A stretch of DNA of 64,000 nt from Ruegeria atlantica (GTDB taxonomy: Bacteria > Pseudomonadota > Alphaproteobacteria > Rhodobacterales > Rhodobacteraceae): assembly GCF_013032005.1 (NCBI RefSeq), contig NZ_WQBE01000003.1, positions 186,001 through 250,000 on the forward strand, written 5' to 3'. Of this stretch, positions 1-64,000 are shown piece by piece. The notes below the pieces were generated by a model that saw only the letters and a list, made by a program, of their open reading frames with translations, did not search any database and was not told the DNA's origin. The position numbers were made by a program, and so were the translations under genes. How positions within the stretch are numbered: position 1 is the stretch's first letter; each line of letters opens with the position of its first letter.

Positions 1-470
1 GCCCCGACTGTCGGCCCCAAGACGGGGGCAACCACGACGCCCAGACCAAAAACAGCCATCGCCTGCCCGCGTTTTTCGCGGGGATAGGCATCAAACAGGA
101 TGGATTGCGACAACGGGATCAGGAACGCACCGAACATACCCTGCGCCAGGCGGAAAAAAACGATTGTCTCAAGACTCCACGAGAGGCCGCACATGACGGA
201 CATAGCGGTAAAGCCCGTGATGGAGGTCAGGATCAGCCGCCGCCGTCCGACCCGGCGGGCAACAAACCCAGTCAGCGGCATGACCACGACAGCCGAGACG
301 ATATAGCTGGTCAATATCCACGTTGCTTGATCGGTCGTGGCCCCGAAAGCGGCCTGAATATGCGGTAGTGCCACATTGACAATGGTGCTGTCCAACACCT
401 CAAGTATAGAGCTGAGAACAACGGCGATCACAATCACCGGATTGACGCCGCTGGCCGCCGATCCCGTCAT
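1..470 (-). CDS. DHA2-type MFS drug efflux permease, N-terminal part (EmrB-like)
   Basis: Partial gene: it starts at 470 and runs out of the window, leaving about 156 N-terminal residues. The visible part has hydrophobic segments and MFS signatures: a DSTIVNVALPHI motif in the first helix (typical of the DHA2/EmrB-QacA group) and a GRRRLI-type loop between helices 2 and 3. The start codon overlaps the stop of the upstream HlyD-type gene (ATGA), so the two are translationally coupled. Family knowledge: such permeases work with the membrane-fusion partner to export drugs or toxic small molecules through the inner membrane, driven by protons. The substrate cannot be told. The family call is firm; the exact EmrB orthology is not. 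Confidence 0.85.
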   Translation of the reverse strand, partial: MTGSAASGVNPVIVIAVVLSSILEVLDSTIVNVALPHIQAAFGATTDQATWILTSYIVSAVVVMPLTGFVARRVGRRRLILTSITGFTAMSVMCGLSWSLETIVFFRLAQGMFGAFLIPLSQSILFDAYPREKRGQAMAVFGLGVVVAPVLGPTVG

Positions 471-1450
471 TTTTCTGCCAGATCGACGGTCGTGTCCACA
501 GTCACTTTGCTGCTGCCACCCACACGCAGGGGCACATCGGTCGGATCAAGTTCAACGCGCACCGCAAAGCGGCGGGTGACCTTGACCCAATTGCCGCTGG
601 CATTCTCGGACGGCAAAAGCGAGAAAGTATCCCCCGAGCCGCGCCCGATCGAGGCGACCTTGCCCGTCAGCGTCACACCCGGCAGCATGTCGATCTGAAC
701 CGTAACCGGTTGGCCCGGACGAACGCGCGGCAGAGCGGTTTCCTTGAAATTCGCATCCACCCACCAGTCCGAAGACTCGACAATCGAAAACTGTGGCGCA
801 TTGGCGGCCACCGCTGAACCTGGCCGCAAGGTCAGGTTAGCAATCCAACCATCCGCCGCTGCATAGACCTTGGTCCAATCCAAATCCGCTTTTGCAATCT
901 CAAGCTGCGCGCGTGCAGAAAGGACGTTGTCCTGCTTTGCGGCCACACTGCTTTGCAGGGCCAACAGGCCGGACTGGCTGGCGGTCAGTCTGGCCGAGGC
1001 CTGCGCGAATTCTGTCGTTGCCTGGTCCAATGTGACCTGCGCCACATCTCCATCCGCAAAAAGCGCCTTGTTGCGTTCAAAATTATTGTTGGCCGTGTTG
1101 AAGGCGGACTGAGCTGAATCGACCGCTGCCTTGGCCGCTGCGATCTGGGTCGAAAACGTTTGAACCTGCTGTATGGCTCTGTCCAGATCGGCCTGCGCCT
1201 GATCGACGGTTGCCTTGAATTGCGTATCGTCGATGGTGAACAGCAGGTCCCCTGCCTTGATTGGCTGATTGTCATTGATCGGCACCTCAGCAACCTTCCC
1301 GGTTACCTGCGCCGCCACGTTGATGATATTAGCAACAACATAGGCGTCTTTGGTCGAGGGGTACCTTTCCTCATGGCGCCAATACAGCAACAGACCAGCG
1401 GTGATAGCAATCAGCATGGCGGAAACGGCGACGACTTTAATCGATTTCAT
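467..1450 (-). CDS. HlyD-family membrane fusion protein (EmrA-like)
   Basis: 327 residues. One N-terminal membrane helix (about residues 5-24) is followed by the HlyD/EmrA layout: a biotinyl-lipoyl-like half domain (about 45-75, with VAAQVTGKV), a long Ala/Gln-rich coiled-coil hairpin (about 80-195), the second lipoyl half, and a beta-barrel domain with RPGSAVAANAP and RPGQPVTVQID. It is the periplasmic adaptor of the tripartite pump formed with the downstream MFS permease, with which it overlaps by 4 bases. It begins only 22 bases after cyoD, so it is probably co-transcribed with the quinol oxidase operon, an unusual neighbour. No outer-membrane TolC gene is seen here. Confidence 0.85.
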   Translation of the reverse strand: MKSIKVVAVSAMLIAITAGLLLYWRHEERYPSTKDAYVVANIINVAAQVTGKVAEVPINDNQPIKAGDLLFTIDDTQFKATVDQAQADLDRAIQQVQTFSTQIAAAKAAVDSAQSAFNTANNNFERNKALFADGDVAQVTLDQATTEFAQASARLTASQSGLLALQSSVAAKQDNVLSARAQLEIAKADLDWTKVYAAADGWIANLTLRPGSAVAANAPQFSIVESSDWWVDANFKETALPRVRPGQPVTVQIDMLPGVTLTGKVASIGRGSGDTFSLLPSENASGNWVKVTRRFAVRVELDPTDVPLRVGGSSKVTVDTTVDLAEK

Positions 1451-1472
1451 GCGTCAGACCCTATACAATTCG

Positions 1473-1799
1473 CTACATCGGATAGGTGTGCATCCGAACC
1501 GCCAGATTGCCCATGATCCAAACAGTTCCAAGGATGATGATCAGTAACACCAGCGTAGAGAAAAGGATTAGATCCAGGTCTTCGCGGCTGCTGCGGCGGC
1601 GGTCGATATGCAAGAAATAGACCAGTTGTACGATCAATTGCGCCAACCCCAATAACGCGATTGAAAGGTAAACCCCCTTGGTCTCGATGCCGTATTTATA
1701 GGCTATCGCGAACACCGCCCCTGTCAGCAAAAGCGAGCCACCATAGCCAATTATGTAGCGCCGACGCTCGCGCCGGTGCATCTCGCTGCGCTTATCCAT
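1473..1799 (-). CDS. cyoD: Cytochrome bo-type quinol oxidase subunit IV
   Basis: 108 residues with three hydrophobic segments, matching CyoD in size and topology (N-terminal charged stretch, then helices at about 16-36, 45-65 and 78-98). A VYFLHID stretch in the second helix is characteristic of cytochrome o oxidase subunit IV. Its start overlaps the end of cyoC. CyoD is an accessory membrane subunit that helps assemble subunit I. It is the last cyo gene here: cyoE (haem O synthase), which follows cyoD in many bacteria, is replaced by the EmrA-like gene. Confidence 0.88.
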   Translation of the reverse strand: MDKRSEMHRRERRRYIIGYGGSLLLTGAVFAIAYKYGIETKGVYLSIALLGLAQLIVQLVYFLHIDRRRSSREDLDLILFSTLVLLIIILGTVWIMGNLAVRMHTYPM

Positions 1800-2424
1800 A
1801 GGTCAGCCCTCCGAAATAAACGATGGTGATAATCCCGATCCAGATCAGGTCGAGAAAGTGCCAGAACAACGCCAACCGCACCACGCGCGACATCAGCAGA
1901 TCGGTCAAGCCAAACAGGCGCAGCTGAATGCCCAACACGATCAACCACAGACACCCGGCAGCCACGTGCAACCCATGCAGCGGCACCAGACCGTAGAAGG
2001 CCGATAGAAACCCGCTGCGTTGAGGGACACCGCCTTTTTCGGTCATCGCCACGAAGTCGCGGATTTCCAGCACCAGAAAGCTGAGACCCAATACCAGCGT
2101 CACGCAGAACCAGAACACGATCCGCCATCTGGGCAGGTTGTATTTCAGCGCCAGCATTGCCAGCCCCACGGTAAGGCTGCTGGTCAAAAGGATTATCGTC
2201 TGGGCAAAGATGCTTCTCAGATCGAACAGCTCGTGCGGACCGGGCCCGCCAGCCTGTGCATCGATCATGGTGATGTAAATGGCGAACATCAGGCCGAAAT
2301 AGACCAGATCGCTCATCAGAAAGACCCAGAATCCAAAAGTGACAACCTCGGCGGCCTGGTCCGCGCTGGCATGCCGCCGACCGAGGTTTAACCCCGGATA
2401 GCTGTGCGTCGGCGCGCGCTTCAT
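1792..2424 (-). CDS. cyoC: Cytochrome bo-type quinol oxidase subunit III
   Basis: 210 residues with five predicted membrane helices, as expected for CyoC. Conserved features include FGFWVFLMSDLVYFGLMFA near the N-terminus and HGLHVAAGCLWL in the fourth helix. It belongs to the haem-copper oxidase subunit III family. It lies between cyoB (4-base overlap at its start) and cyoD (8-base overlap at its end), so the operon is tightly packed. It stabilises the proton-pumping complex in the inner membrane. Confidence 0.93.
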   Translation of the reverse strand: MKRAPTHSYPGLNLGRRHASADQAAEVVTFGFWVFLMSDLVYFGLMFAIYITMIDAQAGGPGPHELFDLRSIFAQTIILLTSSLTVGLAMLALKYNLPRWRIVFWFCVTLVLGLSFLVLEIRDFVAMTEKGGVPQRSGFLSAFYGLVPLHGLHVAAGCLWLIVLGIQLRLFGLTDLLMSRVVRLALFWHFLDLIWIGIITIVYFGGLTYG

Positions 2425-4505
2425 GTCACTGCCTCCAGGTCAGGGCGGGCAAGGCCGCAATTTTCCGGAGCAATTTCATGATCGCGATCCACCGGTGCAG
2501 AGCTGCGCACCAAATCAAGCCAGGCTTCGTGTTGTTTGCGAACCTCCTCGGCGGGGATGACCTCTTCGGTGTCCAGCCGGAAGGTCCACAGGACGAAGGA
2601 CAGCAACATCAGAGCAGTTACCAGTGCGGCCAGCCACCAGATCCACCAGACCAATGCGAACATCCAGACTCCGCTGAGTACACACAGGATGAACCCGATC
2701 CCAGTGTTGCGCGGCATCGAGATATCTTCGTAATCATCAGGTGTCGGATAGGCCTCACCCCGTTCCTTTGCGGCGGCAAAGTTATCCCGATCCGTCACCT
2801 GAGGGATGACGGCAAAATTGTAGGGCGGCGGCGGCGACGGGATCGACCATTCCAGCGTGCGCGCATCCCACGGATCGCCGACTGGCACGCGGGTGTTTTC
2901 CCGGTCGCGGATACTGACCCACAATTGCATAACCACCGCCAACAGCGCCGACAAGATCACCAGCGCGCCGATGACGGCGATGATCATATAGGGGTGGAAA
3001 CTGGGGTCTTCCCAACTGAACGACCGGCGCGGCATCCCCATGAGGCCAACGAAATAAAGCGGCAGGAAAGTCAGCATGAACCCAACCGTCCACAATACCA
3101 CTGTGATGCGCCCCCAACGCTCGTTCAGCCGGAACCCAAAAGCTTTGGGGAACCAGTAATTGTATCCGGCCAGCAGGCCGAACAGTACGCCCGGCAACAG
3201 AACATTGTGGAAATGCGCCACAAGGAACAGAGTGTTATGCACCTGATAATCGACCGTCGGGTTGGCAAGGATTACACCCGACAAGCCACCAATCACAAAC
3301 AACATCAGAAAGGACAGACCGTACAGCATCGGCACCGAAAACCTGATACGGCCACGATACAAAGTCGCCATCCAGTCATAGACCTTCACCCCGGTTGGAA
3401 TGGCGATCAGCATGGTGGCGATGCCGAACACAGCATTGATCAGAGCGCTTTGGCCCATAGTAAAGAAATGGTGCAGCCAGACGGTAAAGGACAGCACCGC
3501 GATGCACATTGTGGCAATCACCAGCGAGTTGTATCCGTAAAGCCGTTTGGCCGAGAATGTGGCGAAAACCTCGGAATAGATACCATAGGCGGGCAGAACC
3601 AGCAGATAGACCTCGGGGTGGCCGAACAGCCAGAACAGGTTGGCATAGTTCATCATGTTGCCGCCAAGGTCGTTGGTGAAAAAATGGAAATCCAGATACC
3701 GATCCGCCGCCAGCATCAGTGCGGCCACGCCGAGCGGCGGCATGGCAAAGATGATCAGGATCGAGCTGCTGATGATTGTCCAGCAATACATTGGCAGCCG
3801 CATGAACTTCATCCCCGGCGCCCGCAGCTTATAGATCGTGACTGCAAAGTTGATCCCCGTCAGCGTGGTACCGATGCCTGAGACAACAATGGCCCATATC
3901 CAGTAATCCGGCCCCACGCCGGGGTTAAAGGCGGCCCCGGTATAAGGCGGATAAGCCGTCCACCCCCCGGTTGAGAAATTGCCAACCACCAGCGACACCA
4001 TCAACATCATGCCCGCCGAGACGGTCAGGCCCAGACTGATCTGGTTCATTACCGGAAAGGCCACATCCCGCGCACCGATCATCAGCGGGATCAGGTAATT
4101 CGCGAGCCCGAAGACAAAGGGCACGGCGACAAAGAACACCATGATCGTGCCATGGGTGCTGAACAACTCGGCAAAGTGTTCGGCCTCAAGGAACCCATCG
4201 CCCGGCCCGGCTGCTTGTTGGGCGCGCATGACAACGCCTTCAAGCACGCCGCGCGCCAGCATGACGATGGCAAAGACGATGTACATAATGCCGATTTTCT
4301 TGTGATCTGCGCTGGTTAGCCAGTCGCGCCACAAAGGCCCCCACAGGCGGAACCATGTCAGTGATCCGACCACGACAATGACGCCTACGATCACCACGGC
4401 CGCCGCCGCGTTGGCCACGATTTCATTTGCGTTAGGGTTTTGGATCAGACCCGTGATCGGGAAGGCATCCCAGTTCAGACGGCCAAAGAATCCTGTTTCG
4501 GTCAT
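2421..4505 (-). CDS. cyoB: Cytochrome bo-type quinol oxidase subunit I
   Basis: 694 residues, slightly longer than the E. coli protein (about 660). This is the catalytic haem-copper subunit that reduces oxygen to water and pumps protons. Visible motifs are HPEVY at 296-300 (CuB His with its cross-linked Tyr), the His pair in WLHHFFTMG, and VAHFHNVL with the haem His ligands in helix X. The N-terminus has the hydrophilic DWLTSADHKKIGIMYI stretch typical of subunit I. The stop of cyoA overlaps its start by 4 bases. Subunit II lacks copper ligands (see cyoA), so a quinol rather than a cytochrome c oxidase is the better call. Confidence 0.95.
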   Translation of the reverse strand: MTETGFFGRLNWDAFPITGLIQNPNANEIVANAAAAVVIVGVIVVVGSLTWFRLWGPLWRDWLTSADHKKIGIMYIVFAIVMLARGVLEGVVMRAQQAAGPGDGFLEAEHFAELFSTHGTIMVFFVAVPFVFGLANYLIPLMIGARDVAFPVMNQISLGLTVSAGMMLMVSLVVGNFSTGGWTAYPPYTGAAFNPGVGPDYWIWAIVVSGIGTTLTGINFAVTIYKLRAPGMKFMRLPMYCWTIISSSILIIFAMPPLGVAALMLAADRYLDFHFFTNDLGGNMMNYANLFWLFGHPEVYLLVLPAYGIYSEVFATFSAKRLYGYNSLVIATMCIAVLSFTVWLHHFFTMGQSALINAVFGIATMLIAIPTGVKVYDWMATLYRGRIRFSVPMLYGLSFLMLFVIGGLSGVILANPTVDYQVHNTLFLVAHFHNVLLPGVLFGLLAGYNYWFPKAFGFRLNERWGRITVVLWTVGFMLTFLPLYFVGLMGMPRRSFSWEDPSFHPYMIIAVIGALVILSALLAVVMQLWVSIRDRENTRVPVGDPWDARTLEWSIPSPPPPYNFAVIPQVTDRDNFAAAKERGEAYPTPDDYEDISMPRNTGIGFILCVLSGVWMFALVWWIWWLAALVTALMLLSFVLWTFRLDTEEVIPAEEVRKQHEAWLDLVRSSAPVDRDHEIAPENCGLARPDLEAVT

Positions 4506-5452
4506 TGCGCGCCCTCTTGCCCGTATTCAGCGGTTCCCGGTTGTTGATCGCGTGGCAACGGTTGCCCACCGTGATAGCGGTGCAAAATGGACTGGAACAG
4601 ATCACCGTCTTCCAGTGTAAAATAGAGCGCATTGAGTGGCATCAGTGAGGTCCCCAATGCTGCCTGTACCTCATCCCGATCCGTGCGCATGGCCAGCGTT
4701 TTGTACGTGTCTTCGGTCAGAGGGATCCCATGGGTGCGAACACTTTCAACCCAGGCATTGAAGTCTTCGGGCTGCATCGCCTGAGTCAGAAACTTCTGCT
4801 TGGTAAAACCCCGCCCATTATACTGCGTGTTTTCGCCCTGCATCGTCTCAGGCGTATCGGCGACCAGATGCAGCTGAGTCGTCATCCCCGGCATCGCGTA
4901 GATCTGCCCCGCCAGGGCAGGGATCATAAAGGATTGCATCACCGTATCCGTCGTCAGCGTCATCGCCACTTGCTGTTTGACAGGAATGCCGAACTCTCCG
5001 ACGGTGGCGATACCAAGATCGGGGTAAATGAACAGCCATTTCCAATCGAGGCCAACAACCTGCACGTTCAGCGCGGGTGTTTCACCGAACGGAGCTGCGT
5101 AAGGGTCCAGCCGGTGGGTGGCTTTCCACAAGTAAAACGACAGCAGCGCCACGATCACGACCGGCACGCCCCACATGGCAAATTCCAGCTTGCCCGAGAA
5201 ATCCCATTTGGGCCGGTACTCTGCCGCGCTGCCCTCGCGCCGCCGGTACCGCAAGGCGATCAGCGGCACCAATACCAAAACCGGCAACACGGCGATCATG
5301 ATCAGAACAGTCGCCCGCAGCAGGTGGGTTTTCTGAAACGCCGCAATAGGGCCTTGCGGGTCCATGAAGCTGTTGCTTGCCCACGCCATCTGTGCCGAGG
5401 TCACAACAACCGCGATCACCAATGCCATTGCTGAAGGTTTGAGTAAGGCCAC
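4502..5452 (-). CDS. cyoA: Cytochrome bo-type quinol oxidase subunit II
   Basis: Start chosen at the GTG at 5452, which gives 316 residues, the usual CyoA length. AGAGGA stands about 9 bases upstream and a signal-like hydrophobic N-terminus follows. The same frame stays open to 5878, but that would overlap the divergent transglycosylase. After the signal come two membrane helices (about residues 45-65 and 90-110) and a periplasmic cupredoxin-like domain (WKWLFIYPDLGIATV onward). The Cys and His ligands of a CuA centre are absent, as expected for a quinol oxidase. First gene of cyoABCD. Confidence 0.92.
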   Translation of the reverse strand: MALLKPSAMALVIAVVVTSAQMAWASNSFMDPQGPIAAFQKTHLLRATVLIMIAVLPVLVLVPLIALRYRRREGSAAEYRPKWDFSGKLEFAMWGVPVVIVALLSFYLWKATHRLDPYAAPFGETPALNVQVVGLDWKWLFIYPDLGIATVGEFGIPVKQQVAMTLTTDTVMQSFMIPALAGQIYAMPGMTTQLHLVADTPETMQGENTQYNGRGFTKQKFLTQAMQPEDFNAWVESVRTHGIPLTEDTYKTLAMRTDRDEVQAALGTSLMPLNALYFTLEDGDLFQSILHRYHGGQPLPRDQQPGTAEYGQEGAQ

Positions 5453-5489
5453 GCCTGATCGTCCTCTTAAGCCTTCGTTTCGGCCAACT

Positions 5490-5537
5490 ATCGACAGAGT
5501 CACAGATTTTCTCAAGGTTTTTTCCAAAACCGTCGAT
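5490..5537. promoter_or_regulatory. Nested inverted repeats in the cyoA / transglycosylase divergent promoter region
   Basis: Outer arms ATCGAC (5490-5495) and GTCGAT (5532-5537) enclose an inner perfect inverted repeat GGTTTT-TTCC-AAAACC (5516-5531). It lies 38-85 bases upstream of the cyoA start and about 100 bases upstream of the transglycosylase. It could be an operator for control of the oxidase operon, but no known regulator consensus was recognised and the arms are short. Confidence 0.3.
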
Positions 5538-5638
5538 TGTTTCACACCCTGCCTGAACAACCACAGCATTAGGATCGTGCAAATCGCCTTCGATGATGCG
5601 GTTGACTTGGCATCGCAGCCGGGTGAGACATTTTGGTG

Positions 5639-6874
5639 ATGCGTTGGATTATTCTCGCCCTCGGCCTTTGGTGCCTTACGACAAGTGCAAGCGCACAGGA
5701 TCGCGCGACGGTGGAACGCCAGTTTCAAGTATGGCTGCAAGATACGGTCTGGCCGCGGGCCAAGGCCCAAGGTGTTTCGCGCGCAACCATGCAGCGGGCC
5801 TTTGATGGGGTAACGCTCAACTGGAAGTTGCCCGATCTGGTGCCGCCGGGCAGTTCTGCTCAGACACCCAAACAGCAAAAACAGGCTGAATTTGGATCAC
5901 CTGGCCGATACTTAAATGCCGGTTCCGTTCAGGGTGCAACTGCCAAAGGGCGGCAGATGGCTCGGCGTCACGCCAGGACCCTGGCGCGGGTCGAAGCGGA
6001 AACCGGGGTTCCCGGACGGATCATCCTGGCCATTTGGGGCCGGGAAAGCGGGTATGGCCAAGTACCCATCCGCCACGATGCCTTTCAGGTGTTGGGGACA
6101 AAAGGGTTCATGAGTACCCGGGCCGCGTATTTCACCGACGAGTTGATCGCCGCGCTGCAAATTGCCGAGGCCGGCCACGCCCCAACGGGCACGTTGAAAA
6201 GCAGCTGGGCGGGCGCGTTGGGTCAACCGCAATTCATGCCTTCGAACTTCCTGACCTTTGCCGCGGATGGAAATGGCGACGGGCGGTCCGACATCTGGGG
6301 CTCGGCCGAAGATACAATCGCCTCCATCGGGCATTTTCTGTCGCAACATGGCTGGGTCACCGGGCGCGACTGGGGGTTCGAGGTCACGGTTCCACCCCAG
6401 ATAACCTGTGCGTTGGAAGGACCGGATCAGGGGCGACCTATTCAGGACTGGGCTGCCTTGGGGATCACCCGCGTATCTGGCAAGCCATTTCCACCACACG
6501 AACTGCCGGGTGAGGGGTTTCTGATGATGCCAGCTGGACGCAAGGGACCCGCCTTTATCGTCACGCCGAATTTCTACGTTCTCAAGGATTACAACAAAAG
6601 CGATCTCTACGCTCTGTTCGTGGGCCATGTCGGAGACCGCATTCAGTATGGCGTTGGGGACTTCAAAGCCCGCTGGGGCAAGGTTGATACCTTGTACCGG
6701 TCAGATATCGCAGCCATGCAACGGGCGTTGGAATACCAGGGCCATGATGTCGGTGGTGCGGATGGATTGCCGGGGTTCAAGACTCGCCGCTCGATTGGGC
6801 GCTGGCAACAAGTGACTGGACGCAGCCCGACCTGCTTCCCAGAAACCAGCATGAAATCCGCTCTGGCGCAGTAG
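5639..6874 (+). CDS. Lytic murein transglycosylase, MltB-type with C-terminal peptidoglycan-binding domain
   Basis: 411 residues from the ATG at 5639; in-frame GTG and TTG codons directly precede it. A signal peptide (about 1-20, ending SASAQD) marks it as periplasmic. The soluble lytic transglycosylase domain (about 20-325) has IILAIWGRESGYG with the likely catalytic Glu136, then GALGQPQFMPS and an NGDGRSDIWGSAEDTIASIG stretch typical of the MltB group. The last ~60 residues (QRALEYQGHDVGGADGLPG) form a PGB_1-like peptidoglycan-binding domain. It cleaves the MurNAc-GlcNAc bond to form anhydromuropeptides. No lipobox is seen. It is divergent from cyoA. Confidence 0.88.
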   Translation: MRWIILALGLWCLTTSASAQDRATVERQFQVWLQDTVWPRAKAQGVSRATMQRAFDGVTLNWKLPDLVPPGSSAQTPKQQKQAEFGSPGRYLNAGSVQGATAKGRQMARRHARTLARVEAETGVPGRIILAIWGRESGYGQVPIRHDAFQVLGTKGFMSTRAAYFTDELIAALQIAEAGHAPTGTLKSSWAGALGQPQFMPSNFLTFAADGNGDGRSDIWGSAEDTIASIGHFLSQHGWVTGRDWGFEVTVPPQITCALEGPDQGRPIQDWAALGITRVSGKPFPPHELPGEGFLMMPAGRKGPAFIVTPNFYVLKDYNKSDLYALFVGHVGDRIQYGVGDFKARWGKVDTLYRSDIAAMQRALEYQGHDVGGADGLPGFKTRRSIGRWQQVTGRSPTCFPETSMKSALAQ

Positions 6875-7265
6875 CGATTCGCTGCAAATTTGATGTGATT
6901 CGAGCTTCCTTGGCGTCAAGTTTGCGGGGCGACCTTCACGAAAATGTCAAGAAACGATGAAGTTTCATTATTAAATTTCCCAACCTACGTCCATTTCGTT
7001 CACGATCCACCTGTAGTTGCTTAAATTGTGGGCACCATCTTTATCCCGATTTGAAATAATGCCACCTTCACCGGCAGTGAAAGGCGACTTTCGCAAACAC
7101 GTTCCCGACTGCAAACCGAAAGACTGCGACGCGGTGTTCCTTGCGATCTAAAAAAGCAAAATTCGAACCCGTCCCGGTCTTGTTCAGGGTCGGACAAACA
7201 AGGTGGCCTGTACCCATCCTGAAAGGATGCGCGTGCCGGACCCCTAAAAACGGGAGTAGAAAAAC
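6875..7265. other. 391-base intergenic region, leader of the opp operon
   Basis: No convincing gene is seen. It is more AT-rich than its surroundings in its first half and presumably holds the opp promoter. A small hairpin, CATCC-TGAAA-GGATG (7215-7229), sits about 40 bases before oppA, and a GGGAG ribosome-binding site stands just before the oppA ATG. A transcribed leader is likely, but I can assign no riboswitch class. Confidence 0.4.
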
Positions 7266-8894
7266 ATGAACAAGTATATGCGTACATCTCTGGCGGGGCT
7301 ATTGACCTCGACCATGATCACCGGTGCCGCCTTTGCTGCGGGCACCCATCCCACAACCGGCGAGGCGCTGGCGGATGACCAGACCTTTATCTACCGCCTT
7401 GGCGATGAGCACAGCTCGGTCGATCCGCAGGTTGTTGAGGATACCTATGGCGCTGAGATTACCCGCGACCTGTTCGAAGGTCTGATGAACCAGGACGAAG
7501 ACGGCAATCTGGTTCCGGGTGTCGCCACCGGCTATACCACCAACGACACCAAAGACGTTTATACCTTTACCCTGCGCGACAACGCCAAGTGGTCGAATGG
7601 CGACCCGGTGACAGCAGGTGATTTTGTTTATGCCTGGAAACGCGCTGTCGATCCCGCCCTGTCCTCGCCCTACGCCTGGTTCATGGAGCTGATGTCGATC
7701 GAGAATGCTGCTGAAATTATTGCAGGGAACAAGCCTATTGACGAGTTGGGCGTCAAAGCCCTCGACGATCACACCTTGGAAGTCACCCTGAGCGCGCCCC
7801 TGCCCTATTTCCCGCAGATGACCACGCACTCCACCACCTTCCCAGCCCCGCAGAAAGTGATCGAGGAACATGGTGACGCCTGGACCCGGCCCGAAAACAT
7901 CGTCTCGAACGGTGCCTATATCTGGACCGAACATCTGCCGCAGGAACGCTCAGTTCGTGAGCGTAACGAGATGTACTGGGACAATGAGAACACGATTCTA
8001 GACAAAGTCGTAACGCTGGTCATCAACGACGAAAACGTCGCTTTGACCCGCTATCTGGCTGGTGAACTGGACCGCACCGAAGTTCCCGCAGGACAGTTTC
8101 CCCGCATGAGCCAGGAACACCCGGATCAGGCCATCAGCTTCCCGCGCCTGTGTAACTACTATTACACATTCAACCTGACGGAAGACGGTCCCGAAGCGTT
8201 CAAGGACCCTAATGTCCGCCAGGCACTGTCACTGGCCGTTGATCGCGAGATCATCACCGAAAAAGTCATGGCTGGTGGCCAGCCGCAGGCTTACACTTTC
8301 GCTCCCGAAGCGACCGCTGGATTCACGGTCCCCGAGGTCGAGATGGCCTCGATGACTCAGCCCGAGCGGGATGAACTGGCTAAAGAACTGCTGGCCGGTG
8401 CCGGTTACGGCCCCGACAATCCGCTGAGCTTTGAGATGGTCTACAACACTAACGAAGATCACAAGAAAGTCGCCGTGGCGCTGAGCCAGATGTGGAAACA
8501 GAAACTGGGCGTGAATGTCGAGCTGGCCAACATGGAATGGAAAGTCTTCCTGGAAGAGCGCGGCAACCAGAACTTCGATCTGGCCCGCGGCGCATGGTGT
8601 GGCGACTATAACGAGGCCTCCACCTTCCTGGACCTGCTGCAATCGCAATCGGGCTATAACGACGGCAAGTACAACAACGCCCGCGTTGACGAGCTACTGG
8701 CCGAAGCCAAAACCTCGGACGATCCTGCACCTCTGTACACCGAGGTAGAGCGGATCATTGCACAGGAAACGCCTGTGATCCCGATTTACCACTATGCCGG
8801 CGTCTACATGATGGACACCGACGTAGGGAACTGGCCGATCAACAACGTCGAGCAGAACTGGTACTCGAAGAACCTCTACAAACGCGCCGAGTAA
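7266..8894 (+). CDS. oppA: Peptide ABC transporter periplasmic binding protein (OppA-like)
   Basis: 542 residues, a normal length for oligopeptide-binding proteins. A signal peptide (about 1-25, ending GAAFAAG) is followed by the SBP_bac_5 fold: LYRLGDEHSSVDPQ-like start, YTFTLRDNAKWSNGDPVTAGDFVYAWKRA-type motif at about 99-126 (family signature), and DVGNWPINNVEQNWYSKN near the end, typical of OppA. It captures oligopeptides in the periplasm and delivers them to OppBC. First gene of a four-gene operon in classical order. The substrate is inferred from the family. Confidence 0.9.
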   Translation: MNKYMRTSLAGLLTSTMITGAAFAAGTHPTTGEALADDQTFIYRLGDEHSSVDPQVVEDTYGAEITRDLFEGLMNQDEDGNLVPGVATGYTTNDTKDVYTFTLRDNAKWSNGDPVTAGDFVYAWKRAVDPALSSPYAWFMELMSIENAAEIIAGNKPIDELGVKALDDHTLEVTLSAPLPYFPQMTTHSTTFPAPQKVIEEHGDAWTRPENIVSNGAYIWTEHLPQERSVRERNEMYWDNENTILDKVVTLVINDENVALTRYLAGELDRTEVPAGQFPRMSQEHPDQAISFPRLCNYYYTFNLTEDGPEAFKDPNVRQALSLAVDREIITEKVMAGGQPQAYTFAPEATAGFTVPEVEMASMTQPERDELAKELLAGAGYGPDNPLSFEMVYNTNEDHKKVAVALSQMWKQKLGVNVELANMEWKVFLEERGNQNFDLARGAWCGDYNEASTFLDLLQSQSGYNDGKYNNARVDELLAEAKTSDDPAPLYTEVERIIAQETPVIPIYHYAGVYMMDTDVGNWPINNVEQNWYSKNLYKRAE

Positions 8895-8960
8895 TCGTCT
8901 TTGAACCTCGCCCTGTCCCGGATGCAACCGGGGCAGGGCCAATAAACATGGGGGCATGAA

Positions 8961-9884
8961 ATGCTTGCCTATAGTCTACGGCGACTGCTGGTCGCCATAC
9001 CGACGATCCTGTTGCTGATCGTCGCCTGTTTCTTTCTTATGCACTTCGCGCCCGGTGGGCCCTTTACCTCGGAACGGCCTCTGCCACCGGCGGTTCTGGC
9101 CAATATCGAGGCCCGCTATGGGCTGGATCAACCGCTGTGGAAACAGTTGTGGGATTACCTCTATAACATCGTCGTGCATTTCGATTTCGGCCCGTCCTTC
9201 AAGTTCAAGGACCGCGATGTGAACGACATCATCGCACAGGGTTTTCCAATCTCGCTGACCTATGGGTCGCTGTCGTTCCTGGTTGCTACCACCGTTGGTG
9301 TGGGCCTCGGGATCGCCGCCGCAATCAAGCACAACAGCTGGATCGACTACTTCGCCGTGGGTCTGGGCATTGCTGCGCAGGCGCTACCGAACTTCATCAT
9401 GGGCCCGATCCTAATCCTGACTTTCACCCTGTGGCTGGGGCTGCTGCCCGGCGGTGGTTGGAATGGTGGTCAGTGGCAATATCTGATCATGCCGGTCATT
9501 GCGTTGGCGACCTCGTACATGGGGTCGATTGCGCGGATCACGCGGTCGTCCATGCTTGAGGTTCTGAACTCGAACTTCATACGCACCGCGCGCGCCAAGG
9601 GCCTGCCGACCAGAACCGTGATCTGGCGCCATGCGTTGAAGCCGACCCTTCTGCCTGTTGTGTCCTATCTTGGGCCGGTCTTTGTCTACGTGCTGACCGG
9701 TTCTGTCTTTGTCGACATCTATTTCTCGACCGGTGGATTAGGTCAGGCCTATGTCGGCTCGGCCCTGTCGCGGGACTATGCCGTGCTGTTGGGCGTCACG
9801 ATCCTTTATGGCGCGCTGACCGTTGTCGTGAACTTGCTGACCGACCTGGCCTATGCCTGGTTCGATCCGAAAATCCGGTACTGA
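8961..9884 (+). CDS. oppB: Oligopeptide ABC transporter permease (OppB-like)
   Basis: 307 residues with six predicted membrane helices. It begins with the MLAYSLRRLLVAIPTILLL pattern of DppB/OppB permeases and carries the coupling-helix EAA loop (RTARAKGLPTRTVIWRHALKPTLLP, about 207-231). It lies 66 bases after oppA; the gap holds a small GC-rich inverted repeat (CCCTGTCCC / GGGGCAGGG, about 8910-8938) that may stabilise the oppA part of the message. It forms the transmembrane channel with OppC. Confidence 0.92.
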   Translation: MLAYSLRRLLVAIPTILLLIVACFFLMHFAPGGPFTSERPLPPAVLANIEARYGLDQPLWKQLWDYLYNIVVHFDFGPSFKFKDRDVNDIIAQGFPISLTYGSLSFLVATTVGVGLGIAAAIKHNSWIDYFAVGLGIAAQALPNFIMGPILILTFTLWLGLLPGGGWNGGQWQYLIMPVIALATSYMGSIARITRSSMLEVLNSNFIRTARAKGLPTRTVIWRHALKPTLLPVVSYLGPVFVYVLTGSVFVDIYFSTGGLGQAYVGSALSRDYAVLLGVTILYGALTVVVNLLTDLAYAWFDPKIRY

Positions 9885-9894
9885 GGGGCTGGCA

Positions 9895-10824
9895 ATGCTT
9901 GGAAAATCACAAAAAGCCGCTCAGCTGGCCGGAGACGTAACCGACTACACGGTTATTCAGGGACGTTCGCTGTGGCAAGACGCACGGATGCGTTTTGTTC
10001 GAAACAAAGCCGCAATGGCCAGCGTCTTCATTCTGACCATGATCGTCCTGTTCACAATCTTTGGCCCATATTTCGCCGTCTGGAGCAACGAGGAGATTGA
10101 CTGGAACGTTATGGGGGACGTGGCTGGCATGGGCATGCCCTCAATCGAAACCGGGCACTATTTCGGCGTCGACGATCTGGGACGCGACCTTTACAGCCGC
10201 GTCATTCAGGCCACTACAACATCGCTGCTGGTCGGGCTTATCGGGGCGGCAACCGCACTGATTGTCGGAACCTGCTACGGTATCGCCGCCGGATATATCG
10301 GCGGGCGCACCGACGGTATCATGATGCGGTTTGTCGACATCCTGCTGGCGATCCCGGCCACATTGATCGTCATCTTGCTGCTGGTCGTGGCGGGGCGGTC
10401 GTTCTTCATGTTGTTCATCGCACTTGGCGCGGTGGGCTGGTTAACCATGGCGCGGATCGTTCGGGGGCAAACCCTGACCCTGAAAAACCGCGAGTTCATC
10501 GAGGCCGCCCGTGCAGCTGGTGTCAGCGAGTTCACCATCATGTATCGCCATATCCTGCCAAACCTTTTGGGTGTGGTAATCGTCTATGCCTCGTTGTTGG
10601 TGCCGGAAATGATCCTGATGGAAAGCTTCATCTCGTTTCTTGGATTGGGCATTTCGGAACCCTACACGTCCTTGGGTCGTTTGATTGCCGAAGGCGCAGG
10701 AACGATGGCTTACGGGACGCTGTGGCAGTTGATGTACCCGCTGACAATTTATGTCGCCATCATCATCTCGATGTTCTTCATCGGCGATGGTTTGCGTGAC
10801 GCTCTGGACCCGAAGGATCGCTGA
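9895..10824 (+). CDS. oppC: Oligopeptide ABC transporter permease (OppC-like)
   Basis: 309 residues from the ATG at 9895, preceded by GAGGGG. Layout is typical of OppC/DppC: cytoplasmic N-terminal tail, a first helix at about 45-65, a periplasmic loop with [17 protein letters not shown] (about 101-117), and a five-helix core with the EAA loop ([24 protein letters not shown]). It starts 10 bases after oppB and ends 1 base before oppDF. It pairs with OppB. Confidence 0.92.
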
Positions 10825-10825
10825 T

Positions 10826-12631
10826 ATGAGCCTGTTCTCTGTTAAGGACCTGAGCGTCCAGTTCAATACGCCCGATGGTGTGGTCGAGGCCGTCAAAGGC
10901 ATCAGTTTCGACATCAATCCGGGCGAATGCCTTGGCATCGTGGGTGAAAGCGGGTCAGGCAAAAGCCAGACCTTCATGGCCGCGATGGGATTGTTGCCGC
11001 CTGCCGGACGGGCCATGGGGTCCGCTACTCTAAACGGCAAGGAAATCCTGAACCTGCCTATCAACAAGCTGAACAAGATCCGTGGCGATGATGTCGGCAT
11101 GATCTTTCAGGACCCACTGACCGCGCTGACACCGCATCTGCGGATCGGTCAGCAAATGCGAGAGGTTCTGCAGGTACATGAAGGGCTGCAAGGGTCCGCA
11201 GCTCGGGCTCGCTGTCTGGAATGGCTGGATCGCGTCCGCATCCCCGAGGCAAAACGGCGGCTGGATCAATACCCACACGAATTGTCGGGTGGTATGCGTC
11301 AGCGCGTGATGATTGCAATGTCGATGCTGTGCAATCCCAAGCTGCTGATCGCGGATGAACCGACCACGGCGCTGGACGTCACCGTGCAGGCCGACATTCT
11401 CGACCTGATGGTGCGCCTGCAAAAGGACGAAGGCACGGCGATTGCCCTGATCACCCATGACATGGGCGTTGTTGCGCGGATGTGCGATCGCATTCAGGTC
11501 ATGCGTCTGGGTCAGTTTGTCGAGGCCGGAGACACGCGCGAAATCTTCCGCGCACCGCAGCACGAATACACCCGTACTCTGCTAGAGGCGATGCCGCGGA
11601 TCGATGCTGGCGATGCGCCGAAGGCTTTGGACAAGGTCGAAGACCCGCTGTTAAAAGTTGATGACGTCAAGGTCCATTTCCCGATCCACGTGCCGGGTGG
11701 CATATTTGGACGCAAGGTGCCATTGAAGGCGGTCGATGGCGTCAGTTTTGACATCCGCAAAGGTGAAACACTGGGTGTTGTAGGCGAATCTGGCTGTGGA
11801 AAATCCACTCTAGCAAGGGCGGTTCTTCAACTGATCGAGCCCAGCGGTGGCAATGTCAGCTGGCTGGGCCATCCCATTGTCGGGTTAAAACGGGCCGAGC
11901 TGAACAAATACCGCAAAGACTTGCAGATCGTGTTTCAGGACCCGCTGGCCAGCCTCGACCCGCGGATGACTATCTCGGCGTCTATCGCGGAACCGCTCAA
12001 GACCTACCGCCCCGATCTGACGGATCGGGAACGCAAGGAAATGGTCGCCGACATGATGGAACGGGTTGGTCTGAAGGCCAACATGATCAACCGTTATCCG
12101 CATGAGCTGTCCGGCGGGCAAAACCAGCGGGTCGGCATTGCACGGGCGATGATCAATAAACCCAAGTTGATCATCTGTGATGAGGCGGTTTCCGCGCTGG
12201 ATGTGTCCATTCAAGCGCAAATCGTGGAATTGTTGCGCGAACTGCAACAGGAGTTTGGCCTGTCGATGATCTTCATCAGCCACGACCTGTCTGTGGTACG
12301 TGCGGTCTCAAACCGGATCATGGTTCTGTATCTTGGCCGAATAGTCGAGCTGGGGGATGGAGAGGTGATCTGTTCTGATCCAATCCACCCTTACACGAAA
12401 TCCCTGATCTCGGCGGTGCCGATCCCGGACCCGGATGTGGAACGCAGCCGACAGCGGTTGAAGCTGCCTGGTGAACTGCCCTCACCCATGGATCCCAAAG
12501 CCGCATTGCGGTTTCTTCCCAGCCGGTTGGCCGAAGGTCAGACCGATTATGTGCCGCAGCTGAGTGAGGTGACGCCGGATCATTTCGTGGCCGAACACGA
12601 CCCGCTGGAAATCATCATGAACGGGGCCTGA
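10826..12631 (+). CDS. Fused dual ATP-binding subunit of the oligopeptide transporter (OppD-OppF)
   Basis: 601 residues starting at the ATG at 10826, two bases after the oppC stop; in-frame codons upstream lie inside oppC. Two complete ABC ATPase domains are present. Domain 1 (about 1-265) has Walker A GESGSGKS, signature LSGGMRQR and Walker [13 protein letters not shown]. Domain 2 (about 275-560) has [17 protein letters not shown] and [12 protein letters not shown]. Each is followed by the oligopeptide-transporter C-terminal region. In E. coli these are separate OppD and OppF proteins; single-chain fusions are common in alphaproteobacteria. Position 2 of the second Walker B motif has DEA rather than DEP, a mild variation. 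Confidence 0.92.
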
Positions 12632-12936
12632 CCCTGCTGCCCCTAAGCCGTTCACCCGGCTTCGGGGTTTGCATTGGACCCAGTGACTACGGCAACTGTC
12701 GGCAAGGCGGATCTATGGCAGGCAGATATCCGTTTCTGCTGCAGATAAGGGCAGAAATCCGCAATGTCGCGCAGGGTAAATCCCGATCGTTTTGACTTCT
12801 ACCGCACCGGGTGGCACCATCCTTTGCAAATGATACGTTGGTTGTTACAGAGCGTTGATTGTTGGGACCACAGCGCCTAAGAGACCCGCGTAGTACGCTA
12901 AAAGTCAGACATTGTTTTAGTAACTTGAGAGGTCAA
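12632..12936. other. 305-base intergenic region between oppDF and galU
   Basis: No gene recognised. The 5' part has a GC-rich hairpin after oppDF (CCC-T-AAGCCG, loop TTCACC, CGGCTT-C-GGG; 12641-12666) with little T-run, possibly a weak terminator. A second inverted repeat, TTTCTGC / GCAGAAA (12732-12738 and 12750-12756), is of unknown role. The galU promoter must lie in the 3' half. GAGAGG at 12926-12931 is the galU ribosome-binding site. Confidence 0.4.
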
Positions 12937-13830
12937 ATGACACGTAAGGTCACAAAGGCGATCTTCCCCGTCGCAGGGCTTGGTACGCGGTTCCTGCCCG
13001 CGACAAAGTCGGTCCCGAAAGAGATCATGACGTTGGTCGACCGCCCGTTGGTACAATACGCCATCGACGAAGCGCGTGCCGCCGGCATCACTGAATTCAT
13101 TTTCGTGACCTCTCGCGGCAAATCTGCACTAGAAGACTATTTCGACCACAACTTGGTGCTTGAGCAGGAGCTGAAAGCCAAAGGCAAGGAAGACCTGCTG
13201 GAAACGCTGAACGCCACCAATATGGAAAGTGGCGCGATTGCCTATATCCGTCAGCACAAAGCGTTGGGTCTGGGTCACGCGGTCTGGTGCGCCCGTCGCC
13301 TGATCGGCGACGAGCCTTTCGCGGTAATGTTGCCCGACGACGTGATTGCTGCCGACAAGCCTTGCCTGCAGCAAATGATCGAAGCCTATGAAGAAACCGG
13401 TGGCAACATGGTGGCAGCCATGGAGGTTCCCGAAGACAAGACCAGCGCTTACGGTGTGTTGGACGTAGGTGAAAATATCGGAACGGTCGTACGCGCCCGC
13501 GGCATGGTCGAAAAACCCAAGCCCGAGGATGCGCCCTCGAATCTGGCCGTTATCGGCCGCTATGTGTTGGGGCCGTCGGTTTTGTACAATCTGAACCAAC
13601 TGAAAAGAGGCAGCGGTGGTGAGATTCAACTGACCGACGCGATCGCCGAAGATATTGGCAATGGCGTGCCGGTCTTTGGGTACAAATTCAACGGACAGCG
13701 GTTCGACTGCGGCTCAAAATCAGGGTTCCTGCAGGCCACGGTAGCCTTTGCGCTGGCCCGCCAGGACTTGCGCGAGGATCTGAGCCAGTATCTGCGTGAC
13801 GTTGTGGCGACGGATCAGGCTGCTCAGTAA
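12937..13830 (+). CDS. galU: UTP--glucose-1-phosphate uridylyltransferase
   Basis: 297 residues from the ATG at 12937. It makes UDP-glucose from UTP and glucose 1-phosphate, the precursor for exopolysaccharide, LPS and glycolipid sugars. The nucleotidyltransferase start KAIFPVAGLGTRFLPATKSVPKEI (about 6-29) holds the GxGTRxxPxTK nucleotide-binding motif; EKPKPEDAPSNLAVIGRYVL and GGEIQLTDAI are further GalU signatures. Length is normal. It is a single-gene unit closed by a strong terminator, near gmd-fcl, which feed the same kind of surface polysaccharides. Confidence 0.95.
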   Translation: MTRKVTKAIFPVAGLGTRFLPATKSVPKEIMTLVDRPLVQYAIDEARAAGITEFIFVTSRGKSALEDYFDHNLVLEQELKAKGKEDLLETLNATNMESGAIAYIRQHKALGLGHAVWCARRLIGDEPFAVMLPDDVIAADKPCLQQMIEAYEETGGNMVAAMEVPEDKTSAYGVLDVGENIGTVVRARGMVEKPKPEDAPSNLAVIGRYVLGPSVLYNLNQLKRGSGGEIQLTDAIAEDIGNGVPVFGYKFNGQRFDCGSKSGFLQATVAFALARQDLREDLSQYLRDVVATDQAAQ

Positions 13831-13882
13831 CAACATCTGACGACACATCGACCGGGGTTTTCTTCGGCACGGCATTTCCACA

Positions 13883-13912
13883 AGCCGGGGCGCTTAGCGC
13901 CTCGGCTTTTTT
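13883..13912 (+). terminator. Rho-independent terminator after galU
   Basis: An 11-bp stem, AGCCGGGGCGC (13883-13893) paired with GCGCCTCGGCT (13897-13907) with one G-T wobble, has a TTA apex and runs into six Ts. It stands 53 bases past the galU stop codon. Confidence 0.85.
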
Positions 13913-14036
13913 GATGCTTCTGAAAAGTAAGCAATTGGTTTTTCGGGCGTCCGGCACGGTCAGACGGAATTCATCCATCAAAAGGCAATGTGGCGCGCAA
14001 TGCAATTGTCGGACCGACAGCCACAGGAGGACGCCC

Positions 14037-15113
14037 GTGCCACAAAATTCACCCCGATTGAGCCTTCCATTTCTGCAACCCTCACAGGCCCAGAAACACG
14101 TCACCCATAACGAGGCGCTGCGACAGCTGGATGTTGTTACCCAGCTGAGCCTGACCTCGACAAACGCGTCGACTCCACCTGCCGTTCCAGACCAGGGCGA
14201 GGTTCACGCATTGGGCAACGCACCAACAGGGGATTGGACGGGTCAGGCCGGAATGTTGGCTACTTGGCAGGACAACGCCTGGTATTTCGCCGCGCCCGGC
14301 ACAGGCTGGCGTGCATGGGATGAAAGCACCGGTCAAATGAAAGTCTGGGACGGTGGGGCCTGGATCGACCCCCCGGTGGCGACGCACAATTTGGACGGAG
14401 TGGGTATCGCCACAAGCTATGACAGCACGAACCGCCTGTCGGTAAGATCTCCGGCCACATTGCTCAGCCACGAAGGCGGTGGGCACCAGCTGAAAATCAA
14501 CAAGGCCGGTGCAGGCGACACCGCGTCCTTACTGTTTCAGTCCAATTGGACCGGCCATGCCGAGATGGGTTTGTCGGGCACTACAGGCTTTTCCATCAAA
14601 GTCTCTCCCGATGGCAGCAACTGGACTGACGCACTAAGCTTTGACCCCACGACCGGCATTGCAGATGGCGCGGCAATTCAGGCCAGCCCTGATGACATCA
14701 CACCCGGGCGCCTGATGCGGGCTGACTACGGTTATGGCCCTGGCAACCTGTTAGGGTCCGTTTCCGAAAATGGCGGTGTACCAGACGGAGCGGTGATCGA
14801 GCGGGGCTCAACCCCCAATGGCGACTACGTGCGTTTTGCGGATGGAACGCAGATTTGCACCGTCACCCTGCCCGCAACGGGCTGTATACATGCTGATGGC
14901 GCGCTTTTCGCAAGCGGCGCGGCGGTTTGGTATTTCCCGATTACTTTTGCAACCGGTTCAGCCATTTCGGTCAGTGGCAGCGGAGGGGCCAGCAATCGGT
15001 TCATCGGCTTTGAAGCCCTGACCGAAACGCAGGTAGGTTTCAAGATTTTGGCCACCAACAGCGATGTGACGGCGCTGACACCAACGGCCATTGCCATTGG
15101 CCGCTGGTTCTGA
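14037..15113 (+). CDS. DUF2793-containing protein, tail-fibre-like
   Basis: 358 residues from the GTG at 14037, preceded by a strong AGGAGG; the frame is open further upstream into the galU terminator, so that part is unlikely to be coding. The N-terminal ~105 residues are a DUF2793 domain (LSLPFLQPSQAQKHVTHNEA; then a GDWTGQAGMLATWQDNAWYFAAPGTG-type stretch). The remainder is Gly/Ser/Thr-rich and beta-prone, as in phage tail-fibre or receptor-binding proteins. DUF2793 proteins occur in Rhodobacteraceae, often in or near phage-like or gene-transfer-agent regions, but no other phage gene is seen here. Function unknown; a surface or virion-like role is inference. Confidence 0.7.
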   Translation: MPQNSPRLSLPFLQPSQAQKHVTHNEALRQLDVVTQLSLTSTNASTPPAVPDQGEVHALGNAPTGDWTGQAGMLATWQDNAWYFAAPGTGWRAWDESTGQMKVWDGGAWIDPPVATHNLDGVGIATSYDSTNRLSVRSPATLLSHEGGGHQLKINKAGAGDTASLLFQSNWTGHAEMGLSGTTGFSIKVSPDGSNWTDALSFDPTTGIADGAAIQASPDDITPGRLMRADYGYGPGNLLGSVSENGGVPDGAVIERGSTPNGDYVRFADGTQICTVTLPATGCIHADGALFASGAAVWYFPITFATGSAISVSGSGGASNRFIGFEALTETQVGFKILATNSDVTALTPTAIAIGRWF

Positions 15114-15120
15114 CGGAACG

Positions 15121-15148
15121 AACTGCCCGGGTCCCGACTTGGGCAGTT
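15121..15148. terminator. Hairpin between the convergent DUF2793 and fcl genes
   Basis: Perfect 8-bp arms AACTGCCC (15121-15128) and GGGCAGTT (15141-15148) lie in the 33-base gap between convergent stop codons and reach into the fcl stop. It probably serves both directions. There is no long T-run. Confidence 0.5.
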
Positions 15149-16124
15149 ACTTAGCCCTCAAATCCGCCGCTGCCTGATCCAAGAACCAGGCATAGGTTTC
15201 GCGAATGCCGTCTTCCAGCCCAACGCGCGCGCGCCAGCCCATGTCGGCCAGACGGGACACATCCATCAGCTTGCGCATGGTGCCGTCCGGTTTGCTTACA
15301 TCCTGAGTTATCCGCCCAGTGTAGCCGGTTGTTTTGGCCACCAACGCCGCCAGTTCCGCGATCGAAATATCCTCGCCACAGCCCACGTTGATGTGGCTCA
15401 ACATCGGTTGGGTGTTCGCCTCATAGACATCGCGCGGCAGGTCGAGCACGAACAGCGATGCCTCGGCCATATCGTCCACATGCAGAAATTCGCGGCGGGG
15501 TTTGCCGGTACCCCAGATCACAACTTCGTCCAAACCATCGCGCTGCGCCTCGTGGAACCGGCGGATCAGGGCGGGCAGGACATGGCTGTTTTCGGGGTGG
15601 AAATTGTCACCCGGCCCATACAGATTCGTCGGCATGACCGAGCGGTAATCGACCCCGTGTTGCCGATTATAGCTTTCGCACAATTTGATCCCGGCGATCT
15701 TGGCAACGGCGTAAGGCTCGTTTGTGGGCTCCAGCACGCCTGTCAGCAACGCATCCTCGCGCATCGGCTGTGGCACGGCACGCGGGTAGATGCACGAACT
15801 GCCCAATTGCAGAAGATGTTTCACCCCAGCGGCAAAGGCCTGATGGATCACATTACATTCGATCATCAGGTTGTCGTAGATGAAATCCGCCGGATAGGTA
15901 TTGTTGGCGTGGATGCCCCCCACCTTGGCAGCAGCAAGGATCACGACATCCGGGCGTTCAGCCTGCATAAAGTCGCGCACGGCGGCCTGATCGGTCAGAT
16001 CTACTTCGGAATGTGTACGCGTGATCAGCTCAAGCGCTTCGCCGGCTGCCTGACGATCCTGCAAACGGCGCAGAATTGCGCCACCTACCATGCCGCGGTG
16101 ACCTGCTACGTAAATCTTGCGCAT
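15147..16124 (-). CDS. fcl: GDP-L-fucose synthase
   Basis: 325 residues. NADPH-dependent SDR that epimerises and reduces GDP-4-keto-6-deoxymannose to GDP-L-fucose. It shows the Rossmann motif [10 protein letters not shown] (8-17), the catalytic Tyr-Lys pair in [18 protein letters not shown], and [30 protein letters not shown], all characteristic of Fcl/WcaG. It lies 10 bases downstream of gmd, which supplies its substrate, so the pair is one operon. Confidence 0.95.
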
Positions 16125-16134
16125 GTCGTGTTCC

Positions 16135-17259
16135 TCAGCCGTTTTCCAGACTTACCGGCAGTTCGTAACCATGCTCTTTCAACAGCGCATGACGTTTCGC
16201 GGTTTTCAGGTCTTCGACAACCATTTCGGCGCACATTTCCTGCACAGTCAGTTCGGGCTCCCAGCCTAGCTTGGTTTTCGCATTCGACGGATCGCCCAAC
16301 AGCGTTTCCACCTCGGCCGGGCGGAAATATTGCGGGTCGATGCGCATGATCACGTCGCCAGGTTTCAAAGCTGGCGCGTTGTCCCCTTCGATCTTCGTGA
16401 CGGTTGCGATTTCATCCACGCCGTCGCCCGAGAATTCCAACGTGATACCCAACTCGGCAGCGGACCATTCGATGAATTGGCGGACCGAATATTGCACGCC
16501 TGTAGCAATTACGAAATCTTCGGGATTGTCCTGCTGTAGCATCAACCACTGCATCCGCACGTAGTCTTTCGCGTGGCCCCAATCCCGCAGGCTGTCGATA
16601 TTGCCCATGTAAAGGCAATCTTCGAGACCTTGCGCGATATTGGCCAGACCGCGGGTGATCTTGCGGGTCACAAAGGTTTCGCCACGGCGCGGGCTTTCAT
16701 GATTGAACAGGATACCGTTGCAGGCATACATGCCATAGGCTTCGCGGTAGTTGACGGTGATCCAGTAAGAATACAGCTTGGCCACCGCGTATGGCGAACG
16801 GGGGTGGAACGGGGTCGTCTCACGTTGCGGCGTTTCCTGGACCAGACCATACAGCTCGGACGTGGACGCCTGATAGAAACGCGTTTTTTTCTCCAGCCCC
16901 AGAAAACGGATCGCTTCCAGCAGGCGCAGGGTTCCGATGGCGTCTACATCTGCCGTGTATTCCGGAGATTCAAAGCTGACCGCCACATGCGACTGCGCAC
17001 CCAGGTTGTAAACTTCGTCCGGCTGCACCTCCTGAATGATTCTCGTCAGGTTCGACGTGTCGCTCAGATCGCCGTAATGCAGGTGCAATTTGGGGTTGGG
17101 GTCATGAGGATCTTGATAAATGTGGTCGATCCGCTGCGTGTTAAAGGACGACGCCCGGCGCTTAATCCCATGAACTTCATACCCTTTTTCCAGCAGGAAT
17201 TCGGCCAGATAGGACCCATCCTGCCCGGTAATACCTGTAATCAACGCCTTTTTCGTCAT
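16135..17259 (-). CDS. gmd: GDP-mannose 4,6-dehydratase
   Basis: 374 residues, the usual Gmd length. It converts GDP-D-mannose to GDP-4-keto-6-deoxymannose. Motifs: NAD(P) site [14 protein letters not shown] (8-21), a [12 protein letters not shown] stretch, catalytic TSELYG and [22 protein letters not shown], and [17 protein letters not shown], which is typical of Gmd. First gene of gmd-fcl. No glycosyltransferases flank it, so the fucose is presumably used by a polysaccharide locus elsewhere. Confidence 0.96.
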
Positions 17260-17400
17260 CTTATTTTCCCACGAAATACTGTGTGCATCTTTTCCACCTC
17301 AGAAACAGCAAGAACTCGCGGAATGCAACCCAACGCATTAAATCACTGAAAATACTGACGGCTATTAACCGCCAGCCTGCGTATACGTCACTATTTAACG

Positions 17401-18282
17401 TCAGGACGTCCCGTAGAGCGGCACATCGCTCTTAGCACCATCCGCCAGCGCTTTGCTCTGATCCCGGCGTACTTGTTCATATAGAGCCAGCGATTGTTCA
17501 GAGAACGCCGCGCTCGGGGGGGCGACATGAACAAAGTTTGACCGTTCGTCCTGACCGCGCACCAACATGGCATAGTCTCGGTCCGCAACCAGTTGCCGGG
17601 CGTTAGGGTTGAGATAGCGGATCGCCAGACCAATTCTGCGATCACCGGATCGGTTCGGACCCGAGCCATGAATAGTCAGCCCGTGATGCAGCGACATTTG
17701 CCCAGGGGCAAGTTCGATATGGGTTTTGTCTTCGTCTGCGACATCAACGGCGACTTCCTGCCCGCGCGACAACAGGTTGGTGTCGGAATAGGTGTCGTTA
17801 TGCGGCAGGATCGGGTTTTTATGACTGCCCTGTACGAAATCCATACAACCGCTTTCGACCGTGGCCGGGGACAGCGCGATCCAGGCGGTCACTTGATCCG
17901 GTGTCTCACCCATGCCCCAATAGGTCAGATCCTGATGCATGCCCACCGTGTGTTCGGTATGGGCCTCTTTGACGAAAAACTCGGCGGACCAGACCATGAT
18001 ATCCGGCCCCAATACGCCTTCGACCACATCCAATACCCGTGGGTCCTGTGCCACCCTCGCGGCCAAAGGTATGACCAGATGTGCGTTTACACGCTTGTAG
18101 GTGTTCAATGGCAAAGGCAGATCTGCGGATAGCCAGTCGGTCTCGAGTTGTTCGAATTTCGCGCGGATTTCGGCGATCTCATCGGGAGAAAAAACCGTCA
18201 GAGGGAACAGAAATCCGTCTTCCCAATATTTCTCGGACTGGTTCACCGTCAGGGCGTGGGGTGAGTTAGCTGATTGCGGCAT
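17401..18282 (-). CDS. Phytanoyl-CoA dioxygenase (PhyH) family protein
   Basis: 293 residues. Fe(II)/2-oxoglutarate oxygenase fold: the metal HxD motif is H116-Q-D118 (HQDL) and the distal His with the 2-oxoglutarate-binding Arg lies in IHGSGPNRSGDRR (about 204-216). The family hydroxylates small molecules such as phytanoyl-CoA, ectoine or halogenation-type substrates; which one applies here cannot be told. It is divergent from a LysR-type regulator with a likely LysR box between them, so it is a probable target of that regulator. The gmd gene downstream is separated by about 140 bases. Confidence 0.8.
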   Translation of the reverse strand: MPQSANSPHALTVNQSEKYWEDGFLFPLTVFSPDEIAEIRAKFEQLETDWLSADLPLPLNTYKRVNAHLVIPLAARVAQDPRVLDVVEGVLGPDIMVWSAEFFVKEAHTEHTVGMHQDLTYWGMGETPDQVTAWIALSPATVESGCMDFVQGSHKNPILPHNDTYSDTNLLSRGQEVAVDVADEDKTHIELAPGQMSLHHGLTIHGSGPNRSGDRRIGLAIRYLNPNARQLVADRDYAMLVRGQDERSNFVHVAPPSAAFSEQSLALYEQVRRDQSKALADGAKSDVPLYGTS

Positions 18283-18361
18283 GAGGCACCTCTAGAATGC
18301 TGGTTCACGCAGGATAGGCCGGCACGCCACAAGGTCAGCGCGCAACCTCTTGCCCGTTAGG

Positions 18362-18376
18362 CTAAGTTCAGCTTAG
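18362..18376. promoter_or_regulatory. LysR-type box between the PhyH gene and its divergent regulator
   Basis: CTAAG-TTCAG-CTTAG contains the T-N11-A pattern of LysR operators with 5-bp inverted arms. It sits 10-24 bases before the LysR gene start and about 80 bases upstream of the PhyH gene, the usual place for an autoregulatory and activating site. Confidence 0.5.
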
Positions 18377-18385
18377 TCTATTCTC

Positions 18386-19276
18386 ATGTCGTCCCGTATC
18401 CCGTCCCTCAACTGGCTGCGCGTGTTCGAGGCCGCCGCCCGCACCGAAAGCTTTGCCCGCGCGGCCACGCAGTTGAACATGTCGGCTGCAGCCGTCAGCC
18501 AGCAGGTGAAAGCGCTGGAAACGCGATTGGGCACGCCGCTGTTTCACCGCCACGCCCATGCCGTAACCCTGACCGAGGCAGGGCGGGCCTATCTGCCGTC
18601 GGTTCAACAATCGCTGCTGATGTTGGAAACCGCCACCACGGGGCTGTTCGGTGAAACGCGGGAACAGAGGTTGTTTGTGCAATCCATTCTGCTTTATGCG
18701 CACGGCATTCTGGCCGGTGGGCTGCCAGACTTTCACGCATCGCATCCGCAGATCAGCCTGTCCTTGACCACCGGCAATCTGGTTTCAGATTTCGCCAACC
18801 AGTTCACCGATTTGCAGATCGTATTCGGCAATCCGACCCTCTATGGCGCGGACAGTGATGTGTTGTTGCATGAACGCCTGTATCCCGTAGCCCCGCCAGA
18901 TATCGCCAATCAGATTCACCACCCCCAAGATCTGTTCCGTTTCCCTTTGATCGAGGTTTCGACTCACCGCGCCAGTTGGCTGCATCTTTTCGAGACCTTA
19001 TGTCTGCCGACAGGTCAGGCGCGGTTTTTCTTTGCGGATAACTCCCTGATAGCGGCCGAGATATCGGCCAGCGGCGGTGGCATCGCATTGGCCCGCGCGC
19101 CCGCATCAGATCGGATCATGGAAATGTCGGGCCTTGTCCCCTGCATGCCCGACATTCAAGTGGCAGGTCACGAAACCTACCATCTGGTCTATCCATCCCG
19201 CGCAGCCCTGCGGCCACCGGCGCGTGCCTTTCGCGAATGGCTGCTGGATCACAATGCGGCGGTCCAGACCCGGTAA
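18386..19276 (+). CDS. LysR-family transcriptional regulator (GcvA-like)
   Basis: 296 residues. The N-terminal winged helix-turn-helix (about 6-65; LRVFEAAARTESFARAATQL, AVSQQVKALE) and the RTESFARAA pattern resemble the GcvA/AmpR branch. A LysR substrate-binding domain follows (about 90-290). It is divergent from the PhyH-family gene and has a T-N11-A box in the shared promoter, so it probably controls that gene and itself. The 3' end overlaps the convergent DUF1612-like gene by 28 bases. Confidence 0.85.
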   Translation: MSSRIPSLNWLRVFEAAARTESFARAATQLNMSAAAVSQQVKALETRLGTPLFHRHAHAVTLTEAGRAYLPSVQQSLLMLETATTGLFGETREQRLFVQSILLYAHGILAGGLPDFHASHPQISLSLTTGNLVSDFANQFTDLQIVFGNPTLYGADSDVLLHERLYPVAPPDIANQIHHPQDLFRFPLIEVSTHRASWLHLFETLCLPTGQARFFFADNSLIAAEISASGGGIALARAPASDRIMEMSGLVPCMPDIQVAGHETYHLVYPSRAALRPPARAFREWLLDHNAAVQTR

Positions 19277-20334
19277 CGCCCCTGCCCTGTCACCTCGCGG
19301 ATCAGGCCGCGCCGGGTGAACCGGTCGATATTGCGCTGTACGGCTGCACGTGACGCTTTTGTCAGTTCCTCGGCCAGTGGGGCCGAAACCATGGGCCAGG
19401 CAGTCAGAACGTCGATCAACAAAGGCGGTGTCCGCCCGCTCAGCCCGCTGGTTGCCTCGCGCGCGCGTTGTTCCCAAGCGCTGACCCGATCAAGATGCAT
19501 CAGCGCGGCTAAGGTTGCCTGCCCTGCCCCTCTGATCCAGGCCGAAAGCTTTTCGTCTACCTCGCCAACCCCGCGCAGCGCCCCGGGACCGGACAGCGCC
19601 AAAGGCATGAACGTCGCCCCGCCCCGCCCCATCGTTGCCGCGTGGCGGGCCGCGATAATTGCGGCTTCGGTATCCTGCCCGATCCCCTGAGACAGCGCGC
19701 GCCAGGCATGGAACCCCATGGCCGCCTGTGTCACCGGATGCAAGCCTTCGGCATTGCGCATCACTTCGGCCAGATCGGCCACTGCCTCGGGGATGTCTTC
19801 GATACCTTGCGCCATGCGATCCAAAAAGGCGGTCAGGCCAATTTCCCATCCATCCGAAGACGGGCCCGGTCCGGAAGTTAAACGCCGTACCGCCCAACCG
19901 GCCCGAAACAAAGCCTGAACGTCATCACCGGTTGCACCGATCCGCAGACCGGTCCACAACGCCAGCCGGTCAACACTGATCCGGTCCCCGGTCCACCAGC
20001 CCAGATCGGATACATCCATCAGCGCCAGCCGATGCGTCCATCCATCCGGTCCGGCCCGCAACCTCTCATCCAAAGCACCGAAAATTGCCGCTAGGTCGGC
20101 AAGTTCAAAAGACAGCTCGGCCTGAGCCGCACGCCAATCGCGCGGATCGAACAGCAAACGGCGATCCACTTTCGGGCCTGGGGGCAAAAAATCCTCGACC
20201 GCCTCTTCATCCTCGGGCGGCAGAAACCACAAGTCATCGTCTTCGGGCGGGTCCACATCATAGATACTGGGAGGGCCTACCGCATCGGCGTCCTCATCCG
20301 GATCAGGCATGACAGGCTTTTTCTTCATACCCAT
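19249..20334 (-). CDS. DUF1612/RHE_PE00001-like protein with C-terminal helix-turn-helix
   Basis: 361 residues. A very acidic, Pro-rich N-terminal tail (1-55) precedes a helical region starting near FELADLAAIFGALDERLRAGP, resembling the LARLDERLRAS segment of DUF1612-type proteins. The C-terminal ~60 residues (PPLLIDVLTAWPMVSAPLAE, then RRGLIREVTGQGRYRVW) look like the winged-helix end of that family. Such proteins are common on rhizobial and Rhodobacteraceae plasmids and have no established function. DNA binding is inferred from the HTH-like end. The family call rests on recognised motif similarity and would need a profile search. Confidence 0.55.
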   Translation of the reverse strand: MGMKKKPVMPDPDEDADAVGPPSIYDVDPPEDDDLWFLPPEDEEAVEDFLPPGPKVDRRLLFDPRDWRAAQAELSFELADLAAIFGALDERLRAGPDGWTHRLALMDVSDLGWWTGDRISVDRLALWTGLRIGATGDDVQALFRAGWAVRRLTSGPGPSSDGWEIGLTAFLDRMAQGIEDIPEAVADLAEVMRNAEGLHPVTQAAMGFHAWRALSQGIGQDTEAAIIAARHAATMGRGGATFMPLALSGPGALRGVGEVDEKLSAWIRGAGQATLAALMHLDRVSAWEQRAREATSGLSGRTPPLLIDVLTAWPMVSAPLAEELTKASRAAVQRNIDRFTRRGLIREVTGQGRYRVWTAAL

Positions 20335-20386
20335 TATATTTCGAGGATTTGCCCCGCTTCACAAGGCGTTTTTGCGCACTACGCGT

Positions 20387-21127
20387 TTAACCCGCAAATC
20401 TTTCAGTAAGAAAATCCAGCTGACCGCTCAGATCGGTCTGATCGTTGCTGCCGATCAGCATGTAGCCATATCCGTCCTGCGCCCAGTTGGCTGTGACCAA
20501 TCCGCTCAGCACGGCCTGTTGCACGTCCTTGTTCGGCGCGCCCTCACCCTGTCGGATGACACAAAAGGCAAAGGGCCGACCTTCCGCATCGGCAAACACC
20601 ACCTGAACCAACGGCTTGCCCTTAAATGACAGGACCTGCGCGCGTTTCAGCTCCATCCCCGGCAGGGTTTCAAGCTCTTCGCGGTTCAACGACCGACCCA
20701 GCTGTGCCTCAGCCTGCGCGAACTGCTCGTCTAAAGCCTGAGAGGAACTGTCCAGCGACGCAATCGTCTCAGGCACATACAACGACTGATAAATCGCTGC
20801 CTGTTGAACCCAGCCCAGCGGCTCGGGACGGGTCGCCCAAAAGGTCGCCGACGCGGCAATGATCGCGACCGAAGCCGCAACGGCAAGCAGACGCAGCCCA
20901 CCACCGGCTCGCACGACCGGGACCACCGGCTGGGGCAAATCAACCTGGGGCGTTTCCACTGGCACACGTTCGAAAACCGCCTGCACCACAGGTGCGAACG
21001 GGTCCAGCGCCATCAGGCGCTGTTCCAATGCGGGATCCGCCTCAACCGCGCTTTCGATCGCGGCGGCTTCGGCCTCATCCAGTTTGCCTTCCAGATACGC
21101 CAACAGCGTCTCGTCGGAAAACTTCAT
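20387..21127 (-). CDS. Putative membrane anti-sigma factor
   Basis: 246 residues. The N-terminal ~55 residues (DETLLAYLEGKLDEAEAAAIE, then ALEQRLMALDPF) resemble the cytoplasmic sigma-binding domain of anti-sigma factors but lack the zinc-binding His/Cys motif. One membrane helix (about 78-97) and a periplasmic domain of about 145 residues follow. It overlaps the stop of the sigma gene by 4 bases (ATGA), the typical sigma/anti-sigma arrangement. By family analogy it holds the sigma factor at the membrane until a periplasmic signal releases it. Other single-pass sensors are possible. Confidence 0.7.
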   Translation of the reverse strand: MKFSDETLLAYLEGKLDEAEAAAIESAVEADPALEQRLMALDPFAPVVQAVFERVPVETPQVDLPQPVVPVVRAGGGLRLLAVAASVAIIAASATFWATRPEPLGWVQQAAIYQSLYVPETIASLDSSSQALDEQFAQAEAQLGRSLNREELETLPGMELKRAQVLSFKGKPLVQVVFADAEGRPFAFCVIRQGEGAPNKDVQQAVLSGLVTANWAQDGYGYMLIGSNDQTDLSGQLDFLTERFAG

Positions 21128-21660
21128 TTGCCACTCCGTCGAACGGTGTCTGCCGCCTCATGCTGCATCACAGTTTTCAGTTTCTGCCGGGCATTAGACA
21201 ACCGGCTCATGATAGTTCCTATCGGCACCTCCAGCAACGCGGCAGCTTCGCGGTAGCTATAGCCCTCGACAAACACAAGCACGACCGTCTCCCGCTGCGC
21301 CTCTGGCAGCTGCATCACTTGTGTAAACACTTCAGTGGCGAAAATATTCGTTTCTGAATCGTTTCCGGGTGCAATTAAGTCTGCTTCGGGTGTCACGGAC
21401 AGCGCCTGCGCCTTGCGAACCGAACGCGCCCGTACCTCATTCAACCAGATCGAGCGGCAGATCGTCATCAGCCAGCTATCCAGCCGGTCATGTGACGTGA
21501 CCTGGTGGTGTCGCTCCAACGCGCGCAGACATGTGGATTGTAGCAGATCGTCGGCCACGTCGGATGCGCCGGACAGTGCCAACCCAAACCGCCAGACGCG
21601 TTTCGAATGCATCTGGATCGCGCCGCGCACGGCCTGTTCCGAACTAATCTCACCACCCAT
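21124..21660 (-). CDS. ECF-type RNA polymerase sigma factor
   Basis: 178 residues from the ATG at 21660; another ATG at 21726 (200 residues) is possible but overlaps the leader of the divergent gene, and the frame stays open further upstream inside that gene. Region 2 is ADDLLQSTCLRALERHH (about 30-50) with DSWLMTICRSIWLNEVRAR. Region 4 is LPEAQRETVVLVFVEGYSYREAAALLEVPIGTIMSRLSNARQKL (about 118-161). It recruits RNA polymerase to a stress regulon. It is paired with the anti-sigma gene and divergent from the YceI-cytochrome c gene, a plausible target. Confidence 0.88.
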   Translation of the reverse strand: MGGEISSEQAVRGAIQMHSKRVWRFGLALSGASDVADDLLQSTCLRALERHHQVTSHDRLDSWLMTICRSIWLNEVRARSVRKAQALSVTPEADLIAPGNDSETNIFATEVFTQVMQLPEAQRETVVLVFVEGYSYREAAALLEVPIGTIMSRLSNARQKLKTVMQHEAADTVRRSGK

Positions 21661-21744
21661 CGAATAAATCGCGACCTGTGTGTGTTTGCTTTCCACGGAC
21701 CGGGCCCGCGGGGTCAGGACTGACATAACCCGAGGAGGAAAGAA

Positions 21745-22683
21745 ATGAAACTTCTGTTGAAGGCAGTCACGATTGCGTCGGCAATTGTTGCAACCCCGGC
21801 GCTGGCGGACGGCTGGACCCTTGTCCCCGAAGGATCGCATCTGGCCTATGGGACCATCAAGAAAGACACCGTGGGCGAGGTCAATTCCTTCACCAACCTC
21901 AGCGGTCATGTCAGCCCGGACGGCAAGGCCGAGATTCAAATCGACCTGTCCTCGGTCGAGACCAATATCGACATCCGTAACGAACGTATGATTGAGTACG
22001 TGTTTCGCAAAGCAGGTACTGCGGCGCTGACGGTCACGTTTGACATGGCCGAAGTCTCAAGTCTGGGTATTGGCGAAACCACCACCGTCGATACCGAGGC
22101 CGTGTTGTCCCTGGCTGGAACGGATGTGGCCTTCAATGCCGAGATGTTTGTGGCCCGCCTTTCTGAGTCCTCGGTGATGGTGTCGACCAACGACATGGTG
22201 TTCATCAGCGCCGAAGACGCAGGCGTGAATGCTGGGGTCGACAAACTGATGGAGTTGGCCAGCCTGCCCGGCATCACTCGCACGGTTCCGGTGACGGCCC
22301 GGCTGATCTTCAACTTGGATGGCGAACAGGCTGCGGTTGCCCCTGCTGCCCCGGTTGCCGTCGCCGCAGTGGAAGGAGACATCAAGGCGGGTAAGAAAGT
22401 GTTCCGCAAATGCAGCGCCTGCCACAAGCTTGAGCAAGACCGCCACACTGTCGGTCCGTCACTGCACGGGGTTATCGGCGCTACAGCCGGTCAGGCGGAC
22501 GGGTTCCGGTATTCGGCCCAATTGCAAGAGTCTGGCATCGTCTGGACCGCTGACACCCTGACCGCGTTCCTGTCTGACCCGCGCGGCACGATCCCCGGTA
22601 ACAAGATGCAGTTTCCCGGCCTGAAAAAGGACGAGGATATCACCAACCTGATCGCCTATCTGCAGGCCGAAGCGCAGGGCTGA
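21745..22683 (+). CDS. Exported YceI domain fused to a class I cytochrome c
   Basis: 312 residues with GAGGAGG upstream. A signal peptide (1-21, ALA-D) precedes a YceI lipocalin-like domain (about 22-192; GWTLVPEGSHLAYGTIK, VETNIDIRNERM), which in relatives binds isoprenoid or quinone-like lipids. An Ala/Pro/Val linker (about 195-209) leads to a cytochrome c domain (210-312) with haem site C223-S-A-C226-H227 and likely Met ligand M288 in GNKM. A periplasmic redox protein that binds a lipid is inferred. It is divergent from an ECF sigma/anti-sigma pair, which suggests envelope or redox stress control. Confidence 0.85.
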   Translation: MKLLLKAVTIASAIVATPALADGWTLVPEGSHLAYGTIKKDTVGEVNSFTNLSGHVSPDGKAEIQIDLSSVETNIDIRNERMIEYVFRKAGTAALTVTFDMAEVSSLGIGETTTVDTEAVLSLAGTDVAFNAEMFVARLSESSVMVSTNDMVFISAEDAGVNAGVDKLMELASLPGITRTVPVTARLIFNLDGEQAAVAPAAPVAVAAVEGDIKAGKKVFRKCSACHKLEQDRHTVGPSLHGVIGATAGQADGFRYSAQLQESGIVWTADTLTAFLSDPRGTIPGNKMQFPGLKKDEDITNLIAYLQAEAQG

Positions 22684-22688
22684 TCCCG

Positions 22689-22708
22689 AACCCGGCGAAA
22701 ACCGGGTT
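22689..22708 (+). terminator. Hairpin terminator after the YceI-cytochrome c gene
   Basis: Arms AACCCGG (22689-22695) and CCGGGTT (22702-22708) enclose a six-base loop, followed by a short T-rich stretch (TTTCCTTT). It begins 6 bases after the stop codon. Confidence 0.6.
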
Positions 22709-22768
22709 TCCTTTGCCCGCTCTGCCACGCTATCCCTTGTCTCAGTCACGATGAGGGAGACGCAGGGC

Positions 22769-23800
22769 ATGAGCGAAACGGTCAAACTGTCATTGGACGA
22801 AGTCCGAGACCTCAGCCTTTCTATTTTGACCACGTCTGGTTTCGGGCCGGATCATGCCGCAGCGATCGCCGATACGCTAACCACCTGTCAAATCGATGAT
22901 TGCCAATCACATGGATTGTTCCGCCTGTTCATGTGCGCCGACACGATAAATGCGGGTCAGATCGACGGGCATGCAGAGCCAGTCCTTGAACCGTCGGATA
23001 ACGCAGTCGTTCGGGTTGATGCGCAGGGCGGGATGTCCCTGCTGGCGTTCGAAAAAGCGCTGCCGGTTTTGATCGAGAAAACCCGCACCCACGGCATCGC
23101 CGCCATGGCGATCAACCGGTGTTTCCATTTCTCGGCACTCTGGCCCGAGGTGGAGCGTCTGTCCGCGGTCGGTCTGGCGGCGATGGCGATGGGCCCCAGT
23201 CACGCTTGGGTTGCCCCGGCCGGCGGCACGCGTGGTAGCCTTGGCACCAACCCGCTGGCTTTCAGTTGGCCTCGCCAGAATAAAGACCCGTTTACCTTCG
23301 ATTTCGCCACCAGCGCCTTTGCCCGGGGCGAGATCGAACTGTACCACCGCGCAGGCAAGCCCCTGCCCGAAGGTGTCGCCATCGACAAACACGGCAACCC
23401 GACCACCGATCCACAGGCCGCGATGGACGGTGCGATGCTGACCTTTGGCAGCTACAAGGGCTCGGCCCTGTCGATTATGATCGAACTGCTGGCCGGTCCG
23501 CTAATCGATGATCTAACCAGTCTGGAAAGCATGGAATTCGCCGATGGTGCCGGCGGCGCACCTTATCACGGGGAAATCCTGCTGGCCTTCGATCCTGCGC
23601 AATTCAGCGGCGGTCGAGTCGATGAGAATGACGCGCGGGCCGAGCGTTTGTTCGCCGATATCACCGATCAGGGAGCGCGTCTGCCGTCGCAACGGCGCTT
23701 TGCCGCGCGGGCCCGCAACACCGAACGTGGCTATGTCGAGGTTGCCAAGACCCTGCACGACGACCTGCAGGCTTTGGCCGAACAGGCGCAGGCACGCTAA
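22769..23800 (+). CDS. Ldh-family NAD(P)-dependent oxidoreductase (malate/L-lactate dehydrogenase-like)
   Basis: 343 residues from the ATG at 22769, chosen over the ATG at 22751 because the GGGAGA and CAGGG purine stretches fit it. The protein belongs to the Ldh_2 family: a [11 protein letters not shown] motif near residue 45 (family His), [26 protein letters not shown] and [18 protein letters not shown]. Members reduce 2-oxo or cyclic imino acids such as delta1-piperideine-2-carboxylate, ureidoglycolate or sulfolactate. The substrate is not determined here. tex follows 64 bases downstream. Confidence 0.85.
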
Positions 23801-23864
23801 AGCCTCTTTCCCTTGGCGATGTGGCTGGCTAAGAAGTCCCTCCAGACATATTCAGGAGGCCCCC

Positions 23865-26171
23865 TTGGACCGCATCGCCCGCACCATCGCCACCGAAATC
23901 AATGCCCGCCCCGAACAGGTGGGGGCCGCGGTGAAATTGCTGGACGAAGGGGCCACCGTGCCTTTTGTCGCCCGCTACCGCAAAGAGGTGACGGGTGGGC
24001 TGGACGACACCCAACTGCGCACCCTGTCTGACCGCCTGACCTATCTGCGAGAACTGGAAGCGCGGCGCGAGACGATCCTGGGCTCGATCAAAGATCAGGG
24101 CAAGCTGACCGACGATCTGGTCAAATCCATCGCGCAGGCCGATACCAAGGCGCAGCTGGAAGACATTTACCTGCCCTACAAACCCAAGCGCCGCACCAAG
24201 GCGATGATTGCCCGCGAGAATGGGTTGGAACCGCTGGCGGATGCCATTCTGGCGGATCGGTCGGCTTACCCAGAAATTCTGGCGCAGGGCTATGTCACCG
24301 AAGCAGTGGCAACCGTCAAGGACGCGCTGAACGGCGCGCGGGACATCATCACCGAACGGCTGACGGAAAACGCCGCCCTACTGGGTGAGCTGCGCAATTT
24401 CATGCAGCATGAGGCCCTGCTGACTTCCAAGGTGATTGACGGCAAGGAGCAGGAAGGCGCGAAGTTCAGCGACTATTTCAATCATTCGGAGCTGTGGGCC
24501 AAAACCCCGTCACACCGTGCATTGGCAATGCTGCGCGCTTCGAAAGAAGGGATCGTGACGCTGGACATCGCGCCGGAACCCGAAACCGGCGCCGCCCGTG
24601 CCGAAGCGATTGTCGCCGCGCACCTTCACACACGTGGAGACGGCCCCGGAGACAAATGGCTGCGCAAAGTGGCGGGCTGGACGTGGCGTGTGAAACTGTC
24701 GCTATCGATGATGGTAGAGCTGATGGCAGATCTGCGCAGCCGGGCGCAGGACGAGGCAATCAATGTTTTCTCACGCAATCTCAAAGACTTATTGTTCTCA
24801 GCACCCGCGGGGGCAAAGGCAACACTGGGTCTTGACCCTGGCATTCGAACTGGCGTCAAGGCTGCGGTGGTTGATGCCACGGGCAAGGTGGTCGCGACGG
24901 ACACGCTCTATCCGTTTCAGCCCAAGAATGATGTGCGCGGCGCGCAGGCCGCAATCTTGAACCTGATCGCCAACCACCAGATCGAACTGATCGCCATCGG
25001 GAATGGCACCGCCAGCCGCGAGACCGAGAAACTGGTGGGTGATACGCTGAAACTGTTGCCCAAAACCGTTTCGGCCCCGACCAAGGTTGTTGTGTCCGAG
25101 GCTGGCGCGTCGGTCTATTCAGCCTCAGAACTGGCCGCGCGTGAGTTTCCCGATCTTGACGTATCGCTGCGCGGCGCGGTGTCTATCGCCCGTCGCCTGC
25201 AGGACCCGTTGGCCGAACTGGTGAAGATCGAACCCAAATCCATTGGCGTCGGTCAATACCAACATGACGTGGACCAGCACAGGTTGTCTCAATCTCTGGC
25301 CTCGGTGATCGAAGATGTGGTGAACGCGGTGGGGGTTGATCTGAATACCGCCTCGGCCCCCCTGCTCTCTCATGTTTCGGGATTGGGGCCCGGACTGGCC
25401 GAAGCAATCGTCATGCATCGTGACCTGAATGGTGCATTTCTGTCGCGCAAGGAGCTGCTGAAAGTCGCCCGCTTAGGCCCGCGCGCTTATGAGCAATGTG
25501 CTGGCTTTTTGCGCATTCAGGATGGGGCGGAACCATTGGACGCGTCGTCGGTTCACCCCGAAGCCTATGACGTGGCCCGCCGTGTTGTCTCGGCCTGCGG
25601 GCGCGACATCCGCCAGATCATGGGCCATGACGGTGCACTGAAAGGATTGCGCGCCGAGCAATTTGTTAACGAAACCTTCGGCCTGCCGACTGTACAGGAC
25701 ATATTTGCGGAACTTGAAAAACCCGGTCGTGACCCCCGCCCCAGCTTCGTTACCGCCTCATTTGCCGATGGTGTTGAAGAGATCACCGACCTAAAACCGG
25801 GCATGGTTCTGGAAGGCACGGTGACTAACGTCGCCGCCTTCGGTGCTTTTGTGGATATCGGTGTGCATCAGGACGGGCTTGTCCATGTCAGCCAACTGGC
25901 CGACCGCTTCGTCAAGGACCCACATGAGGTGGTCAAAACAGGACAGGTGGTCCGGGTCACGGTGGTTGAAGTGGATGTACCCCGCAAACGGATTGGCCTG
26001 ACCATGCGCAATGACGGCGGCACGTCTGCACGTGAAGATCGGGCCAGCAGGGGTCCGAAAAAGAGTTCTGGTCCAGCAAAAGCCAAGGGATCACAACGCG
26101 CAAAATCTGAGGGTAATGCGCACAACAACGCATTCGCTGATGCGTTGAAGTCTGCAATGAAGAATCGTTAA
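23865..26171 (+). CDS. tex: Tex family S1 RNA-binding transcription accessory protein
   Basis: 768 residues from a TTG at 23865 with AGGAGG 6 bases upstream; the open frame further upstream lies inside the preceding gene. The order is typical: N-terminal helical Tex domain ([37 protein letters not shown]), YqgF/RuvX-like nuclease fold ([17 protein letters not shown], about 322-440), helix-hairpin-helix repeats ([20 protein letters not shown]), and a C-terminal S1 domain (about 640-710; [32 protein letters not shown]). It ends in a basic tail. Tex is a conserved nucleic-acid-binding factor implicated in transcription and toxin gene expression. Confidence 0.96.
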
Positions 26172-26209
26172 TGGTGTAGTGCGTCGCCGAAAGCGCCAAC
26201 AATTGACGC

Positions 26210-27469
26210 TTAGGCGAATGCGTCCGGCTCAAGCTCTTCCCAGAAATCAAAGATGGCGTTGGCGTTCAGACCAGAGCGCCAACCATGCGCGCGGAAGTGT
26301 TCCCGGTCCAGATCATTGTCGAGCCCGGCCATAAACAACCGTTTGTCCGCGTCCCTCTGTGTTGGGTTTCGCCGCGAAACCAGTTCTTCAACGATAGACA
26401 ACTTCCGCGACCGTTCGGTACGTTCCGCCGCCCGGGCAGCGTAAGCCTGGTCTTCCTGTGCTTTCTCGGCGTCCCGCACTCGCGCTGATTCGATGGCTTC
26501 GGGGCTGGGTTCAGGCGGAGAATCGTTTTCCTGCGGTTGATAGTCGTCGCGCAAGGCGGCGGACAAATATCCAACCGTTGATTTCACATCCCCCTGCCCG
26601 CTTACATAATCCAATTTTTGCTGCACATAGTCTTCACCATGTTCCGCAATCCACTGTCGCGCCAACCGGTCGGACACCCCTTGCTTACGGAGCGTCTTGT
26701 AAACTTGCAGATTGCGGACGCCATCGCTGTCATCGATTTCGAACATCGCCTTCTGTGGATTGCCTTTAATCAGAAACCGGATATCCGTGACCGTGCGGCC
26801 CTTTTTTTGAAACTGTGGCTCTATCAGTATGTCCGAACTTTTGTTCACCTCAGCCACAGCGGGTTTGATGATCTTGGCGTTGAGGTGTTTGAAGCTGCCG
26901 TAATAGTCGCTGCCGTCTACCCCCATGAGTTTGCGGAACACGTCCAGCGCCCACCAACCCGTAGAACCGGTTCTGACGAACCTATAACAATTCTCATACA
27001 GCGCCAGGCCATGCCCAGAGCTAAAGTTCCTTTGGATCTGCACATTGATCAGGGCATAGATTTTCGGATCATAGAGCTTTTGGGCCAGCGCCGGGGAGTA
27101 GGCGTATTCACAGACCCCGTTCTTCAGCTTGGCAAAGCTGAGCAATGAGGACACGCCCCACTCTTGTCTGCCCTGCTCATCCAACATGTCCCATTCCGCG
27201 ACGGTTTCGGCCAGCGCTCGCAAACTCGCCCGCAGCGTATCGAAGTCGTTTGAATTATAGCCGACCATCATCGCAAGCGTCCGCGCGTCGATAGTATGTG
27301 TCTGCGCCGAGGTTAGTGCGTCATACGCGTTTAACAACAGGACATTCGAGAGCTTACGCTGCAAAAGCGTAAGCTTGCCGCTGATGTGAATCGCGGCGAC
27401 GTTTTTCTTGACCGTCTCCCGGCGCAATGCACCAGAGAGCTGATCCATATCCAATTGTGTATCCGGCAT
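26210..27469 (-). CDS. Rep_3-superfamily replication initiator (RepB-type plasmid Rep)
   Basis: 419 residues from the ATG at 27469; an ATG at 27544 would start inside the upstream operator palindrome. Two winged-helix domains typical of Rep_3/pi-type initiators are visible. WH1 has KKNVAAIHISGKLTLLQRK and VLLLNAYDAL (about 20-50). WH2 covers about 135-240 (ALYENCYRFVRTGSTGWWALDVFRKLMG, FKHLNAKIIKPAVAEVN). A long charged C-terminal region follows. As monomers these proteins bind iterons to open the origin; as dimers they repress their own gene through an inverted repeat, and both site types lie upstream. One parS candidate is inside the gene. Confidence 0.88.
   Translation of the reverse strand: MPDTQLDMDQLSGALRRETVKKNVAAIHISGKLTLLQRKLSNVLLLNAYDALTSAQTHTIDARTLAMMVGYNSNDFDTLRASLRALAETVAEWDMLDEQGRQEWGVSSLLSFAKLKNGVCEYAYSPALAQKLYDPKIYALINVQIQRNFSSGHGLALYENCYRFVRTGSTGWWALDVFRKLMGVDGSDYYGSFKHLNAKIIKPAVAEVNKSSDILIEPQFQKKGRTVTDIRFLIKGNPQKAMFEIDDSDGVRNLQVYKTLRKQGVSDRLARQWIAEHGEDYVQQKLDYVSGQGDVKSTVGYLSAALRDDYQPQENDSPPEPSPEAIESARVRDAEKAQEDQAYAARAAERTERSRKLSIVEELVSRRNPTQRDADKRLFMAGLDNDLDREHFRAHGWRSGLNANAIFDFWEELEPDAFA
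26365..26381 (-). repeat. Candidate parS copy 1 (inside rep)
   Basis: On the minus strand this reads GGTTTCGCGGCGAAACC, preceded by CT: a 17-bp near-perfect palindrome around a single central base, identical to the copy inside parB. In rep it encodes part of Leu-Val-Ser-Arg-Arg-Asn; in parB the same bases are read in another frame. The conservation is therefore at DNA level. The arms resemble the GTTTC/GAAAC arms of chromosomal parS. Confidence 0.75.
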
Positions 27470-27530
27470 GATTCTGCCTGGCTGCTCGTTTTGGTATTTC
27501 TTGCACAAAAAGTACCCATGGATCAATTCT

Positions 27531-27578
27531 ATTTGGGTACCCAAATACAGGAAAGAGGGAATCCTGTATCTGGGTACC
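27531..27578. promoter_or_regulatory. Inverted-repeat operator upstream of rep
   Basis: Two copies of CCTGTATYTGGGTACC face each other: one on the minus strand (27551 to 27536), one on the plus strand (27563-27578), 11 bases apart. The left copy overlaps a perfect 16-bp palindrome ATTTGGGTACCCAAAT (27531-27546). It lies about 65-110 bases before the Rep start. Rep_3 initiators typically repress their own promoter through such an inverted repeat related to the iterons. A third copy (CCTGTAGACGGGTACC, 27750-27765) lies in direct orientation beside the iterons. Confidence 0.7.
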
Positions 27579-27598
27579 TGACCTGAAAATCCTCGCAG

Positions 27599-27607
27599 TT
27601 ATCCACA
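27599..27607 (+). promoter_or_regulatory. DnaA box
   Basis: TTATCCACA, an exact match to the strong DnaA-binding consensus, lies between the Rep operator and the iterons, as in many iteron plasmids that need host DnaA for opening. A one-mismatch copy (TGTGGAAAA on the plus strand) lies near 27952. Confidence 0.65.
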
Positions 27608-27759
27608 GAACCGGATCGAGGGTCGCCCAATTAGAGGGTTTTACATGTTCTGCGACCCGGCGAAAAACGAAAATTTAGGGTCTAATCTGGTCGAAATTTC
27701 AGCGTCCTGCGAATCGGCCCCCTTCTTCCTGAAACTCGGCACTCGGCAACCTGTAGACG

Positions 27760-27803
27760 GGTACCTTTGATACCGGAATCTGGTCCCTTTCATACCGTAA
27801 ACA
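27760..27803 (+). repeat. Two 22-bp iteron-like direct repeats
   Basis: GGTACCTTTGATACCG at 27760 and GGTCCCTTTCATACCG at 27782 share 14 of 16 bases with an exact 22-bp period, two turns of the helix. The next period begins with GGT at 27804 but then diverges. The GGTACC core is shared with the Rep operator, so the same protein probably binds both. Confidence 0.6.
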
Positions 27804-27915
27804 GGTGCTGAAGTGAATTTAAGTTGTTGGCTTTAAACATTATTTTTCTCGTAAAGATTCTAAAACATCTAAAATAAATAAACTCTTTGTTGGCTCTGGT
27901 GTTGCCTATTTTACT

Positions 27916-27932
27916 GGTTTCGTGGCGAAACC
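27916..27932 (+). repeat. Candidate parS copy 2 (upstream of parA)
   Basis: GGTTTCGTGGCGAAACC, preceded by CT, differs by one central base from the two coding copies. It stands 52-68 bases before the parA start in non-coding DNA, where ParB binding could also regulate parAB. Centres of the three copies are 1551 and 1572 bases apart. Confidence 0.75.
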
Positions 27933-27983
27933 CACTCAGAGAGGCTTATTCTGTGGAAAACTCTCACTCTGAGGATAGCGTCA

Positions 27984-29435
27984 TTGGAAAATGTTCGCTA
28001 TGTTGGGCAATATACGCCGCTAAGGCGAACATTACCCGAGGCATCGACAGTGAATAAATCTAACCAACCTCCTCTGCCGCCCTATTTGAATCTGGATCCA
28101 GAGCTAGCAGCGCAAAAGTTGCCTGATCCTATCGGAACTTCTCGATTCGCCAAAGCGGCTACATTCTGCGCAAAAGGGCGCGAAGACCTGGCGCGACGTG
28201 GGTATGCTCCGGACGGGGAAAAAAGACTGCGTAGATTTTCCATCTGGGAGATCACCAAATACCTGATCCCGGTTGCACCTGCGCATCTGCGACGTGTGCT
28301 CAAAGCCAATCCCGAATTGCCGCAGGGTGAAGGCGAGGCTGGCTCCAAGTGGTTTTCGCTGGAGGAAGTACTGACCCTCCGACAACACTTTGCAGCCGAG
28401 GGTGTGAGCACCAAGGAATATCTGCCGTACCGACCAGATGGCCTTCCTGCAAAGGTGGTTGCTGTGGCCAATTTCAAAGGGGGTGTAGGTAAGACATCTA
28501 CTGCCGCGCATCTGGCAATGTCAGCTGCGCTGGACGGATATAAAGTATTGGTTATAGATCTGGACAGCCAGGGATCGATGACCTCAATTCTAGGTGGGAG
28601 TGTTGCAGATGAATGGCAAACGGTTTTTCCACTTATAGCCAAAGATTACGCGCGTGCCGTACAAGAGGAAAACCGGGTCCGCAATGCGGCTGGGCAGCCT
28701 GAAATCCCCCTGGATGAAACGCTGCAAGAAGCGCTCAATACCCTGCCCCGCGATGTTATTCAGAAAACGCATTGGCCCAATATCGACCTGATTGGCGCCC
28801 AGTTGAACCTGTATTGGGCCGAGTTTCAGATACCCGTTTGGCGCATGGGTTTGCGCAGTTGGCCGCTTTGGGATGGTTTGACCAACTTTCTGCAGGATGA
28901 AGGAGTGTTGAACGACTACGACATTGTTTTCCTCGATACGCCTCCTGCACTTGGGTACCTAACGATCAACGCGCTGGCTGCAGCTGATATTTTGCTTGTG
29001 CCGTTGGGGGCCTCGTTTCTTGAATTTGATTCAACGGGCCGGTTCTTTGACATGCTCTACACGACTTTTGCCAGCATCGAGGACGGTGAGAACGCGGCGC
29101 AAAGGGCGGCTGGTTTACCCGAGCTCAAGTTTGAATGGGACGTGGTCAGGGCCATAATCACTCGGTTTGATGCCAGCCAGCAAACCGATATGGCAAATGT
29201 GATTCAGGCCTATTTCGGGGACTTCATGAATGCATACCGTCAGGACTATACCGCTCTGGTTGGCCAGGCGGGTGAGCAGGTCAACGGTATCTACGAAGCG
29301 GATTACAGGGACTTCAATCGCGATACGTATGTACGAGGTCGGGAAACATTCGACCGGACCTATGCCGAATTCAAGCAGGTCTTGATCGGCTGCTGGTGGC
29401 GCGACGCTCAGATGGAAGGAAACGCAGATGGCTAA
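27984..29435 (+). CDS. parA: Plasmid partition ATPase ParA (with N-terminal DNA-binding region)
   Basis: 483 residues from a TTG at 27984 with GAGG 9-12 bases upstream; a GTG at 28050 is the alternative. The N-terminal ~150 residues (RFAKAATFCAKGREDLARRGYAPDGEKRLRRFSIWEI) form the helix-turn-helix extension of type Ia ParA proteins, used for autoregulation. The ATPase domain has the deviant Walker A KGGVGKTS at 165-172 and Walker B DIVFLDTPPALG. It moves plasmid copies apart by ATP-dependent nucleoid binding together with ParB. Its end overlaps parB by 8 bases. Confidence 0.92.
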   Translation: MENVRYVGQYTPLRRTLPEASTVNKSNQPPLPPYLNLDPELAAQKLPDPIGTSRFAKAATFCAKGREDLARRGYAPDGEKRLRRFSIWEITKYLIPVAPAHLRRVLKANPELPQGEGEAGSKWFSLEEVLTLRQHFAAEGVSTKEYLPYRPDGLPAKVVAVANFKGGVGKTSTAAHLAMSAALDGYKVLVIDLDSQGSMTSILGGSVADEWQTVFPLIAKDYARAVQEENRVRNAAGQPEIPLDETLQEALNTLPRDVIQKTHWPNIDLIGAQLNLYWAEFQIPVWRMGLRSWPLWDGLTNFLQDEGVLNDYDIVFLDTPPALGYLTINALAAADILLVPLGASFLEFDSTGRFFDMLYTTFASIEDGENAAQRAAGLPELKFEWDVVRAIITRFDASQQTDMANVIQAYFGDFMNAYRQDYTALVGQAGEQVNGIYEADYRDFNRDTYVRGRETFDRTYAEFKQVLIGCWWRDAQMEGNADG

Positions 29436-30513
29436 ACGCAGAAGACTGACCGCTCCGGACACGTCAGAATTGGAACAGCTTGAGGCTGGTTTCGCGGCGA
29501 AACCGTCGATCAGCCCGTTTGAAACCAAGTCATCGACGCCTCCGATTGCACAGGTCGCGGCTGAGGCTGCAACGCTCAACGGCATGGCAGCGGTGACCGA
29601 TCGCCTTGCTCTGGCGCAGGATCAAGGTGATGCAGCTCGATGGCGCGATGCGCAGGATGCCGGACTCGTGGCGGAAATGCTATCGCTGGATCAGATTGAT
29701 GCCGATTTCATTCGTCGCGACCGGATGGTTGAAGATGAAGAAGCCATGGCAGAACTTTTGGAGTCCTTGCGCGTTCACGGGTTGCGCACACCAATTGAGG
29801 TCACGCGTGACGGCGAAGGTTACGGGTTGATTTCTGGCTTCCGACGATTGAATGCCTTCCGGCGCCTGGCCGAGACCGATCCGCGGTTTTCTGAAATCCC
29901 AGCCTTTGTCCGAGAGGCTGGTTCGGGGCAGGGCGCCTATGTCTCAATGGTCGAGGAAAACGAACTTAGGGCAAATCTCAGCCCTTATGAACGTGGACGC
30001 ATTGCGGTTTTAGCCGCGGGACAGGGGGTATTTGCATCGACCGAAGCCGCTGTTGACGTTTTGTTTGCTGCTGCGTCCAAGGCAAAACGATCCAAGGTTC
30101 GTAGTTTTGCGGTGGTACACGAAGCACTTGGTGACTTGTTGCAGCACCCGGTCGCCCTGTCCGAAAAAGCAGGACTGAAACTAGCGGCCGCATTGCGGGA
30201 GGGGGCACAACCCCAATTGCGTCAGGCTTTGGCCGAGGTGGGCGAGCTGGACCAAAAATCGGAATGGGCGTTGCTGGAAGCCGCCCTAAAGACGTCACCT
30301 GCCCCTGTGAAAGACAAGGCGAGGGGAGGGCGTCCGCAACAGGTTCAGCGCCTGGCTCCGGTGGCGTTGACCGGAGGCAGCGACATTCTGGCCGAAGTGT
30401 CCGCAGGCGAATTACGCCTTCGTATTCGTGGAATGGATATCCCTGCCGAAGACGCGCAGAACATCGTTGAACGGTTGGCCGATTACCTGCGTGAGTTTCG
30501 CGGCAAAACATAA
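29428..30513 (+). CDS. parB: Plasmid partition protein ParB
   Basis: 361 residues. A disordered N-terminal tail contains the ParA-interaction region. The ParB/sulfiredoxin-fold CTPase domain covers about 85-180, with LSLDQIDADFIRRDRM, the CTP-binding GFRR motif at 137-140 and the ENELRANLSPYERGRI box. A helix-turn-helix region (about 190-260) follows, then a C-terminal dimerisation part. It binds parS and slides along DNA as a CTP-dependent clamp. The best parS candidates are the three GGTTTCG-N-GGCGAAACC repeats around this module, one of which is in its own 5' coding region. Confidence 0.9.
   Translation: MAKRRRLTAPDTSELEQLEAGFAAKPSISPFETKSSTPPIAQVAAEAATLNGMAAVTDRLALAQDQGDAARWRDAQDAGLVAEMLSLDQIDADFIRRDRMVEDEEAMAELLESLRVHGLRTPIEVTRDGEGYGLISGFRRLNAFRRLAETDPRFSEIPAFVREAGSGQGAYVSMVEENELRANLSPYERGRIAVLAAGQGVFASTEAAVDVLFAAASKAKRSKVRSFAVVHEALGDLLQHPVALSEKAGLKLAAALREGAQPQLRQALAEVGELDQKSEWALLEAALKTSPAPVKDKARGGRPQQVQRLAPVALTGGSDILAEVSAGELRLRIRGMDIPAEDAQNIVERLADYLREFRGKT
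29488..29504 (+). repeat. Candidate parS copy 3 (inside parB)
   Basis: GGTTTCGCGGCGAAACC, preceded by CT, is identical to the rep copy but read in a different frame (Gly-Phe-Ala-Ala-Lys-Pro). It lies in the poorly conserved N-terminal tail of ParB, where a DNA site can be tolerated. A degraded version, AGTTTCGCGGCAAAACA, closes parB at 30494-30510. Confidence 0.75.
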
Positions 30514-30555
30514 AGCGGGAAGGTGAGATAGGACCGCAAAATCAGACCCGCTATG

Positions 30556-30587
30556 TGGTGCGCAAAATGACATATTTTTGCGCACCA
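30556..30587. repeat. 12-bp perfect inverted repeat downstream of parB
   Basis: Arms TGGTGCGCAAAA (30556-30567) and TTTTGCGCACCA (30576-30587) flank 8 bases. The left arm shares GGTGCGCA-AA with the XerC half of Xer recombination sites such as E. coli dif, but the other half does not match a XerD arm. It lies in the 175-base gap between convergent parB and lacI-type genes. It may be a bidirectional terminator (no T-run after the stem) or a dimer-resolution site. Confidence 0.45.
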
Positions 30588-30688
30588 ATTGGGTCGACCG
30601 TTTGACACCATAGGACGCTGGGATTCCACGTAATGTGCCAACGGTTATGAGGATCATGCCGTACCTGTATGAAACGGGAACTTGGTTT

Positions 30689-31720
30689 TCAGGACGTCAA
30701 ATGGGACGGGTTCGGAATGGCTGACCGCCGTTCGATCAGCTGACCGTCAAGCCGTTCGGCACTGGGTCTTTCTTGATCCGAAATCCAGCGTGCGAGGGCA
30801 ACGGCGGCTTTCTCGCCCATTTGAGACACCGGCAAATGCACTGTGGTGATGGCAGGCACTGCGACAGCAGAACTGGGCAGATCGTCGACCCCAACCAGAG
30901 AGATATCGTCGGGCACGCGGACATCCTCGGCCTGAAGACCGAACAAAACCCCCAAGGCAACGACATCTGACAGGCACAAAATGGCGTCCGGTTTTTGAGC
31001 CTGTCCGCAGATGAGTTTGGCACTTTCCGCGCCGCCACGATGGCTGATCTGGGTCTCGTAGCAGGTTAGCTTTCCGTCCCAGGGCAGGTCCTGCAGCCCG
31101 GAAAGTCGTGCGCGTGTTCGGTCATTATCATGCACCGGGCCGTGTACGACAGCTATGTGGCGATGCCCAAGGTCGGCAAGATGCTGCAGGGCAAGCTGAG
31201 CCACCGCTTCGTTGTCATACCCGATGGTCGGCAGAGGGTTTGTTGCGTCATAAAAGGATGTGATGATCGTCGGCAGCATCGTCCGATCGATCAAGTCGTG
31301 CAGTGCGTCGCTGTGGGTGGCACCTGTGATAATCAGACCTTCGGCTCCGATATCAACAAGGCTTTGCGCTTTCTCGGCTTCGATTTCGAGGTCCGAGTTC
31401 GTTGTCGCAACGACAAGGGACAATTGGTGTTCGGACAGCTCACGCTCTAGCGCGGCAAGGAACCGGGCAAAGATCGCGTTGTCCAGCGTTGGCACCAAAG
31501 CTCCGACAAATCGGGTGCGGCCGGAATTGATCGCCCGTGCGGCGGCGCTGGGTACGAATTTCAACGCGTCAATGGCAGCCTGGACTTTCTCAAGCGTGTC
31601 TTTCTTCACCACGCCTGGTTCATTGAGAACCCGAGACACCGTTGCGACCGATACACCCGCCGCTTTGGCCACGTCTCTGAGATTTGCGCGTTTTTTGGGT
31701 TCAGGGCTTCTTGGCTTCAC
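30689..31720 (-). CDS. LacI-family transcriptional regulator
   Basis: 343 residues. An N-terminal LacI helix-turn-helix (NLRDVAKAAGVSVATVSRVLNEPG, about 13-36) with the hinge helix SAAARAINSGRT is followed by a periplasmic-binding-protein-like effector domain (VGALVPTLDNAIFARFLAALERELSEHQ onward). It is divergent from the DUF1989-GcvT gene, and two palindromic operators with a central CTAG lie between the two genes, so it very probably represses that operon and itself. The effector is unknown and could be a sugar or the transported compound. Confidence 0.92.
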   Translation of the reverse strand: MKPRSPEPKKRANLRDVAKAAGVSVATVSRVLNEPGVVKKDTLEKVQAAIDALKFVPSAAARAINSGRTRFVGALVPTLDNAIFARFLAALERELSEHQLSLVVATTNSDLEIEAEKAQSLVDIGAEGLIITGATHSDALHDLIDRTMLPTIITSFYDATNPLPTIGYDNEAVAQLALQHLADLGHRHIAVVHGPVHDNDRTRARLSGLQDLPWDGKLTCYETQISHRGGAESAKLICGQAQKPDAILCLSDVVALGVLFGLQAEDVRVPDDISLVGVDDLPSSAVAVPAITTVHLPVSQMGEKAAVALARWISDQERPSAERLDGQLIERRSAIPNPSHLTS

Positions 31721-31767
31721 CGTTTTCTGGGTCCGTTTCTGCGGTCGTATAAGAAAGTGTTGACATA

Positions 31768-31803
31768 TGTAACTAGTTTCAGCAACCTCTGTAACTAGTT
31801 ACA
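31768..31803. promoter_or_regulatory. Two tandem LacI-type operators in the divergent promoter
   Basis: TGTAACTAGTTACA at 31790-31803 is a perfect 14-bp palindrome; TGTAACTAGTTTCA at 31768-31781 has one changed base. Centres are exactly 22 bp apart, two helical turns, which favours cooperative binding on one face. The pattern matches LacI/GalR operators, TGTAAC-N2-GTTACA. A TTGACA (-35-like) at 31760-31765 directly adjoins the first operator, so binding would block transcription toward the DUF1989-GcvT gene at 31825. Confidence 0.75.
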
Positions 31804-31824
31804 TTTTGGCTATCTGGCTGCACC

Positions 31825-34146
31825 ATGCACGGATCTTCAGTCTTACATACGTTCGCGAATACGGGGTTTAACGGCCTTGGCCGGCGGTTTCCGGGCTTTC
31901 CGAAAATCTCAGATGCGCGTACGCATATCCTGGCCCCGCGCGAGGCGTTGCAACTGAAAATGTCCGCTGGGGATTTGCTGTCGATAGAAGGGGTTGGCCC
32001 GGCGCAACCTCTGGATTTGACGGCATTTGACGAAGTTGGGCAACCAATGTTGGCAACCTTGGGGCTTACTGCAAACGGACAGATCGCAGCGGGCGACTTT
32101 GATAGTGCCCAATTTTCAGGATGGATTGCTGCACAGGGCGGGGGGGAACCGGTTCCCGGACACAGGTTGGATCAAGTGACCGATCCGGTGATTCTGCGCG
32201 CCGACACGTCCGTTACGGTCTGGGTGATCCGTCCCATTGAGCGTTCGGGGTTGATCGAAGGTGCAGGGGCCGGATGCGTTACGGTTCAACACAAATCATC
32301 CGCTGCGCAAGACCCGCACCTGCCACCTTTGCTGGGTGATACACGGGATGAATTCACAGTACCGCGGGGCAGGGCAGTTGCCTATGAACTGAAGGCAGGA
32401 GAATTTGTTCAGATCATCGACGTCGAAGGCCAGCAGTGTTCAGATTTCATGGCGCTGCGCGCTGATGGGTTGGATTGTGGTGACGAATGGATGATCGACT
32501 CGACCGCCACCCGCTCGATGGTGCGTCGTGCATTCCCGGGGCCCGGGTTGCTGGACAAATTTTTTGATCGCGAGATGCGTCCGCTGTTGAATGTCATACA
32601 GGATACCTGCGGGCGGCATGACACTTTCGGTCTGGCTTGCACCGCACGCGGGTATGAGGAGCGGGGGTTTCCCGGTCATCTGAATTGTTCCGACAACATG
32701 TCGAATGCCTTGGCCCCGTATGGCGTCGCACGGCGTGCGGCCTGGCCGGCCATCAATTTCTTTTGGAACACATGGATCGATCCGGCGACCCATCACATCC
32801 AGACCGAAGAATCCCATTCTCGTCCTGGGGACTATGTCGCGATGCGCGCGATCGAGGATCTGGTCTGTGTCTCAACCGCCTGCCCGGATGACATTGATCC
32901 GATTAATGGTTGGAATCCGACAGATGTGCATGTGCGCATCTATCGCCCCGAAACACCGATCCGCCGCGCGGTGGCCTATCGCGAAAAGGAAGATGCCCCG
33001 ATGTCGATCAGTCAGGAATCCGCGTTTCACGACCGGCTCGCTCCGCTGACCCAGCATTTCGCACCGGCGCGCGATCTGTGGGCGCCGGTCAGCTATCCCG
33101 CCCATGGCACGCTGGGAGAATATTGGGCCTGCCGTCAGGCGGTGACGGTTCAGGATATGAGCGGGCTGCGCAAATTCGACATTATCGGCCCGGATGCCGA
33201 GGCGTTGTTGCAGTTGGCGACCACGCGAAACGTGGCCAAGTTGCCGGTGTGGCGTGGGTCTTACACTTTGATGTGTGACGAAAGCGGGGCCGTCATTGAT
33301 GACGGCACCTTGTTCCGCCTTGCGCCCGAGATTTTCCGCTGGTGTTGTGGCTCGGAAGAAAGCGGGCGCGTGTTGCAGACGCTGGCGGATAAACGCGGTT
33401 TGCAAGTGCGCGTGCATGCATTGCGCGGTGCGATGCCGAACCTGGCAATCCAGGGTCCGAAATCGCGCGACCTGTTGCGCAAGATCGCCTTTACGCAACC
33501 TCATGTGCCCGGGCTGGATCACCTGAAATGGTTTGGCGTCACCGTCGCCCGTCTGCGCGATCGCGAGGGCGCGCCGTTCATGCTGTCGCGCTCAGGCTAT
33601 ACCGGAGAACTGGGGTATGAGGTCTTCTGCTCCAAATCCGATGCAGTCGCAATCTGGGACGCGGTGATGGAAGCGGGTGAGGAATTCGGGATCACGCCAA
33701 TGGGTTCGGCCGCGCTGGACGTTATCCGGATCGAGGCCGGTCTGGCCGCCGCCAACGCCGAATTCGCGCCGGGCGTCGATGCGTTCGAAGCCGGGTTGGG
33801 TTTTGCCGTCGACCTGACCAAATCCGACTTTACCGGCAAGGCTGCGCTGGAACGCAATGCGCGCGAACCGCGCCGGGTACTCAAGGGGTTGCTGATTGGC
33901 TGCGATGATGTACCCGCCCACGGTGCCCCTGTCTTTGCAGGTGAGCGGCAGGTGGGTGTGGTCACTTCGGCCACCCGCTCACCGATGTTGGAACACGCCA
34001 TCGCGATGGCGCGGCTGTCGGTCGAACACGCAGAAAATGGCACCGAACTTGAGATCGGACAGCTTGATGGGCGGATGAAGCGCCTGTGTGCCACCGTCTC
34101 GGACATTCCATTCATAGACCCGCAACGCAAGCGGGCGCGCGCTTGA
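31825..34146 (+). CDS. DUF1989 - aminomethyltransferase (GcvT) fusion protein
   Basis: 773 residues. The N-terminal ~390 hold DUF1989: a degenerate first copy (about 35-170; ILAPREALQLKMSAGDLLSIEGVG) and a full copy (about 180-375; DEFTVPRGRAVAYELKAGEF, then HDTFGLACTARGYEERG and HLNCSDNMSNAL with the conserved His and Cys). From about 393 on comes a complete GcvT/DmdA-type folate-binding domain (TLGEYWACRQAVTVQDMSGLRKFDIIG, LSRSGYTGELGYEVF, MGSAALDVIRIEAGLAA). DUF1989 includes urea-carboxylase-associated proteins and carboxyguanidine deiminase subunits; GcvT-like enzymes move one-carbon units to tetrahydrofolate. I infer degradation of a methylated nitrogen compound imported by the downstream transporter. 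No substrate can be named. Confidence 0.85.
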   Translation: MHGSSVLHTFANTGFNGLGRRFPGFPKISDARTHILAPREALQLKMSAGDLLSIEGVGPAQPLDLTAFDEVGQPMLATLGLTANGQIAAGDFDSAQFSGWIAAQGGGEPVPGHRLDQVTDPVILRADTSVTVWVIRPIERSGLIEGAGAGCVTVQHKSSAAQDPHLPPLLGDTRDEFTVPRGRAVAYELKAGEFVQIIDVEGQQCSDFMALRADGLDCGDEWMIDSTATRSMVRRAFPGPGLLDKFFDREMRPLLNVIQDTCGRHDTFGLACTARGYEERGFPGHLNCSDNMSNALAPYGVARRAAWPAINFFWNTWIDPATHHIQTEESHSRPGDYVAMRAIEDLVCVSTACPDDIDPINGWNPTDVHVRIYRPETPIRRAVAYREKEDAPMSISQESAFHDRLAPLTQHFAPARDLWAPVSYPAHGTLGEYWACRQAVTVQDMSGLRKFDIIGPDAEALLQLATTRNVAKLPVWRGSYTLMCDESGAVIDDGTLFRLAPEIFRWCCGSEESGRVLQTLADKRGLQVRVHALRGAMPNLAIQGPKSRDLLRKIAFTQPHVPGLDHLKWFGVTVARLRDREGAPFMLSRSGYTGELGYEVFCSKSDAVAIWDAVMEAGEEFGITPMGSAALDVIRIEAGLAAANAEFAPGVDAFEAGLGFAVDLTKSDFTGKAALERNAREPRRVLKGLLIGCDDVPAHGAPVFAGERQVGVVTSATRSPMLEHAIAMARLSVEHAENGTELEIGQLDGRMKRLCATVSDIPFIDPQRKRARA

Positions 34147-34181
34147 TGGCGCATGCAACTCAACGCAACGGGAGAAGACAT

Positions 34182-35150
34182 ATGAGGAATCTAACATTCA
34201 CGGCAACCTTGACCATGATCTTGGGCGCAACAACGGCAATGGCGCAGGAGAAGGTCATGGTAGGTGAACCCAGCTGGCCCGGTGCCAAAATCATGAGCCG
34301 GGTGATCGGTCAGGTCATCGAAACCCGTTTGGGCGGCGAAGTCGGTTATGCTCCTGGTGCCAACGCGGTGATCTTTGCCGCCATGGATGGCGGGCGCGGC
34401 GATATCGACGTACACCCGGACGTCTGGTTGCCGAACCAGTCTTCGTTCACCGACGAGTACGTTGATCAGAAGGGTACTGTTGGACTGTCTTCGGGCAGCT
34501 ACGAAGGCCGCGCCGGGATTTGCGTGCCGAACTACATGGTCGAAGATCACAACATCAAATCCATCTACGATCTGGCCACCCCAATGGCGCAGGAACTGTT
34601 CGATTCAGACGGTGACGGGCTGGGCGAGGTCTGGGTCGGCGCGTCCGGCTGGGCGTCGACCAACACGTTCAAGGTGCGGGTACGGGACTACGGCATCGAA
34701 ACCTTCCTGACACCCACCACCGAAGACGAAACCGTGTTTTATTCGCGTCTGAAGGATCAGATCGACCAGCAGAAAGGGGCCGCGTTTTACTGCTATGCGC
34801 CGCATTATGTGCATGCCCTCTATGACGTAACCATTCTGGAAGAGCCCGAGCATGACGCGGCCACCTACAAGATGGTGCAGCCGGATCAGGATGCCGACTG
34901 GTACAACAAATCCCATGTCAGCACCGGCGAGCCGGTTAAAACCGTGACCGTGGCGCATTCCAAGTCTTTGGAACAGCGCAATCCGGCGGCTGCCTCTTTT
35001 CTGGCCAATATCGACATGGACGCAGCTCAGCTTAGCGGATTGACCTACGAGGTCGTGGTCAAGGGCCGCGAGATTGACGAGGTCGTGGCCGAATGGATCG
35101 CCGGAAATGGCGATACCGTTGATGGTTGGCTTGGTCTGAAAACAAACTAA
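34182..35150 (+). CDS. Glycine betaine/choline-type ABC transporter binding protein (OpuAC/ProX family)
   Basis: 322 residues from the ATG at 34182, preceded by GGGAGAAG; an upstream in-frame ATG lies in the previous gene. A signal peptide (1-22, TAMAQ) precedes an OpuAC domain with KVMVGEPSWPGAKIM, MDGGRGDIDVHPDVWLP and the Trp/Tyr/Phe residues that build aromatic cages for quaternary ammonium groups (for example WVGASGW, FYCYAPHYVHALYD). It probably binds a methylated amine or betaine. It lies 35 bases after the DUF1989-GcvT gene and is presumably co-regulated by the LacI-type protein. Confidence 0.87.
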   Translation: MRNLTFTATLTMILGATTAMAQEKVMVGEPSWPGAKIMSRVIGQVIETRLGGEVGYAPGANAVIFAAMDGGRGDIDVHPDVWLPNQSSFTDEYVDQKGTVGLSSGSYEGRAGICVPNYMVEDHNIKSIYDLATPMAQELFDSDGDGLGEVWVGASGWASTNTFKVRVRDYGIETFLTPTTEDETVFYSRLKDQIDQQKGAAFYCYAPHYVHALYDVTILEEPEHDAATYKMVQPDQDADWYNKSHVSTGEPVKTVTVAHSKSLEQRNPAAASFLANIDMDAAQLSGLTYEVVVKGREIDEVVAEWIAGNGDTVDGWLGLKTN

Positions 35151-35157
35151 AGCCGTC

Positions 35158-35181
35158 GCGCCCCCGGTGTTTCGGGGGCGC
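35158..35181 (+). terminator. Intra-operon hairpin after the binding-protein gene
   Basis: Perfect 9-bp stem GCGCCCCCG / CGGGGGCGC (35158-35166, 35173-35181) with a six-base loop and no T-run. It lies in the 63-base gap between the binding-protein and ATPase genes. Such hairpins usually protect the upstream message, so more binding protein is made than ATPase and permease. Confidence 0.6.
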
Positions 35182-35213
35182 CCTGTAACACTCTCAACAG
35201 CGGTGGGGTCAGT

Positions 35214-36263
35214 ATGACAGCGGATATCGCAATTGACGCAAAAGGCGTGTGGAAAGTATTCGGCGCGCGCTCGCAGGAGGCTTTGAAAGCCATCCACAGC
35301 GAAGGGCTGAGCAAGGCCGAAGTGCTGGACCGCTTCAACTGCGTTGTTGGCGTGGCCGATGCCAGTTTCGAAATTGAGCGTGGGGAGCTGTTCTGTGTCA
35401 TGGGCCTGTCTGGTTCGGGCAAATCGACCCTCGTGCGCCATGTAAACCGACTGCTCGAGCCAACGGATGGTCATATCTATCTGGATGGCGATGACGTGAT
35501 GGGCCTGAATGACGAAGGATTGCGCGATTTACGCAACCGGCGTGTTGCCATGGTGTTCCAAAACTTCGGCCTGATGCCGCACCGCACCGTGCGTGACAAC
35601 GTAGCGATGCCGTTGGAAATACGTGGCACCGGCAAAGCCCGCCGCTGGGAAGAGGCGGACCGGGTGTTGGAGCTGGTCGAACTAAACGGATGGGAAGACA
35701 AATACGCCCATGAGCTTTCGGGTGGCATGCAGCAGCGCGTGGGCCTTGCCCGCGCCATTGCAGCCGATCCGGAAATCCTGTTGATGGATGAGCCATTCTC
35801 GGCCCTCGATCCGCTGATCCGAAAACAGTTGCAGGATCAGTTCATGGACCTCAGCCACAAGCTGAATAAAACGACGATGTTTATCACCCACGATCTGGAC
35901 GAGGCCATTCGCATCGGCCACCGCATCGCGATTATGAAAGACGGGCGTATCGTGCAGATTGGTACGCCGGAAGAGATCATCCTCAACCCCGCCGACGACT
36001 ATGTTGCCGATTTCGTTGCCGGTATATCCAAGCTCAACATGATCTTCGCCCATTCGGTGATGAAACCGGTGGACGAATTCGAGGCCCATCATGGCGAAGT
36101 GCCGGAGGATGCAAAGGAAGCGCATCCCGAGATGGATTTGTCCGATCTGATGAACCTTTGCGTCGACGGCCACGGTGTCGTCGCGGTCACGCAGGATGGC
36201 AACACGGTCGGGGTGATCAACCGCGCGGGTCTGATCCGCGCCATTCAGGACAGCCAGGCATAA
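35214..36263 (+). CDS. Betaine-type ABC transporter ATPase (ProV-like)
   Basis: 349 residues. The quaternary-amine transporter ATPase layout is clear: N-terminal VWKVFGARSQEALKAI, Walker A GLSGSGKST (about 64-72), Q-loop FQNFGLMPHRTV, signature LSGGMQQR, Walker B EILLMDEPFSALD. The C-terminal ~70 residues (EMDLSDLMNLCVDGHGVVAVTQDGNTVGVINR) look like a single CBS-like regulatory half, as in ProV/OpuAA, where CBS motifs sense ionic strength. It powers uptake with the permease 10 bases downstream. Confidence 0.92.
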   Translation: MTADIAIDAKGVWKVFGARSQEALKAIHSEGLSKAEVLDRFNCVVGVADASFEIERGELFCVMGLSGSGKSTLVRHVNRLLEPTDGHIYLDGDDVMGLNDEGLRDLRNRRVAMVFQNFGLMPHRTVRDNVAMPLEIRGTGKARRWEEADRVLELVELNGWEDKYAHELSGGMQQRVGLARAIAADPEILLMDEPFSALDPLIRKQLQDQFMDLSHKLNKTTMFITHDLDEAIRIGHRIAIMKDGRIVQIGTPEEIILNPADDYVADFVAGISKLNMIFAHSVMKPVDEFEAHHGEVPEDAKEAHPEMDLSDLMNLCVDGHGVVAVTQDGNTVGVINRAGLIRAIQDSQA

Positions 36264-36273
36264 GGGGACCGAT

Positions 36274-37791
36274 ATGAAACATGTTGATGTGCAACAGATC
36301 CAACCGGAAACCGCTGATCGGCTGAACGGGCTGATCGCCGATTTCGTGGGGCAGGGGCAGGAATACTACCAAAAAACCTTTGCCTATATGATGCAGGCGC
36401 CCGGTTATCGGTTCACGCTGAACAAGGCCGCAGCGATCCTGGGGCCGATCTGGTTTGGCGCGCGTGGGTTGTGGTCGTGGTTTCTGGGCTTTCTGGTGCT
36501 GGAAACACTGGCCTATATCCAGATCGGGCTGGGGCTGTTCGGTGATCTTGGTCGCGAGTTCCGTGAACGCGCAGCCCAGATCGAACAGACGCTGGAACTG
36601 CGCCGCCAACAGATTGCCGCTGCCGAACAATCCGGTTCCGCCACGTTGGAGTCGTTGAAACGTGCGGCGGAATCGCTTGAGGGCGCGTTGGTCGGGGCCC
36701 GAGAGGCCGCGCGCAGTGCGGATTCCACCGGTGTCGCTTATCTGATGGTTGGAATTGTGCTGTTGCTGGCGGTCAAGTTTCTGGCAGCGTCGCTGGCAAA
36801 CTGGACGCTTGAGGGTCAGTTTGCGCGCTGGCGCTCGGACACAAGTGTCGCAAATGGCTGGTCGACCCCGCGGATGGTTGTGGCCGCGGCATTGACGGGC
36901 ATTGTCGTTGTGCTGTCGATGATAAAATTTGCGCAGCCTGACGCTTTGGCGGTGCTGAAAACCTTCCCGACCAATCGCGACTGGCGGCTGAATGTGGGCG
37001 ACGGGGTGCAGGCGGTTTTTGAATGGACCAAGACCGCCGGGCGCGGCTTCTTTGACGGCCTGACCTATGGCATGCGCACCTTGCTGGACTGGATTGAGGT
37101 GGTGCTTGTTGATACGCCCTGGCCGGTGGTGGCTCTGGTGATCATCATGCTGGCCTACCTGTCCGCCGGTGCGCGCGTGGCAATCTTTACCGGCGCGGCG
37201 CTTGCCTATCTTGGGCTTTTGGATTTCTGGGAAAAGGCGATGACCACGATTGCCTTGCTGGGTGCAGCGGCGTTGATTTCGATCACGCTGGGCATCCCGC
37301 TGGGTATTTATTGCGCCCGCCGCCCACGTGCCTTTGCCATCGTGCGGCCCATTCTGGATTTCATGCAGTCGATGCCATCCTTTGTCTACCTGATTCCCGT
37401 GGTGGCATTCATCGGGTCAGGCAAACCAGCAGGCGTCGTGGCCACGATGATTTTCGGTAGTCCCCCGGTGATCCGCTTCACCGTTCTGGGTTTGCAGCAG
37501 GTGCCGGAAACGGTGCGCGAGGCTGCGCTCGCTTTTGGGGCCACGCCGCGTTACCTGCTGTGGCGAGTGGATCTGCCGCTGGCTCATAAGACCATCATGG
37601 CAGGCGTCAATCAGACCATTCTGATGTCGCTGGCTATGGTGGTTGTTGCCTCACTGATTGGCGCCAAGGGTCTGGGTGAGGACGTGCTGGAAGCGTTGCA
37701 GTACGCGGCGGCAGGTCAGGGTATTCTGGCCGGTCTGGCGATCCTGTTCTGTGCGCTGATCCTGGATCGGATCGTGGCCGGTAAGAAGTAG
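36274..37791 (+). CDS. Betaine-type ABC transporter permease (ProW-like) with an extended N-terminus
   Basis: 505 residues, much longer than the usual 280-390. Residues ~20-90 resemble a DUF2628-like membrane module (YRFTLNKAAAILGPIWFG, then a helix). Residues ~88-150 are a charged Gln/Glu/Ala-rich coiled coil. Further membrane helices at ~152-172 and ~195-212 precede the BPD_transp_1 permease core (about 265-505) with the EAA loop (VPETVREAALAFGATPRYLLWRVDLPLAHK). The core makes it a quaternary-amine transporter permease. The role of the extra module is unknown. It has no domain for substrate binding, which is supplied by the separate binding protein. Confidence 0.88.
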   Translation: MKHVDVQQIQPETADRLNGLIADFVGQGQEYYQKTFAYMMQAPGYRFTLNKAAAILGPIWFGARGLWSWFLGFLVLETLAYIQIGLGLFGDLGREFRERAAQIEQTLELRRQQIAAAEQSGSATLESLKRAAESLEGALVGAREAARSADSTGVAYLMVGIVLLLAVKFLAASLANWTLEGQFARWRSDTSVANGWSTPRMVVAAALTGIVVVLSMIKFAQPDALAVLKTFPTNRDWRLNVGDGVQAVFEWTKTAGRGFFDGLTYGMRTLLDWIEVVLVDTPWPVVALVIIMLAYLSAGARVAIFTGAALAYLGLLDFWEKAMTTIALLGAAALISITLGIPLGIYCARRPRAFAIVRPILDFMQSMPSFVYLIPVVAFIGSGKPAGVVATMIFGSPPVIRFTVLGLQQVPETVREAALAFGATPRYLLWRVDLPLAHKTIMAGVNQTILMSLAMVVVASLIGAKGLGEDVLEALQYAAAGQGILAGLAILFCALILDRIVAGKK

Positions 37792-37816
37792 AGATCTACC
37801 GCGATCCAAAGCTGTC

Positions 37817-37839
37817 TGGCCGGGGGCTGCCCCCGGCCA
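37817..37839. terminator. Strong GC-rich hairpin after the transporter operon
   Basis: TGGCCGGGGGC (37817-37827) pairs with GCCCCCGGCCA (37829-37839), giving an almost continuous 23-base palindrome. It sits between the convergent permease and membrane-protein genes and lacks a T-run, so it may act in both directions or stabilise 3' ends. Confidence 0.5.
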
Positions 37840-37850
37840 ACGCATTCCGG

Positions 37851-38357
37851 TTACGACCAGCGTTCGATCAGGCGAATGGCCCAGACCAGCACGATGCCAT
37901 AGATCACATGCCCGACTAGCGCGACCCATGTGATACCAGTGAAATTCAAGAAGAACGGCAAACCGGCGATGTTCGTGATGCCACCGATGGCGAAAACCCA
38001 AAGCCCAAAACCATAGACTGCTGATCCCACAAATATGTGGCGGCCTTTGAACAGCGTCGCCCAAACCGGGTTGAAGACGTAGAGCCAGCCAATCGGATAG
38101 CCGATCAGGCCAACCAGATAAAAGTGAACGAAATACCCGGCGAAATCGCCATTGGGCAGGCCCAGTGTTCCGAGCAGGCTGCGCGCAAGCCCGTGCGGAG
38201 ACAAATTGGCAAACCCCAATGACGGGCTGATCAGCTGCCCCCACAGGTCAAACGCATTGGACGCGAAGAAACCTGAAATGAACATCATACCCAAAAGCGG
38301 GATGTTGAATCGTGGGAACAGACCCGTCGAAGAATGCGCAGTTTCTGACATCGCCAT
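37851..38357 (-). CDS. Small membrane protein of unknown function, four predicted helices
   Basis: 168 residues from the ATG at 38357 (AAAGG 8 bases upstream; ATGs at 38372 and 38351 are alternatives). Four hydrophobic segments at about 18-38, 78-98, 108-132 and 138-160, with FVHFYLVGLIGYPIGWLYVFNPVW and GHVIYGIVLVWAIRLIERW, suggest an inner-membrane protein. I cannot name a family with confidence. The TetR-type gene lies 162 bases upstream on the same strand and may control it. Confidence 0.65.
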   Translation of the reverse strand: MAMSETAHSSTGLFPRFNIPLLGMMFISGFFASNAFDLWGQLISPSLGFANLSPHGLARSLLGTLGLPNGDFAGYFVHFYLVGLIGYPIGWLYVFNPVWATLFKGRHIFVGSAVYGFGLWVFAIGGITNIAGLPFFLNFTGITWVALVGHVIYGIVLVWAIRLIERWS

Positions 38358-38519
38358 GGGATGACCTTTCATGCCGGTTGCGTTGCTTTGTGCCTTTAAA
38401 ATTGTGAAACGGCGGCTGAATTCAACGAATTGAAAGAGCTTTCACGCACAGGTGACAAAGCGAAGAATTTTGAAACAAACCTGTGGGGATGGCCAGCTAT
38501 CCGCGGCGTGCGGCTCGCA

Positions 38520-39083
38520 TCAGCAGCGGGATTTCAAAACGTCTACGACCGCATCAAAGGCCTGTACATCCTGTTCGGCGCGGGCGGTCAAAAGCGCCCC
38601 CTCAAGTACGGCCAGGGTGGCGCAGGCCTCGGCCGCTGGATTTGTCACGCCTGTGATTGACTTGTCATGCAGGCCCAGTTCAAAGATCGCTTCGATCTGC
38701 TTGATCACCATGGCGCGGAAGGCTTTGATCTTTTCAATCACCTCGTCTGACAGGCTTTCAAGGCTGCTGATCAGCGAAACGCACAGGCACAGGGTTTTGC
38801 CATCTTTGAGTGCATTTCGGTACAGCCCGATCAAGGCCAGCAATCGTTGCGACGCGGTGTCATGGGCGGCCTCGGCTTTGCGGCATTCGGCCTCAAAGGT
38901 CGAGTGGTAGCGATCCATCAAAGCAGCCGACAGGGCGGCCTTGGTGGGAAAGTGATAATGGATCGAAGCCTTGCGAATACCCACCGCATCAGCCAGATCG
39001 GCATAGCTGAACCCATCGAACCCGCGCGCGCGGGCGGCATGTTCGGCAACATCCAGCAAGGCGGTTTTGGTATCGGTCGCCAT
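38520..39083 (-). CDS. TetR-family transcriptional regulator
   Basis: 187 residues, normal for TetR. The N-terminal helix-turn-helix (about 5-50) has DGFSYADLADAVGIRKASIHYHFPTKAALSAALMDRY, the family signature. The C-terminal ligand domain is like those of AcrR/NemR-type regulators (Cys in KTLCLCVSLISSLESLS). It lies between the cupin/GST genes upstream and the four-helix membrane gene downstream, all on the minus strand. A role in electrophile or xenobiotic response is a guess from this context. Confidence 0.88.
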   Translation of the reverse strand: MATDTKTALLDVAEHAARARGFDGFSYADLADAVGIRKASIHYHFPTKAALSAALMDRYHSTFEAECRKAEAAHDTASQRLLALIGLYRNALKDGKTLCLCVSLISSLESLSDEVIEKIKAFRAMVIKQIEAIFELGLHDKSITGVTNPAAEACATLAVLEGALLTARAEQDVQAFDAVVDVLKSRC

Positions 39084-39199
39084 CTGTGTTCAATCCCTTT
39101 CCGAGCTATTCAAAGGCAGCGGTGTTCCCCCTGCCTTTGACACCCTCAAAGCAGTACCGGCCCGGCCCCTAAAATGCCAGAGGGATCGCGTTTCACGTG

Positions 39200-39868
39200 C
39201 TAGACCGCCGGAGCCTTGGCAAAGGGCAAATGCCCGGTTTTCATCCAGACTTTTGCGCCATGGGAACCCGCGGTGGCTGAAAGGGCCTGGCCTTCGGGCA
39301 GGCGCAACCAGCCATCTTTGGTCAGGTCATCACCGCCGGTGGTGATGGACCCGTCAATGACCAAAAGTTCGATGCCGCCAGCGGCGTCAGAGTTGAGAAC
39401 CGCGCCCGGATCAAGATGACTGTAGGTGACGATCTCACGGTCATCCTTGTGCAGCGTGGCGGTTGACACGCCATTTACCGGGGCAGCCAGTTCATCCGCC
39501 ATGGTCTTGCGGAACTGGGTGCGGTCGTCCAGGTCGAACTGCCATAGCTTGACGAAGATGGTGCAACCGGGTTCCGATCCGGGCGTATGCGCCGAGGTTG
39601 GCGGATTGCGCACATAGGTTCCTGCGGGGAAGTCACCGTGTTCGTCCTGAAATACACCATCGAGTACGATGAACTCTTCACCGCCAGTGTGAGTATGAGC
39701 TGAAAACTTGCTGCCCGGCGCGTACCGCACGATGGTGGTGGCGCGGGCAACTTCGCCGCCGATCCGGTCCAGCATGCGCCGGTCCACACCCTTCATGGGC
39801 GAGGCCTGCCACTCAAGTTGATCAGAGTGAACGACGACGCGGGATGAGAAATCCGAGTTGAGTTCCAT
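39200..39868 (-). CDS. Cupin protein, ChrR-like with two cupin modules
   Basis: 222 residues from the ATG at 39868 (GAAAGGA upstream); a start at 39949 would run into the GST gene. Two cupin-like halves: the first (about 15-115) has [27 protein letters not shown] and [14 protein letters not shown], with metal-binding His/Glu residues; the second (about 120-215) is shorter and less complete. It resembles the C-terminal cupin of anti-sigma factor ChrR without the zinc anti-sigma domain. Likely a metal-dependent sensor or enzyme in the GST cluster; activity unknown. Confidence 0.78.
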
Positions 39869-39906
39869 TGATAGTATTCCTTTCGACTTCAGTGGCAGGG
39901 GCTGGT

Positions 39907-40527
39907 TCAGGCCGCGATGGACGGGCGCGTCGCCATTTTTGCACGCCATGCCTTTAGATGGGTCAGGTTTTCCGGGATGTCGACCTTGGCGAAGTCGGCA
40001 AAGGCCAATCCGGCGAAGGCCGTGATGTCGGCCACCGAGAAAGTGTCGCCAGCAAGATATTCATTCTCGGCGAGAACTGAATCCAGATAAGCCATGGTTT
40101 GCCCGGCCACCTCTTTCTGTTTCAAGCCCCATTCAGCACATTGATAGGTTTCAAGATCCGGTCCAAGGCCGGGGGTGGCGTGGTGGAAATATGTGCCGAC
40201 CGCGTTCAGCAGACCGTTTTCCGCCCGCAGGTTCATCATCGAGATTTGTGCGCGTTCCTTGGCTGTTTCCCCAGTCAGCGATGGGCCGTCGAATGTCGCA
40301 TCAATGTATTCGGTGATCGCGTTGCACTGCGCGATATGTGTGCCATCGGGCAACTCCAGGCAGGGAACTGCGGCGTCAGGGTTTTTAGCTTTGAATTCAG
40401 GGGTGCGGTGCTCACCGCCCATCACGTCCACCGGGATAAACTCAACTTTGTCAGATGCGCCCTTTTCAGCCAAGGCGATGCGGATGCGGGTTGGGTTTGG
40501 AAACCCTTCGATATCATGGATTTTCAT
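39907..40527 (-). CDS. Glutathione S-transferase family protein
   Basis: 206 residues. A thioredoxin-like N-terminal domain (about 1-80; [23 protein letters not shown], then [24 protein letters not shown] with the cis-Pro and glutathione-gamma-Glu site) and an all-helical C-terminal domain ([18 protein letters not shown], the N-capping box). It conjugates or reduces electrophiles with glutathione. Upstream of the cupin gene by about 40 bases, so probably one transcript; the LysR gene precedes it. Confidence 0.9.
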
Positions 40528-40647
40528 AGGTGCGATTCCTTTGGAAGTATTATCAATGAGAGCCTACCTATCAGAAGGTAGATAATTTTGCAACCATGAT
40601 TCAGCCCCCACATCTTGCGGTTAGAAATATTCGAAGGCGTTGAGGCT

Positions 40648-41535
40648 CTAAGCCCTGCGTAACTGTTTCACCAGAAAGTCGATTAACGCTCGAATCCGAG
40701 CGGTCAGGTGGCGGTTTTGCGGATAGGCTGCGTAGAGTCCCAGCGATATTGCCTCTTGTGCTTCAAACAGCAATTGCAGACGGCCCGTGTCCAAAAAAGG
40801 CTGTGCCGTGTACAAGGGAATCCGGCCAATCCCCAGCCCGTCCGCTGCCATATGCGCCACAGCGCGAGGGGAATTTGCGCGAAAGTTTCCGGATACAGAA
40901 ACTACGTATTCGCCGTCCGATCCCTTGAAAGCCCAATTGTCGATCATGTTGCCGGTGGTCTGTAGTAGACAGTTGTGGGTGGATAAGGCGGCGGGCTCTT
41001 GCGGCGTCCCATGTTGCGCCAGATATTCGGGCGACACACAGCAGACAATACGCATGTCCGTCAGCTTGCGCGCCACAAGGTTGGAATCCTTCAGTGCGCC
41101 AAAGCGAATGGCAAGGTCATACCCTTCTTCGACCATCGAGACGTGATGGTCAGACAGGTGCAATTCGATCGTGACTTTCGGATGTTCGGTTTGGAACGGT
41201 TTCAGCAGATGTATCAGTTCGGCCGAGCCAAACCCGGTTGGCGCGGTGATCCGTATACGCCCCGCCAATTCGGTCTGGCGTTTCTGGACCAGCCCTTCCA
41301 ATTCATCAAACTGGTCCAGCAGTGAAAGGCAACGCTCGTAATAGGACCGTCCGGTATCGGTCAGGGTGACGCTGCGGGTGGTGCGGTTGAACAATTGCGC
41401 GTTCAGGCGGTCCTCAAGCTGACCGACATATTTGCTGGCCAGCTTGGTGCTGATGCCGATCTGTTTTGCGCCTTCGGTAAACGAAGAATGCGCCGCCACC
41501 GCCGCAAAGGTGCGCATGCCTTGGATCGTGTCCAT
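40648..41535 (-). CDS. LysR-family transcriptional regulator
   Basis: 295 residues. Winged HTH at about 1-60 (MRTFAAVAAHSSFTEGAKQIGIST, SKYVGQLEDRLNAQLFNRTTRSVTLTDTG) and a LysR effector domain of the CrgA type (IRITAPTGFGSAELIHLLKPF, DLAIRFGALKDSNLVARKL). It is divergent from a second GST gene and upstream of the first, with an inverted-repeat box in the shared promoter, so it probably regulates glutathione-dependent detoxification genes. Confidence 0.9.
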   Translation of the reverse strand: MDTIQGMRTFAAVAAHSSFTEGAKQIGISTKLASKYVGQLEDRLNAQLFNRTTRSVTLTDTGRSYYERCLSLLDQFDELEGLVQKRQTELAGRIRITAPTGFGSAELIHLLKPFQTEHPKVTIELHLSDHHVSMVEEGYDLAIRFGALKDSNLVARKLTDMRIVCCVSPEYLAQHGTPQEPAALSTHNCLLQTTGNMIDNWAFKGSDGEYVVSVSGNFRANSPRAVAHMAADGLGIGRIPLYTAQPFLDTGRLQLLFEAQEAISLGLYAAYPQNRHLTARIRALIDFLVKQLRRA

Positions 41536-41545
41536 TGTCTACACT

Positions 41546-41570
41546 GCGTTCATAGTAATTCTCTGAATGC
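41546..41570. promoter_or_regulatory. LysR-type inverted repeat between the regulator and the GST gene
   Basis: GCGTTCA (41546-41552) and TGAATGC (41564-41570) form a 7-bp inverted repeat with one mismatch and an 11-base spacer (TTCA-N11-TGAA). It lies 11-35 bases upstream of the LysR start and about 100 upstream of the GST gene. Confidence 0.45.
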
Positions 41571-41661
41571 GTATATTATCGCCTCTGATAAAGCAATCTA
41601 AGTTTGGCGCGTAGATGCTGACCCTCAGCCGAACCCCTTCAATCAGAGAAAGAGCTTTCAA

Positions 41662-42285
41662 ATGTCCAACGCAATCCGAATTCACAGTTTCCCCTTGTCC
41701 GGCCATGCCCATCGTGCCGTCCTGTTTGCCAGCATTGCCGGTATTAATCATGACGTCATCGATGTGGACCTGGCTGGTGGTGAGCATAAGCGCGAGCCGT
41801 TTTTGGCGATGAACCCCGCGGGGCAGGTACCGGTGCTTGAAGATGGTGACGTGGTCGTCACTGACAGCAACGCCATTCTGGTCTATCTGGCGCGCAAATA
41901 TGCACCGTCCTATCTGCCTGCGGACCCAGTGCATGAGGCCGAAGTGCAGAAGTTTCTGACCCTCGCAGCTGGTGAGATCGCCTTTGGCCCTGCCGCTGCG
42001 CGTTTGATCAATGTTTTCAATGCACCCTTGAACAAAGACTTTACCCACGCCACCGCGGCAAAGGTTCTTGCCAAGCTGGATGCGCATCTTGAAGGCCGCG
42101 AGTGGCTGGTTGGGGATGCCCCAACAATCGCGGATGTCGCCATCTACAGCTACACCGCGCATGCGCCTGAAGGTGACGTTTCGCTTGAACCTTACGCAAA
42201 CGTGCGCCGCCTTCTGGCCAATGTCGAGGCGCTGGACGGCTTTGTCCCGATGCCTCGCACCGCGGTTGGTCTGAACGCGGCCTGA
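41662..42285 (+). CDS. Glutathione S-transferase family protein
   Basis: 207 residues. Thioredoxin-like N-terminal domain (about 1-80; IRIHSFPLSGHAHRAVLFAS, then NPAGQVPVLEDGDVVVTDSNAILVYLARKY, the classic VPVL-DS glutathione-binding motif) and a helical C-terminal domain with the GDAPTIADVAIYSYTAHAPEG N-cap. It is divergent from the LysR gene and lies 64 bases before the ferredoxin-type fusion, with which it may form an operon. Confidence 0.92.
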   Translation: MSNAIRIHSFPLSGHAHRAVLFASIAGINHDVIDVDLAGGEHKREPFLAMNPAGQVPVLEDGDVVVTDSNAILVYLARKYAPSYLPADPVHEAEVQKFLTLAAGEIAFGPAAARLINVFNAPLNKDFTHATAAKVLAKLDAHLEGREWLVGDAPTIADVAIYSYTAHAPEGDVSLEPYANVRRLLANVEALDGFVPMPRTAVGLNAA

Positions 42286-42293
42286 TCCACCCC

Positions 42294-42323
42294 TTGGCCA
42301 GCTGCGCATTTGTGGCTGGTCAA
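42294..42323 (+). terminator. Hairpin between the GST and fusion oxidoreductase genes
   Basis: TTGGCCAGC (42294-42302) pairs with GCTGGTCAA (42315-42323), nine pairs including one wobble, with a 12-base loop and no T-run. It may attenuate read-through or protect the upstream message. Confidence 0.35.
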
Positions 42324-42349
42324 CCCGTCCCTGACATATGAGGTCTGCC

Positions 42350-44407
42350 ATGAACGCCCCGACCGCATCAGATACATCGCCTTTCCACGCAGGTGAACGG
42401 GATATGCAATCCCGCATCGGTAAACGGGAAAAGATGGAGGCAGTTGGCCGGAACTACATCCGCCCCTACATGCCCGATCAGCATCGAGAGTTCTTTGGCA
42501 AGCTGCCTTTTCTTGTAGTGGGCAGCGTCGATCCTGATGGTTGGCCCTGGGCGTCGATGATCTCGGGTCGGCCGGGGTTTATCCATTCACCGCATGACCG
42601 TCGGCTTGATGTTGACGTCCAGCCTCTGCCAGACGACCCACTGCGAACGGCGCTGAAGCCCGGCGCGCCCATCGGTGTCGTCGGGGTCGAACTTTCCACG
42701 CGGCGCCGCAACCGTATGAATGCCACCGTTGGGCGGATCGAAAATGGCGGTTTCTCTCTGGATGTGGTGCAGTCTTTCGGGAATTGTCCGCAGTACATCC
42801 AGACCCATGATGTTACCTTTGTCCGAGAGCCGGACGCCAACGTCGCCCGCTCTGTCGATCGGCTACTTGAGCTGGACCCAAGAGCCCGGGACATGATAGC
42901 GACGGCCAATTCGTTTTATGTCGCCAGCCACGCCAACACCCCCGACCATACGGGCGTTGACGTTTCACATCGGGGCGGGCGGTCGGGGTTTGTGCGGGTT
43001 GAGGGCAACAGCCTGTTGGTTCCTGATTTTGCAGGCAATAATTTCTTCAACACGCTGGGCAACTTCCTCGTAAATCCGAGGGCGGGCCTAGTATTTCCGG
43101 ATTATCAGACCGGCGATGTGCTGATGCTGACTGGGACGGTTGAGGTGCTGTCAGAAGACCATCCCGATATCGCGGGCTTCCATGGTGCAAGCCGGGGTTG
43201 GTGGTTTCATCTGGATCACGGCCTACGCTTTCATGACGCGCTGCCGTTCCGAGCTGAATTTCTGGAGTTTTCGCCCAACAGTCTGATGGCGGATGACTGG
43301 CAAACAGCCGAGGCCAGGCGAGAGGCTGAAGCACTGCGCCGTCAGTGGCGAACCCTGCGGGTGGCTGCTGTTCAGGATGAAAGCGACGTGATCCGGTCAT
43401 TCATCTTCGAGGCCACGGATGACCTGCCTCTGTTGCCGTTTGAAGCAGGTCAGTTTCTGACACTTCGCACTAGCCCCGATGGCACGGCGCCGGCAACGCG
43501 GACCTACACGGTATCCTCAGCGCCCGGCGATGCCGGGTATCGGATTTCCGTCAAGCGCGAACCGGGTGGTGTGATGTCAAACCATTTGCACGAAACACTG
43601 TCGGTCGGTGATCTGGTCGAGGTCAAAGCCCCGAAAGGTCAGTTTTTTCTGGATGCGGCTGAAACCCGGCCTGCTGTGCTGTTTGCGGGCGGGGTCGGTA
43701 TCACGCCGATGATGTCGATGACCCGCCACGTGATGCACGAAGGCGCGCGAACCCGCCACACGCGCAACCTGACCATTTTTCACGCCGCGCAAACCGTGGG
43801 ACAGCGGGCTTTTCACAGTGACCTGCAACAGGCTGCGGCCGAGGGCGGCGGAAAGATCCGTTATGTCTCGGTTGTCTCACAACCCGAAGAAGGCACCCGC
43901 GTGGGGGCGGATTTTGACGCCGAAGGCTACATCACGCCCGAACTGATCCAAGATACGCTGCCTCTGGATGACTACGACTTCTTTCTTTGTGGCCCGGCCC
44001 CTTTCATGCAAGCGATCTATGACATGCTGCGCGGTCTTGGCGTGCGGGATGACCGTATTTATGCCGAAGCCTTTGGCCCTGCCGCATTGGCGCGGCGCGT
44101 CGACGAGAACGCCGTCGCGATCCAGCCCGAGCCTGAGGCTGAGGCGGCCAGTGTGGAATTCAAAGCCAGCAATCAAAAGGTGCAATGGGCACAAGGCGAT
44201 CCGACCTTACTGGAGGTGGCCGAGGCGCAGGGATTGACACCAACCTTTTCCTGCCGTTCAGGATCATGCGGCAGCTGTCTAACCCGCAAGATTGCCGGTC
44301 AAGTCGCCTATCGCATCGAACCATCAGCGGATCATTCAGAAGACGAGGTGCTGATCTGTTGTGCCGTGCCCGCCAAGGGGTCGGACACGGTTGTGCTGGA
44401 TATCTGA
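42350..44407 (+). CDS. Fusion of PNPOx-like flavin domain, ferredoxin reductase and 2Fe-2S ferredoxin
   Basis: 685 residues from the ATG at 42350 (GAGG 6 bases upstream). Three parts: a split-barrel pyridoxamine-phosphate-oxidase-like domain (about 45-300; FLVVGSVDPDGWPWASMISG, GNNFFNTLGNFLVNPRAGLVFPD); an FNR-type FAD/NAD module (about 330-575; FEAGQFLTLR, TRTYTVSSAPGD, VLFAGGVGITPMMSM, FFLCGPAPFM); and a plant-type 2Fe-2S ferredoxin (about 595-685; CRSGSCGSC and the last ligand in LICC). It likely passes electrons from NAD(P)H through FAD and the cluster to the flavin domain. Substrate unknown. The GST neighbours suggest xenobiotic or electrophile metabolism. Confidence 0.88.
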   Translation: MNAPTASDTSPFHAGERDMQSRIGKREKMEAVGRNYIRPYMPDQHREFFGKLPFLVVGSVDPDGWPWASMISGRPGFIHSPHDRRLDVDVQPLPDDPLRTALKPGAPIGVVGVELSTRRRNRMNATVGRIENGGFSLDVVQSFGNCPQYIQTHDVTFVREPDANVARSVDRLLELDPRARDMIATANSFYVASHANTPDHTGVDVSHRGGRSGFVRVEGNSLLVPDFAGNNFFNTLGNFLVNPRAGLVFPDYQTGDVLMLTGTVEVLSEDHPDIAGFHGASRGWWFHLDHGLRFHDALPFRAEFLEFSPNSLMADDWQTAEARREAEALRRQWRTLRVAAVQDESDVIRSFIFEATDDLPLLPFEAGQFLTLRTSPDGTAPATRTYTVSSAPGDAGYRISVKREPGGVMSNHLHETLSVGDLVEVKAPKGQFFLDAAETRPAVLFAGGVGITPMMSMTRHVMHEGARTRHTRNLTIFHAAQTVGQRAFHSDLQQAAAEGGGKIRYVSVVSQPEEGTRVGADFDAEGYITPELIQDTLPLDDYDFFLCGPAPFMQAIYDMLRGLGVRDDRIYAEAFGPAALARRVDENAVAIQPEPEAEAASVEFKASNQKVQWAQGDPTLLEVAEAQGLTPTFSCRSGSCGSCLTRKIAGQVAYRIEPSADHSEDEVLICCAVPAKGSDTVVLDI

Positions 44408-44486
44408 GGTGAAAGGTTTTCGGGACATTGTCGTAAGCGCCGGGTAAACAGGTCTGATGAAACGCGCGACCATGTAAGGAAACCCA

Positions 44487-45566
44487 ATGACTGATGCCAA
44501 ACTCAGAACCACATCGGGCAATGGCCGGATCTTTGACAGTGTACTCGACACGATCGGAAACACCCCCACGATCCGCATCAACAATCTGGGACCCGAAGCC
44601 GTCAACCTGTTCGTTAAATTCGAGGCGTTCAACCCCGCCGGATCGGTCAAGGATCGTCTTGCCGTCAATATCATCGAAGCCGCAGAACGCAGCGGTGCCC
44701 TGAAACCTGGCCAGACGGTTGTTGAGGCCACCAGTGGTAATACGGGCATCGGTCTTGCGATGGTCTGCGCGCAAAAGGGTTATCCGCTGGTTGTTACCAT
44801 GGCCGAAAGCTTTTCGACTGAACGTCGTCGCTTGATGCGTATGCTGGGTGCAAAGGTTGTTCTGACGCCAAAGGCGGAAAAAGGCTTTGGCATGTACCGC
44901 AAGGCAGTCGAACTGGCCGAGGAACACGGTTGGTTTCTGGCGCGTCAGTTCGAAACCCAGGCCAATGCCGAGATCCACGCTGCAACAACCGCGCGGGAAA
45001 TTCTGGGGGATTTCAATGGCGACAGGCTGGACTATTTCGTGACTGGCTATGGCACCGGCGGCACGGTCACCGGAGTGTCGCGGGTTTTGCGCGCTGAGAG
45101 TCCTGAGACCAAAATTATCCTGACCGAACCGGCCAATGCGCAGTTGGTGGGCAGCGGCGTCGCGACTGAGCGTGGTAAGGACAGCGATCCAGTTTCAAGC
45201 CACCCCGCGTTCGAGCCACATGTCATTCAGGGCTGGACGCCGGACTTTATTCCCGCAGTTTTGCAGGAATCCATCGACAACCGCTATTTTGATGAGCTGA
45301 TCCCGGTGGCTGGTCCGACAGGGGTTGAATGGGCGCAGAAGTTGGCCAGCCAAGAGGGTATCCTAACCGGCATATCCGGCGGCGCGACCTTTGCCGTCGC
45401 AATGCAGATTGCTGAACAGGCCGAGCCCGGCGCGTCGGTCCTGTGCATGCTGCCTGACACGGGTGAGCGGTATCTGAGTACACCCCTGTTCGACGGGTTC
45501 CCGGTTGAGATGACAGAAGAAGAGACTGCGATCTCACGCTCGACACCCGGATATCACACCGGCTGA
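44487..45566 (+). CDS. cysK: Cysteine synthase family PLP enzyme (CysK-like)
   Basis: 359 residues, somewhat longer than the usual ~310-330 because of N- and C-terminal tails. Fold type II PLP enzyme: catalytic Lys55 in NPAGSVKDR, substrate loop EATSGNTGIGLAM (about 80-92), phosphate loop GYGTGGTVTGVSRVL and GISGGATFAVAMQIA. It makes cysteine from O-acetylserine and sulfide. The fold also serves cystathionine beta-synthase and O-phosphoserine enzymes, but motifs favour CysK. It has its own start 79 bases after the fusion oxidoreductase. Confidence 0.87.
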   Translation: MTDAKLRTTSGNGRIFDSVLDTIGNTPTIRINNLGPEAVNLFVKFEAFNPAGSVKDRLAVNIIEAAERSGALKPGQTVVEATSGNTGIGLAMVCAQKGYPLVVTMAESFSTERRRLMRMLGAKVVLTPKAEKGFGMYRKAVELAEEHGWFLARQFETQANAEIHAATTAREILGDFNGDRLDYFVTGYGTGGTVTGVSRVLRAESPETKIILTEPANAQLVGSGVATERGKDSDPVSSHPAFEPHVIQGWTPDFIPAVLQESIDNRYFDELIPVAGPTGVEWAQKLASQEGILTGISGGATFAVAMQIAEQAEPGASVLCMLPDTGERYLSTPLFDGFPVEMTEEETAISRSTPGYHTG

Positions 45567-45635
45567 CGATCAAGCGATTCTTGCCTAATACCCCCTGTAA
45601 CTGCAATGATATCGGCAAGTTACGGGGGAGCGCAG

Positions 45636-47984
45636 ATGCGAAAACGTCTATTGCTGCTGAAAGTCGCAATCGCGATGACTGTGGTCAGCATTGGTCTTTT
45701 TACCCTGGATGCCCGGGCCCAGGGAACGACCAGCCCCGCTGCGCAGGGTCAAAGCTTGGCTGATGTAAAATCGATCATGGACCGTCGCTGTGTCGTCTGC
45801 CACAGCTGCTATGACGCACCCTGTCAGTTGAAGCTCACCTCGCCCGCAGGCGTTCAGCGCGGGGCAAGCAAACAGGCCGTTTATCATACCGAGCGTTTGA
45901 CCGATGCCCAGCCCACGCGGCTGGGGATTGATGCGCAAACGGTCCCCGAATGGCGGGCGCTGGGATTTCACACGGTAACCCGTGATCCAAATGATGCCGA
46001 AACTCCGGGCCTGCTGGAACGGTATCTTGAGCTGGGGCGACAGAATCCGATGCCGATTAACGCGCCACTTCCGAGCGAGCTTGGTCTGGCGCTTGATCGC
46101 CCTCTGGTTTGTCCGACATCCGGAGAATTTGATCAGTTCAGTCGCGATCATGAGCTTGCCGGCATGCCCTATGGCACTGCACCGTTGGCGGATGCCGAAT
46201 TTCAGGCCCTCATGACCTGGGCGCGCAGCGGCGCAGCGCTGCCATCTGTTGCAACCGAAATTCCCTCAGAGATTCAGGACCAGATCACGCAGTGGGAGGT
46301 ATTCCTGAATTCAAACGACATGCGCAGCCAGTTGATGAGCCGGTATCTGTACGAACACCTGTTTCTGGCCCGCCTCCATTTCCAAGATGACAATTCGCGG
46401 CGGTTCTTTCAGCTCGTCCGCTCGACCACCGCGCCGGGTGACACCATAGACATTATTGCCACGCGGCGGCCATTCGATGATCCGGGGGCGGGTGCGTTCT
46501 ACTATCGTTTGCAGCAGGTCACCGAAACGATCGTACACAAGGAACATCTGGTCTATTCGATGGGACCAGATCGCATGGCGCGTTATCAACAATTGTTTTT
46601 GGATCCCGATTGGACACTCACTGAGCTACCCCCCTATGGCGATGCCGAGGGCGGCAAACCATTCAGCACCTATATGCAGATGCCCGCCAAAAGCCGCTAT
46701 CAGTTCCTGTTGGATGATGCGCTGTTTTTTGTCCGCAGCTTCATACGCGGCCCTGTCTGTCACGGAGCGACCGCAGTTGATGTGATCGAAGACCGGTTCT
46801 GGGTCAGCTTCCTTGACCCGGAAGCGGATTTGTCAGTTACCGACCCCAGCTTTCTGCAAGACGGGGCCATCTATCTGGAGTTGCCCGTGTCAGAGGCCGA
46901 CGCCAGTGCATTGGGCGCGTTGCCGGGGTTTTCGCACAAGAACCAGGTTCGGTATCTCGAGTTTCGGGACGCACGGTACAAGAAGGCCCCGATATACGAA
47001 ACCGGGTTTGACTATGGCTCGATCTGGGACGGCGACAGCTCTAACCCCAACGCTCTGATCACCGTGTTCCGTCACTTCGACAACGCCTCGGCCATGACCG
47101 GATTTCACGGCGGCATTCCCGAAACCGCGTGGGTTCTGGATTTCCCGGTGTTCGAACGTATCTACTATGACCTGGTCGCGGGCTATGATGTTTTCGGCCG
47201 GGTCGAGCATCAGCTGACCACGCGGCTTTATATGAACGAGCTGCGGATGGAGAGTGAGGATACGTTTCTGTTTTTCATGCCACGGGATGTCAGGTCGCAG
47301 ATGCATCAAGGCTGGTATCAGGGCGTGTTGGCCGAATGGCTTACCTATTGGCACCGTCGCAACGTTGATGGACATTTCCCCACCGGCATCACCTTTGCAA
47401 CCACCACTCCTATGCAAGAGTTCCTCTTGACCTTGCTGGAACGTGGCAACGGCCTGTGGCCCACCACCGACCCGATCAACCGATGTGTGGACGGTGATTG
47501 CCCCTCGGATCAGTCAGGCATTTTGCTGCGCGATCTGGCGGATCAGACCGGAGATTGGGTGAAATATCTGCCCGACCTGTCCGTTCTTGTGGTCGAGCAA
47601 GATGGCGGCGCGGCAGAGCTGTTCACCCTGGCCCATGACAAGGCGCATTCCAACGTCGCCTTTCTGTTTGAAGAAAAGGCGCGCCGACTCCCGGCCGAGG
47701 ACACGGTGACAATTCTTCCGGGCCTGATCGGCAGTTATCCGAACTTTTTTTTCCATGTCCGGCAGAACCAGTTGGCTCCTTTCATCACTGGATTGAAATC
47801 CGTCAGATCGCAAAGCGATTACATGGCCTTGGTGGCAGAATACGGCGTGCGCCGGACAAGCCCCGAATTCTGGGCGCTCAGCGATCGGATTTACGAGATA
47901 TTCCTGGATCAGAAGCCAATACAGGCAGGGGTGTTTGACCTGAACAGGTACAAAGACCCGAAGGCGGGGGATGATCCGACCTAA
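45636..47984 (+). CDS. cti: Periplasmic cis/trans unsaturated fatty acid isomerase
   Basis: 782 residues from the ATG at 45636, preceded by GGGGGAG. A signal peptide (about 1-29, ending DARAQ) and a haem-binding C52-V-V-C55-H56 site are followed by a long domain with LMSRYLYEHLFLARLHF, TRRPFDDPGAGAFYYRLQ and FPTGITFATTTPMQEFLLTLLERGNGLWPTTDP, matching the Cti family of Pseudomonas and Vibrio. Cti is a cytochrome c-type enzyme that converts cis to trans double bonds in membrane phospholipids, making the membrane more rigid under solvents, heat or salt. Length fits. It stands alone with its own promoter. Confidence 0.9.
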   Translation: MRKRLLLLKVAIAMTVVSIGLFTLDARAQGTTSPAAQGQSLADVKSIMDRRCVVCHSCYDAPCQLKLTSPAGVQRGASKQAVYHTERLTDAQPTRLGIDAQTVPEWRALGFHTVTRDPNDAETPGLLERYLELGRQNPMPINAPLPSELGLALDRPLVCPTSGEFDQFSRDHELAGMPYGTAPLADAEFQALMTWARSGAALPSVATEIPSEIQDQITQWEVFLNSNDMRSQLMSRYLYEHLFLARLHFQDDNSRRFFQLVRSTTAPGDTIDIIATRRPFDDPGAGAFYYRLQQVTETIVHKEHLVYSMGPDRMARYQQLFLDPDWTLTELPPYGDAEGGKPFSTYMQMPAKSRYQFLLDDALFFVRSFIRGPVCHGATAVDVIEDRFWVSFLDPEADLSVTDPSFLQDGAIYLELPVSEADASALGALPGFSHKNQVRYLEFRDARYKKAPIYETGFDYGSIWDGDSSNPNALITVFRHFDNASAMTGFHGGIPETAWVLDFPVFERIYYDLVAGYDVFGRVEHQLTTRLYMNELRMESEDTFLFFMPRDVRSQMHQGWYQGVLAEWLTYWHRRNVDGHFPTGITFATTTPMQEFLLTLLERGNGLWPTTDPINRCVDGDCPSDQSGILLRDLADQTGDWVKYLPDLSVLVVEQDGGAAELFTLAHDKAHSNVAFLFEEKARRLPAEDTVTILPGLIGSYPNFFFHVRQNQLAPFITGLKSVRSQSDYMALVAEYGVRRTSPEFWALSDRIYEIFLDQKPIQAGVFDLNRYKDPKAGDDPT

Positions 47985-48021
47985 ACTTGCCGGGTTGCGA
48001 TCCGGCCCCTAGATTTGAGAC

Positions 48022-48690
48022 ATGTGGTCTTTTGCAGATATCCGGCCGGCCTATACCCGGGCCGAACGTATCAGCGATGGGGTTGTACACGTATTGGGCG
48101 TGGCCGCGGCCCTTGTTGCCGTGCCAGTTCTGATCACGATCACCGCCCAGCACCGCTCCGAGCCCGAGGCGGTACTGGGAGTTTCGATCTATGGCGTGAC
48201 GCTGGTGTTGATGCTGACGTTTTCCGCCCTCTACAACATGGTCGACAATGACAGATGGTCCGATCTACTGCGCCGGCTGGATCATTCGGGTATCTACGTC
48301 AAGATCGCTGGCACCTACACGCCGTTCGTTTTGCTTTCGGGCGGGCAGGCATGGGGGCTTTTGATTGGCTTATGGTCGTCGGCGACGCTGGGATCAACAT
48401 TGAAGCTGATCGATCCAAACCGGTTTCGGTGGTTTGGTCTGGGCCTGTATCTGATGATGGGATGGGCCATCATTTGGGCCGGACAATCCATGCTGACCGA
48501 GCTGTCGCCGACTATAGTGTGGCTGATGATGGCGGGCGGTGTCGTTTATACCGTCGGCGTTGCATTCTATCTTTCGGAACACCTGCCGTTTCACAACACC
48601 ATCTGGCACGTGTTTGTCCTGACCGGCAGCGTGCTGTTTTTCATCGCGATTTCGGTTCGAATTCTGTTGGAACCACACCCGTTTTCCTGA
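48022..48690 (+). CDS. Hemolysin III (PAQR) family membrane protein
   Basis: 222 residues with seven predicted helices. Family features are ERISDGVVHVLGV near the start, TFSALYNM, LDHSGIYVKIAGTYTPFVLL and HLPFHNTIWHVFVLTGSVLFF; the conserved His and Asp/Ser residues build the zinc site of PAQR proteins. Bacterial members are linked to membrane homeostasis rather than true haemolysis. It follows the cis/trans isomerase by 37 bases, which hints at a shared membrane-fluidity role (inference). It converges with tonB. Confidence 0.88.
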   Translation: MWSFADIRPAYTRAERISDGVVHVLGVAAALVAVPVLITITAQHRSEPEAVLGVSIYGVTLVLMLTFSALYNMVDNDRWSDLLRRLDHSGIYVKIAGTYTPFVLLSGGQAWGLLIGLWSSATLGSTLKLIDPNRFRWFGLGLYLMMGWAIIWAGQSMLTELSPTIVWLMMAGGVVYTVGVAFYLSEHLPFHNTIWHVFVLTGSVLFFIAISVRILLEPHPFS

Positions 48691-48702
48691 CGGTGGCGTC
48701 GG

Positions 48703-49521
48703 TTAACGGGGCTCAAACCTGATCGGTACAGAAAAGCGAAAGCTGTCGCCCTGTAACCCCTTGGGTGCTTTCGGTACGCGCTTTGTACGGGCCACAGCGC
48801 TAAGCGCGGCCTGATCCAGTGCCGAATTGCCCGAGGATTTCAGCAGTTTATGCGACAGCAGACGCCCATCGCGCGAAACGGTCAGGGTGATCATGGCGCT
48901 GCCACCATCCGTGCGGCGCAACGATTGCTTGTTGCGCTCGATGCGGGCGCGAACTTTTGCACCCCAAAACACCTTGAGCTTTGCTTGCTTTCCAGAGGAC
49001 CCAGCGTTCACTTCCGCCGATCCCGCCCCGGCCTGCGATCCGTCACCTGAACCTGCGGAAACCTGTTTGTTGACACCTGCGGCGGTTACCTTGGCTTTTC
49101 GACCGTCCTGCGCGGGCGTCTTGTCTGGCTGTTGAGATTCACGCTCGGCCCTTTCCGTCGGCGCGACAACTGGTGGCGGCTGTGCCGTGTCCACCTGCGG
49201 CAGCTTCTCCGGTTCTGGCGGGGCAAGTGCGATTGTCATTTGAGCCATTGGGGCCTGATCGATTTTCAAGGTTGGCCCGGCGGGGACGGCCGGGGTTTGC
49301 GGCACTTGCACGGTCGGCGTCTGCCGGGTGGGCGTGATGGGCGCAGCCTCCCACGTATTGACCATCTCGGCCACCGAGGGGGCGGCAGCTTTTATCGTTG
49401 CCAGATCCGCACCACCAACACCGCCCGCAACAACACCAGACTTTGGCTGGCTGGCAAAGGCGGCGAGATGCAAGGCGGCGGCCAGAGCAACAAAAACAAA
49501 GGCTTCAACCCAGCGTTTCAT
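48703..49521 (-). CDS. tonB: TonB-like energy transducer
   Basis: 272 residues. One N-terminal membrane helix (about 5-23), a Pro-, Ala- and Glu-rich periplasmic spacer (about 40-175), and a C-terminal TonB domain (about 180-272) with VRARIERNKQSLRRTDGGSAMITLTVSRDG, LKSSGNSALDQAALSAVARTKRVPKAP and FSVPIRF. It couples the proton motive force from ExbBD to outer-membrane receptors. It overlaps the upstream exbD-type gene by 4 bases and is the last gene of hmuR-exbB-exbD-exbD-tonB. Confidence 0.88.
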   Translation of the reverse strand: MKRWVEAFVFVALAAALHLAAFASQPKSGVVAGGVGGADLATIKAAAPSVAEMVNTWEAAPITPTRQTPTVQVPQTPAVPAGPTLKIDQAPMAQMTIALAPPEPEKLPQVDTAQPPPVVAPTERAERESQQPDKTPAQDGRKAKVTAAGVNKQVSAGSGDGSQAGAGSAEVNAGSSGKQAKLKVFWGAKVRARIERNKQSLRRTDGGSAMITLTVSRDGRLLSHKLLKSSGNSALDQAALSAVARTKRVPKAPKGLQGDSFRFSVPIRFEPR

Positions 49522-49901
49522 TTTCGGGCCACCACAAGCTCGACCCGGTTCAGCCCCGCTTGTGCAAGACCACGCAGCAGCCCCGACATCACTTTGGCCT
49601 CAAGCTGCGCATCGGCGCGAACCTGGACGACGCTGTTGGTTTCGCTAATCGTTGCCAAGGCGACCAGCGCCGCGTTTCCTTCCTTCCCTTCGAAGGACAT
49701 ACGGCCAGTTTTGTCGACATAAAGCACCCGCTCGACCTTGGGGTCGGTGTCGGATGTCGATTTTGGTGGGGAAACTTCGAACGGCTCGGGTTTGATTAGG
49801 TTCGCCGTCATCAGGAAAAAGATCAGCAGTAGAAACACGACATTGATCATCGGCAGGATGGATGCAGGGCGCGGTGTGCCGGATGGGTCCGAGAAATTCA
49901 T
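49518..49901 (-). CDS. exbD: ExbD/TolR-family protein (second copy)
   Basis: 127 residues from the ATG at 49901. A cytoplasmic tail, one helix (about 15-35; PMINVVFLLLIFFLMTANL) and a periplasmic ExbD domain. The conserved membrane Asp of ExbD (in PMIDVVF) is Asn here (PMINVVF), so this copy may not carry protons itself. It follows the other exbD-type gene by 4 bases. The pair may form a mixed ExbD assembly around ExbB. Confidence 0.85.
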   Translation of the reverse strand: MNFSDPSGTPRPASILPMINVVFLLLIFFLMTANLIKPEPFEVSPPKSTSDTDPKVERVLYVDKTGRMSFEGKEGNAALVALATISETNSVVQVRADAQLEAKVMSGLLRGLAQAGLNRVELVVARK

Positions 49902-49905
49902 CGCG

Positions 49906-50277
49906 CTATTCCACCAAAACGACCGAAATAAGCCCGGCGTCACGCAGGATCTCGGTGACGGTCACGATCCGTTGCAATGTCGCGCCATCCCTGCCGCGCA
50001 AGATCACCAAATCCGTGGGGGCCTGCATCAGTGGTGCAAGATCGCGAGCTATATCCGCGCTGGCGATGCCGTTCAGCATCTCTTGGTCGGGCAGGACGTC
50101 AATCAGGCGCGGCGGTCCGCTATATTCGTGGCCCGCAGAGGCCAGCGGCAGCGGCAAGATGGTCTCGGTCCCGAAGCGGGACGCCAGCATGAAGAACACC
50201 AAAAGCAGGAACACCACGTCGATCATCGGCGTGAGGTTGGGCTTGCGTCTGGGTTTTGCAATTGGGGCGAATTGCAT
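49906..50277 (-). CDS. exbD: ExbD/TolR-family protein (first copy)
   Basis: 123 residues. One helix with the canonical PMIDVVFLLLVFFML motif, whose Asp is the proton-carrying residue, and a periplasmic domain ending TEILRDAGLISVVLVE. It stands 4 bases after exbB and just before the Asn-type copy. With ExbB it converts the proton gradient into motion of TonB for haem uptake. Confidence 0.9.
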   Translation of the reverse strand: MQFAPIAKPRRKPNLTPMIDVVFLLLVFFMLASRFGTETILPLPLASAGHEYSGPPRLIDVLPDQEMLNGIASADIARDLAPLMQAPTDLVILRGRDGATLQRIVTVTEILRDAGLISVVLVE

Positions 50278-50281
50278 CAGA

Positions 50282-51115
50282 TCACTCGGCAGCCAGTTTC
50301 AGATTGCCCGGCTTGCCTGATACGAAAATACGGGTTGCGCCGTCTTCCAAATCGCGGCGGATGCGGTCGATTACGGCCTCGAACCACGTCAGCGCGGCCG
50401 AGGCTGGGATGGCCACGGCCATACCTGCTGCGGTGGTCAGAAGCGCCTCCCAGATGCCGCCAGCCAATAGGGAGGGATCGGCGCGGTTGCCTGACTGTTG
50501 CAGCGCCTGAAACGCTGCAATCATGCCCAGAACTGTGCCTAACAGACCCAACAGAGGTGCGATCGTTGCGATTAGCTCCAGCGCTCGAAGGCCGGTACCG
50601 GCATCGGCAATCTCGCGTTTGGCCACGCGCGAAACCTCTTCGCGGGCGCGGTCTTCGGGTAGGGTGCGAATGGACCGGATGGCATGGCTCATCACCTTGG
50701 ATCGAATTCCCCGGCGGCCATGGAGCGTCGTAACAGCGGCATCGGACTCCCCAGTTTCGAACAAATCCACGGCCTGACCGGCCTTGCCCCGTGACCATGC
50801 CCCGATCAGGGCCAGCCGCCAAATCTTCCACAGGATCAGGGCGACGGTGAGCACAGACAGCGCCGCGATGGCCCAGATCGATGGTCCGCCTTTGCGCAGA
50901 AACTCGGCCGCCTGGACCGAGGCATCCTGCGCGGTTTCCACACCTGTGCTGTGTTCAGGCGCGGGTTCGTTGGGTTCAGCCGAAACTGGTTGCGCTGGTC
51001 CAATCTGGTCGCCTGATACCAGAACCTCTGGCGCTGGGGGTGTCAGGGTGTCTTGCGCGGCGAGGGCAACCGGTACCATCGCAAGGGCCATAAACAGGAT
51101 CAATCGGGATATCAT
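50282..51115 (-). CDS. exbB: MotA/TolQ/ExbB proton channel family protein
   Basis: 277 residues. A cleavable signal-like N-terminus (1-20, ALAAQD) and a Pro/Glu-rich periplasmic segment precede three membrane helices at about 77-95, 165-185 and 205-230. The channel core has LELIATIAPLLGLLGTVLGMIAAFQAL and LAGGIWEALLTTAAGMAVAIPASAAL, typical of ExbB. It starts the energy-transducing part of the operon, 58 bases after hmuR. Confidence 0.9.
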   Translation of the reverse strand: MISRLILFMALAMVPVALAAQDTLTPPAPEVLVSGDQIGPAQPVSAEPNEPAPEHSTGVETAQDASVQAAEFLRKGGPSIWAIAALSVLTVALILWKIWRLALIGAWSRGKAGQAVDLFETGESDAAVTTLHGRRGIRSKVMSHAIRSIRTLPEDRAREEVSRVAKREIADAGTGLRALELIATIAPLLGLLGTVLGMIAAFQALQQSGNRADPSLLAGGIWEALLTTAAGMAVAIPASAALTWFEAVIDRIRRDLEDGATRIFVSGKPGNLKLAAE

Positions 51116-51173
51116 AAGGTTCTCCTGTGTGCAGGGCCAACCGGGTTACCCCGTGGCCCCGCTGTTCTCCGGG

Positions 51174-53228
51174 TCAGAAGGTTGCAGTCACGAATAGGTT
51201 GATATTGCGTCCTGCAGCCGGGATCTGGTCATTGGCCCGGTAGGACCTGTCGAGGATGTTGTTAAGCTCGAGCGTCAGCAATGCGTTCTCGGTCAAATCC
51301 ACGCTGCCGCGGAAGTTCAGCGTGGTCCAGCCCGAGGTCGGGTTGGTGCCGGTGGCTGTCCCGCTGTCGACGATATTGCCGTTTTCGTCGCGCAACTTGG
51401 CCGCGCTTTCGCCCCGCAGGAACATATCCCAGGTGCCCGTCAAGCTGGCTGTCTGCCAGTCTGAGCGCACACCAAGCGTCCCCGTCCATTCCGGGGTGCC
51501 ACTGTCTTTGGTGCTGAACCCGTTGGAATAGGTGAACTCTCGGGTCACATTCGACACGATGACATAGGGGCGTACACCGCCCCAGCCGGGATCAACCTCG
51601 GCCGCGATTTCAATGCCCCAGCTGTCTGCGCTTTCGACATTGTCATAGATCAGCTCGGCCGGATTGACCGGATCGGCCACGGTGGTGATGTAGTCCTTGG
51701 CTTCGGTATAGAAAATGGCCGTATCCAGCACGAAGTTCCCGCGATCCACACGCGCACCGATTTCATAGTTGGTCGCGGTTTCGGGTTTCAGGTTCGGATT
51801 GCCATTGATGACCTGGCCGCCAGCCGACGTGGACAGGTACAGCTCGGACAGGGACGGGAAGGTATAACCTTGCGAGATGTTGGCCCGCAGGATGGCGTCA
51901 TCTGACAGATTGTAGACGGCACCAATCGAGCCGAGCCAGCGGTCATCGCTGTTGCTGGCATCCGGCAGCGGAAACCCGTTGACCTTGCGTTCGTTCAGAT
52001 CGCTTTCGACGCTATAGTAGCGCGCGCCGACCGTGGCGACGAAATCGCCAAAGGTTGCTTCGTGCTGTCCAAAAATACTGGCCGTTCGGATTTCCGCATC
52101 CGTGAAAGAGGGCACGCTGATTTGGCTGGGCGGTCCAAAGGGCGGAATGATCGTGATATCAGAGGTTTTGGTGGTCTCTAGCCGGTCATCGTCATATTCA
52201 AGCCCGATGACCGATCGGTGACCGGGTGCAAATTCAAAGTTTGCTGTTGCCACGAATCCGCTGGTTGTCTGTTCATCGTCCGATCCCGCGTTGACAATGG
52301 TGGTGACCGGCCCGCCGCTGCTGGTGAATTCGCTGTCGAACACGCGGTCGACCTTTTGCGTATAAGCGCTGAACTTCAGCATCGACATCCAGGGCGTCAG
52401 GTCTTCGCCTTCGTAGAACGCGCTGTATTTGCGCAGGTCCCGTTTGGGCAGGTTGATCTGGGCATCCGGGCTGCCGGTGAACACCTCGGTCGAGGCGTCG
52501 AAATCCTGTGCGCGCAGGCCGACATAGCTGTTGCCAAAGCGGTATCCGACAAAGCCCAGCACGCCGTGTTCTTCACTGCTGGAGGGCACCAGATCACCGT
52601 TGGTTGTTTCGCGGTCGTTCAGGTCCAGTTTCGAATACGACAGACGATAGTCAAAATCGTTGAACGTACCTGCGATGCTGGCAGCGGCGCGATAGCCGTC
52701 ATTGGACCCGATGTAACCTGCGGTGCCGGAAACCTCGACCGGTTTGTCTGCGCCGCGTTTGGTGATGATGTTCACGACGCCACCGATGGCCCGATTGCCT
52801 GAGACAACCGATGAAGGGCCACGCACGATCTCGATCCGTTCGATATCGGTGGGTGACACCAGCAGAGGTGTTCCATAACGGTTGTGATCCGACAGGCGCT
52901 GACCGTCCAGCACGATGGCGACGCGCTGCGAATCTTCGCCACGGATACGGATACGATCCAGATCATTCTCGGACACCTGAACGCCCGGCACATCCGACAA
53001 CAGATTGGCGACTGAGGCTGGGGGGATTTCGCGGATTTCACCGGCATCCACAACGGTGACGGAGGACGGGCTGTCGAAAACCTCGGTTGGAAGCCCGGTG
53101 CCGGTGACGATGATGTCATCGAGTTGGATGATGTCGTCTTCTTGTTCTTGCGCCCATAGCGGCGTTGCCGCCAAAACGGCGCTGGTCAGGGCCACGCTTG
53201 CGGTAGGCCGCTTTAATGCTGATTTCAT
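51174..53228 (-). CDS. hmuR: TonB-dependent haem/haemoglobin receptor
   Basis: 684 residues. Signal peptide (1-26), TonB box-like IIVTGTG (about 39-45), plug domain (about 50-160; SVTVVDAGEIREIPPASVANLL, QRVAIVLDGQRL), and a beta-barrel ending in the aromatic NLFVTATF. FPSLSELYL and GNPNLKPETATNYEIG correspond to the FRAP/NPNL region of haem receptors. It imports haem across the outer membrane, powered by the exbB-exbD-exbD-tonB genes downstream. It is divergent from hmuS. Confidence 0.88.
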   Translation of the reverse strand: MKSALKRPTASVALTSAVLAATPLWAQEQEDDIIQLDDIIVTGTGLPTEVFDSPSSVTVVDAGEIREIPPASVANLLSDVPGVQVSENDLDRIRIRGEDSQRVAIVLDGQRLSDHNRYGTPLLVSPTDIERIEIVRGPSSVVSGNRAIGGVVNIITKRGADKPVEVSGTAGYIGSNDGYRAAASIAGTFNDFDYRLSYSKLDLNDRETTNGDLVPSSSEEHGVLGFVGYRFGNSYVGLRAQDFDASTEVFTGSPDAQINLPKRDLRKYSAFYEGEDLTPWMSMLKFSAYTQKVDRVFDSEFTSSGGPVTTIVNAGSDDEQTTSGFVATANFEFAPGHRSVIGLEYDDDRLETTKTSDITIIPPFGPPSQISVPSFTDAEIRTASIFGQHEATFGDFVATVGARYYSVESDLNERKVNGFPLPDASNSDDRWLGSIGAVYNLSDDAILRANISQGYTFPSLSELYLSTSAGGQVINGNPNLKPETATNYEIGARVDRGNFVLDTAIFYTEAKDYITTVADPVNPAELIYDNVESADSWGIEIAAEVDPGWGGVRPYVIVSNVTREFTYSNGFSTKDSGTPEWTGTLGVRSDWQTASLTGTWDMFLRGESAAKLRDENGNIVDSGTATGTNPTSGWTTLNFRGSVDLTENALLTLELNNILDRSYRANDQIPAAGRNINLFVTATF

Positions 53229-53544
53229 TGAAACCCCCAGTATGTGTATCGTGCAGTCAGAGATGCACCCGCCTGAAACAGGCGAAATTCAGATGCTACC
53301 TCGCGATGTGCTGGGTGTTTCTACGGGCCTGCGCGCTAGATGCTGCGCGCTGTGGTCCATGTGGGCGGCTCCTTAGCGGATTAGATTTTTCTATACCAGA
53401 CTATTTTTGTCAGAAAAATGCTGCGTGCCCTTGATGCCACAGGCAGGACCGCTTAGGACAAGGGCAAAGAAAGCTAAAAACAGCGCGCAGCCCGGTCGTC
53501 TCGGTCCCAGCCAAATGCGTTTCGATACCATTGTGGAGACGACC
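53229..53544. promoter_or_regulatory. 316-base divergent promoter region of the haem uptake locus
   Basis: No gene recognised. It must hold back-to-back promoters for hmuR and hmuS. The middle is AT-rich (53380-53420) and holds an inverted repeat ATTTTT-GTCAG-AAAAAT (53403-53419) and a stretch TTAGATTTTTCTATA (53381-53395) that loosely resembles an Irr-type iron control element. Iron or haem control is expected from the genes. The exact operator cannot be fixed by eye. Confidence 0.4.
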
Positions 53545-54591
53545 ATGACCCATCCAAGCCCTTCTGAAATCCGTGCTGCGCGGTTGGAAAACCCCAAGCG
53601 GCGCGAGCGTGATCTGGCGGATCAACTCGGCATCACCGAGGCACAGCTGGTGGCCGCGCATGTCGGACACGGAGCCACCCGCATAAGCCCCGACATGGAC
53701 CGGCTGATGCCCTTAGTGAACCGATTGGGCGAGGTCATGGCACTGACTCGCAACGAAAGCTGCGTGATCGAGAAGGTGGGGATTTACGATGATTACCGTG
53801 GCGGCCCCCACGCGGCGCTGATCGCCAATCACGAGATTGATCTGCGCATGTTCCCACGTCACTGGGTTTACGGCTTTGCTGTACACAAAACTCTTGAGGA
53901 TGGCTCGGAACGCCTGTCCCTTCAGATTTTCGACGCCGCAGGTGATGCGGTTCACAAGGTCTTTTTGCGCGATACCTCTGTGATCGAGGAATGGGATGCC
54001 GTGATCGAGGCCCTGAAACTGCCGGACCAGTCAGACACTCTGACAGTTGAATCGCGCGCAGCGGTTGAACCCGCCAAGGTCGAGCCCGAGAAAACCGACC
54101 GTCTGCGTGCTGGATGGGATGAAATCACAGATACCCATCAGTTTCTCCAGATGGTTCGCAAGCTCAAGCTGAACAGGTTGGGGGCCTATCGCATGGCCGG
54201 GGCGCCATATGTGCGGGCTCTGGTGATATCGGCCGTCGACACAATTCTGCACAGCGCCGCCAAAACAGGCCTGCCGATCATGGTTTTTGTTGGTAATCAG
54301 GGGTGCATCGAAATTCACACCGGACCCATCAAGGAGGTCAAGCAGATGGGCCCATGGCTGAATGTGCTGGATCCTGGCTTTAACCTGCACCTACGAACCG
54401 ATCACATCGCCGAGGTCTGGCAGGCCAGGAAATCCACCAAACGAGGCGATGCGATCTCGGTCGAGGCGTTTGACGCGCAGGGTGCACTGATATTGCAAAT
54501 CTTTGGCGTGCTGGCCGAGCCTGCCTCAGCTGCAATCTGGAACGACCTTGTTGCGTCGCTTGAGGGCCGCCCAGAGGAGGTTCCGGCATGA
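53545..54591 (+). CDS. hmuS: Haem-degrading/haem-transport factor, HmuS/ChuS family
   Basis: 348 residues from the ATG at 53545 (GGAGA upstream). Two HemS-type repeats (about 35-185 and 195-345) share GGPHAALIANHEIDLRMFPRHW in the first and VFVGNQGCIEIHTGPIKEVKQMGPWLNVLDPGFNLHLR in the second. An N-terminal REIRAARLENPKRRERDLADQL-like helix region is typical. It binds haem in the cytoplasm and degrades it or passes it on. It opens hmuSTUV and overlaps hmuT by 4 bases. Confidence 0.92.
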   Translation: MTHPSPSEIRAARLENPKRRERDLADQLGITEAQLVAAHVGHGATRISPDMDRLMPLVNRLGEVMALTRNESCVIEKVGIYDDYRGGPHAALIANHEIDLRMFPRHWVYGFAVHKTLEDGSERLSLQIFDAAGDAVHKVFLRDTSVIEEWDAVIEALKLPDQSDTLTVESRAAVEPAKVEPEKTDRLRAGWDEITDTHQFLQMVRKLKLNRLGAYRMAGAPYVRALVISAVDTILHSAAKTGLPIMVFVGNQGCIEIHTGPIKEVKQMGPWLNVLDPGFNLHLRTDHIAEVWQARKSTKRGDAISVEAFDAQGALILQIFGVLAEPASAAIWNDLVASLEGRPEEVPA

Positions 54592-55439
54592 CTCGGGTGC
54601 GCGCAAAACTGAAACTTGCCGGATTGTTGCTGTTGGTATCTGCATTTGGTCTGCATGCCGACCCGGCGCAACGCATTGTCTCGGCCGGGGGATCGATCAC
54701 CGAGATCATTTATGCGCTGGGACAAGAACACCGGTTGGTGGCACGCGACAGCACGTCGAACCATCCGCCGCAGGTCGCCGCATTGCCAAACATAGGCTAC
54801 GTGCGCCGCTTGTCCGCCGAGGGGTTGCTGTCGGTCAGCCCCGATCTGATCTTGGCAGAAGAGGGCGCAGGCCCGCCGGAAACGCTGGAGGTTCTGGCCG
54901 AAACTCATATCCCTTTTGTCAGTATACCGATGGGCCATGATCGCGCGGCGGTTGTCGCCAAGATCAAGGCCGTTGCCAAGGCGCTGGATGTTCCTGAAGA
55001 GGGCGAAGCACTGGCGCAACGCGTTGGCGGCGCAATCGATGCCGCCACTGCGCACAGTGAATTGGCCGATCAGCGTGTTCTGTTTGTACTGGCAATGCAG
55101 GGTGGGCGCGTGCTGGCCGCAGGGCAGGATACAGCAGCGCAGGGTATTATCGAACTGGCCGGGGCCACAAATGCTGTTGAGGGGTTTCAGGGCTATAAAC
55201 CATTGGGGGATGAGGCGATCATTACAGCAGCCCCCGATGTCATCTTGCTGATGGACAGCGGCCGACAGGTTTCCCTGACAGATGAAGAGGTTCTCAAACA
55301 CCCTGCGATTGCGGCCACACCGGCAGGTCAGAACGCTAAATTGTTGCGGATGGATGGCATGTTGTTGTTGGGTTTCTCGGTGCGCACCGGGCAGGCCATC
55401 TCTGATCTTGCAGCTGGATTGCGCGGCGCCAATGGCTGA
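54588..55439 (+). CDS. hmuT: Haem ABC transporter binding protein
   Basis: 283 residues. Signal peptide (about 1-24), then a PeripBP_2 (class III, BtuF-like) fold: QRIVSAGGSITEIIYALGQEHRLVARDSTSNHPP, NIGYVRRLSAEGLLSVSPDLILAEEGAG. The Tyr in NIGYVR matches the conserved haem ligand of HmuT/ShuT proteins. It carries haem in the periplasm from HmuR to HmuUV. It overlaps hmuS by 4 and hmuU by 8 bases. Confidence 0.92.
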   Translation: MTRVRAKLKLAGLLLLVSAFGLHADPAQRIVSAGGSITEIIYALGQEHRLVARDSTSNHPPQVAALPNIGYVRRLSAEGLLSVSPDLILAEEGAGPPETLEVLAETHIPFVSIPMGHDRAAVVAKIKAVAKALDVPEEGEALAQRVGGAIDAATAHSELADQRVLFVLAMQGGRVLAAGQDTAAQGIIELAGATNAVEGFQGYKPLGDEAIITAAPDVILLMDSGRQVSLTDEEVLKHPAIAATPAGQNAKLLRMDGMLLLGFSVRTGQAISDLAAGLRGANG

Positions 55440-56496
55440 CCAAACCGCTGACGGGATGACAATCGACGGCGACCGGAGCGTAACCGCGCGTCGGCTCAGC
55501 TGGGTTTTGATCGTTGTATTGAGTGTGGTGGTGCTGACCGGGCTTGCAACGGGATCGGCGGGCACGTCGTTGTGGCAGGCATTGATTGATATGGCACAGG
55601 GCCAAGACCTGTCCTTGCGGGACCGGGTGGTTTTGCTGGATATCCGCGCGCCCCGTGTGATCATGGGTTGTTTTGTTGGGGCGGCGCTGGCTGTGTCTGG
55701 GGCGGTGCTGCAGGGCTTATTCCGCAACCCGCTGGCCGATCCGGGCATAGTTGGCGTCAGCGCCGGGGCCAGCTTGGGGGCGGTCGGTGCGATTGTTCTG
55801 GGCGGGACTTTGACCGTTGCCGCCGGGCTGGTAACATGGCTTGTCCCGATTGCTGCGTTTCTTGGCGCCTGGATCACCACAATGCTGCTCTATCGGGTTG
55901 CAACGCGGCGTGGCCGAACCTCTGTTGCAACGATGCTGCTGGCCGGGATTGCGCTGACCGCACTGGCGATGGCATTGACAGGCATCCTTGTCTATGTGGC
56001 GGATGACGCGCAGCTGAGGGATTTCACCTTTTGGTCCATGGGCTCACTGGCGGGCAGCAGTTGGAGCAAGATCATTGTTGCGGCCCCTTTGATCCTGATC
56101 CCCCTGATGCTGTCGCCATTTCTGGCGCTTGGTCTGAACGGTCTGGCCTTGGGCGAAGCCGCAGCCGGGCATATCGGCATCCGCGTGCAACATCTGAAAA
56201 CCTGCGCCATTCTGGTCGTCGCCGCATCGACCGGGGCAGCTGTGGCCGTCAGTGGTGGGATAGGGTTTGTGGGTATCGTGGTGCCACATCTGCTGCGACT
56301 GGCCTCGGGGCCCGATCACAAATACCTGCTGGTCAATTCGGCCCTTCTGGGTGCGGCGCTTCTGGTGCTGGCCGACCTGATCAGCCGAATGATCATCGCG
56401 CCGTCTGAGCTGCCCATTGGGATTGTCACCGCAGTCATCGGCGCGCCGTTCTTTCTGTGGATTTTGTTGAGGCAACGCGGAATTGTGGACCTTTAG
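55432..56496 (+). CDS. hmuU: Haem ABC transporter permease
   Basis: 354 residues from the ATG at 55432, which overlaps the hmuT stop; the longer frame lies inside hmuT. FecCD/BtuC family with about ten helices: RAPRVIMGCFVGAALAVSGAVLQGLFRNPLADPGIVGVSAGASLGA (about 64-109) is the family signature, followed by WSMGSLAGSSW and GGIGFVGIVVPHLLRL. It forms the inner-membrane haem channel as a homodimer with HmuV. Confidence 0.94.
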   Translation: MADQTADGMTIDGDRSVTARRLSWVLIVVLSVVVLTGLATGSAGTSLWQALIDMAQGQDLSLRDRVVLLDIRAPRVIMGCFVGAALAVSGAVLQGLFRNPLADPGIVGVSAGASLGAVGAIVLGGTLTVAAGLVTWLVPIAAFLGAWITTMLLYRVATRRGRTSVATMLLAGIALTALAMALTGILVYVADDAQLRDFTFWSMGSLAGSSWSKIIVAAPLILIPLMLSPFLALGLNGLALGEAAAGHIGIRVQHLKTCAILVVAASTGAAVAVSGGIGFVGIVVPHLLRLASGPDHKYLLVNSALLGAALLVLADLISRMIIAPSELPIGIVTAVIGAPFFLWILLRQRGIVDL

Positions 56497-56499
56497 ACC

Positions 56500-57270
56500 A
56501 TGTTGATTGTCACAGACCTGAGCGTTCGGCTGGGACGCCGCACGATCCTGAGCAATCTGTTTTTCTCAGCCCAGCCCGGACAGGTGACTGCCGTTGTGGG
56601 CCCGTCGGGGGCGGGTAAATCCACGTTGTTGGCGGCGCTGACCGGCGATCTGGACCATGACGGGGCCGTTACGTTGAACGGTCGGGATATCGCGCGAACT
56701 AGCGCTGCTGAGCTATCCGACATTCGTGCCGTCCTGCCACAAGCGACTCCGATGAGCTTTCCTTTCACCGTGTTAGAGGTGATCCGCATGGGGCGTATGC
56801 GCAGATCTATGGACGACCGGATTGCCCTGCATGCGCTGACTCGTGTCGGTTTGGGTGGATTTGAAGGGCGGTTCTATCAGGAACTGTCAGGGGGTGAGCA
56901 GCAGCGTGTTCAACTGGCCCGCGTTCTGGTGCAGGTGTGGCAACCGACCGGGCCGGCAGGGTCGCGCTGGTTGTTTCTGGACGAACCCGTTTCCAGCCTG
57001 GATATCGGCCACCAATTGCAGGTGATGCAAATTGTTCGGGATTTCGCGACCAGTGGCGGCGGGGTGGTCATGGTGATGCATGATCTGAACCTGACGGCCA
57101 TGTGCGCCGACAATGTGATTCTACTGTCGGATGGGCAAATCCTCAGCCAGGGCATGCCGGTGGATACATTGTGCGACGATTTGCTCAGTCAGGCGTATGG
57201 CTGCCGTATTGCGGTCAATTGTGCCCCTGAAACAGGAGTCTACCTTTTACCGCAGGTGGCTGGGCTTTGA
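56500..57270 (+). CDS. hmuV: Haem ABC transporter ATP-binding protein
   Basis: 256 residues. Walker A GPSGAGKST (about 34-42), signature LSGGEQQR, Walker B WLFLDEPVSSLD and the His-loop VMHDLN are all intact. It starts 3 bases after hmuU. The order of hmuSTUV matches haem uptake operons in alphaproteobacteria. It energises haem transfer into the cytoplasm. Confidence 0.94.
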   Translation: MLIVTDLSVRLGRRTILSNLFFSAQPGQVTAVVGPSGAGKSTLLAALTGDLDHDGAVTLNGRDIARTSAAELSDIRAVLPQATPMSFPFTVLEVIRMGRMRRSMDDRIALHALTRVGLGGFEGRFYQELSGGEQQRVQLARVLVQVWQPTGPAGSRWLFLDEPVSSLDIGHQLQVMQIVRDFATSGGGVVMVMHDLNLTAMCADNVILLSDGQILSQGMPVDTLCDDLLSQAYGCRIAVNCAPETGVYLLPQVAGL

Positions 57271-57324
57271 TCACGCTTCGCGGTTCGGCGCTGTTGAATT
57301 AGATTTAAGTTGTAGTTTGCATGA

Positions 57325-57334
57325 TTATCGATAT
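57325..57334. promoter_or_regulatory. Second, imperfect BioR-type box upstream of bioB
   Basis: TTATCGATAT matches the BioR consensus TTATMKATAA except the last base. It lies 41 bases upstream of the perfect box (start to start) and could overlap the bioB promoter. Confidence 0.5.
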
Positions 57335-57365
57335 TAGAAAAGCTAGGCATGGAGTTTTGGATAGA

Positions 57366-57375
57366 TTATCGATAA
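57366..57375. promoter_or_regulatory. BioR operator in front of bioB
   Basis: TTATCGATAA is a perfect palindrome and an exact match to the alphaproteobacterial BioR consensus TTATMKATAA. It ends one base before the bioB ATG at 57377. BioR, a GntR-type repressor, represses biotin genes when biotin is plentiful. No Shine-Dalgarno sequence fits between the box and the ATG. Confidence 0.8.
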
Positions 57376-57376
57376 A

Positions 57377-58357
57377 ATGGAAAACACCTCCCCCACTTGG
57401 ACCCGCGAGGCGGCGCAGGCCGTATATGATCTTCCCCTGATGGATTTGCTGTTCCGCGCGCAGACCGTGCATCGCGAGAATTTCGATCCCAACAAGATTC
57501 AGACCTCCAAGCTGTTGTCGATCAAGACAGGTGGCTGTGCCGAAGATTGTGCCTATTGCTCGCAATCGGCGCGCAACGGCTCAAAACTGTCGGCCTCGAA
57601 ACTGATTGAGGTTCAGCGCGTGCTGGCCGAGGCCCGCAAGGCCAAGGATGGTGGTGCTACCCGGTTCTGCATGGGCGCGGCCTGGCGTGAACCGAAAGAT
57701 CGCGACATGGATGCGCTGGTGGCCATGGTCGAAGGCGTTCGCGAGATGGGTATGGAGACTTGCATGACGCTGGGCATGCTGGACGACAACCAGGTGTTTC
57801 GCCTGCGTGACGCCGGCCTGGACTATTACAACCACAACATCGACACGTCCGAGCGTTATTACCCCGAGGTGATCACCACCCGCACCTTTGCCGACCGGAT
57901 CGATACAATGACCCGCGTGCAGGAAGCCGGGATCAAAGTGTGTTCCGGCGGTATCCTGGGGATGGGTGAAGAGGTCGGCGACCGTGTCGATATGTTGGTC
58001 ACACTGGCCAATATGGGACCCGCACCTGAATCAGTGCCGATCAACATGCTGATGCCGCAGGAAGACACACCGCTGGCGGACGCCAAGCCGATCGATCCAA
58101 TCGAGTTCGTGCGTGTGATCGCCACCGCCCGTATCATGATGCCGAAATCCTATGTTCGCTTGTCTGCCGGACGCAGCGATATGACCGATGAGCATCAGGC
58201 CATGTGTTTCTTGGCCGGGGCGAACTCGATTTTTGTGGGGGAAACGCTGCTGACGGCAGAGAACCCGGAAGAAGACACCGACGCGATCCTGTTTGCCAAG
58301 CTTGGGCTGCAAGCCGAAACCGTGGCCGGGCAAAGCTGCGCGGAAGCTGCTGAATGA
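57377..58357 (+). CDS. bioB: Biotin synthase
   Basis: 326 residues. Radical SAM enzyme that inserts sulfur into dethiobiotin. The CxxxCxxC cluster site is C54-AED-C58-AY-C61. Also typical are [40 protein letters not shown] and [10 protein letters not shown]. The start is taken at 57377 because the N-terminus ([26 protein letters not shown]) agrees with the family. Translation initiation is unusual because a BioR box takes the place of a ribosome-binding site. First gene of bioBFDAGC. Confidence 0.97.
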
Positions 58358-59487
58358 AAGCATTGGGTCGCCTGAACTCGATGCTTGAAACATTAGGCGC
58401 CCGGCATCGTCGCCGGGTGCTGACCCCGAGGCGTGGGCTGGACTTTGCCTCGAATGATTATCTGGGTCTGTCCGAATCTGCATGGCTGCAAGGTGCCGCG
58501 CAAAAGGCGCTGGATCGCGGTGTGCCGCTGGGATCGGGTGGGTCGCGGTTGCTGCGCGGCAATCACCCGGAACATGAGGCGTTGGAGGCTGAGGCCGCCG
58601 CGTTTTTCGACGCCGAGGCCGCCTTGTTCATGGGTGGCGGGTTTCAGGCCAATCAGGCGATTTTTTCGACCCTTCCCGCCGGCGGTGATCTGATCCTGTA
58701 TGACGATCTGGTTCATGCCAGCGCTCATGAAGGAATGCGTATGGGCCGGGCCGACACGCGGGCCTTCGCTCATAACGATGTGGCCGACGCACGCCGTGTT
58801 ATTGCCGACTGGCTTTCCGCAGGAGGGTCCGGTCAAATCTGGATTGCCGTGGAAAGCGTTTATTCGATGGAGGGTGATCTCGCGCCCCTGAACGCGCTGT
58901 CCGATCTGGCTGTGGAGCAGGAAGCGGTGTTGGTCGTGGACGAAGCCCATGCAACCGGTGTTTTCGGCCCACACGGCAAAGGACTGGCGCATGGGTTGAA
59001 GGCCGAAGTGCTGACATTGCATACCTGCGGTAAGGGTCTGGGCGTTTCGGGCGGACTGATCTGTGGCCCACGGCTGATGATCGACGCGCTGATCAACAGG
59101 GCACGGCCGTTCATTTTTGCGACCGCGCCATCTCCGTTTAACGCGGCCCTGGTGCGAGCTGTACTGGCGCATTTGCAATCAGACACCGGACTGACCGAGG
59201 CGGCGAATGCTCGAATACATCATGCCCATGCCGAAGCGCGCCGGAACGGCGTGTCGCCGGGTGCGCTGAACAGTCAGATCATCCCCGTCATTCTTGGGGA
59301 CGAAGCGCGCACGATGCAGACGGCCGCAGCCCTGCAGTCGCAAGGCTTTGACGTGCGCGGCATTCGCCCTCCTACGGTTCCGCGCGGCACATCGCGGCTA
59401 CGGGTTTCGATTACAGGCAATGTTTCACAGGCCAATATTACCGCCTTGTTCGAAACCCTAGCGCAGCAACAAAGCGAGGCCGCATGA
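58354..59487 (+). CDS. bioF: 8-amino-7-oxononanoate synthase
   Basis: 377 residues. PLP-dependent alpha-oxoamine synthase that joins pimeloyl-ACP (or -CoA) with alanine to give KAPA. Motifs: [17 protein letters not shown] (about 29-45), [41 protein letters not shown], and the PLP Lys in [13 protein letters not shown]. It overlaps the bioB and bioD ends by 4 bases each, so the operon is tightly coupled. Confidence 0.95.
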
Positions 59488-60104
59488 GCCCTGTCATCGT
59501 AGTCGGAACGGATACGGGCATCGGGAAAACTGTCTTTGCAGCGGGCCTGACAGCAGCCCTTGGCGCGCGGTATTGGAAACCTGTGCAGTCGGGGCTGGAA
59601 GAGGCCACCGACTCGGAAACCGTCAAGGCCCTGACCGGGGCCGAGGTGCTGCCCGAGGCGTATCGGCTGAACATGCCCGCCTCGCCACATCTCTCGGCCG
59701 AGGATATGGGGATTGAAATCGACCCGGCCCGCCTAACCTTGCCGCCGGTGCCCGGCCCACTTGTGGTTGAAGGCGCGGGCGGGTTGATGGTGCCGCTTAA
59801 CCGTCAGATCTTTTTCCTGGATGTGATTGCACAGTGGCAGGCCCCGATTGTGCTGGTGGCGCGTACCGCACTGGGTACGATCAATCACACGACCCTATCC
59901 CTGATGGCGTTGCGCAATGCAGGATGCAATGTGATTGGCGTGGCCTTTGTCGGTGATGCTGAGTCGGACGTGGAACAGACCATCGCCGAAATGACCAATA
60001 TCCGCCATTTGGGCAGGCTGCCCTTCGTCGAAAACCTTTCACGCGAAACTCTGTCTAACGCATTTTCTGCCATCGACATTAACGCGATCCGAGGTGCCTT
60101 ATGA
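59484..60104 (+). CDS. bioD: Dethiobiotin synthetase
   Basis: 206 residues. P-loop carboxylase that forms the ureido ring of dethiobiotin from DAPA, CO2 and ATP. It has VVGTDTGIGKTVFAAGL (about 5-21, Walker A), YWKPVQSGL and VEGAGGLMVPLNRQ, all BioD signatures. It overlaps bioF by 4 and bioA by 4 bases. Confidence 0.95.
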   Translation: MSPVIVVGTDTGIGKTVFAAGLTAALGARYWKPVQSGLEEATDSETVKALTGAEVLPEAYRLNMPASPHLSAEDMGIEIDPARLTLPPVPGPLVVEGAGGLMVPLNRQIFFLDVIAQWQAPIVLVARTALGTINHTTLSLMALRNAGCNVIGVAFVGDAESDVEQTIAEMTNIRHLGRLPFVENLSRETLSNAFSAIDINAIRGAL

Positions 60105-61387
60105 CACCGCTGGAGTTTGATGCCCGCCATCTGTGGCACCCTTACACAAACGTGCTGGAACCCGGCCCGATGCACCTGATCACGGGGGCAGATGGGGTTT
60201 GGCTGACGGCTGAGGATGGCACGCAGATGATCGACGCCATGTCGTCCTGGTGGTGTGCGGTGCATGGGCATCGTCACCCGGCCATCATCGCAGCCATGCA
60301 GTCGCAGTTGGAACAGATGCCGCATGTGATGTTTGGTGGGCTGACACATGAACCCGCGATTGAACTGGGCCGGAAAATGATCGGGCTTTTGCCCGACGGG
60401 CTGGATCGCATTTTCTACAGCGACAGCGGGTCGGTCGCCATCGAAGTAGCCCTGAAAATGGCGGTGCAGTACCAAATTGCGCAGAGTCGCAAGGGGCGAA
60501 CGCAGTTTGCCACCATCCGCGGCGGCTATCACGGCGACACCTGGAAAGCGATGAGCGTGTGCGACCCGGTCAACGGAATGCACGGGTTGTTTGCGGGCGC
60601 CCTGTCCGTTCAGCATTTTCTGCCGCGCCCTCAGATCGCCTTTGGTCAGGACTGGTCCGAGGACGGTGACCTGAACGGGCTGAATGCACTGGAACAGTTG
60701 CTGGAGGCGAAAGCTGACCAGATCGCGGGGCTGATTCTTGAACCTGTGGTTCAGGGGGCAGGGGGGATGTATTTCTACCACCCGACCTGGCTGCAGCGCG
60801 CCCATGAGATGTGCAAGGCACATGACGTGCTAGTTATCTTCGATGAGATCGCCACTGGCTTTGGCCGCACCGGTGAGCTGTTTGCCCTGCACCATGCCGA
60901 CATTGTGCCAGATATCCTGTGCGTGGGTAAGGCGCTGACAGGTGGGCATATCACGTTGGCGGCCACGGTCACCACCGAAACCGTCGCACGACGGATTGGG
61001 GAAAGCGAGGCCGGCGTCATGATGCACGGGCCCACCTATATGGCTAACCCGCTGGCCTGCGCGGCGGCGGTGGCCAGTCTGGAACAACTCTCGGTCCGCG
61101 ATTGGCGGTCGGAAGTGGCGGGTATCGCTGCGCAGATGACGCAGGAGCTGGCTCTGGCGCGTGACTTGCCCGGTGTGGCGGATGTGCGCGTCTTGGGTGC
61201 CATCGGTGTTATCGAGATGGAAGGCTGGGTCGACCCTTCGGTGGCGCATGGGTTGGCATTGGAAACCGGCGTCTGGCTGCGACCGTTCGCGCGCAACATC
61301 TATTGCATGCCGCCCTATATCATCTCATCAGATGAGCTAAGCCGCGTAACCTCGGCCATGGTATCGCTGGTTCGAGGGATGTCATGA
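60101..61387 (+). CDS. bioA: Adenosylmethionine-8-amino-7-oxononanoate transaminase
   Basis: 428 residues. PLP aminotransferase that makes DAPA from KAPA with S-adenosylmethionine as amino donor. HLWHPYTNVLEPGPMHLI at the N-terminus is the BioA hallmark; DAMSSWWCAVHGHRHP, VLVIFDEIATGFGRTGELF and the catalytic Lys in CVGKALTGG follow. Length is usual. It overlaps bioD and bioG by 4 bases each. Confidence 0.96.
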   Translation: MTPLEFDARHLWHPYTNVLEPGPMHLITGADGVWLTAEDGTQMIDAMSSWWCAVHGHRHPAIIAAMQSQLEQMPHVMFGGLTHEPAIELGRKMIGLLPDGLDRIFYSDSGSVAIEVALKMAVQYQIAQSRKGRTQFATIRGGYHGDTWKAMSVCDPVNGMHGLFAGALSVQHFLPRPQIAFGQDWSEDGDLNGLNALEQLLEAKADQIAGLILEPVVQGAGGMYFYHPTWLQRAHEMCKAHDVLVIFDEIATGFGRTGELFALHHADIVPDILCVGKALTGGHITLAATVTTETVARRIGESEAGVMMHGPTYMANPLACAAAVASLEQLSVRDWRSEVAGIAAQMTQELALARDLPGVADVRVLGAIGVIEMEGWVDPSVAHGLALETGVWLRPFARNIYCMPPYIISSDELSRVTSAMVSLVRGMS

Positions 61388-62004
61388 AACAGCGCTGGTT
61401 GTCCCGCTCAGGCACGGCCGAGGTGCTTTTGGTCTTCGGGGGCTGGGCCCTTGGCCCAGGTCCTTTCGAAAGCCTTGAGGGCAATACGGATGTCTTGTTC
61501 GTCGACGACTATATCCGTTTGGATAACCCGCTGAGCGAGCTGTCAAACTATGACAAGGTCACCCTGATCGCGTTCTCGTTTGGTGTGGTCTCGGCCGCGC
61601 ATTGGTTGGCACAAACGGGGGTGCGGCCAGATCGGCTGATCGCGGTCAGCGGCACATTGCATCCCTCCGATGTCGAACGCGGCATCGCGCCAGACATGAT
61701 CCGGGCCACGGCCGATCAACTCAGCACCGCCAGCTTTGCCAAGTTCTGCCGCCGAGCTGGGCTGGAAGGTCCAGCGCCCGAAATAGATATCGACACGGCA
61801 AAAGCAGAGTTGCACGCGGTGATCGAACGTGGCCCGGCACCCGATCCCGGGTTCGACCGGATTTGGATGCCGCTGAGGGACCGGATCATTTCCACATCCG
61901 CCCAAAAGGCAGCGTGGGCCGATCAACAAGAAGCAGTCCGAACTGTTCCAACCGCGCATATACCCTTTGCCAGCGGTCAGAACTGGCAGGAGTGGATCGC
62001 ATGA
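61384..62004 (+). CDS. bioG: Pimeloyl-ACP methyl ester esterase, BioG type (DUF452)
   Basis: 206 residues. Alpha/beta-hydrolase of the DUF452/BioG group: VLLVFGGWALGPGPFESL near the start, nucleophile Ser65 in LIAFSFGV, and a late His in PTAHIPF. By family it removes the methyl group from pimeloyl-ACP methyl ester, ending the BioC-primed fatty acid cycle, in place of BioH. Its position between bioA and bioC, with 4-base overlaps, fits that role. Confidence 0.85.
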   Translation: MKQRWLSRSGTAEVLLVFGGWALGPGPFESLEGNTDVLFVDDYIRLDNPLSELSNYDKVTLIAFSFGVVSAAHWLAQTGVRPDRLIAVSGTLHPSDVERGIAPDMIRATADQLSTASFAKFCRRAGLEGPAPEIDIDTAKAELHAVIERGPAPDPGFDRIWMPLRDRIISTSAQKAAWADQQEAVRTVPTAHIPFASGQNWQEWIA

Positions 62005-62759
62005 ATGCCCAGATGACCAGCCGCGTCCAGCGTAGTTTTAGCCGCAGTTTCCGCTCGTACCACGAGGCTGCCAACCAACAGGCGCGGATAGCTGAGCGAT
62101 TGGCGCAGGATTTGCAACGTGACGGTGCTCCGACGCATTTTGCGTCCGGATTGGAGTTTGGCTGTGGCACCGGTCATTTGACCCAAAGGCTTTGCGCGCA
62201 GTTCGCGTTTGATGGTTTGACCGTCAACGATCTGTCACCCGAGGCATATGAGACCGCCGCGTCCTTTGGTGCAGGATTTCTGTGTGGTGATGCGGAAACG
62301 GTCGCATGGCCTGCGAAACCGGATCTGATTGCCTCGGCTTCAATGATCCAGTGGTTGCCCGATCCCGCCGCGTTCCTGCACCGGGCCGCGCAGGCGCTGG
62401 CCCCCGGAGGCTGGCTGGCGGTTTCCGGTTTTGGCCCGCTGCAATATCAGGAACTGGTGCAGATTGGATCGGCGGCGAAGGCGCCCGGCCTTTGTGGACC
62501 GGAGGTTTTGGCCGCTGCTGTCGAAGGTATTCTGAACGTCGTCAGTGCCGGAGAATCCAAACAGCAGATGCAGTTTTCCTCTCCTCGCGACGTGCTGGAC
62601 CATCTGCGCAGAACCGGAGTGAACGGGCGCGCGCAGAAGCCGTGGACAAAGTCGAGCCTGCTTTCCTTCAATAATGACTATGTTCGGCAGTTTGGCGGCA
62701 AGGACGGGGTTCCGTTGACCTATCACCCGACCTGGATCATCGCCCGGAAACCCGACTGA
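62001..62759 (+). CDS. bioC: Malonyl-ACP O-methyltransferase
   Basis: 252 residues from the ATG at 62001, which overlaps the bioG stop. Class I SAM methyltransferase with motif I LEFGCGTGHLT (51-61) and a BioC-like N-terminus (SRSFRSYHEAANQQARIAERL), plus SASMIQWLPDPAAFLHRAAQALAPGGWLAVSGFG. It methylates malonyl-ACP so the fatty acid machinery can build the pimeloyl chain; BioG then demethylates the product. The operon thus encodes a complete route to biotin. Confidence 0.88.
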   Translation: MNAQMTSRVQRSFSRSFRSYHEAANQQARIAERLAQDLQRDGAPTHFASGLEFGCGTGHLTQRLCAQFAFDGLTVNDLSPEAYETAASFGAGFLCGDAETVAWPAKPDLIASASMIQWLPDPAAFLHRAAQALAPGGWLAVSGFGPLQYQELVQIGSAAKAPGLCGPEVLAAAVEGILNVVSAGESKQQMQFSSPRDVLDHLRRTGVNGRAQKPWTKSSLLSFNNDYVRQFGGKDGVPLTYHPTWIIARKPD

Positions 62760-62760
62760 T

Positions 62761-62779
62761 CCCGCCTAGGGCAGGCGGG
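62761..62779. terminator. Short hairpin between convergent bioC and GntR genes
   Basis: CCCGCC (62761-62766) and GGCGGG (62774-62779) form a 6-bp stem with a 7-base loop, overlapping the 3' end of the GntR gene. No T-run. A weak bidirectional terminator at best. Confidence 0.35.
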
Positions 62780-63374
62780 TCAGGTGGCGCTGCATAACCG
62801 AATGCGCCTTGGCCGCATCGCGATCCTTGATGGCGGCCAGAATTGCAGCGTGATCCGGATCGGCGCGCGGTCGCCATTTGGCGGTGTACAGGTTGTTGAA
62901 ATGCCACGTGTACAGCACTTGCAGGTTCCTGATCTCGTCAATCATGCGCGGCATGTTGCAGGCCGCGATGACGGCCATATGAAAACGCTGATTGGCGTCT
63001 TCCCAATCTTCAGCAGTTTGGGCGCTGTCGCAGTCTTCGTGTACTTGTTCGATCTGGGCAATCTGCTGGGCCGTCAGGTTTGGAACGGAATGTAGCAAGG
63101 CCACCGGTTCAAGCGCGCGTCGCATCACGCGCAGCTCTTGAATGGCGTTCTGGTCCATTGGCGCCACGCACATACCTCGGCGTGGTACAGCGACGGCCAG
63201 TCCTTTTGATGCCAGATTCAGCAGCGCCTCGCGTACAGTGACCTGGCTGACTCCGAACTCACGCGCGATCAGGTCCTGCCGCAGCTTTTCACCGGGTTTC
63301 AATGCGCCACGGACAATCCTGGTCAACAGTTTCTGCGCAATGTCATCCGATTTTTTGATCTGCTGCTCAGACAC
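62766..63374 (-). CDS. GntR-family (FCD) transcriptional regulator
   Basis: 202 residues. N-terminal winged HTH (about 10-70; LLTRIVRGALKPGEKLRQDLIAREFGVSQVTVREALLNLASKGLAVAVPRRG) and a C-terminal FCD-type helical domain with metal-ligand candidates (NQRFHMAVIAAC, LYTWHFNN, HAAILAAI). Being next to the bio operon, it might be BioR. However, its own upstream region holds a different palindrome (TGGTCATATGATCA) and it is divergent from an acyl-CoA dehydrogenase, so a fatty-acid regulator is equally likely. Confidence 0.85.
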   Translation of the reverse strand: MSEQQIKKSDDIAQKLLTRIVRGALKPGEKLRQDLIAREFGVSQVTVREALLNLASKGLAVAVPRRGMCVAPMDQNAIQELRVMRRALEPVALLHSVPNLTAQQIAQIEQVHEDCDSAQTAEDWEDANQRFHMAVIAACNMPRMIDEIRNLQVLYTWHFNNLYTAKWRPRADPDHAAILAAIKDRDAAKAHSVMQRHLTRLP

Positions 63375-63398
63375 CTGAACTCCGTCGCATTGGTGCTT

Positions 63399-63412
63399 TG
63401 GTCATATGATCA
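63399..63412. promoter_or_regulatory. Palindrome upstream of the GntR gene
   Basis: TGGTCATATGATCA is palindromic at 12 of 14 positions and centred 31 bases before the GntR start. FCD-type GntR proteins often bind such sites to repress themselves. It does not match the BioR consensus. Confidence 0.4.
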
Positions 63413-63647
63413 GACGATTATCGCTCTGCAAGGTGATGGGCAACAGGTGATGGTTGTCGTCGCAACAGCTTGGTCGTTAACTCGGCCACGCTTGACGATA
63501 CAAAACCCGGCAAGTCCTGTCGCAACTCAAATGACCTTGCGGCAAAAACCGTTGGAAACCAACTGGCAGCTTTCACAAATGCGGTGGGTGCGGATAGGGT
63601 ACCCGCAGAGGCAACGTAGTGTTGCAACGTTCTGAAAAGGGACCGTC

Positions 63648-64000
63648 ATGGACTTTGCCCCATCGCCACGCGCTGCGGAAATCCGCGAGCAGCTGAAACG
63701 CTTTATGCAGGCGCATATCTACCCGCGCATCCGTGCCCATAAGGAAGAGATTGAAGCAGGCAAATTCCCGGTCTCATTCATGGAAGACCTCAAGGCGCTG
63801 GCCCGGGCCGAAGGGCTGTGGAACCTGTTCCTGCCTTCCTTGCGCGACGATGAACCCGGCACCCGGCTGAGCAATCTGGAATACGCCCCGCTGGCCGAGT
63901 TGATGGGGCAGGTCAGCTGGTCCTCTGAGGTGTTCAACTGCAATGCGCCGGACACCGGCAATATGGAGCTGTTGCACATGTTCGCCACGCCCGAGCAGCG
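63648..64000 (+). CDS. Acyl-CoA dehydrogenase, N-terminal fragment (cut by window end)
   Basis: 117 codons are visible from the ATG at 63648 (GAAAAGGG upstream). The N-terminus (MDFAPSPRAAEIREQLKRF, EGLWNLFLP, YAPLAELMGQVSWSSEVFNCNAPDTGNMELL) matches the N-terminal helical domain of the long-chain, plant IBR3/ACAD10-like acyl-CoA dehydrogenases. It oxidises acyl-CoA to enoyl-CoA with FAD. It is divergent from the GntR gene and may be its target. Confidence 0.85.
   Translation, partial: MDFAPSPRAAEIREQLKRFMQAHIYPRIRAHKEEIEAGKFPVSFMEDLKALARAEGLWNLFLPSLRDDEPGTRLSNLEYAPLAELMGQVSWSSEVFNCNAPDTGNMELLHMFATPEQ

Follow-up and report, generated by a model that had tools for sequence, protein, structure and literature searches.

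Noc binding sites are scattered over the chromosome, and the operator of KorB is an odd-length palindrome. Consensus sequences are given in the part of the literature consulted here for the Noc site NBS (TATTTCCCGGGAAATA) and for chromosomal parS (TGTTTCACGTGAAACA, with four bases between the arms; PMC7383237). For the repABC replicons, the sections of the cited papers that we used describe a parS consensus GTTNNCNGCNGNNAAC and palindromic sites that lie near or inside genes, often in several copies (PMC9040568). The sequence of these sites is group-specific (PMC5613091, PMC3910554), and differences between the palindromes have been linked to compatibility (PMC9040568, PMC5613091). The Phaeobacter inhibens plasmid pPGA1_78 (NC_018287) is typed as RepB-I in the portion available of PMC4148982. 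RepB- and RepA-type plasmids have also been described in PMC9025767 and PMC3832669, the covered parts of which contain no site of the kind treated here. Likewise, for replicons of the RepB or RepA type, no parS was found among the matches listed in open-access text or by exact sequence, while a description in a subscription journal is possible.

We analysed a window of 64,000 nucleotides from Ruegeria atlantica (G000:C23:186001-250000), which belongs to a contig of 354,850 bases in a draft genome of 4,399,747 bases (4.40 Mb, 29 contigs). This contig carries a rep-parAB module at 26210-30513 of the window, in which rep is divergent from parA-parB (Table 1). Rep matched PF01051 (E=8.9e-19) and PF21205 (E=4.5e-15), while the product of parA, the gene upstream of parB, matched AAA_31 (E=3.8e-30). 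The parA start is predicted from the annotated parA in a related module (L036). In the plasmid collection, the closest match was a replicon of 389 kb from Ruegeria sp. B32 (88% identity in rep, 77% in ParB), and rep is 77% identical to that of pPGA1_78. With a Rep_3 initiator, parAB and homology to RepB-I plasmids, the module belongs to the RepB-type (Rep_3) replicons of Rhodobacterales. The interval between rep and parA contains a DnaA box (TTATCCACA, 27599-27607) as well as inverted repeats at 27536-27578 and 27745-27766 and is probably the origin.

Table 1 Features of the rep-parAB module (positions in the window).
Feature	Position	Strand	Remarks
rep, Rep_3 initiator	26210..27469	-	PF01051 and PF21205; predicted start at 27469, open frame back to 27544
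parS-like site 1	26365..26381	-	3' part of rep, codons VSRRN; perfect palindrome
Putative origin of replication	27470..27915		DnaA box, repeats, GANTC sites; predicted function
parS-like site 2	27916..27932	+	Non-coding, between putative origin and parA; 7/8 pairs match
parA, Walker-type partition ATPase	28050..29435	+	Predicted start; longer open frame from 27984
parB, ParB/Noc-like DNA-binding protein	29428..30513	+	8-base overlap with parA
parS-like site 3	29488..29504	+	Inside parB from codon 21, GFAAKP; perfect palindrome
Decayed fourth site	30494..30510	+	3' end of parB; 3 mismatches from pattern

Five GANTC (CcrM-type) sites occur within about 390 bases (27470 to 27860) near the DnaA box; an uneven distribution of GANTC sites is mentioned for a repABC region in the sections used of PMC9040568. 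A second Rep_3 initiator is encoded in the same genome (G000:C2:35862-36284, E=1.2e-13, open frame of 291 aa), and our ParB search of the genomes reported no ParB of the window's family on that contig.

A preliminary description of the window had proposed three 19-bp near-palindromes around rep and parAB as a candidate parS cluster. All three 17-mers were recovered where it had placed them, and their centre-to-centre distances were 1551 and 1572 bases, as computed there. The symmetric unit comprises 17 rather than 19 bp, with 0, 1 and 0 mismatched pairs of 8 in sites 1 to 3 and two in the degraded copy. The dinucleotide CT does precede every copy (on the minus strand for the rep copy). It lies outside the symmetry, however, and is not part of the motif, because relatives can have A, E, T, D or K ahead of GF in the parB copy. 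Sites 1 and 3, the coding copies, have a one-base centre and, with site 1 taken on the minus strand, are identical 17-mers read in different frames of rep and parB.

The pattern GGTTTCGNNGCGAAACC was found exactly at three places in the window and in none of 100 shuffles. These are also its only three places in the entire genome, clustered within 3.1 kb around the genes rep, parA and parB. Allowing up to two mismatches, the genome-wide search returned nine forward and eight reverse matches, including the three sites, whereas the reversed pattern, used as a control, gave 14 and 14. No further copy above chance was thus present in the genome, in line with the earlier observation by eye that there was no other intact copy, and the scattering of the 17-bp site that would have spoken against a parS cluster was not seen in this genome.

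To place these sites in a wider context, ParB relatives were collected from 584 plasmid records and from 113 of the 198 genomes of the family. The modules taken comprised 9 of the 584 plasmid records and 100 stretches from genomes (49 stretches, then 60). Of these, 39 including the window's were RepB-type: 35 had a rep match, and four without a rep match within their stretch (L042, L050, L057 and L083) were grouped by a ParB tree from which two ParB reads under 280 aa had been dropped. Counting sites of the form xGTTTCG(3-4)CGAAACx, we found 117 palindromes in the 39 modules and none when these 364,686 bases were shuffled 20 times. Five slots defined relative to the parB start accounted for 111 of the 117. 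The slot at parB codon 21 was filled in 32/39 modules, the non-coding one ahead of parA, about 1510 bases before parB, in 25 of the 38 modules covering it, and the one in the 3' part of rep in 18 of 36, being empty in the other 18. A slot inside parA (about -692) was filled in 17/39 modules, as was one at the end of parB (about +1040 to +1160), with the window's own copy counted as unfilled. The degraded copy reported earlier lies in this last slot, where the relative L045 carries, at the identical offset of +1066, a copy with one mismatch. Among the 35 modules with rep, 18 had three sites, nine had four and five had two, with one module each for five, one and none. The slots are not universal: L069 lacks any site, and L068 carries a single one. 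In the modules L058 and L063, the copy on the rep side follows the rep stop codon, and therefore the location within the gene is not itself essential. The comparison with homologous rep-parAB modules that had been suggested as a check showed sites recurring at the same places.

That two of the three copies are in coding DNA would speak for recurrence by chance or through conserved peptides. Chance is contradicted by the absence of the motif from the shuffles. With regard to peptides, 15 modules share [LA]VSRRNPT under the rep site, where the codons GTT, TCG, CGA and AAC were used in 15/15 modules and CGG in 14/15, while the adjoining Pro and Thr were each encoded by four codons. This was the most uniform 5-codon window of the 108 scored. 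Full identity was seen for just 10 of the 195 invariant degenerate rep codons, four of them under site 1. The 32 sites in the parB slot show three readings, namely as 17 bp in frame 0 with a GFAAKP-like peptide (19 sites), as 17 bp in frame 1 with an EFRRET-like peptide (seven) and as 18 bp in frame 0 with a GFARET-like peptide (six). The parA slot was read as VSPRN or VSSRN in 17/17 modules. Because the rep codons are frozen and the parB copy is read three ways, it is, judging from the sequences, the DNA rather than the protein that is selected under the coding copies, as the preliminary description had held. The frozen synonymous codons and the three readings also contradict peptide conservation as the cause, and the non-coding slot is filled in most modules covering it. 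We consider an origin by chance or coding constraint vanishingly improbable.

A further survey started from the DNA. The 19-mer CTGGTTTCGYGGCGAAACC was scanned against one genome per species for 84,980 species, without ParB as a guide. This revealed 52 copies in 51 stretches, 47 of which hold rep, parA or parB of the window's module family (tblastn E up to 1e-10). Forty-three copies were located in rep, three in parB and two in non-coding DNA beside these genes. The four stretches outside modules came from Cryobacterium, Magnetovibrio, Salinivibrio and a Rhizobiales MAG, which agrees with the 2.3-5.8 places expected by chance at 45-65% GC. The 19-mer is thus nearly confined to such modules, which favours the parS cluster. 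Within the 198 genomes of the family, the exact 17-bp pattern was present in 23 (reversed control, 5/198). By hand count, 43 of its 52 distinct places in these genomes were on the contig of a family module; of the nine others, seven were unpaired at the centre and two were paired (G196:C39, G087:C230).

In the RepB-type modules, the palindromes have one or two central bases, giving 17- or 18-bp sites, and mostly G/C as the outer pair. The same arms, with T/A at the outer position and mostly two central bases, recur in many other modules, which have a related ParB and no Rep_3 match. Six of these T-flank modules were viewed: a PF10134-like RepA-type initiator was recognised by eye in L075, L082, L102 and L117 and confirmed with Pfam in L073, while L105 had no initiator in its stretch; the remaining ones were assumed to be alike. 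These modules bear on the question of whether the sites could bind Rep, for origin function or handcuffing, rather than ParB. The sites do flank the putative origin, and one is inside rep. However, modules with an initiator of a different Pfam family (PF10134, Pfam-checked in L073) and a related ParB keep the arms, with T/A instead of G/C outside. The motif thus follows ParB and not Rep, and parA and parB themselves hold several of the slots. Binding by Rep is therefore rejected as highly improbable.

ParB of the window has 361 residues and a ParB_N domain (PF02195, E=1.6e-7). Using phmmer, structures of ParB, Spo0J and Noc were matched (best E=6.9e-10), Noc over residues 98-269. For a structural model computed from 65 sequences (mean pLDDT 87.5), the best Foldseek matches were Noc (7nfu, E=1.2e-7), nucleotide-bound ParB of Myxococcus (7bnk, 7bnr) and KorB (8qa8, 8qa9); Spo0J was also matched. 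The TM-scores by query length of 0.18-0.36 for the ParB/Noc/KorB matches are modest, probably owing to the domain arrangement. G137, R139, R140, E176, E177, N178, E179 and R181 were invariant in 72 aligned ParB sequences. The GxRR and ENxxR regions to which they belong are CTP-binding motifs, so that, at the sequence level, ParB has the CTP-binding motifs of a class Ia ParABS system. A Walker-type ParA gene upstream of parB, a ParB_N domain with a Noc/Spo0J-like fold, and palindromic sites that adjoin parAB and are specific to the replicon agree with this class.

Together, the uniqueness in the genome, the conserved slots and the confinement of the 19-mer to modules support the candidate parS cluster. 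We estimate a probability of roughly 0.93 that the palindromes are parS sites, which would load ParB for ParA-driven partition in a class Ia ParABS system of a Rep_3 (RepB-type) replicon. Because of the ParB fold and the invariant CTP-motif residues, clamp loading at parS is the expected mechanism. According to fold and motifs, ParB dimers would bind the 17-bp palindrome and load as sliding clamps. The nucleoprotein complexes would, by analogy with the family, follow ParA-ATP on the nucleoid and thereby segregate the replicon copies. The three intact sites bracket the putative origin and parAB, and the non-coding site 2, 117 bases before the predicted parA start, may also repress parAB.

The position of site 2 also fits a different explanation, in which the palindromes are operators for repression of rep and parAB by ParB or a different regulator, partition using other DNA. 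Among the fold matches, the ParB relative KorB is annotated as a transcriptional repressor, and a regulatory role has been proposed for some repABC parS sites in the part used of PMC9040568. Against this, operators would be poorly placed in the slots close to the 3' end of rep, within parA, at codon 21 of parB and at its end, and operator and partition roles are not exclusive. We regard operators as a very unlikely account and retain parS sites as the preferred reading.

The sites of one module tend to agree in length. After near-duplicates (L039, L042, L046) and modules with fewer than two sites were dropped, a single length was found for all sites in 33 of 34 RepB-type modules, compared to a mean of 18.2 and a largest value of 26 in 2000 shuffles. 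One length per module thus exceeds shuffling, and shared descent contributes. On a tree of ParB without its N-terminal site region, again omitting L039, L042 and L046, the fewest changes between 17 and 18 bp were five, with or without the mixed module L062; this is a count on one tree with 12/33 inner branches open and not a bound over all trees, and the state of L068 is based on a single site. The parB copy varies in length and yet keeps the gene in frame by gaining or giving up a base at its edge. No residue in the ParB alignment cleanly separated 17- from 18-bp modules; among G-flank modules, the best spacing-linked residue was 247 (K versus R, frequency difference 0.81). Lys or Arg at 218 tracks outer G or T, but this is confounded with descent. 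Coexisting modules (for example in G005, G073, G092 and G187) pair a G-flank with a T-flank module and therefore have no bearing on spacing. Two RepB-type modules in one genome were not encountered among the modules taken.

L062 (G193) and L107 (G035) contain both 17- and 18-bp sites and may be intermediates of a spacing switch. Whether half-site spacing in the window's ParB family is an evolvable specificity switch is, in our judgement, evenly balanced. If so, spacing switches would create new plasmid compatibility groups, with L062 as an intermediate. The recurrent spacing change common to a module's sites is the part that specialists may find surprising. Such a natural series of spacings could reveal how the ParB clamp tolerates half-sites one base pair further apart and whether this step renders plasmids compatible.

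An 18-bp relative of the site, GTTTCGCNNGCGAAAC, was observed 10-23 times per genome in seven genomes (G035, G105, G092, G133, G149, G015 and G075; for the last three among the matches listed), with a reversed control of 0. In G035 (G035:C1, L145-L158), 17 of 19 places were spread over a 3.79-Mb contig (about 0.01 expected at an assumed 66% GC), and in G105 (L159-L164), 20 of 23 were on contigs other than that of the module. The outer base is often that of a resident module, with G on both sides at 15/23 places in G105 and at just 2/14 in G149 (among the matches listed). This pattern recalls Noc-type scattering or could reflect a plasmid ParB acting on the chromosome.

Twelve of the 14 chromosomal copies examined in G035 (L146-L156, L158) are embedded in an element that is conserved over about 95 bases. 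It has an A/T-rich start, and the palindrome is preceded by approximately GATCAAGGGCTTCCAGAGATT and followed by approximately GAATAGGTTAAC. The element is partly common to G092 (L173-L175, L178), and the +1220 copy of L107 has similar near flanks. Rfam yielded 0 matches on 11 loci with scattered 18-bp sites.

Read as parS, the site gives the RepB-type replicons found in marine Rhodobacterales a candidate centromere sequence, and RepA-type modules a related motif. In addition, sites in coding DNA at constant slots represent a clean case of DNA-level selection atop protein-coding sequence.

Compared to chromosomal parS, the arms GTTTC/GAAAC are shared, as had been noted, and ParB is of the same superfamily. 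The resemblance does not extend to the spacing: the window's site has 17 bp and five bases between the arms (six in some relatives) instead of four. It is hence not a chromosomal 16-bp parS, and the canonical word TGTTTCACGTGAAACA occurs separately, in two exact copies on contig C12 of the same genome. The repABC replicons likewise have several partition sites near the rep/par genes, some of them inside ORFs. Sequence, gene order and initiator differ, however: the motif is not GTTNNCNGCNGNNAAC, there is no repABC operon, and the Rep_3 initiator is divergent from parAB, which excludes membership of this group.

A second ParB module of the same genome, L080 (G000:C6:10568-21515), carries three CTTACCCACGGGTAAG-type (CTTACCC) palindromes; its ParB falls in an outlying clade of the ParB tree, and the module is probably repABC. 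By their sequences, three distinct centromere words, namely the 17-bp site, TGTTTCACGTGAAACA and the CTTACCC palindromes, probably occur in one cell.

Noc, ParB and KorB provide the nearest solved folds, and KorB shares the odd-length palindrome, whereas the Noc consensus TATTTCCCGGGAAATA differs and, within its genome, the 17-bp site occurs in the module alone. The RepB-I plasmid pPGA1_78 has a ParB that is 60% and a ParA that is 87% identical, with sites before parA and in parB and an additional one inside parA. Its rep-side position is outside the stretch covered (L042), while the related P. piscinae module L041 has the rep-side copy. Class Ia ParABS systems and palindromic parS sites near or inside genes are thus already known, and the novel, testable part is the switch in half-site spacing.
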